27,980 nt of DNA from a virus. The notes under the pieces were generated by a model, which searched no databases, had not been told where the DNA came from, and saw only the letters and a list, made by a program, of their open reading frames with translations. Numbering within the stretch: the stretch's first letter is position 1; each line of letters begins with the position of its first letter. The stretch lies in IMG/VR virus record IMGVR_UViG_3300020165_000122, positions 1 to 27,980 of that record; one strand, 5' to 3'. Both the position numbers and the translations under genes were made by a program. This document shows positions 1-27,980 of this stretch, one piece after another.

Positions 1-120
1 TTGAAGTTTTTTCTTATGGTGATTACAAAAAGGACAATGAAAAGCATGTTCACCATTTTTCATTTGGTAACTCTTCATTAATACTTTTTCTAACAATGTG
101 ACTAATTCGTATTTATACAT
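1..120 (-). CDS. DNA primase-like protein, N-terminal 40 codons (runs off the left edge)
   Basis: Too short at the edge to be obvious, but the minus strand is open from an ATG at 120 to the window end. The 40 visible residues include a zinc-knuckle motif HCPFCNHHKKK at about residues 28-38, with cysteines 29 and 32 and histidines just after. This arrangement is typical of the N-terminal zinc-binding domain of phage primases of the T4 gp61/DnaG type, which bind template DNA and make RNA primers for lagging-strand synthesis. No strong Shine-Dalgarno sequence precedes the ATG. The gene follows the RuvC-like resolvase with a 33-base gap, so both probably belong to a DNA-replication/recombination group. 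The catalytic domain lies outside the window, so another zinc-finger protein cannot be excluded. Confidence 0.6.
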   Translation of the reverse strand, partial: MYKYELVTLLEKVLMKSYQMKNGEHAFHCPFCNHHKKKLQ

Positions 121-153
121 CTAATACAATATACGAAAGTTTTAGCATTAAAG

Positions 154-666
154 TCAAGCTTTTTTTTCAAAAAGTGACATTACTAAACCATCGTACATAT
201 CTATATTCCTCTTATCCCAATTTCCTCGTGTAGTTTCTTTACACCATTTCTTGGTATTATACATTTTTTCTACTTGTTCTTGAACAAATTCTTTTGCTTT
301 TTTACCTTTGATTCTAGCTTTTCCAAATACATTTTTTCTAGCAGTCATAGGATTTATACTATTAACTTCCATCTGAAATATCTCTTCCAACATAAAACAA
401 AGTATAGCATTAAATTTAGCTAATTTAACAATAACTTGTTGAGAAGTTCTCCCACCAGCAAATCCTGATAGATTATCTTCAATATTAATATCTACCGTAT
501 TATCAATATACGGACTTTTATTGAGAAAATCAAGAACTTTCTGAACTTTATCTTTGGGTGTTGTTTCTTTTTTGATGTCGATGAATCCCATATCGAGAAT
601 CTTCTTATCTTGTGTGAATGCATAACCGACACAAGTCGTTGATGCATCTAATCCTAATGTAACCAT
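154..666 (-). CDS. RuvC-like Holliday-junction resolvase (RNase H fold)
   Basis: A 170-residue protein expected to cut branched DNA, such as Holliday junctions formed during phage recombination and before packaging. All four acidic positions of the RuvC active site are present: D7 in LGLDAST, E63 in NIEDN, and D156 and D159 in NIDMYDGLVMS. The spacing is close to bacterial RuvC (about 170 residues). The basic stretch around residues 108-124 (ARKNVFGKARIKGKK) would suit DNA binding. The ATG at 666 is chosen over an upstream ATG at 699 because AAGGA lies 8 bases before it, the conserved fold begins there, and the longer form would overlap the preceding gene. T4 itself uses the unrelated endonuclease VII for this step. 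The family assignment is firm; substrate preference is inferred. Confidence 0.85.
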   Translation of the reverse strand: MVTLGLDASTTCVGYAFTQDKKILDMGFIDIKKETTPKDKVQKVLDFLNKSPYIDNTVDINIEDNLSGFAGGRTSQQVIVKLAKFNAILCFMLEEIFQMEVNSINPMTARKNVFGKARIKGKKAKEFVQEQVEKMYNTKKWCKETTRGNWDKRNIDMYDGLVMSLFEKKA

Positions 667-674
667 ATTATTTT

Positions 675-679
675 TCCTT
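675..679 (-). promoter_or_regulatory. Ribosome binding site of the RuvC-like gene
   Basis: The minus strand reads AAGGA, 8 bases upstream of the ATG at 666. It decides the start in favour of 666 and against the in-frame ATG at 699, which lies inside the preceding gene. Confidence 0.7.
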
Positions 680-683
680 ACTT

Positions 684-1172
684 TTATGCAAAATCCCATT
701 CAACATCAACAGCTTCACAAGTAGCAGGTGATGCTGTTAATTTAATTGGGAATCTATCATTTGATGTACTTGGTTGTCCTACTTCAACATGCCCACCTAA
801 ACCACCAAATCCATCAACAATAGGAGTTTCTCCACTTACTTCTCCACCGTGTTCCATATGGAAGAAACAATCGACAGTTCCATCACTAGCAACGGCTCCT
901 GGAATAACTGCAGTACCTAAATTAAGTGTTGATTGTTCTCCAGTATCAGGTAGTGTTGCTTGACCTCTAAGCAGATATCCAGAACTATAAGTAACAGTAT
1001 TAGCTAATCCTATTGAATATCTCGCCACGAGAGCATTACCACCATTGTTCTGATGGTCTACACTAAATGTTAATGATATTCCAGAAACTGATTCTGTCTC
1101 TACAGATAATTTTCCACTTTTTACACTAAGTTTACCACCACTACCAACTTTTAATTTTCCTATAACACCCAT
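684..1172 (-). CDS. Small virion structural protein with GKL.V repeats
   Basis: A 162-residue protein I do not recognise by family. Its first 26 residues contain three short repeats (GKLKVGSG, GKLSVKS, GKLSVETES), a pattern like the short beta-strand repeats that start phage tail-spike or fibre proteins. The rest is rich in G, S, T and V without membrane segments, consistent with an all-beta structural domain. It is the last gene of the structural block. It starts one base after the TAA of the preceding gene with no clear Shine-Dalgarno sequence, so translation is probably coupled. A tail appendage or head decoration protein is likely; the exact role is unknown. Confidence 0.7.
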   Translation of the reverse strand: MGVIGKLKVGSGGKLSVKSGKLSVETESVSGISLTFSVDHQNNGGNALVARYSIGLANTVTYSSGYLLRGQATLPDTGEQSTLNLGTAVIPGAVASDGTVDCFFHMEHGGEVSGETPIVDGFGGLGGHVEVGQPSTSNDRFPIKLTASPATCEAVDVEWDFA

Positions 1173-1173
1173 A

Positions 1174-2070
1174 TTATATATCTAATTTTATTTTAAATCT
1201 CATATTTATCTTATCACTTTTTCTAATTGCTCTTGGTAAAGTAGCTTGAATTACAGGTGTATCATAATCACCATCTTGCCACAAATTAATTTGAGTTATA
1301 TATGGTTGAAATTCACTACCAGTAAATGGTGAAGCTAAATATCGTGTAGATAAAGTTACTGGTTCATTACTACCACTTAAAACATTTCTTACTGAATAAT
1401 TCATTGTGTGATTAAATTCATTTGGAGAAAGAACAACATTATATTCATGACTATGAATTGTATTAAATGAATCAAACTTTAATTTATAGTTTGTAGCTAA
1501 ATCAGAATATTTAACACTACCACTCCAAGAACCTGTCTCTGTTATAATTGCTAAACCTTTATCATAAAATATATTACCAACATAATTATCAGATGATGAA
1601 GCATTTGTTATACTTTGTGAATGATGTGCATTAGTTGAATATAAATTACCAAAACCATCATCTATAATTATTGGATTAACACTATTGTTATCTACATTAG
1701 AACCTGAAATATCTGTAAATTTAAAACTACCCTCTTTTATTTTTTCACCATAATATTGAGTTGGAATTGTAATTAAAGAACTACTTGGGTATCCGTGATA
1801 TTTTGTTAGAAATTGTGTACCTATTATTTGGTTGATTGACAAGTTACTTGAAGGGGTTGCAAACTTACTTTCACTTACATATACAGATGAACCACTCGTA
1901 TAAAACAATGTATTTAAAGAACTCCAATAATTATTGTTTATTGAACCTGAAACTATTTTTACTGAGGTTATTCCAACAGAAGATGTAGTAAGGTTTTGAG
2001 TATAGTTTACAACATTACTCTCAATTACCTTTGATGATTTATCAATCCCCTTAAATACAAAGTCTGACAT
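1174..2070 (-). CDS. Phage structural protein, paralogous in its C-terminus to the upstream 372-residue protein
   Basis: A 298-residue S/N/T-rich, probably all-beta protein with no recognised catalytic motif. The last roughly 45 residues (YITQINLWQDGD, then LPRAIRKSDK and the ending MRFKIKLDI) line up with the end of the neighbouring 372-residue protein (FITQVQLFNDKQ, TPLKKNFT, IKVKLTY). The two therefore appear to share a C-terminal module by duplication. It begins 9 bases after its neighbour's stop. No Shine-Dalgarno sequence is visible before the ATG at 2070, unlike most genes here, so reinitiation is likely. A tail or fibre component is inferred from position and composition only. Confidence 0.75.
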   Translation of the reverse strand: MSDFVFKGIDKSSKVIESNVVNYTQNLTTSSVGITSVKIVSGSINNNYWSSLNTLFYTSGSSVYVSESKFATPSSNLSINQIIGTQFLTKYHGYPSSSLITIPTQYYGEKIKEGSFKFTDISGSNVDNNSVNPIIIDDGFGNLYSTNAHHSQSITNASSSDNYVGNIFYDKGLAIITETGSWSGSVKYSDLATNYKLKFDSFNTIHSHEYNVVLSPNEFNHTMNYSVRNVLSGSNEPVTLSTRYLASPFTGSEFQPYITQINLWQDGDYDTPVIQATLPRAIRKSDKINMRFKIKLDI

Positions 2071-2079
2071 AGCATATCA

Positions 2080-3198
2080 TTAATAAGTTAATTTAACTTT
2101 TATTGTTGCTTCAGTAGTAAAATTTTTCTTTAGTGGAGTTGAAAGATTACCAACAGCAACCAAGTCTTGTTTATCATTGAATAATTGAACTTGAGTTATA
2201 AATGTTTGTGGATTACTTTTCATTAATGTATTTCTTAATTCATTCATTGAACCACTAACAAATGTTGGGTTATTTGAAAAATTCATTTGACCTGAATGTA
2301 TTCTACAAAAATATTGAGCACTTACTTGGTCTTCTTCATCTCTAAATTTCATTGATGTTCCAAGTGGTTGTAAACAATTTACAAATCTTAAAGCTGTGTT
2401 TGTATCAAGAGAAGTTCCTTTATAATAACCAAGTCCAGCCTGTGATGATGATTCATATTGAACTACACCACCAACCTCTTCAAAAGCTCCTGGAATACTA
2501 GCTGATAACTCAGCTGCACTGAATACCATAATTCCCATATCAGGATAAAAATAACCAAAGTTTCTTACTGTAGATTCTGCTACAATAGTACCAGCTGCTG
2601 AACAACTCACAATATTATATCTATCTCCAACAGGAGTTGAAGTAGGTGAATCATTAACACTGTCATCCTTTAGGTGTAGTGCAGCTGCAGCTCCACTACC
2701 CACAACTCCCTTTGCTGCAGAAGTAGAACCACTCAAAGCTATTTGCCAAGTTCCTTTATTAATTCTATCTTTCATATTAGTTCTTCTAGCAGAAAGAACA
2801 TAAATTTCGTCATCTCTTCCAGTAACCTGACCTGCAGATCCACCTGATGAAATAACAAAACCACCAGTTACTTCTGTAGGAGCTAAAAGTATATTCGCAT
2901 ATTGTCTATAAATAGCTTCCGTTTCAGATTTAGTACCTGCTTCAACATTAGCACCATATCCATTCAAGCTACCAAATGTTACATTAAATTCTTCAGTTGA
3001 TAATGTATCCGCGTGAGCTATACCAAAAAAATATTTTTTGTTATCAGCTGATAAATTAGATGATGTTTTTAAATTAGCTCCTAATATTGTAGTATCACCA
3101 CCTGAAAAATAAGGTGAGGTTACTTTTTCCGTCTGGGAAATTTTATCTATACCCTCAGGAGTTGTTGTTAAATTTATTTTTGTACCAGCTATTGACAT
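2080..3198 (-). CDS. Phage structural protein with shared C-terminal beta module
   Basis: A 372-residue protein preceded by a good ribosome binding site (AGGAGAT, 6 bases before the ATG at 3198). Its composition is G/S/A/T-rich with many SGS turns, typical of virion beta proteins. The C-terminal 45 residues (TFITQVQLFNDKQDLVAVG, ending in KVKLTY) resemble the end of the next gene product. I recall similar endings (L.AV..LS.P..K.F..E..I.VKL) in other marine phage structural proteins, but cannot confirm this without a search. It lies between the 232-residue protein and its paralogue in a compact operon. Fibre, tail-tip or head-fibre are all possible. Confidence 0.75.
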   Translation of the reverse strand: MSIAGTKINLTTTPEGIDKISQTEKVTSPYFSGGDTTILGANLKTSSNLSADNKKYFFGIAHADTLSTEEFNVTFGSLNGYGANVEAGTKSETEAIYRQYANILLAPTEVTGGFVISSGGSAGQVTGRDDEIYVLSARRTNMKDRINKGTWQIALSGSTSAAKGVVGSGAAAALHLKDDSVNDSPTSTPVGDRYNIVSCSAAGTIVAESTVRNFGYFYPDMGIMVFSAAELSASIPGAFEEVGGVVQYESSSQAGLGYYKGTSLDTNTALRFVNCLQPLGTSMKFRDEEDQVSAQYFCRIHSGQMNFSNNPTFVSGSMNELRNTLMKSNPQTFITQVQLFNDKQDLVAVGNLSTPLKKNFTTEATIKVKLTY

Positions 3199-3216
3199 TT
3201 GATAATCTCCTAATTA

Positions 3217-3915
3217 TTAATTTGTAGAACCTTGAATTTGTGTTGCTAAACTATTTTTTGTATTTTTAGTAACATTATTTATAGCAGTGAATGAAGCATA
3301 AGCAGCTGTTGCTATATCAACTACAAATAAATTAGTTGAACGCCCCTTCACATCTTGTTGTCTTGGTCTTAACTTAAATCTATCTGTTTTATAATGATAT
3401 TCTTTAGCATGTGGAATATCTTGTTCTGTTAAAAACATTGCACTTGTTCCACTTAAAGTTCCTGGTCTTTCTTCTGCTCCATCAATCTTAAAAAGAGATG
3501 GGTCTTGGAGTACAACATATTTTCCTTGAGATTCACCACTATAACCAACTAATTCTGTAGTTATATCAAATCCTAAAGTTCCATCTTCATATGTTTTTGT
3601 AGTTCCTCCTGCAGAATCTAAGCCACCTAATATTAAAGCAGGTATGGCAACTGTGTTTTGATGTAAACTTATTAACCTATTTCTTAAATTGTATTCTGCA
3701 TGAACACTAGCTTCTAATTGTGGTAAATTCTCTATAGCTTCACCATATTTATCAGTACCATCTGGATGTAATGGATTCCATAAACTATAATCTACACCAG
3801 TGTCTGAACATGTAAATGAAGTGATATTTAAATTACCACCACTTTTTAAAAGTTCTCTTCCTTTTTTTGTTAAAACTGCATCAACTGTAATTGATGTGTT
3901 GTCTAAATATCCCAT
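3217..3915 (-). CDS. Conserved phage structural protein (MGYLDN-type)
   Basis: A 232-residue protein beginning MGYLDNTSITVDAVLTKKG, a start I recognise as typical of a conserved structural protein in marine T4-like phages: a helical opening with 'LTKKGRELL', followed by a beta domain with 'FTCSDTGVDYSLWNP' at about residues 34-48. No enzymatic motif is present. It has a strong ribosome binding site (AGGAG, 7 bases before the ATG). It is the first gene after the second copy of the 19-bp AT-rich element at 3951-3969, so it may head a separate late transcript of four small structural genes. Its place in the particle (baseplate, fibre or neck) is unknown. Confidence 0.8.
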   Translation of the reverse strand: MGYLDNTSITVDAVLTKKGRELLKSGGNLNITSFTCSDTGVDYSLWNPLHPDGTDKYGEAIENLPQLEASVHAEYNLRNRLISLHQNTVAIPALILGGLDSAGGTTKTYEDGTLGFDITTELVGYSGESQGKYVVLQDPSLFKIDGAEERPGTLSGTSAMFLTEQDIPHAKEYHYKTDRFKLRPRQQDVKGRSTNLFVVDIATAAYASFTAINNVTKNTKNSLATQIQGSTN

Positions 3916-3950
3916 TTGTTTTCTCCTGCTTTAAATAAAATTATACTTTA

Positions 3951-3969
3951 ATTCATATATAAATATTAA
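3951..3969 (-). promoter_or_regulatory. 19-bp AT-rich element, copy 2 (candidate late promoter)
   Basis: The plus strand reads attcatatataaatattaa, identical over all 19 bases to 26027-26045, the only other copy noticed. It sits in the 81-base gap between the 1625-residue gene and the 232-residue gene, 35 bases before the latter's ATG. Minus-strand reading gives TTAATATTTATATATGAAT. The plus-strand reading contains a perfect T4 late promoter box, TATAAATA (3958-3965). Repetition in two of the few intergenic gaps supports a regulatory role; which strand it serves is not settled. Confidence 0.5.
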
Positions 3970-3996
3970 TAAAAATAAAAAATACCCAAATTTAAA

Positions 3997-6900
3997 TTAG
4001 TATATTATATTATCATTGGAATCTATCCGTGTATTTGGTGTTTTAACTGTAATTTGATTTTCACCACCAGTAACATTAACTCTATAAAATGAAGCACTTG
4101 AATAATCTTCATATTCTACATTTAAAATACCTGGATTTGTATTTTGTGTTCCATTAATCATTTGCTCTTTAAATGGATTACTAAATCTATTAATATGATT
4201 CGTTGGTAAAATTATATTTCCATCTGAACCAGTAAAGAAATATCGTGTTTTACCCATCATTCTACCTGTTCTGTTTCCAGGATTTCCATTTATATAAGAT
4301 TCATATGTTGAATCTGCATGAATACCATCACTTATTATTGTTCTATTATGTAATCTCGAATAATTAGAAAAATCTGTGAAATCACCATTTGAACCTGAAT
4401 ATATTTCCTCATCACCTATTGATACAAAATGGTATCTTGAATCTATATGATAAGTATTAAAGTTACCATATGAACTAGTCCCACCACCATAATTTATAAA
4501 ATGAGTAGAATTTAATCCAGCTCCTGAACTAGCACTATTCCAACTATCGTGTATATTTACAAATGATTTATTAGCGTGAGAAGAATAATCAATTGAACCT
4601 GATTTTGGAAATATTACTATTGAACCAGTCATTAATTTTGAAGTTATTATTGAAAGGGAACCTGTATATGGGTTTATAACTAAGCTAGTAATTTGAGTTA
4701 AAGTATTTGTACTACCTGAATCTGATATTTTTATTGATGCACTATAAGGTAACTCAAGTTTTGAACCACTGGTAGATGGTATTATAAATGAACTCTCCAC
4801 ACTTGGTATTCCAAACGGATTATATCCTCTACGAACTGAACCACTTATTGGTAAATCTATAGATGAACCAGTCATTATTGATTCAACAGAAACTACAGAA
4901 ATACTACTTGTAAAAACATTTGGATTTATTTCAATTGAACCACTTTCACCTTGAGTTTTTTGTTTTTCTAATATTGTTGGTTTTATTTCAACACCCATAT
5001 TGGAATTTCTACCACTAAATGTTGAACGAGCTGGTATTAATTTTTTCATACCTTCTGTAATAGAATGATTAAACATATTTTCATGAGCTCTAATAAATTT
5101 ATTTGTATCAATTGTAATTGGGTGTGCATCAAAGAATTTTTCTTTAAATGTATCAAATTCACTATATGATTGTGAATAATAATTTAATGGATTTCCATAT
5201 AATTTTTCTAAATTAAATCCACCTATATTATTTAATATATAATCATTTACAAAATTCTGAGGTGAACGATATAATTCTAATTTATCAGAAGTTTTAAATT
5301 GTGGTTTTTTACCTAAAGGATTTGTTAATGATACAACAGCTGGAATATTTGGATTTAAATTACCAATTATACTTTCTTTTGGATTAATTAAAATATTATT
5401 ATCATTTTTATATAAAGTGTTATCTGTTGTTGAAAGATTAATAATATCAATGTAATCAAAACCATATACACTTGAGGTATTAAATGTAGTTCCAGATTTT
5501 GTAAAAGAGTAATCGGAGTAAATTGTTGTTGGTGCAGAATCTACAATTTTTAAATTTTGTGCAGATGATGATACAGATGAACTTAAATAATTTTCATTTA
5601 ATTTAAAATTATATATTAATTCATTCTTATGTGAATTAATTGTATTACCAACTGTTGATAATTTATTTAATGTATGTTGTCTAAACCTTGATATACTTAA
5701 TGCACTAGACCAACCCCTTATTTCGGTTAAAGAACCACTTACTGATTCGCCCACAAATAGATTAGAAGATGAATCTGCGTGTCTACTACCACTTGATGGC
5801 CAATTTTGATTTGCATAAAAACCTAATCCACCTAATGTTGAACCTCCAGCCAATCCACCACTCACAGACATAGCTACATAATTATATGTTTGTATTTTAA
5901 CATCATCTTGTAAAGCTGAATGTAGTCTATATTCATTAGTTCCACTACCACTAATACTACCAGTCATCCTTTGTAACATTACATTCCACAATTGTCCATC
6001 AGTCATTGAACTATAAGCTGATGACATTCTGAAACGATTACCCGCGATTGCTGATGAACCTGTTTGAGAACTATTTAATCTAAATTCAAATGAAGAACTT
6101 TCACCTAGAGTACTTGGGACTAATCTTAAATCCCAAAGTGTTTCAGCACCACTACCACTTGATTTTAAAATTGTTTGAGTATTAGTTGTATGTTTATGTT
6201 TATATATAAACTCAAAAGTATTTAAATCAGCATCATCCATCCACCAATCAAGATTAAAAATTCTATCAGAATTATTACCAACAATATAACGATGTAATTT
6301 TTGTTTCTTTTTTGTAAACCCAATACTTCCAGTTGATATAGTTAAATTTAAATCATTTTGATTACCTCTTGTAGCTGGGGGTGGTGAATCCGAAAATACT
6401 GGATTTACATTATCTGTAGAAGTATTATTTTGTGTTGAACCACCAAATTCTTGAAACTCCAACACATCAGGTGGATAACCATATGTATTTAACAACCCTC
6501 TTATTGAATTTTTAGTTCCTTTTGATTTGTAAATGTATAATAAATTGTTTAGAGTTTTTTTCCAAGTTTGATTTTTAATGTCATCAATTGATGTTACATT
6601 AGTCAAATAACTTCCCAATGTATCAGTTAAACTGCCACTAAAAGGATTGATTGTTTCCCAACCTATATTATTCAGTAACATTGGTAATGTGTTATCTGGT
6701 GGTGAATCTGTTTTTTTATATCCTCTATCGTGTAATGTTCCCATTGAATCAATATGGTTTCTAATTAAATCATATTGTTCACCTTGTAATGCAAGAAAAT
6801 CTTTCATTTCATTGTAATCAGAACTTTCTTGAATGTAGAGAGGTAAGTTATTTTCTAAACTATGTATGTTAATAGTATCAAAAGCTTCTGCATTAGTATA

Positions 6901-8874
6901 CATTGTGTTATACCAATTTGTCCAATCAGCTGAACTTGTATGATAAAGGTTATCAAATGGTAAAACATTAGTTGGGTTTTTTAATGATATTTTTACATCA
7001 CTTATAAATGATGATGTTACTTGTGAACCTGAATCAAAGAAAATTCTAAACAACTCACCTGCTGGCATTACTGAACCATAAAATGGTATACCAGAACTTG
7101 ATGATACAACAGTTGTTGGATATTTATTAGTAGAGTCCAGTATTCGATAAGAACCTGTTTTAGTACCACCAGTTAAAAGTGAAATCTGCGATGAAATCGA
7201 ACCAAAATCAGTAATGTGTGCTATATCGTCAGACCAACCATTGAAAGGTATCCAATAAGATTGTGAAGTAACATATATATGTCTTCTATATTCACTTCCT
7301 GTTATAGATGGATTTTGTAATTTAGTTGTTCCACCAAAAGCTGCAGCTGGTAAGTCAACCCCCAATCCATTGATACTAAGATTATCATTACTGTTTTGCC
7401 AATGCAATCCTGATGTACCATCGTGTTCTATACTCTCATCACCTTTTAATATAAATGATAGATAAATAGAACTACTATAATTAAAAAATGGTTTTTGGTG
7501 TACATAATATTTATTACTAAATACATCTACAAACTGACCCTGATCAGTAGTCATATTTTTATTTGAATGGTTGTGTACAACATCAAAACCATCATATCCA
7601 TTTAATCCTTCATATTCATTTACATTTGTTGTAACAGGTGTTGAATTAGCATAGTTTTTACCTAAACCAGGAGCTGATGCAGTTGATTCACTTTGACCAT
7701 CATAATATAAAAATCGTTCATAAGGTGTAAATGTTTTTATTTCATTATTTATTTTTTTAAATAAATTTTTTCTTTTTTGAACAACATGATTTGCATCACC
7801 ACCTATTGCAATACCACTACCACTCAATGAACTTGATATGTCAGAATAATGTCCTTGAATGGTTTCTACTTTTGTTTTAAAATTTTCTAATTTTCTTTTA
7901 GCAGAACCAAAGAATGTGTGGTTTTCAAAAAATTTAAAATCTGTATTTAGATTCGGATAGTTATCACTACTCGAAATAATATTATCTAATGTAATATCAT
8001 CTATTGATGCAGATAACTCATTATAGTTTTGAAATTCAACTTCATTACCATCAGGATTAATATCATTATAACTAAAATCAGTAATTAAACCATCACCAAA
8101 ATAAACATCAGGTACATCAGAAAAATAAAATATGTCTTGAATTTGTGTGGTTAAAACTTCTCGTTCAATTGTAACCATTGATAGATTCCCAACATTAGTT
8201 GGTAATGGTTCATAAAGTTTTAATATAATGGATTGATTATCTTTACCATCAGTTACTGCATCAAATTGATAATTCATTATTGGGTTGTGGTCACCAGTTC
8301 CAATATTTAATATATGTTTGAATTGATATTTATCCTTAACAATATCATTTGAATCCGTATTAAATGTATTTGTTAATTCGGAAATAACTGTTGAGTTTTT
8401 TGTGATGAATTGATTTATTAATTTTAAACGAACTTCTTTTCTTGAAGTTGATACTTGTTTTATAATAAATTGGTAATCAGATTTGACTTGATTTAAAAAG
8501 TCAATTTGTACTTTATAGTCACCTTGAGGTAAACCATAAGTATTAAATATCTCATTTGGTTTTATATAAACATTATCACCATTTTTATATATTTTAAAGT
8601 CATTTTCATCACCACCAACATTACGAGTTTCAAAAGTATCTGTACCTATACCAAATGGAGATATATTAATTTGAAATGTATTTGTATTTAAGGAAGAATA
8701 AAATATTGCTTGATTGTCAGTTCCAGGTAATGTAACAATATTGCCAATTGCCTCTGTTGGGTAAATAGTTATACGAATGTAGTCAGTTAAATTATTACCA
8801 AACACAGTACCTTCTGATGGAGAAACAACTAATTGTCTATCTGTGTTTGAAAATTCGTACTCAAAGTTTGGCAT
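3997..8874 (-). CDS. Very large baseplate/tail-fibre protein with gpI (gp7)-like segment and ConA-like domain
   Basis: A 1625-residue virion protein. Visible parts: an N-terminal beta region (about 1-150). A gpI-like segment follows at about 688-811 (ALQGEQYDLIRNHIDSMG, then LLYIYKSKGTKNSIRGLLN, TYGYP), which resembles P2 tail protein I, whose counterpart in T4 is wedge protein gp7. A LamG/ConA-like lectin fold covers about 870-1065 (LNTFEFIYKHKH, DGQLWNVMLQRM, LTEIRGWSSALSISRF). The C-terminal third carries imperfect repeats built on MTGS...P.SGS. Known order in contractile tails puts gpI/gp7 near gpJ/gp6, encoded upstream here. It probably links the wedge to a carbohydrate-binding appendage. 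The start overlaps the previous stop as TAATG. The domain assignments are by eye. Confidence 0.7.
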   Translation of the reverse strand: MPNFEYEFSNTDRQLVVSPSEGTVFGNNLTDYIRITIYPTEAIGNIVTLPGTDNQAIFYSSLNTNTFQINISPFGIGTDTFETRNVGGDENDFKIYKNGDNVYIKPNEIFNTYGLPQGDYKVQIDFLNQVKSDYQFIIKQVSTSRKEVRLKLINQFITKNSTVISELTNTFNTDSNDIVKDKYQFKHILNIGTGDHNPIMNYQFDAVTDGKDNQSIILKLYEPLPTNVGNLSMVTIEREVLTTQIQDIFYFSDVPDVYFGDGLITDFSYNDINPDGNEVEFQNYNELSASIDDITLDNIISSSDNYPNLNTDFKFFENHTFFGSAKRKLENFKTKVETIQGHYSDISSSLSGSGIAIGGDANHVVQKRKNLFKKINNEIKTFTPYERFLYYDGQSESTASAPGLGKNYANSTPVTTNVNEYEGLNGYDGFDVVHNHSNKNMTTDQGQFVDVFSNKYYVHQKPFFNYSSSIYLSFILKGDESIEHDGTSGLHWQNSNDNLSINGLGVDLPAAAFGGTTKLQNPSITGSEYRRHIYVTSQSYWIPFNGWSDDIAHITDFGSISSQISLLTGGTKTGSYRILDSTNKYPTTVVSSSSGIPFYGSVMPAGELFRIFFDSGSQVTSSFISDVKISLKNPTNVLPFDNLYHTSSADWTNWYNTMYTNAEAFDTINIHSLENNLPLYIQESSDYNEMKDFLALQGEQYDLIRNHIDSMGTLHDRGYKKTDSPPDNTLPMLLNNIGWETINPFSGSLTDTLGSYLTNVTSIDDIKNQTWKKTLNNLLYIYKSKGTKNSIRGLLNTYGYPPDVLEFQEFGGSTQNNTSTDNVNPVFSDSPPPATRGNQNDLNLTISTGSIGFTKKKQKLHRYIVGNNSDRIFNLDWWMDDADLNTFEFIYKHKHTTNTQTILKSSGSGAETLWDLRLVPSTLGESSSFEFRLNSSQTGSSAIAGNRFRMSSAYSSMTDGQLWNVMLQRMTGSISGSGTNEYRLHSALQDDVKIQTYNYVAMSVSGGLAGGSTLGGLGFYANQNWPSSGSRHADSSSNLFVGESVSGSLTEIRGWSSALSISRFRQHTLNKLSTVGNTINSHKNELIYNFKLNENYLSSSVSSSAQNLKIVDSAPTTIYSDYSFTKSGTTFNTSSVYGFDYIDIINLSTTDNTLYKNDNNILINPKESIIGNLNPNIPAVVSLTNPLGKKPQFKTSDKLELYRSPQNFVNDYILNNIGGFNLEKLYGNPLNYYSQSYSEFDTFKEKFFDAHPITIDTNKFIRAHENMFNHSITEGMKKLIPARSTFSGRNSNMGVEIKPTILEKQKTQGESGSIEINPNVFTSSISVVSVESIMTGSSIDLPISGSVRRGYNPFGIPSVESSFIIPSTSGSKLELPYSASIKISDSGSTNTLTQITSLVINPYTGSLSIITSKLMTGSIVIFPKSGSIDYSSHANKSFVNIHDSWNSASSGAGLNSTHFINYGGGTSSYGNFNTYHIDSRYHFVSIGDEEIYSGSNGDFTDFSNYSRLHNRTIISDGIHADSTYESYINGNPGNRTGRMMGKTRYFFTGSDGNIILPTNHINRFSNPFKEQMINGTQNTNPGILNVEYEDYSSASFYRVNVTGGENQITVKTPNTRIDSNDNIIY

Positions 8875-11447
8875 TACAATGCTCCCTTAGTATTTCCAAT
8901 TTTCTTTGGAACTTTTATAAATGAATCTCTTCTCATAGGCCGATTTTTCTGTGGTTTTGTGATTTTATAGTCACCAATCAATAAACCTTTATTTAAATTT
9001 CCACTTGAATCATAAATAGATTTACCTTCTAAATTACCAGTATTAATTTCTAATTTACAATTTGCTTTTAAATTAACATCTGAATTGTCACCTATAAATA
9101 TCTGTCCGACTGAACTTTCCTTTGAAAAAGATGATGTTGTGTGGTTGCCATCCCAATACAATGAACCATCTTCTTTTAATGCATTATGTGGTACAAAATT
9201 ATTGTATACTTGAAGTTCAGGAAAAAAATATTCTGGTGGATTTACAGCTCCCCCAGCAGCTGATGGTATAGTATTTGTTTGACTCGAAATAACTAATGGA
9301 TATAGATATTCTGCTATATCAGATCTTCCAATATTTGCCCATACAACAGCATCATTAACATCAAGGATACGATCACCATTTGTAGACAATGGAGCAATAT
9401 CAAATTCTTCAAAATATTGTGGAAATGGTAAATCTTCTAATAGGTTTAGTTTTGTGTCAACATAAATTCCAAGTAATTTATTTATATCATAACTACCTGT
9501 ATTAAAAAATCTAGCTTGTTCTAAATCTAATTTTTCTATGTTTTTACCAAGTTCATCGTTATCTCTAGCGTTTATTAAAAAATTTCTATCATTAATATCT
9601 GAAGTATTAGATATTTTTCCACCTTGTAGAGTATTAGTAACACTTTTTAAATATTTAGACTCTTTACTAACACCACCAATAATAGGTGTTGTATACGGCC
9701 ATGGTATTGTTGTAAAATCAGATCCACCCACTTCACCGAAATCTGGAAATTCACTTATTGGAATATCTAAATATAATCTACAAGTTACTAATTTCCACCT
9801 AACTGGTTCTAAATTCATAAATGGTAATCTTTCCTGTCGTACATTACTATTATCTACATTATACCATTTTACATAACTAAAAACTACTGCTTTAATTGTC
9901 TTAATACCAGAAGTAGTATAATTATGTACTAAAGGATTTTGAAATGGTGGATTATCACCTGGTGTTTGTGGAAAGGAAATAGATTGATGTAAATCATTAA
10001 AAATATATGTATTGTTTTTTCTTTGTAAATTTTTTATATCATTTTGGGTAACAACTCTATCATTTAAAACATCATCTAAAGTTTTATATTTATTTTCTTT
10101 ATCATCCCAATCAACAACAAAAAATTTATAGTATGGGGGAACGTCTTCACTATTATTTTCTAATATATAATCATCTGTAGTTTGAATTTCTGAAATTGAG
10201 AATGTTAAAGATACACTAGATGGAGCTGAATGTTTTTGTTGTTCAATATAATTTGATTTATATTCTTGTAAAGAAGATGATTCATTTCCCAATGTAACAT
10301 GTGGAACAGGTATATAATTTTTTGTAAAATAATTTTGTTGATTTAATGTTCCCGTATGAATAGATGAAATTTCATTAGTTAGAGTATAAGCAATGTAATC
10401 TGTTGCAAATGTATCAATATTAAAAAATTTTCCTGCAGTGATACTTCCAGTTATAGGATTGTATATTTGAGGTGGACTATAGGTATCACCAGCCCCAGCA
10501 GCAGTAGTAATTGTTAAACTGAAATTAGTTACTTTCCAAGCTGCAGCTCTTGAACCACCACTATCTTTTGTATCAGCTGATGTAAATTCAAAAGTTGTTG
10601 TTGTTGGGGAGATAATTTCACTATCTTTTATAAATAAGTCATCTTGACTTATTTTAAATACTTCAAATCTTTTTCTTCTTGCTCTAGTTCTTCCATGTTT
10701 CCATTTTTTTCTATCTCCCTTTAACCAAAATACAACTTGAATATAATTATTTTCATCATCTTCTTGAAAAATATTTGAAATAGATGAATCAGTTTGATTA
10801 GATGGATTAAATGGTTGATTATTAATGTTTCCATCTAAATTATTATTCACATCAGGAAAAAATCTTTTTAATTCAAGGTTTGCAAATTCACCCACAGAAG
10901 GAGTTGATTCTCTATTAAGATTAGATACCATAGTTTGACCAGATAAAAAATCTAATTCTCCTGGTCCTTTTTTCTCATCATAACTAGGCATATCCCAGTC
11001 CATAAAACATCCAGTATGCCAAGGAGAACTATCTTTATCAGTACCATCTACAACATTTAAACCGATTCCATTGTATATTCCATCATACATATCATCGTAA
11101 GATTTTAAAGATTGATTTTCATCATAACAATCAAAAGTATTTCTATCAAATATAAATCCCCTAGCATGTGTACGTCTTACCCTATAACTAACACCTGAAT
11201 TATCTATTCTTACCCTATCAATAGTAATATTAGATGAACCTTTAAATCTTAATCCACCAGCTAATATTTTTTCATTTAAAGGATCACCTACAGAAGTTGC
11301 ATATAATGCATTATCAGAAAATTTATTGTATGGTGTTTGAACTCCACTAGAGGATATAAAAGCTTCATCTATAGAATTACCAGTATAATGATATTGACCA
11401 AATGCATTTGCATTAGGATAATGTTTAAATAATTTTTTCTTAGCCAT
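8874..11447 (-). CDS. Large tail/baseplate appendage protein sharing modules with the 2111-residue protein
   Basis: An 857-residue protein with no enzymatic motif. Two stretches match its larger upstream neighbour. One is TTPIIGGVSKESKYLKSV near residue 586, against TTPIIGGYSKESIYYKSI near 1132 of the neighbour. The other is a C-terminal module (DSSGNLNKGLLIGDYK, about 805-822) against DESGNNNKGFVFSDFK, each followed by a K/R-rich tail ending in TKG. An arginine-rich patch (KKWKHGRTRARRKRFEVF) lies near residue 250. The gene is tied to both neighbours by TAATG stop-start overlaps, implying translational coupling and matched production. It is likely an assembly partner of the 2111- and 1625-residue proteins on the tail; its exact role is unknown. 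Confidence 0.7.
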   Translation of the reverse strand: MAKKKLFKHYPNANAFGQYHYTGNSIDEAFISSSGVQTPYNKFSDNALYATSVGDPLNEKILAGGLRFKGSSNITIDRVRIDNSGVSYRVRRTHARGFIFDRNTFDCYDENQSLKSYDDMYDGIYNGIGLNVVDGTDKDSSPWHTGCFMDWDMPSYDEKKGPGELDFLSGQTMVSNLNRESTPSVGEFANLELKRFFPDVNNNLDGNINNQPFNPSNQTDSSISNIFQEDDENNYIQVVFWLKGDRKKWKHGRTRARRKRFEVFKISQDDLFIKDSEIISPTTTTFEFTSADTKDSGGSRAAAWKVTNFSLTITTAAGAGDTYSPPQIYNPITGSITAGKFFNIDTFATDYIAYTLTNEISSIHTGTLNQQNYFTKNYIPVPHVTLGNESSSLQEYKSNYIEQQKHSAPSSVSLTFSISEIQTTDDYILENNSEDVPPYYKFFVVDWDDKENKYKTLDDVLNDRVVTQNDIKNLQRKNNTYIFNDLHQSISFPQTPGDNPPFQNPLVHNYTTSGIKTIKAVVFSYVKWYNVDNSNVRQERLPFMNLEPVRWKLVTCRLYLDIPISEFPDFGEVGGSDFTTIPWPYTTPIIGGVSKESKYLKSVTNTLQGGKISNTSDINDRNFLINARDNDELGKNIEKLDLEQARFFNTGSYDINKLLGIYVDTKLNLLEDLPFPQYFEEFDIAPLSTNGDRILDVNDAVVWANIGRSDIAEYLYPLVISSQTNTIPSAAGGAVNPPEYFFPELQVYNNFVPHNALKEDGSLYWDGNHTTSSFSKESSVGQIFIGDNSDVNLKANCKLEINTGNLEGKSIYDSSGNLNKGLLIGDYKITKPQKNRPMRRDSFIKVPKKIGNTKGAL

Positions 11448-14400
11448 TAAAATGGTCCTTTAGTTTTTTTACTTTTAATTCTATTTGTATTTTTTGTTTT
11501 TTTAGGTGTAAGCGTTTCAATATCAAATTTTGGTTTAAAATCACTAAAAACAAAACCTTTATTATTATTACCACTTTCATCATCTAATACATTAATATCA
11601 ATTTGATTTGTATTAATATTTATTTTTAATGATTTATCATCTAAATTATCATTAGTTATTGGTGCATTTAATGGGAATGGTATTCTATTACAAGGTAATG
11701 AATCTGATTGAAATAAACCATCAGCTTCATATCTTGGTAATACAGGATAATAATAATTATCAATCCACTCTTGTTGTGAATAAATATCTATTGATTTATT
11801 TAATCCTCTAAAATAACTTGTAGGAATTTCAAAAACCATATTACCATTCCAAACCATAGCTCCATTTGAACTTACACCATTATCATTATATGATGTTTGG
11901 TCTGGATTATCTTCCATATAATCATATATTTCAGGAGCATCATAATATACATTAATATTGTGAGTATTTGGATTTCCGTCAAAAGTTTCACCATTTATTT
12001 TTATTGATGATACATATAAATTTCTATCTTGTTCTCCCGAAGGTCCAAGTAGAGGTGGTGTTCCATTATTATCATAATTAATTTTTATTTCTTGAACATC
12101 TAAACTTTTATCAATTGGCATATCAAATCTATAATCAACTTCAGGTCCTATAGACATATTATAACCTGTATTTATAATAAAACCACTGTCAATTATATTT
12201 CCGTTTACAATATAATTATAATGTGGTGCAACACCAAGAGTTCCAGATTCAAGGTCAACATCAGCCATTCCAGTCATAGTAACTGATATTTGATTATCTA
12301 ATCCTTTTCTATTATAAATACTGTAATTTTCAGGAATAATGTTTTTCCAATATCTTAAATGTGATGGATTTCCAACATGTTCTAACCCTCTTGTAGATTG
12401 ATTTCTTCTACCATCACTACTTCCTAAACATACACCAGCATCCATATCACAAATATATCCTGTAGGACATATTCCATCTTCAACAATTATTTGCACGCTA
12501 GATATATATTTACAACTAGCATTTACATCTGGATTATCAGCTAATACTTGATTGAGTTCCGTACAAAGTTCAGGTGAAGTATATCCAGTTCCACAATAAT
12601 CTTTATATTCTTCAGCATCATCTCCTGTTGCATAACACGATGTACAGTTTCCAAGTGTATCTTCATAAGTTTCGTCAATTACACTACCATAATGAGGTAA
12701 CATACAATAATAATTATGAGTTGCATCATTATATTGAGAACACGTTCCATGACTTAGACATGGTACGGGAAAGCTTTTTGACTGACATGGTACTGTACAA
12801 ACATTAGTGTTTTCTTGAGGTGCCCAATAGCTTGTACCACAATAACTATAAAAATTCACATCTTGCAAATCTCCAGTTTCACCATCAGTAACACTTACTT
12901 CTTCATTTGGAGGATCTTCACAGTCAAAACTCATCCAACAATGTTCACCAATTTGACTTTCATAAAATGGGTATGTTGTCATATCTATACCACCTGAGTT
13001 GGAGGGACACACATCAATATTAAAATTTAATGTTGTTTGAACACCACCGTATGGCATCATACCATCCCAATTACTACCCAAATAAGGAGCTTCCCAATAT
13101 GGCGTTTCACCATCTACTACTATCAAATATGTATATCCTTTTACAAACTCTTCTAAACCACCAAATGGGATATAACCATTGGGAAAAAATGGATTTCCTT
13201 GTGGTAAAATATTATTTATTACATCACTCGTTAACAGAACAAAATCAGACATTCCCACACCACCATGTGAATCAAAATATGACGAATCTGAATATGGATA
13301 TTCTCCATCAGGATTTAATAATTGAATCCATACCGTTTCACTTCCTGTTCGTTCTTCTATAGTATCTAAAATATTAAATGTTGTATCAGCTGTCCATACT
13401 GCTGTACACTCCTCACCAGCTGGTGTTCTAAAACATTGTAATGTTTCAGGTTTACCGGTAGAAGGGTACTCAGGACTAATTTTAGTTGGAGGTAAAGTTG
13501 AAAATGTTATTGTTGTATTTCCTGGATATACACAACTACCATCATTATTTGTTGCATATTGATTGTAATTACAAGCTTCACTATCTGAACATCCATCCAT
13601 ATCATTTTCATCACAAATACCATTATTATTCTGATCATTTAAACATTCACCAGCACAATCAAATATTTCACTTTTAAATAAATTTTCAGCTAGTTCAGTT
13701 AGTTGATTACCTGTATATTCATGTATACCATCTTGATTAACTATATCCGTTGGGAATGTACATGTAAAATTATTAATTGTAGCTTGACTATTATAATTAC
13801 AAGCTGAGGAATCCATACACCCATATATTCCTAAATAATTATCATCTGTTACAGTTCCAGCTTCTTCATCTAAATTCCAAGCTTGGGTTTCTTCATCCCA
13901 AACCCACACATTACCATTCTCATCAACAACTATTTGACCATCATACTCACCATAGATACCACCAGTAGCTGGGTCTATAGCGTTAGATGGTGTATAAAAA
14001 TCTTCACAGTCAGAGTTATCTCTCTCATACCAATCTTCATCACCCAATAATTCCCATATTTGTTTTGGTTCATTGAAATATCTTACATTTGTTATATCCG
14101 AATCACCAACTGACTTTCCAATTTCTTCAGTATTTATTTTTAAACCATTATTTATTTTGTCGCCAAGTTCATCTGGTAAACTAAATCTTTCTTTTTTAAA
14201 TTCATTTAAAATATTTAAATTATCATCAAATGATGTATTTAATTTATTTAAAGCAATTTCTGTTTTTAATTTATCACTTATTTTATCAAAATTTACATCT
14301 ACTTTTATATCATCGGATATTAGTCCATTATTTCTTTTTATTGATTTATAATAAATACTTTCTTTAGAATAACCACCAATAATTGGTGTTGTATTTTTAT

Positions 14401-17400
14401 AAGGAATAAATGAAAATCCATCTGAACCAAAATATGTAAAGTCTTCATCAGCCCCCTCATTAATGTTTATCCTTAAAGTAAATCTTTTATTACTAACTAC
14501 CCCAAGTGTATTAGTACTATATTCTCTTAAATCTCCTATATAATTACCTTGTACACTTTCAGGTTTCATTCTAAGTATTGTTCCTGTTATTTCGTATATA
14601 CCACTTTCTTTAAAATAGTGATATATCATTTTTGAATTATTTAATTGTTCAGGCTCTTTAAAATCTATTGGAGAATTATCACCCCAATCTACATCGTATA
14701 TATAAAAATATCCATATGAAAAATCATCAAACATTATATCCGAATTACTAAAAATATCATTATTTGGAAATCTTGGATAAAAATAAAATTGTGCTTCTAA
14801 TGGAGCAGTTGTATCATTATAAGCTTCAACTTGTTCTTCTATTGTTGGGTCGTAATACTTTGTTAAAGAAGCTTTACCAAAATTTGCAGTAGATATTTTT
14901 TTTCTAACATCAACATCTATATTAAAATCATATGATTCTTTTACTTCAAAATTATCCAAATATATTACAGCTTTTTTATCTATATTTGGAAAGTTTGAAT
15001 TATTCCCCTGATAATATTGAAGTAATGGACCTGAAGAATATGTGTTTGTTAAATCTACATCTGGAAGAATTAATTTTGGGAATACATAAAATTCCATTGG
15101 ACCTTTTAATGATTTTAAATTTGAAGATATTCTATCATAACTTGGAGCAACTATATATTCAAATTTTTCCCAAAGGTTTAATTTTGTATTATTAAATCTT
15201 CCAATTCCAGATTGCCAACCTTTTTCGTTTTCAGTTGTATTAACATCATAATTAGTTATTCCAGTATTATTAGGATCAATAGGTACATTACCAACCAATG
15301 AATTATAATAAGCATTTTGTTCAGAAGTTCTATAAGCATAACCTTCACCTAACCCATCTTCATCTGCATCAGGTGTATAGGTTTGAGTATTTGTACCACC
15401 AAAGGTTAACATAGTTCCAACACCAACATCTTCAATATTGACAGAATCATCTATAACTGTAGTTTTCATATAAAATGAAATTCTAAATGTTTGATATGGT
15501 TGTAAATTTAAATTTGTATCAGATAAGTGTTGTTCGTTAGATATAATAGCTCTTTGAGCAAAATATGAACCCATACCATAATTACTGGGTCCAAGATTAA
15601 GTGTATCCATAATTAAACATTTGTTAGCAGTTAAACATTCATCATTATTTTTACTCCAAAAACTATTTCGTGGATAATCAGCTGGAACACCACCATCATC
15701 CGCATCACTATATTGTGATACATCAGCATCAATATTGATAAGGATTGGCCATTTATTTTGTTTATAAATTTCCCATCCTTCTGGTTTGTATGGTTCTCCA
15801 TCATTTCTACTATAATAATCTGTGCCGCTTGTTGTCGAACCAAGTGTTGAATAATTAAAATTATTTTGACCATCTCCATCATCATCTATACCTTCAACAA
15901 AAGGATGAATAAACTTACCATTACCATTTGATAATAAATTACCTTTTGGATATTGTGAAAATTTTTCATCCGATAAATTTTCTAAAAAATTATCAGTTAA
16001 TTCATTATCGTCTTCTGTTTGAAATATTCCTAAAGCTGGTCTTTTATCATTATCACTTAAATAATAATCATTAGAATTGTATTGTGTTACAAAATTACAA
16101 GCATCTCTACCACTTTTATATCTCCCATACAACTTCCAATCTTCTGGATAGTGTAATGTATTTCCCTCTTCACAGGATTTATAAGCCAATCTAACTCTAT
16201 CACCATTGTTACATACAGCTACTAATTCATTTAATTGAAGATCAATTTCTATTTCACTGTCACAATTATAGGAATTAAATGCAAGAGTACCACCTTCTTC
16301 TGTAGTAGTAGGTAATGGATAAAATCTACCAAAGTAAGAATCATCTTCGTCAGTTTCATAACATCTCATTATTTCTAAATGACTACAAGTTTCTACAACT
16401 TCTGGTCTTAAATCTATACCACTATATGCATCATAATCTTCACCATTAGTTTTCGTCATTGTTTGTTCAATATTAACACCAGCTATACCAAAATCATTCC
16501 AAGATTCAGGATATATAACATCATTCATCCATTGATAAAATAATTCTCTATATCTATCTTCATGATACCCACAAGCTTCAATATTATCTTGAGGTGGAAA
16601 AGATTGACATAAAACTGGCCCCATTGGAGCTCCCAATCTAAATATTACATCAAGTGCTTTTCTTCTACCTTCAGCTGTATATCCAAATTGAGCAAATAAA
16701 TTAGAACCAGTCCTAACCAAATTAATTGTTTGAGTTGGAATCCAACCTAAACCAAACCCCTCTAACGTCTCGTCTGTCTGTACGGATACATACCTACTTA
16801 TATAGTAAGAAATACTTAGCTGTTCATTGTTACCATTAATTAAGTTATCTAAAACATTTCCCTCATTAGAACCAAAGAAACAATGACCATATGGTGGATT
16901 ATTGGTATTAGTAGGTTCTGTTGGCATATAATAACCATGAAAATCTTGTTGGTAATAGGGATTAGGACAAGAACAACCACGAAATGGATCGAGATTATCA
17001 AATTGATTGTTACTAATAAGATGTGGGTGGGCACCATTATCGAAACTATCATATGGTATTACTGTATCAGTATTTAAATCATAAAATGGGTAAAAGAGAA
17101 AACTATTATAATCCTCACCAATTTCAACATTTTCATAATATTCTTCAACTAAATTATAGGTGCTGCCATATGGTACTACACACAAAGCATCCAAGTGGTA
17201 ATAACTAATTGTATCACTACTATTAGTACCACATGGATAGAGATTACAAGCATCACTAAAGCTATTCATCATAGCAGGATCACTAGGAAGCATATCCTCC
17301 GAGTCACAACATTGGTAAGATATATCTGGTTCATCAAATACATCAGGATCCAATGGTTTTACACACTCCCAACAAGCAGCGTCCCCATTAACAAAACAAC

Positions 17401-17782
17401 CTGGTGCACAATAATCAGGATCAGGATTATCACCTGGATCTACTAAAAGACCATCCCACGATACAATGGAAATAGGTGAGTCGGGTGAATAATCTACTAC
17501 AGAATGGTTATTCCAATAATTAATGTCAAGAGAAGATTCTTTAAACTCTTCAGTTAAGTAAGAAATAGTTGGAACTTCTTCTCCAATATAACGACAATTA
17601 AACCCTATTCTATTTATACCGTTTTCTTCTGTAGCTATTTCATCACCATATAACAAATCACCAATTTCAACAGGTCTCCAAAACTGACATTCTATTAATT
17701 CGGGGTTAAGATTTCTGGTAACTTTATATCCGTTACTTAATATTTCCGTATTATGAGTATATTCTCCGTAATATTCCGCCAT
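11447..17782 (-). CDS. Giant cysteine-rich tail adhesin-like protein
   Basis: At 2111 residues this is the largest gene here. Visible modules: a cysteine-containing N-terminal part (about 120-310). An acidic loop DDDGDGQNN follows near 645. A PKD/Ig-like strand set lies at about 1017-1071 (DVDWGDNSP, then YHYFKESGIYEITG). The module PIIGGYSKES, shared with the next gene, is near 1132. Two GC.DS.ACNYN..AT repeats occur at about 1320 and 1396, separated by a calcium-loop-like DQNNNGICDEND. About 1610-1790 is EGF-like, with 16 cysteines and endings such as CPTGYICDMDAGVC. The C-terminal DESGNNNKG module is also shared with the next gene. No signal peptide or membrane segment is seen. A start at 17782 is supported by AAGG. 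Position after the wedge genes suggests a host-contact protein; receptor binding is inferred. Confidence 0.75.
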   Translation of the reverse strand: MAEYYGEYTHNTEILSNGYKVTRNLNPELIECQFWRPVEIGDLLYGDEIATEENGINRIGFNCRYIGEEVPTISYLTEEFKESSLDINYWNNHSVVDYSPDSPISIVSWDGLLVDPGDNPDPDYCAPGCFVNGDAACWECVKPLDPDVFDEPDISYQCCDSEDMLPSDPAMMNSFSDACNLYPCGTNSSDTISYYHLDALCVVPYGSTYNLVEEYYENVEIGEDYNSFLFYPFYDLNTDTVIPYDSFDNGAHPHLISNNQFDNLDPFRGCSCPNPYYQQDFHGYYMPTEPTNTNNPPYGHCFFGSNEGNVLDNLINGNNEQLSISYYISRYVSVQTDETLEGFGLGWIPTQTINLVRTGSNLFAQFGYTAEGRRKALDVIFRLGAPMGPVLCQSFPPQDNIEACGYHEDRYRELFYQWMNDVIYPESWNDFGIAGVNIEQTMTKTNGEDYDAYSGIDLRPEVVETCSHLEIMRCYETDEDDSYFGRFYPLPTTTEEGGTLAFNSYNCDSEIEIDLQLNELVAVCNNGDRVRLAYKSCEEGNTLHYPEDWKLYGRYKSGRDACNFVTQYNSNDYYLSDNDKRPALGIFQTEDDNELTDNFLENLSDEKFSQYPKGNLLSNGNGKFIHPFVEGIDDDGDGQNNFNYSTLGSTTSGTDYYSRNDGEPYKPEGWEIYKQNKWPILINIDADVSQYSDADDGGVPADYPRNSFWSKNNDECLTANKCLIMDTLNLGPSNYGMGSYFAQRAIISNEQHLSDTNLNLQPYQTFRISFYMKTTVIDDSVNIEDVGVGTMLTFGGTNTQTYTPDADEDGLGEGYAYRTSEQNAYYNSLVGNVPIDPNNTGITNYDVNTTENEKGWQSGIGRFNNTKLNLWEKFEYIVAPSYDRISSNLKSLKGPMEFYVFPKLILPDVDLTNTYSSGPLLQYYQGNNSNFPNIDKKAVIYLDNFEVKESYDFNIDVDVRKKISTANFGKASLTKYYDPTIEEQVEAYNDTTAPLEAQFYFYPRFPNNDIFSNSDIMFDDFSYGYFYIYDVDWGDNSPIDFKEPEQLNNSKMIYHYFKESGIYEITGTILRMKPESVQGNYIGDLREYSTNTLGVVSNKRFTLRININEGADEDFTYFGSDGFSFIPYKNTTPIIGGYSKESIYYKSIKRNNGLISDDIKVDVNFDKISDKLKTEIALNKLNTSFDDNLNILNEFKKERFSLPDELGDKINNGLKINTEEIGKSVGDSDITNVRYFNEPKQIWELLGDEDWYERDNSDCEDFYTPSNAIDPATGGIYGEYDGQIVVDENGNVWVWDEETQAWNLDEEAGTVTDDNYLGIYGCMDSSACNYNSQATINNFTCTFPTDIVNQDGIHEYTGNQLTELAENLFKSEIFDCAGECLNDQNNNGICDENDMDGCSDSEACNYNQYATNNDGSCVYPGNTTITFSTLPPTKISPEYPSTGKPETLQCFRTPAGEECTAVWTADTTFNILDTIEERTGSETVWIQLLNPDGEYPYSDSSYFDSHGGVGMSDFVLLTSDVINNILPQGNPFFPNGYIPFGGLEEFVKGYTYLIVVDGETPYWEAPYLGSNWDGMMPYGGVQTTLNFNIDVCPSNSGGIDMTTYPFYESQIGEHCWMSFDCEDPPNEEVSVTDGETGDLQDVNFYSYCGTSYWAPQENTNVCTVPCQSKSFPVPCLSHGTCSQYNDATHNYYCMLPHYGSVIDETYEDTLGNCTSCYATGDDAEEYKDYCGTGYTSPELCTELNQVLADNPDVNASCKYISSVQIIVEDGICPTGYICDMDAGVCLGSSDGRRNQSTRGLEHVGNPSHLRYWKNIIPENYSIYNRKGLDNQISVTMTGMADVDLESGTLGVAPHYNYIVNGNIIDSGFIINTGYNMSIGPEVDYRFDMPIDKSLDVQEIKINYDNNGTPPLLGPSGEQDRNLYVSSIKINGETFDGNPNTHNINVYYDAPEIYDYMEDNPDQTSYNDNGVSSNGAMVWNGNMVFEIPTSYFRGLNKSIDIYSQQEWIDNYYYPVLPRYEADGLFQSDSLPCNRIPFPLNAPITNDNLDDKSLKININTNQIDINVLDDESGNNNKGFVFSDFKPKFDIETLTPKKTKNTNRIKSKKTKGPF

Positions 17783-17790
17783 ACTATACC

Positions 17791-19395
17791 TTAATCAATT
17801 TTAAAACCACGAGCTCTTAATAAGTTACTTCGTGATATTATTTCTACTTTACATTTTGCACCATAACCAGAGAATGGAACTATTTGAGGTTCTGATCCAG
17901 GAATTACATGATTTATCCAAAAATCAGAATTTCGTTTATTATCAGAATATTCTTGACTGTAATCTCCAGTAGCTTCAGGTTCAATAGTGTTTTGATTAAA
18001 TGTTGCACAGATAAAATACCATTCTTGAAAATCTACTGGTATTCTTGTAGTAGTAAGTTTTCCAATTGATGGATTTTCTCCTTCAGGAATATTTATCTGT
18101 CTATCATAACCACCAGCCCAAGACATACCAGTATGAGAATCTCTTAAAATACCTACTTCACCATCATCAAGTGGTTTATCTCGTACTACTAATTGTACAA
18201 ACCTTTCAGTATTTGTGTTTGTAAAAAATGGTTCGTTAGTATCTTTTGTTAAAACATTATTATCTAAAACATATTTTTCAAAAGTATCTACATCAGTACC
18301 TTGAGCATTTTGATACATACTATTTTTATCTACAACATAAGTTTCTAATTTAAACCCAAAAGGATTATCTGTTCTTGTTGGATTACCAAAATTAAAAAGA
18401 GTTCCTTCTGATACTTTGTCTAAAAATCTAACCCACATTGTTATGGTAAAGCCTGTGTCTAAATATTCTTGTGTTACTGGATTTAAACCTTCAACAAATT
18501 CACTATTTGTATTTCTTATAATAATACCTTGATTCAAATTTCTAAATTGTAAATATCCACTTGATTTATTTTCGTATTCTGGCCTACCATCTTGTGGTAA
18601 AATTGGTTCTTCTAATATATCTTTTAAATATGGTTCAACAGTTCTATAAATATCTTCAATAGTTTTTGATTCATTTATATTACCTGTAGGTAGATTTTTT
18701 ATTCTATGAATGTACCCCTCATCTTCATTATAAGTTATACTATTATCTTGACTGTATTGTTCATTACCAGTCCAAGTTCCATTTGGTAATCTATCAACTG
18801 GATTATTAAAATCAGGTACTGTATTTGGAAGTAAAGCACCAAGTTCATTAAAAAATCTTGTAATTCTATCTTGTCTTGTGTCACCAATTGGTAATAATTC
18901 GTAAATACTTGTATCTAAAAATTCATTAGCTTTATCAACATTTATAATAGAAGATTCGTTTTTAATTGAAACAAATTGACTTACATTGAGAGGATTAGTA
19001 TTTGAATCTACTATAAAATCTATGTTTCCTGCATCACCATCTATACCATCAATAATACTTTCCAAAGCAATTGTATAAACTGGATTATCTGATGTCCCAG
19101 CATTAAGTATTGAAATTGTCACATTATCTATATCACTTATTATTAAAGCTAATTGTTCTAATTTTGGTATTTCTTCACCATCTACTGTAGATGTAAACAA
19201 TAAATCTTTTTTATTTGCTTCTACATCTTTTTGATATAAAACCAATCTATCATTTTCACCTCTTCCTAATTGAATTGTTCCATTACGAATTGTCTTTTGA
19301 TTATCTTTTACAACATTCGGATTGATAACACCAGATTCATCTAAAATTAATTCATCAGCAATTTTATCTAATAATTGTTCTACTGTAACTGGCAT
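17791..19395 (-). CDS. Tail structural protein with C-terminal ConA/LamG-like domain
   Basis: A 534-residue protein. The N-terminal 200 residues are acidic with a Gly/Asp-rich stretch (IIDGIDGDAGN, near 115-125). From about residue 280 the pattern is that of a concanavalin-like jelly-roll: GFTITMWVRFLDKVSEGTLFNFG at about 312-335 and EWYFICATFNQN near 453-465, which are the usual two core strands of LamG-type domains that bind sugars or proteins. A strong Shine-Dalgarno run, GGGGGAG, lies 9 bases before the ATG and partly inside a 21-codon duplicated fragment. Eight bases separate it from the next gene. It is likely a baseplate or fibre component involved in surface binding; the domain call is moderate and the role inferred. 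Confidence 0.7.
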   Translation of the reverse strand: MPVTVEQLLDKIADELILDESGVINPNVVKDNQKTIRNGTIQLGRGENDRLVLYQKDVEANKKDLLFTSTVDGEEIPKLEQLALIISDIDNVTISILNAGTSDNPVYTIALESIIDGIDGDAGNIDFIVDSNTNPLNVSQFVSIKNESSIINVDKANEFLDTSIYELLPIGDTRQDRITRFFNELGALLPNTVPDFNNPVDRLPNGTWTGNEQYSQDNSITYNEDEGYIHRIKNLPTGNINESKTIEDIYRTVEPYLKDILEEPILPQDGRPEYENKSSGYLQFRNLNQGIIIRNTNSEFVEGLNPVTQEYLDTGFTITMWVRFLDKVSEGTLFNFGNPTRTDNPFGFKLETYVVDKNSMYQNAQGTDVDTFEKYVLDNNVLTKDTNEPFFTNTNTERFVQLVVRDKPLDDGEVGILRDSHTGMSWAGGYDRQINIPEGENPSIGKLTTTRIPVDFQEWYFICATFNQNTIEPEATGDYSQEYSDNKRNSDFWINHVIPGSEPQIVPFSGYGAKCKVEIISRSNLLRARGFKID

Positions 19396-19398
19396 AAC

Positions 19399-19464
19399 TT
19401 ACTTCTCCCCCACTTTAAATTTAAAATTATCATCAAATATTTGTTTTTGATTATATTTAACCAT
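19399..19464 (-). pseudogene. 21-codon duplicated C-terminal fragment of the 379-residue protein
   Basis: A tiny open frame (ATG at 19464, TAA at 19399-19401) fills the 72-base gap between the 379- and 534-residue genes. Its product matches the last residues of the preceding protein: KYNQKQIFDDNFKFKVGEK against KYDDGQEQVFDDDFEFVVKRK. The DNA is visibly alike as well, so this is a tandem partial duplication or the leftover end of a deleted paralogue. The fragment's end supplies the GGGGGAG ribosome binding site of the next gene. It has no good ribosome site of its own and begins 3 bases after the upstream stop, so any translation would be by reinitiation. A functional micropeptide is possible but unproven. 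Confidence 0.65.
19405..19411 (-). promoter_or_regulatory. Ribosome binding site of the 534-residue gene, inside the duplicated fragment
   Basis: The minus strand reads GGGGGAG, 9 bases before the ATG at 19395. The site overlaps the last codons of the 21-codon fragment, which may explain why this remnant has been kept. Confidence 0.65.
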
Positions 19465-19467
19465 AAT

Positions 19468-20607
19468 CTATTTTCTTTTTACTACAAATTCAAAATCATC
19501 ATCAAACACTTGTTCTTGTCCATCATCATATTTTAATTTTAATAATATTTTATAAACTCTATCAGGATAAAATCCATCTAAGTATTGAATAAAATAATTA
19601 GAATCACTGTCACAACTTAGTTGTGTATAACTCACATCTTGATTATCTTTGAATGGAACAATAAACTCATCAGTAGCAACATCTTTAATTGCATATGAAC
19701 CACTACCTTCAGGTATGAATGAACCAGTCACGGTTTGTACTGAGTTAGTAAAAGTTTTTTGAATATATCTTTTTCTAGCACCAATTCTAAACTTAACCCT
19801 TTCACCTACTTTATATTCTTCTCTCAAACCTTTCATATATAAAAAGTTATCAGCCAATCCACTTGATGTCAATTCAGTTAATGAACCAGTGTTTGAACCT
19901 GTACAGGGTAAGTGGTCGTCCCATCTTACTTCAAGTCTCGGTGAATATATTGTATGCGTGTTTCTTGAAAAGAATTTTAAATGTCCAAATGTTTCTACAT
20001 CAGTTTCTTGACTACCACTAAATCTAATTAACATTCCATAGTTTTCTTGTGAACCACTTAACCACATATCTACCATATCAGTTACTTCAACATTAACATC
20101 AGGTGATTGATTTGAAAAAGCCTGTGTTGAAGAACTAATTATAAAATCTGTTTCACTAAGATACACCGACACTCCAGCATTAGCCCACGACACATCATCA
20201 CCACCAATTGGGTTTGAACGATTCTGCCAACTACAACCATTTGTATTTTTTGGATTATCTTCAAACTTACCTGTTCCCTCAATCCAAGATTGTGATATTG
20301 GCTGAATGGCTAATTTATATGTTTCAGTCATTTCAGCATTACCTTCGGCTTCATAAAGTCTTAAATAATATTTTGCATCAGTTGGTATTGTTCCATCTGA
20401 TACTGATTTAGATAACTCAGTAAATTCAGTTCCACTAAAATTAACTAATGCTCTTGTTGGGTAATTAAATGAACTATTGTAAAATTCTTTTTTGACTTCA
20501 AGTATTTGGTCTCTACCAAAGTTTTGGTCTTTGAAAGACTCACCTGTTACAGTTGATGAACCACTTGAAATCCAAGTGTCTTGTGATGGAAAAATAAAAT
20601 GATGCAT
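19468..20607 (-). CDS. DNRLRE-like baseplate-associated structural protein with C-terminal Ig-like region
   Basis: A 379-residue protein directly after gp6. Residues 1 to about 230 follow the DNRLRE pattern, a beta domain often found in surface and adhesive proteins: an opening FIFPSQDTWISSGSS, GRDQILEVKK, TRALVNFSGTEF, QSWIEGTGKF, NGCSWQNR and the closing SPRLEVRWDD. The last 110 residues look like an Ig/beta-sandwich (YKVGERVKFRIGARKR, FYPDRVYKILLKLKYDDGQ). The start shares an A with the gp6 stop (TAATG), so synthesis is coupled to gp6. That suggests a wedge partner in the position T4 gives gp7/gp8, although no sequence likeness to those was seen. The extreme C-terminus is duplicated just downstream. 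Confidence 0.75.
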   Translation of the reverse strand: MHHFIFPSQDTWISSGSSTVTGESFKDQNFGRDQILEVKKEFYNSSFNYPTRALVNFSGTEFTELSKSVSDGTIPTDAKYYLRLYEAEGNAEMTETYKLAIQPISQSWIEGTGKFEDNPKNTNGCSWQNRSNPIGGDDVSWANAGVSVYLSETDFIISSSTQAFSNQSPDVNVEVTDMVDMWLSGSQENYGMLIRFSGSQETDVETFGHLKFFSRNTHTIYSPRLEVRWDDHLPCTGSNTGSLTELTSSGLADNFLYMKGLREEYKVGERVKFRIGARKRYIQKTFTNSVQTVTGSFIPEGSGSYAIKDVATDEFIVPFKDNQDVSYTQLSCDSDSNYFIQYLDGFYPDRVYKILLKLKYDDGQEQVFDDDFEFVVKRK

Positions 20608-22949
20608 TATCTAACTCTCCCTTGTATGTTTGTATTTGGATTCTTTAATTCAAAAACCGTTGGTGTAGCTGTATTAGGTGGTAATATAATTGTACCATCA
20701 TCAGAAAGTGCAAATGAAAAATCATACTTATATCCATAACCTGAAGTACCCTCTCCATTTGGACCTGATTGGTCAACGAAACTACCCTCTCCTCCCTGAC
20801 CACTAATATCTTCACCATCCAAATCAGCACCAGTACCTTCACTACTAAATGAATAAGTATAAGTGGCATTTGTTAAATCAGAATCAGCTGAATCACTATT
20901 ATAATCGTCTTTTTGGGTAATTGTTACATGTCCAATAGAACGAACACCTTCGACACCCATTAATTCAAATTCTAAATTACTTTTATAAATTGGTTGATTA
21001 AATTGCATTTTTTCTATTCTAAAATAGTCTTTAATTTTTTGAATACAATTCAATTTAACTTCTTGTTTATTTGCATACTTTTCAGCTATTACATCAAAGA
21101 TGACTCCGAAGTTAACAATGTAACCATCACTTATTATTATAGTATCAGTCATTATCTTAAAATTTTCAAGATATTTTTTAATATTACTAGTTAATGTACT
21201 TGGTAAATTATCTGTCCCATCAAGACTGAATGCTACATTTGGATTACCAACTAATTGTTTTGAATTGTTATATCCCAAAACACAAATTTTTATTGCTGAT
21301 AAGTCAATTTTTGTTAATGGAGTATCAGCAAAAGTATTAACTGTTGAACTAAGAGAATCATTTATAAAATTATTAAGGCCGGAAATTTTAGCTAAAACTC
21401 TTGATCTAAAAGTTGTAAAAGATTCTAAAGGATTATTTTCATCAAAGTTTATAATGTCTGATTCAATTCCATCTAAACCAACTGTTCCGTCAGTAGGTGA
21501 TACTGATGGTGTTCCATTTTGAATATGACTTAATTCTAAATTAAGCATACTAAGTGCATTTTCAAAATGACTCGAATCATATAAATCACCTGGAATATAT
21601 CTAGTAACATATACTTTAGCAATATTACCAAACTTTGCAGGTATGTTTAACACCCTAGCTTCATAATCTTCTTTTGTCACACATCTATTTTGTGTTGAGA
21701 AAAATGCTTTAGCCTTTTCTTTTATTTCTAAAGTATCTTCTTCATCCTTACCACCACGAGCTGGTGTATTATTTGTTACACTTGTTAGTTCAGCACTTTG
21801 GTTTCCATTTTGTGCAGTAATGGTTGGTGTTGTTGAAATATCACCACTTGGAACATTTGAGTTAATCCCACCACCAACTCTATAAGTTATTGTAAGAGTT
21901 GTTTGATTTGGTGTCTCACCAAGTGTTGAATATTCATTCCCCAACAATGGGTCAATAGCACTATTTAAGTCACCATATTGACCAGGTATTGTTACCCCAA
22001 CTTGTTCCATATCTATATATCCCTGATCTATATTTCCATCAGTTCCATTATTTAATACCCCATTACCAAATACTAATGATGTTGTGTTATCTAAATTTGT
22101 TTCACGAGTAAATCTTTTTGTTGTTGTGATGTAGGTTAGTGAATAAGGAACTGCAGTTGTGGACATTAAACCACCATTTTCAGATGAATAGGCTGAATCC
22201 CTATTTACATCATCAGTATAGTGATTTTCAATTGTAACTTTGTCTTGTGCTAAATAATCAACTTCATACCAATTATTATTATTTGAATCAACACAGGAAA
22301 TAATATCAACAACATCCGTATCAGGTATGGTAATTGTTTTAAACTTTTCAGGTACGCCAATTTGAAATGTAAGTGTTTTTTCTGTTGCACTCATAGCTTT
22401 TGCGGTTCTTGATAATGTATAAGTCGAAGCTAAACCACTGTCAGTTGTTGTACCAATTGTTTCAGTATCATTTGAAGCTGTAATTCTAAAATCAATGTGT
22501 TCAAGTGTTGTAAAAATTGTATCAGAATTAGTATTAGAAGTTATTTCAATACCTGGACTCCATATACCAGCATCCGAATAATCAATTTTTGAAGTGTCTT
22601 CACTTAATGCATTAACATCAGATGTAAATGTCAAGTCAACATAAGAAGGAATAATTGGTTTTACTTTATAACCAAACATCTTGGCCATTGTGATTATGTT
22701 TCTTCTTTCTTCAGCTAATGGTAATAACATCTCACGATATTGCTGGTCTATATAAAATGATAATGTATCACCAACATATGCATTCATTTCCAATAACATC
22801 ATACCGGGTGATGTTTCATTGAAATCACGATATGTATTTGGAAAATAAGATTTAGCATAATTCATCAATGAATTTTTTATTGCACCAAAATCTTTATTTA
22901 AATAATTTACATTTGATTCTTTAAAATTGTCTTTACCATATGTTGGCAT
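20607..22949 (-). CDS. 6: Baseplate wedge subunit gp6 (gpJ-like)
   Basis: A 780-residue protein of the T4 gp6/P2 gpJ family, which forms the inner ring of the baseplate and triggers sheath contraction. Diagnostic stretches are near the N-terminus (TSPGMMLLEMNAYVGDTLSF, then YREMLLPLAEERRNIITMAKMFGYKVKP, about residues 45-100) and in the central conserved motif, about 395-445 (EIKEKAKAFFSTQNRCVTKE, then DYEARVLNIPAKFGNIAKVYV). The C-terminal region includes FRIEKMQFNQPIYKSNLEFE with GVEGVRSIGHVTI, also typical, followed by a Gly/Ser/Asp-rich linker. The length is a little above T4 gp6 (about 660). GGAGAT lies 5 bases before the ATG. It follows gp25, as expected for a wedge gene cluster. Confidence 0.93.
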   Translation of the reverse strand: MPTYGKDNFKESNVNYLNKDFGAIKNSLMNYAKSYFPNTYRDFNETSPGMMLLEMNAYVGDTLSFYIDQQYREMLLPLAEERRNIITMAKMFGYKVKPIIPSYVDLTFTSDVNALSEDTSKIDYSDAGIWSPGIEITSNTNSDTIFTTLEHIDFRITASNDTETIGTTTDSGLASTYTLSRTAKAMSATEKTLTFQIGVPEKFKTITIPDTDVVDIISCVDSNNNNWYEVDYLAQDKVTIENHYTDDVNRDSAYSSENGGLMSTTAVPYSLTYITTTKRFTRETNLDNTTSLVFGNGVLNNGTDGNIDQGYIDMEQVGVTIPGQYGDLNSAIDPLLGNEYSTLGETPNQTTLTITYRVGGGINSNVPSGDISTTPTITAQNGNQSAELTSVTNNTPARGGKDEEDTLEIKEKAKAFFSTQNRCVTKEDYEARVLNIPAKFGNIAKVYVTRYIPGDLYDSSHFENALSMLNLELSHIQNGTPSVSPTDGTVGLDGIESDIINFDENNPLESFTTFRSRVLAKISGLNNFINDSLSSTVNTFADTPLTKIDLSAIKICVLGYNNSKQLVGNPNVAFSLDGTDNLPSTLTSNIKKYLENFKIMTDTIIISDGYIVNFGVIFDVIAEKYANKQEVKLNCIQKIKDYFRIEKMQFNQPIYKSNLEFELMGVEGVRSIGHVTITQKDDYNSDSADSDLTNATYTYSFSSEGTGADLDGEDISGQGGEGSFVDQSGPNGEGTSGYGYKYDFSFALSDDGTIILPPNTATPTVFELKNPNTNIQGRVR

Positions 22950-22962
22950 AATTTATCTCCAT

Positions 22963-23454
22963 TTAATATCCACCACCAGTATTAGTAGTTGTTTCTGTTT
23001 CATTCATATCACTTGAAAAATTCAATGTTACTGAATCTAATGTATTTGGATCTTGTTTAATGTTAAATAATATTTTTACTCTTATTTCATTAGCACCAAC
23101 AACTTGGTTACTTTCAATTGTTTCTATTTGTATATCTCTCACCTCAACAAAAGGTAGCCATACTTGTAATTTATCTAAAATAGAATCTTGAACACCAATT
23201 AAATTTTCATCATTAATATGTTCAAATAAAAGTCTTTTTAAATTTAAACCCAAGTTTGGTTGAAAAAATCTTTCACCCTCATTTGTATTAAGAAGATTTC
23301 TTATATTATTTTTTACAGCTTCAATTGTTGTTGAAGTAGTTGCAAAAAATCCATCTACGGCATCATCTCTTCTAATTGGTAAATCAATACCAACTTTAAC
23401 ATTAGTATCATTATCTTGAATAAAAGGTTTTCTTGATGTATCTTTAATAGCCAT
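22963..23454 (-). CDS. 25: Baseplate wedge subunit gp25
   Basis: A 163-residue protein of the gp25/IraD-like family, a lysozyme-fold wedge protein that contacts the first sheath ring and helps start sheath assembly. The family signature is at residues 49-80: NNIRNLLNTNEGERFFQPNLGL, then NLKRLLFEH, equivalent to the EGER...P.FG..L..LLFE motif of T4 gp25 and its homologues. A final strand set (EIRVKILFNIKQ) and a disordered T/N-rich tail follow. The start is a TAATG overlap with the upstream 159-residue gene. It stands immediately before gp6, the partner it binds in the wedge. Confidence 0.93.
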   Translation of the reverse strand: MAIKDTSRKPFIQDNDTNVKVGIDLPIRRDDAVDGFFATTSTTIEAVKNNIRNLLNTNEGERFFQPNLGLNLKRLLFEHINDENLIGVQDSILDKLQVWLPFVEVRDIQIETIESNQVVGANEIRVKILFNIKQDPNTLDSVTLNFSSDMNETETTTNTGGGY

Positions 23455-23933
23455 TATAATAAGTCCTCTATATCTTCTCTAAATAATTCAACTGATGTGA
23501 AATCTCTTACACCATCTTGATCTGATACATCAAATCCACCTTGTGAATCTGGATCTCCACCAATAAATGCATAACCAGTTGATTCTAGTAAACCAGTAAC
23601 CCCACCAACTTTATCAACATCAATATTTTTAGTCAATAAACCATTTGTTCCGTTGACAACATTAGATGTAACTGGTGCTCCAGCATTTCCAATACCAGTT
23701 GATGTTACACTTGATAACACATCACCTTGTTGGGGTGGTATTTTAAAATCTTCTAATACAACAGGTGCGGCTAATCCTGTAATTCTAAATTGACAAGTTG
23801 TTAAAAATTTCATAAGTGCTTCCGTTTCTAATTCTATTTGTAGCTCTAAAGCTTCAGTTGGAATAGGTTCAGGAGCTCCTGCTAATTTAAGAGCCTCTAC
23901 TTTTGCATCAAGTAAGTCTTGTTTTAAACCCAT
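23454..23933 (-). CDS. Hypothetical baseplate-operon protein
   Basis: A 159-residue protein of unknown family. A helical N-terminal half (about 1-50: LLDAKVEALKLAG, then ALELQIELETEALMKFLTTCQFRI) is followed by a short segment with GLAAPVVLEDFKIPP and then a low-complexity G/V/T/N linker. The end is acidic (SVELFREDIEDLL). Location between the hub/spike gene and gp25, in a block of coupled genes, suggests a small baseplate or hub-assembly protein. In T4, gp53, gp26 and gp51 are small proteins of this kind, but no specific likeness to any was seen. GGAAA precedes the ATG by about 7 bases, inside the end of the preceding gene. Confidence 0.7.
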   Translation of the reverse strand: MGLKQDLLDAKVEALKLAGAPEPIPTEALELQIELETEALMKFLTTCQFRITGLAAPVVLEDFKIPPQQGDVLSSVTSTGIGNAGAPVTSNVVNGTNGLLTKNIDVDKVGGVTGLLESTGYAFIGGDPDSQGGFDVSDQDGVRDFTSVELFREDIEDLL

Positions 23934-23935
23934 TA

Positions 23936-24328
23936 TTATTTTCCGTATTTCTGTTGTTGTTTTTCTTCAGTTCTTTTTAAAACTTCTCTGTAATCTTTAT
24001 TTACAAATTGAGACATTGGGTCACTTGATGGGACAACTTGTTGTGGTGTATTCTTCATCATATCACCATATTGTCCACCAACTAACTCGTTCATTCTATC
24101 TGATGTAAACTCACTACCACCCAATGTTTTCCATTCACCATCAGTAGCTGTTTCATTTAGTACATCATTCAATACAGAATTTTTTGAAAAGTTTTTCTTT
24201 TCTTGTATTGGTTGTTGAGTTGATGATAGTGATGGTTGTTTTAACTCATCAATAACCTCGTGAATTGCCATAGCAACTTCTTCTCTAACGATTTGTCTAA
24301 TTGTTTTTCTTGTTGTTTTTTTCTTCAT
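23936..24328 (-). CDS. Hypothetical small baseplate-operon protein
   Basis: A 130-residue hydrophilic protein. The N-terminus is very basic (KKKTTRKTIRQIVREEVAMA), leading into an amphipathic helix to about residue 30. A Q/S-rich linker follows, then a conserved-looking acidic/aromatic middle (SVLNDVLNETATDGEWKTLG, about 52-71) and a charged end (KDYREVLKRTEEKQQQKYGK). I recall the 'RQIVREE' opening from small proteins of other T4-like marine phages, but without a known function. A ribosome site (AGAGAGG) precedes the ATG. It may be a chaperone or minor baseplate protein; it lies directly between the hub/spike gene and the 159-residue unknown. Confidence 0.7.
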   Translation of the reverse strand: MKKKTTRKTIRQIVREEVAMAIHEVIDELKQPSLSSTQQPIQEKKNFSKNSVLNDVLNETATDGEWKTLGGSEFTSDRMNELVGGQYGDMMKNTPQQVVPSSDPMSQFVNKDYREVLKRTEEKQQQKYGK

Positions 24329-24339
24329 GTTAACCTCTC

Positions 24340-25599
24340 TTATATATTTGGTTCTATAAAATATCTGTTACTTAATATTGTATCAATTTTTTGTTCTATT
24401 TGTGAGATTTTAGCATTAACACCACCTGATGCTCCAGTCTCATCAGCCAATGGAATTGGTGCACCTTGACATATTCCTTGTGATGATTTTAACACAGCTA
24501 AAGTTTCTTTTAGTAATTTCAATAAAGTAGTTCCCAAAATCATTGGTTCACCATCAACTTCAGGATTACCTAAAACTATTCTTTGAGAATTAATAACTAA
24601 ATCTTCATTAGCTGATATTGTTAAATGTCTACCAGTTCCAATATGTATATCTTTAATTGATGATAAATAAATGTCATCAAGTTTTGAATTTAAAGTTATT
24701 CTATCAGAATTAATTAATGTTTGGTCTCCACTATAATCATAAATTAATTGTTGTGCATCTTGATTACCATTTACTTGAGAAATTAATGCTCCCATAAATC
24801 TATTAGGTTCAAGAAAGGTATCTGAAGCTAATGTAAATTGAAAATTAATTTTTTCAGTTTCAGAATCAGTTAAAACTCCGAAGTGTTGAGCTAAAGTTCC
24901 ATCGGAAGTTATACTTATTAAAGTACCATCACCCATACTTTCAAAGTCATTATTATAATCTCTATTATTAGAAATAAATAAATATGGATTATTACTACGA
25001 CTTCCTATCCGTAAACTGTTTCCATGTCTACCTTCTATAATTGTATCTCCAGTAGGTTCATTAATAGCTTTACCATAATCTAAGTCTTCATTTCTTGTTT
25101 TTGTTAACCTACTATATAAATTTTCTTTATTAAAATTTAAACTTTCCCCATTATCACCTCTGATAGTAGTGCCCTCTTCTTGTAAATTATTATTATCATC
25201 TACTATTTCTTTTCTATAATTAGTATCATTATTCCAAGTAGGACTATTATTGTCTGTATTCAATGGGCCAAGATAATATTTTATTTTACCAATTGTACAT
25301 AACAATACAGGGTCTCCCTTTGAGGGAACATCATTCATTGTTCTAAATAATGGATAATATCTATATTCTTCACCAGCACTAGCTCTTGTTTTTACAACTT
25401 TATCACTAATGTGGGGAAGAGCTATTATAGTATTTATAGTATTATCTCCATTATATCTAAGACTGTTTTCATCATAAACAACTTCAACAACATATCCAGG
25501 AACAAATTGTAAATAAAAAGGTACAGAATATTTTTTCTGATTAAATCCTGTTATTTTCATTTTTTCTTCACCAGGCTGTTTTACAAATACTGAACCCAT
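24340..25599 (-). CDS. gp5-like baseplate hub/central spike protein (no lysozyme domain)
   Basis: A 419-residue protein interpreted as the OB-fold hub with beta-helical spike. Residues about 32-115 have the OB-like pattern (VPGYVVEVVYDE, TINTIIALPHISD, PSKGDPVLLCTIGKIKYYLGP). A conserved stretch, GDTIIEGRHGNSLRIGSRS, is at about 182-200. About 295-355 is a repetitive strand-turn region (INSDRITLNSK, DDIYLSSIKDIHIGTGRHLTI, VINSQRIVLG) typical of VgrG/gp5 spikes. T4 gp5 carries a lysozyme domain between OB and spike. None is visible here, so cell-wall degradation must come from another protein. A helical C-terminus follows. GGAGAG before the ATG at 25599 supports this start. Confidence 0.8.
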   Translation of the reverse strand: MGSVFVKQPGEEKMKITGFNQKKYSVPFYLQFVPGYVVEVVYDENSLRYNGDNTINTIIALPHISDKVVKTRASAGEEYRYYPLFRTMNDVPSKGDPVLLCTIGKIKYYLGPLNTDNNSPTWNNDTNYRKEIVDDNNNLQEEGTTIRGDNGESLNFNKENLYSRLTKTRNEDLDYGKAINEPTGDTIIEGRHGNSLRIGSRSNNPYLFISNNRDYNNDFESMGDGTLISITSDGTLAQHFGVLTDSETEKINFQFTLASDTFLEPNRFMGALISQVNGNQDAQQLIYDYSGDQTLINSDRITLNSKLDDIYLSSIKDIHIGTGRHLTISANEDLVINSQRIVLGNPEVDGEPMILGTTLLKLLKETLAVLKSSQGICQGAPIPLADETGASGGVNAKISQIEQKIDTILSNRYFIEPNI

Positions 25600-26004
25600 T
25601 TAACTCTCCGTAATATTTGGGTTTATTGTTTTATTTTTTATACCTTCAAGTCTACTTTGTTCTTGCTCTAAATCATTAACTGTATCTTGAAGTGTTCCCA
25701 TAAGTTCTTCTTTTTCTGAATCTGATAATAACATTGATTCATCAGAATCACCTTGTGATTTAGATATGATTCTTTGTAATACACCAGCTAATTTAACGAG
25801 ATGTTCATCGTTTCTAACTGCTGTATCCATATATTCTTTTATGATTGGAGCTACCATAACCACATCATCTATAGTTGTAATGAATCCGTGTATCTCTGAT
25901 ATTAACAAATCTATTTGAACTTTACGCTTTGTAGTGTTCTCATAGATGTCCTTTGTTAAGTCTTGAAAGGTTTTTCCTTTAAATATTTCTTTTTCGTCTG
26001 ACAT
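25600..26004 (-). CDS. Small helical protein, first gene of the baseplate operon
   Basis: A 134-residue, mainly helical, acidic protein of unknown family. The C-terminal third (about 95-125: SEKEELMGTLQDTVNDLEQE, then QSRLEGIKNK) has coiled-coil character. There is no signal peptide or membrane span. It is the first gene after the gp55 terminator and the 19-bp AT-rich element, with a strong ribosome binding site (GAGGAG, 7 bases before the ATG). The next gene begins directly after its stop. The context suggests an abundant or early-needed partner of the hub/spike, such as an assembly chaperone or minor hub protein. Confidence 0.75.
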   Translation of the reverse strand: MSDEKEIFKGKTFQDLTKDIYENTTKRKVQIDLLISEIHGFITTIDDVVMVAPIIKEYMDTAVRNDEHLVKLAGVLQRIISKSQGDSDESMLLSDSEKEELMGTLQDTVNDLEQEQSRLEGIKNKTINPNITES

Positions 26005-26026
26005 ACAATCTCCTCAAGATGTATTT

Positions 26027-26045
26027 ATTCATATATAAATATTAA
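26027..26045 (-). promoter_or_regulatory. 19-bp AT-rich element, copy 1 (candidate late promoter of the baseplate operon)
   Basis: Identical over 19 bases to 3951-3969. It lies between the terminator at 26069-26105 and the first baseplate gene, 22 bases before that gene's ATG, exactly where a promoter is needed for the downstream block. Minus-strand reading is TTAATATTTATATATGAAT, followed in this copy by AAATACATC. The plus-strand reading contains TATAAATA (26034-26041), the T4 late promoter box, but in the direction opposite to the genes. A promoter is likely; its orientation is uncertain. Confidence 0.55.
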
Positions 26046-26068
26046 ATTTGTAAGAAATTGGTTAAAAT

Positions 26069-26105
26069 AAAAAAAAACCTCACCGAGTTGATGAGGTTTT
26101 TTTTA
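26069..26105 (-). terminator. Intrinsic terminator after the gp55-like gene
   Basis: An inverted repeat with arms CCTCA and TGAGG (26078-26082 and 26092-26096), a 9-base loop, and runs of at least eight A and eight T outside the arms. It begins 15 bases beyond the stop of the sigma factor gene. Because both flanks are A/T tracts it could terminate in both directions. It separates the regulatory genes from the structural operon. Confidence 0.85.
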
Positions 26106-26119
26106 TGTTTTATTGTTCT

Positions 26120-26872
26120 TTAAAAAAATGAACCTGATGAATCGTGTATTATTGTACCATTTTTATTAAATAAGTTTAATAACTTTTTATAATGTTTTTT
26201 TAAAACATTAACTACTGATGTAATATGAGCTGTTTCTACATCCGTCATTTCTCTAATCAATATATAAAGAGCTTTTTTATTAAAGTTTTCTATTTCAGCC
26301 CTTTGTTTAATTAAATCAACAATAGCATATCCAATTTTTAAATCTCTATCTTTTTTAAAAATGGTGTTTAAATTTTTATCAAAATATTCAACCATTTCAT
26401 TAGTTAAGGTTACATAATCATCACCATCAAACCTATCTGATTTTCTATATTTATCTAACACATCAATTTGATCATGACTTTTTAATTTTTTATAATTGTT
26501 ATTATTATGAAGAATTAAATAATTTTTAGCCACAACAGAAAAATAACTAAATGCTTTAGAACCTTTTGTATGGTCATATTTATGAATGTTCATTACCATA
26601 AAAGCTACTGTTTCACATTTTATATCTTCAAAACCATAATCAAAATAACTAAATTTAAATGTGTTGATTATATTCTCAGCTAGTTTGTCAAAAGCTGCGT
26701 GTATTCTTGTTCCATAAATTGTATTTCTTTCGTTATCATTTGAAGATGAATTATATTCTACAATTGCGTCTTGAACTTCTTGTCCAAAATAAACTTTTCG
26801 TTTTTTCTTTTTAACTATTTTTTTAATCTCAGCTTTTACATCATTGACTTTTTTATTTTGTTTTTTTGTCAT
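26120..26872 (-). CDS. 55: Late transcription sigma factor, T4 gp55-like
   Basis: A 250-residue divergent sigma factor that would redirect host RNA polymerase to phage late promoters. Residues about 56-130 follow sigma region 2 as in gp55: IHAAFDKLAENIINTFKFS, then GFEDIKCETVAFMVMNIHKYD, and the hallmark KGSKAFSYFSVVAKNYLIL. The N-terminus is extremely lysine-rich. T4 gp55 is 185 residues, so this one has extra C-terminal sequence. Its hydrophobic end (SGSFF) could serve as a sliding-clamp contact as in T4, but that is inference. The ATG at 26872 is chosen over one at 26899 because GAGGAG lies 7 bases before it. The gene overlaps the membrane protein gene by 20 bases and ends at a terminator. 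Confidence 0.88.
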   Translation of the reverse strand: MTKKQNKKVNDVKAEIKKIVKKKKRKVYFGQEVQDAIVEYNSSSNDNERNTIYGTRIHAAFDKLAENIINTFKFSYFDYGFEDIKCETVAFMVMNIHKYDHTKGSKAFSYFSVVAKNYLILHNNNNYKKLKSHDQIDVLDKYRKSDRFDGDDYVTLTNEMVEYFDKNLNTIFKKDRDLKIGYAIVDLIKQRAEIENFNKKALYILIREMTDVETAHITSVVNVLKKHYKKLLNLFNKNGTIIHDSSGSFF

Positions 26873-27131
26873 CTTGACTCTCCTCTTCAAATATCCCATC
26901 TAAAGATAATTGAATTTGTTTTAGTTGTTCAAAGAAAAAACCTGTTTCGTCATCTGATTCATAATGTCCCTTTGAATCTACAAGTTTCATTTTATCTGTT
27001 GCGAATTTAATCACTTGTTGAATCTGTAAAATAAATTCTTCGTATTGTGTTATTCTTCTTAATGAATAAAATAATAATGTAGATGTAACTACACTAATTA
27101 AAAAGAATATTATTGAAAATGTTATCCACAT
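26853..27131 (-). CDS. Small one-span membrane protein
   Basis: A 92-residue protein with a hydrophobic N-terminal segment (WITFSIIFFLISVVTSTLLFY, about residues 2-22) followed by RR, which suggests a signal anchor with the rest in the cytoplasm. The soluble part is acidic and helical, with a FFFEQLKQIQLSLDGIFEEE stretch near 66-85 and a charged end. Its family is not recognised. It has a ribosome binding site (GGGGAT) and overlaps the sigma factor gene by 20 bases, so the two are probably translated together. A role at the host membrane is all that can be inferred. Confidence 0.75.
   Translation of the reverse strand: MWITFSIIFFLISVVTSTLLFYSLRRITQYEEFILQIQQVIKFATDKMKLVDSKGHYESDDETGFFFEQLKQIQLSLDGIFEEESQDDKKTK
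26880..26885 (-). promoter_or_regulatory. Ribosome binding site of the gp55-like gene
   Basis: The minus strand reads GAGGAG, 7 bases before the ATG at 26872. This settles the start against an in-frame ATG at 26899 and places translation initiation inside the end of the membrane protein gene. Confidence 0.75.
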
Positions 27132-27139
27132 ATTATCCC

Positions 27140-27883
27140 CTAATTAAACAATTCATCAAATTTATTTTTGAGATTGTCTATTTGTTTTTGTTCGTCTTTT
27201 GTTTTTGGAACTTTTGTATTCATTACTTCACCTGATTCCTCACCTCGTTTCCATTGGTCGAACTCGATGTGTGTAGCCATCATATCAGCTTGATGAAGGA
27301 TGTAAGCCATATTGGAACGGAGATTAAAATCAGGATTGTATGACATCAAATAAGATTTATTTGCATCATCGTATAATCCATCTGTTAATTTAATTCCAAG
27401 ATATTCCTTCTCAGTAACCTTAACTCCATAATGTTGAAGTAACCATAATCCTCTATCAGGTACTTTCATATACTGAAGTTGTGGATTGTGTTTATAGATT
27501 GAACCTTGATTCTTTCTATGCCAATCTGAATCTTGTGGAATGTAATAGTCATGTTCCAAATCACCAACCTTACCTAAGTCGTGATGTAAAGCAGCAAAGA
27601 CTAACTCCTCATCCGTGAAGTTAATCTCCGCTCCGTTCTTCTCCCACAATTGTTTTATCTCAAGTGAGTGACTTACAATGTGAAGAATGTGTTCAACATA
27701 TCCACCCGGCATCGCATTGTGAAATGCTGCCTTACCACTAGCTGGTGCAAACATCATTCTGTCTTGGAAGTCATCATAGAACTTTAAAAGATTGTCTCTT
27801 CTATCATCACCAATGTGTGTATTGATAACATCTATCATTGTATTCCAATTATTTTGTATTTCATCTGCTGTTAATTTTTTCAT
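27140..27883 (-). CDS. HD-domain phosphohydrolase, YhaM-like
   Basis: A 247-residue protein with a metal-dependent HD domain. The expected ligands are visible: H65 in GGYVEHILHIV, H101-D102 in ALHHDLGKVGDLEHDYY, and D200 in HQADMMATHIEFD. The opening PASGKAAFHNAMPGGYVEH closely follows the motif of the YhaM family of 3'-5' exoribonucleases (PAA...HH...GGLLEH), though no OB domain precedes it. It may therefore act on RNA or nucleotides in the cytoplasm. The C-terminal tail is lysine-rich. GAGGT lies close before the ATG, which overlaps the stop of a 32-residue ORF (ATGA). It stands upstream of the membrane protein and late sigma factor. The HD fold is firm; the substrate is uncertain. Confidence 0.85.
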   Translation of the reverse strand: MKKLTADEIQNNWNTMIDVINTHIGDDRRDNLLKFYDDFQDRMMFAPASGKAAFHNAMPGGYVEHILHIVSHSLEIKQLWEKNGAEINFTDEELVFAALHHDLGKVGDLEHDYYIPQDSDWHRKNQGSIYKHNPQLQYMKVPDRGLWLLQHYGVKVTEKEYLGIKLTDGLYDDANKSYLMSYNPDFNLRSNMAYILHQADMMATHIEFDQWKRGEESGEVMNTKVPKTKDEQKQIDNLKNKFDELFN

Positions 27884-27978
27884 CTTACCTCGTATCTGTT
27901 TTTTGTAAATTTAATTGTGTTTTCTAATCTTAACCTATTTCTATATTCACTAAAGGATATTCTTACACCCCAATTCAT
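27880..27978 (-). CDS. Small ORF (32 residues) or the C-terminal end of a larger gene
   Basis: The minus strand is open from an ATG at 27978 to a TGA that overlaps the HD gene start as ATGA, a common coupling arrangement. The product is basic and hydrophilic (MNWGVRISFSEYRNRLRLEN, then TIKFTKNRYEVR), with no recognised motif. Only two bases precede the ATG, so this may be the tail of a longer gene outside the window. The tight overlap and the absence of other candidate frames support real coding; the function is unknown. Confidence 0.5.
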   Translation of the reverse strand: MNWGVRISFSEYRNRLRLENTIKFTKNRYEVR

Positions 27979-27980
27979 AT

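Follow-up and report, generated by a model that had tools for sequence, protein, structure and literature searches.

The two exact copies of a 19-bp element in the window (the whole 27,980-nt stretch of DNA analyzed here, which is the complete IMG/VR record and a fragment of a larger phage genome) are, as we conclude with high confidence from sequence comparisons, T4-like late promoters that carry the variant box TATTTATA, would depend on a gp55-type sigma factor, and would start two late transcripts. Conservation, strand specificity, the class of the genes that follow, the absence of a −35 signal, and gp55 homology are shown here and support this reading. More generally, TATTTATA very probably acts as the late on-switch of the particle-building genes in an abundant, uncultured marine group of T4-like phages. 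A gp55-type late promoter had been proposed in the initial annotation, and this core of the proposal is well supported, with the motif found before the late genes of relatives and gp55 homology in its favor; its box is to be read in sense as TATTTATA and not as TATAAATA. What is new is a T4-like late system with the box TATTTATA, with strand and box sequence corrected, and among the papers searched, none describes TATTTATA as a phage promoter.

The repeat, ATTCATATATAAATATTAA, occurs as two exact copies in the whole 27,980-nt window (copy 1 at 26027 to 26045 and copy 2 at 3951 to 3969), with no third match in the window even when up to three mismatches are allowed, and it is the longest exact direct repeat of the window. 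Exact direct repeats of at least 19 bp arose in 4.7% of 300 order-3 Markov simulations with the window's composition, indicating that the 19-bp repeat alone is a weak, only marginally unexpected signal. Noncoding gaps make up 1.6% of the window, and the two longest internal ones, of 115 nt (26005 to 26119) and 81 nt (3916 to 3996), each hold one copy; the third-longest measures 72 nt. Copy 1 lies 23 nt before the ATG at 26004, which has the ribosome site GAGGAG, and copy 2 lies 36 nt before the ATG at 3915, with the ribosome site AGGAG. The intrinsic terminator after gp55 (26070 to 26104, minus strand), a strong hairpin with a folding z of −5.9, immediately precedes copy 1. The initial annotation had described an identical element in the two longest noncoding gaps, a few tens of bases before genes with strong ribosome sites and in one case directly after the gp55 terminator, and our measurements confirm this.

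Since all window genes are on the minus strand, the functional reading of the element is TTAATATTTATATATGAAT, with TATTTATA at 26041 to 26034 in putative late promoter 1 (26027 to 26045, minus strand) and at 3965 to 3958 in putative late promoter 2 (3951 to 3969, minus strand). A T4-like TATAAATA is seen on the plus (noncoding) strand of the element, where it points away from the genes; TAT-NN-ATA is palindromic, so that TATTTATA, a central two-base variant of TATAAATA, is also its reverse complement. That the plus strand carries the exact T4 consensus, and that T4 transcribes both strands at some sites (PMC2988020), would speak for a canonical T4 late promoter producing antisense transcription away from the genes. 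We consider such a promoter very improbable, since relatives enrich TATTTATA and not TATAAATA in sense 20 to 50 nt upstream of starts, the A positions that resemble starts are downstream of the box when it is read in sense, and, the genomes being nearly unidirectional, transcription begun in antisense would enter the late gene upstream. Because the coding direction reads TATTTATA and not the exact T4 box, we call the minus-strand element a variant that would work like a T4 late promoter.

The strand preference is seen genome-wide. Across eight records, ATATTTATA stands in sense within 80 nt upstream of 104 ORFs, at several to ~30 times the level in shuffled sequences, and the antisense form TATAAATAT precedes 0 to 1 ORF per record. 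Such upstream sense positions hold 30 of the 37 copies in record G002 and 17 of the 19 in G004, and TATTTATA or its neighbor ATATTTAT is the first or second unsupervised 8-mer in G002, G003, and G004. Over 13 related records, some of them near-identical and hence not 13 independent tests, TATTTATA shows an enrichment of about 10- to 64-fold before genes, confined to the sense orientation; TATAAATA in the coding direction is not enriched in the window clade. Both Flavobacterium phage immuto and Microcystis phage Mel-JY01 also have TATTTATA in sense, and neither box is clearly enriched in the stretches read of the 484-kb phage LR756508, a gp55 relative. When the same pipeline was applied to controls, the T4 late region gave TATAAATA in sense as its top word, and cyanophage Syn1 and Pelagibacter phage HTVC008M gave ATAAATA-type boxes ((T)ATAAATA) with no enrichment of TATTTATA, indicating that the orientation of TATTTATA is not an artifact of the method.

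Pooling of 102 sites yields the consensus (A/C)TATTTATA(T/A) with 48-fold enrichment, A-rich sequence at positions 10 to 12 and beyond, and neither a −35 signal nor any other strong signal around the box. Single box changes sharply lower the enrichment, the best tolerated being C in position 1 and T in position 9. If the A at position 12 is taken as the start, the box would span about −12 to −5. Transcription from promoter 1 would likely start around A26029/A26028, given the A enrichment 11 to 12 nt past the first box base, and that from promoter 2 likely around A3953/A3952. The common 19 bp are an 8- to 9-bp box together with a clade-specific start region, and conservation of the TATGAAT start region does not extend from the window clade to immuto or Mel-JY01. 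The pooled sites also bear on the idea of a host-sigma promoter, of the sigma-70 or the Bacteroidetes TTG/TAnnTTTG type, in place of a gp55 promoter. Copy 2 does have TTAATA-N18-TATAAT (10/12), and the box resembles the TATATTTA half of the immuto early promoters, but scans for host-type promoters give no more matches than shuffles, the TATAAT of copy 2 is missing in the relatives L086 and L087, the 102 sites are without a −35 signal, and clear host-type promoters are found elsewhere, avoiding the late-box genes; we accord a host-sigma promoter only a slim chance.

With respect to conservation of a gp55-type promoter at the two sites themselves, TATTTATATATGA is present behind gp55 in 107 of the 107 related loci that were read through the gap, with box and flank invariant, and ATATTTATATATGA is present there in 79 of the 79 nearest loci, among which the terminator hairpin before the box differs. 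In the other 28 loci, most with a gp55 that is 54 to 75% identical, the block is eroded on its upstream side, leaving TATTTATATATGA, and immuto (gp55 44% identical) has GATATTTATATAA behind gp55. Upstream of the 3217 to 3915 gene, we observe ATATTTATATATGAATTAAAGTATT for the homologues in two nearer relatives (L086 and L087) and a ATATTTATA-type core for most of the more distant homologues examined, while in immuto, whose homologue shows 51% identity over 98 residues, the box lies 27 nt ahead of the start. The presence of the box at the immuto orthologues of both window genes indicates that each of the two sites has been retained at the corresponding position in a distant phage.

Directly upstream of the first box, the CAATTTCTTACAAATTT block (26046 to 26062, minus strand) is nearly invariant in close relatives (L003 to L082). 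The ~45-bp block behind gp55, made up of CAATTTCTTACAAATTT and the box, was considered as a fixed −35 element and rejected, as it decays in distant relatives and CAATTTCTTACAAATTT is also missing from other late sites.

In G002, the box precedes genes with portal, tail sheath, tail tube, baseplate hub, head-tail adaptor, head closure, and virion-protein matches, as well as a chaperonin and a glycosyltransferase gene; its sites in immuto lie before terminase, portal, tail sheath, tail completion, baseplate hub, and tape-measure genes. Occurrence of the motif before other late genes had been set beforehand as a test of the late-promoter idea, and the motif does recur genome-wide in front of late genes in relatives. 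When the late blocks of immuto are delimited from its annotation, the box is found at 15 of 59 late-block genes versus 6 of 159 other genes (P = 1e-5), and a second motif, GTTG-N20-TATATTTAGG, is restricted to genes outside the late blocks. The window clade has the host-type promoter aaaagcTTGACt-N17/18-TATATT before primase, polynucleotide kinase, clamp-loader-like ATPase, and endonuclease genes; in this clade, 29 genes carry just the late box, 16 carry just the sigma-70-type signal, and a single gene carries both. Early signals are of the sigma-70 type in the window clade versus the TTG/TAnnTTT type in immuto and G001, with the late box unchanged, and different host-type early promoters next to the same late box fit a late box that follows the phage's own sigma factor and not the host.

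The distribution over gene classes likewise argues against an element of the leader RNA that would act in ribosome loading, mRNA processing, or mRNA stability instead of as a promoter. Such an element would suit an AU-rich sequence 20 to 50 nt upstream of start codons, but the box favors late genes and rarely shares a gene with an early promoter, its spacing from the start codon is variable (14 to 60 nt in the pooled sites), it follows directly on a terminator, a place in which one expects a new promoter, and it matches no Rfam family; we regard a leader RNA element as hardly credible. Rfam and tRNA searches of the window as a whole were also without a match.

Two further observations concern box distribution. 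A PhoH-like gene carries a late-type box (L166, 389 to 1249), indicating that not all boxes precede virion genes, and late-type boxes are also found at G014 3930 to 4787 and G017 13264 to 14124, genes of a size similar to that of the L166 PhoH-like gene. HTVC008M (L394 to L401) has the early signal GCTTGACTT in common with the window clade, yet its late boxes are TATAAATA, which may hint at a similar host and a different phage sigma factor.

In minus-strand order, the window holds an HD-domain gene, a 92-aa gene, the gp55-like gene, the terminator, and copy 1, followed by a 22-kb baseplate/large-protein block, copy 2, four small genes, a RuvC-like nuclease gene, and a host-type promoter. Presumed late transcript 1 (3997 to 26004, minus strand), a run of unidirectional ORFs with short gaps and with gp25 and gp6 family matches, contains a 134-aa gene, gp25-like and gp6-like baseplate wedge genes, and large adhesin/fiber-like genes. 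One protein of this baseplate/adhesin block has 2,111 aa (11447 to 17782, minus strand) and cysteine-rich Asp/Asn/Gly repeats (e.g., GCMDSSACNYN), which are possibly calcium-binding adhesin repeats. Presumed late transcript 2 (154 to 3915, minus strand) consists of the four small genes and then the RuvC-like nuclease gene. Family searches with the four small genes gave no match, and they are probably structural by position and synteny; in immuto, tail fiber genes follow the orthologue of the first of them. The division into two transcripts, one for the baseplate/adhesin block and another for four small structural genes, as originally suggested, draws support from the sites kept at the immuto orthologues, with position and synteny as the sole basis for the structural nature of the small genes.

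Beyond the RuvC-like gene, the host-type promoter TTGACT-N18-TATATT (128 to 157, minus strand) stands before a primase gene truncated by the contig end, the counterpart of this cut gene in the relative G014 being a DNA primase. Its TTGACT and the RuvC-like stop codon overlap, and only 8 nt separate the end of its −10 element from the ATG at 120, which would make the transcript nearly leaderless. Promoter signals of this type recur in relatives before early-type genes, primase and further replication genes among them.

The predicted gp55-like late sigma factor (26120 to 26899, minus strand; 259 aa) matches PHROG 234 (late sigma factor; E = 8.5e-4) and aligns with a T4-type gp55 profile (hhalign, E = 1.1e-6 over 108 columns), and its predicted model (mean pLDDT 72) can be superimposed on the gp55 chain of the T4 open complex with polymerase (7d7c chain F; Z = 9.6, rmsd = 4.5, 111 residues). 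Other sigma factors score nearly equally by structure, so that sequence and synteny carry the gp55 assignment; a search of the gp55 profile against the sequences of solved structures gave no related match. The nearest named gp55 relatives are those of immuto and Mel-JY01, at 41 to 44% identity. The similarity to T4 gp55 is remote, and we assign the gene to a diverged gp55 sigma factor whose sigma domain 2 is homologous to that of T4 gp55.

In T4 gp55, Y97 reads A−12, N13 and H95 read A−9, and T99 reads A−8 (PMC7892883). In the alignment with T4 gp55, these residues, which are known T4 contacts and not family-defining residues, show an invariant Y97, a change of H95 to Phe, a variable N13, and a T99 that is Ser in the window clade and Mel-JY01 and Gln in immuto. 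TATTTATA keeps the T4 bases −12 and −8, with −9 being one of the two changed bases, and the kept bases coincide with the kept Tyr and Ser residues in what is a suggestive match. Syn1 also has Phe at H95 together with an ATAAATA box, indicating that H95 alone cannot explain the change at −9.

The C-terminal domain of the window gp55 (26120 to 26437, minus strand) is a confidently predicted four-helix domain (pLDDT 88.7) that T4 gp55 lacks and for which a fold search gave weak matches only, several of them to helix-turn-helix or TFIIB-type folds. The conserved -FF at the gp55 C terminus would fit a clamp-binding tail; a gp45-type clamp gave no match in relatives, using models that are weak even on cyanophage. 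A more speculative scenario, which we rate as rather unlikely, is that in a very large T4-like clade the late box and sigma factor co-diverged (the central AA becoming TT, the readers of −12 and −8 staying Tyr and a mostly hydroxyl residue, and the residues around base −9 changing) and that, in addition, the gained gp55 C-terminal helical domain took over the role of gp33, with a split sigma factor becoming one protein.

In the mechanism that we propose, the core would be an 8-bp −10-type box, TATTTATA, on the coding strand, without a −35 box and with an A-rich start region about one helical turn past it. The phage gp55-like sigma factor would bind the host RNA polymerase and open this box; we infer this recognition by gp55, as well as the start sites and the timing. 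In relatives, the sigma factor is apparently made from an operon with a host-type promoter: in G014 and G017, a sigma-70-type promoter precedes the run of genes of which gp55 is the last, which suggests, without proving, that gp55 is expressed early. Copy 1 would begin a ~22-kb baseplate/adhesin transcript directly behind the gp55 terminator, and copy 2 would begin a second transcript with the four small, probably structural genes and the RuvC-like nuclease gene.

Searches for late promoters in uncultured T4-like phages usually rely on the TATAAATA of T4. In the window clade, this approach hits the box on the wrong strand and overlooks where the operons start, and the clade comprises more than 500 gp55 relatives confirmed in IMG/VR among the matches listed. 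With the TATTTATA box, late operons can be marked in marine phage contigs, and the clade offers a natural sigma/promoter variant pair to compare with the solved T4 complex.

Compared with the T4 late promoter and its gp55, gp33, and gp45 system (PMC1524935, PMC2988020, PMC7892883), the window clade has a similar 8-bp AT-only box without a −35 element and with A/T-rich sequence downstream, placed before structural genes in a phage that encodes a gp55-type sigma factor. Six of the eight box bases are identical, and the inferred span of about −12 to −5 is close to that of the T4 late box TATAAATA, at −13 to −6 (PMC1524935). Unlike in T4, the central AA is TT, making the box the reverse complement of that of T4, and the window gp55 has 259 aa and an extra C-terminal domain, versus 185 aa in T4 gp55. 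Aeh1, cyanophage, and HTVC008M also have short, −10-only boxes upstream of late genes, but all of them keep AAATA, unlike the window clade; the Aeh1 late box, CTAAATA (PMC1524935), indicates that a late box can drift between phages. Pelagimyophage late promoters were not predictable with the cyanophage method, according to the authors (PMC7029224), and since HTVC008M shows TATAAATA boxes, the TATTTATA variant is not the reason for this failed prediction. Immuto and Mel-JY01 are like the window clade in having TATTTATA in sense, with immuto differing from it in its early promoters of the TTG/TAnnTTT type.
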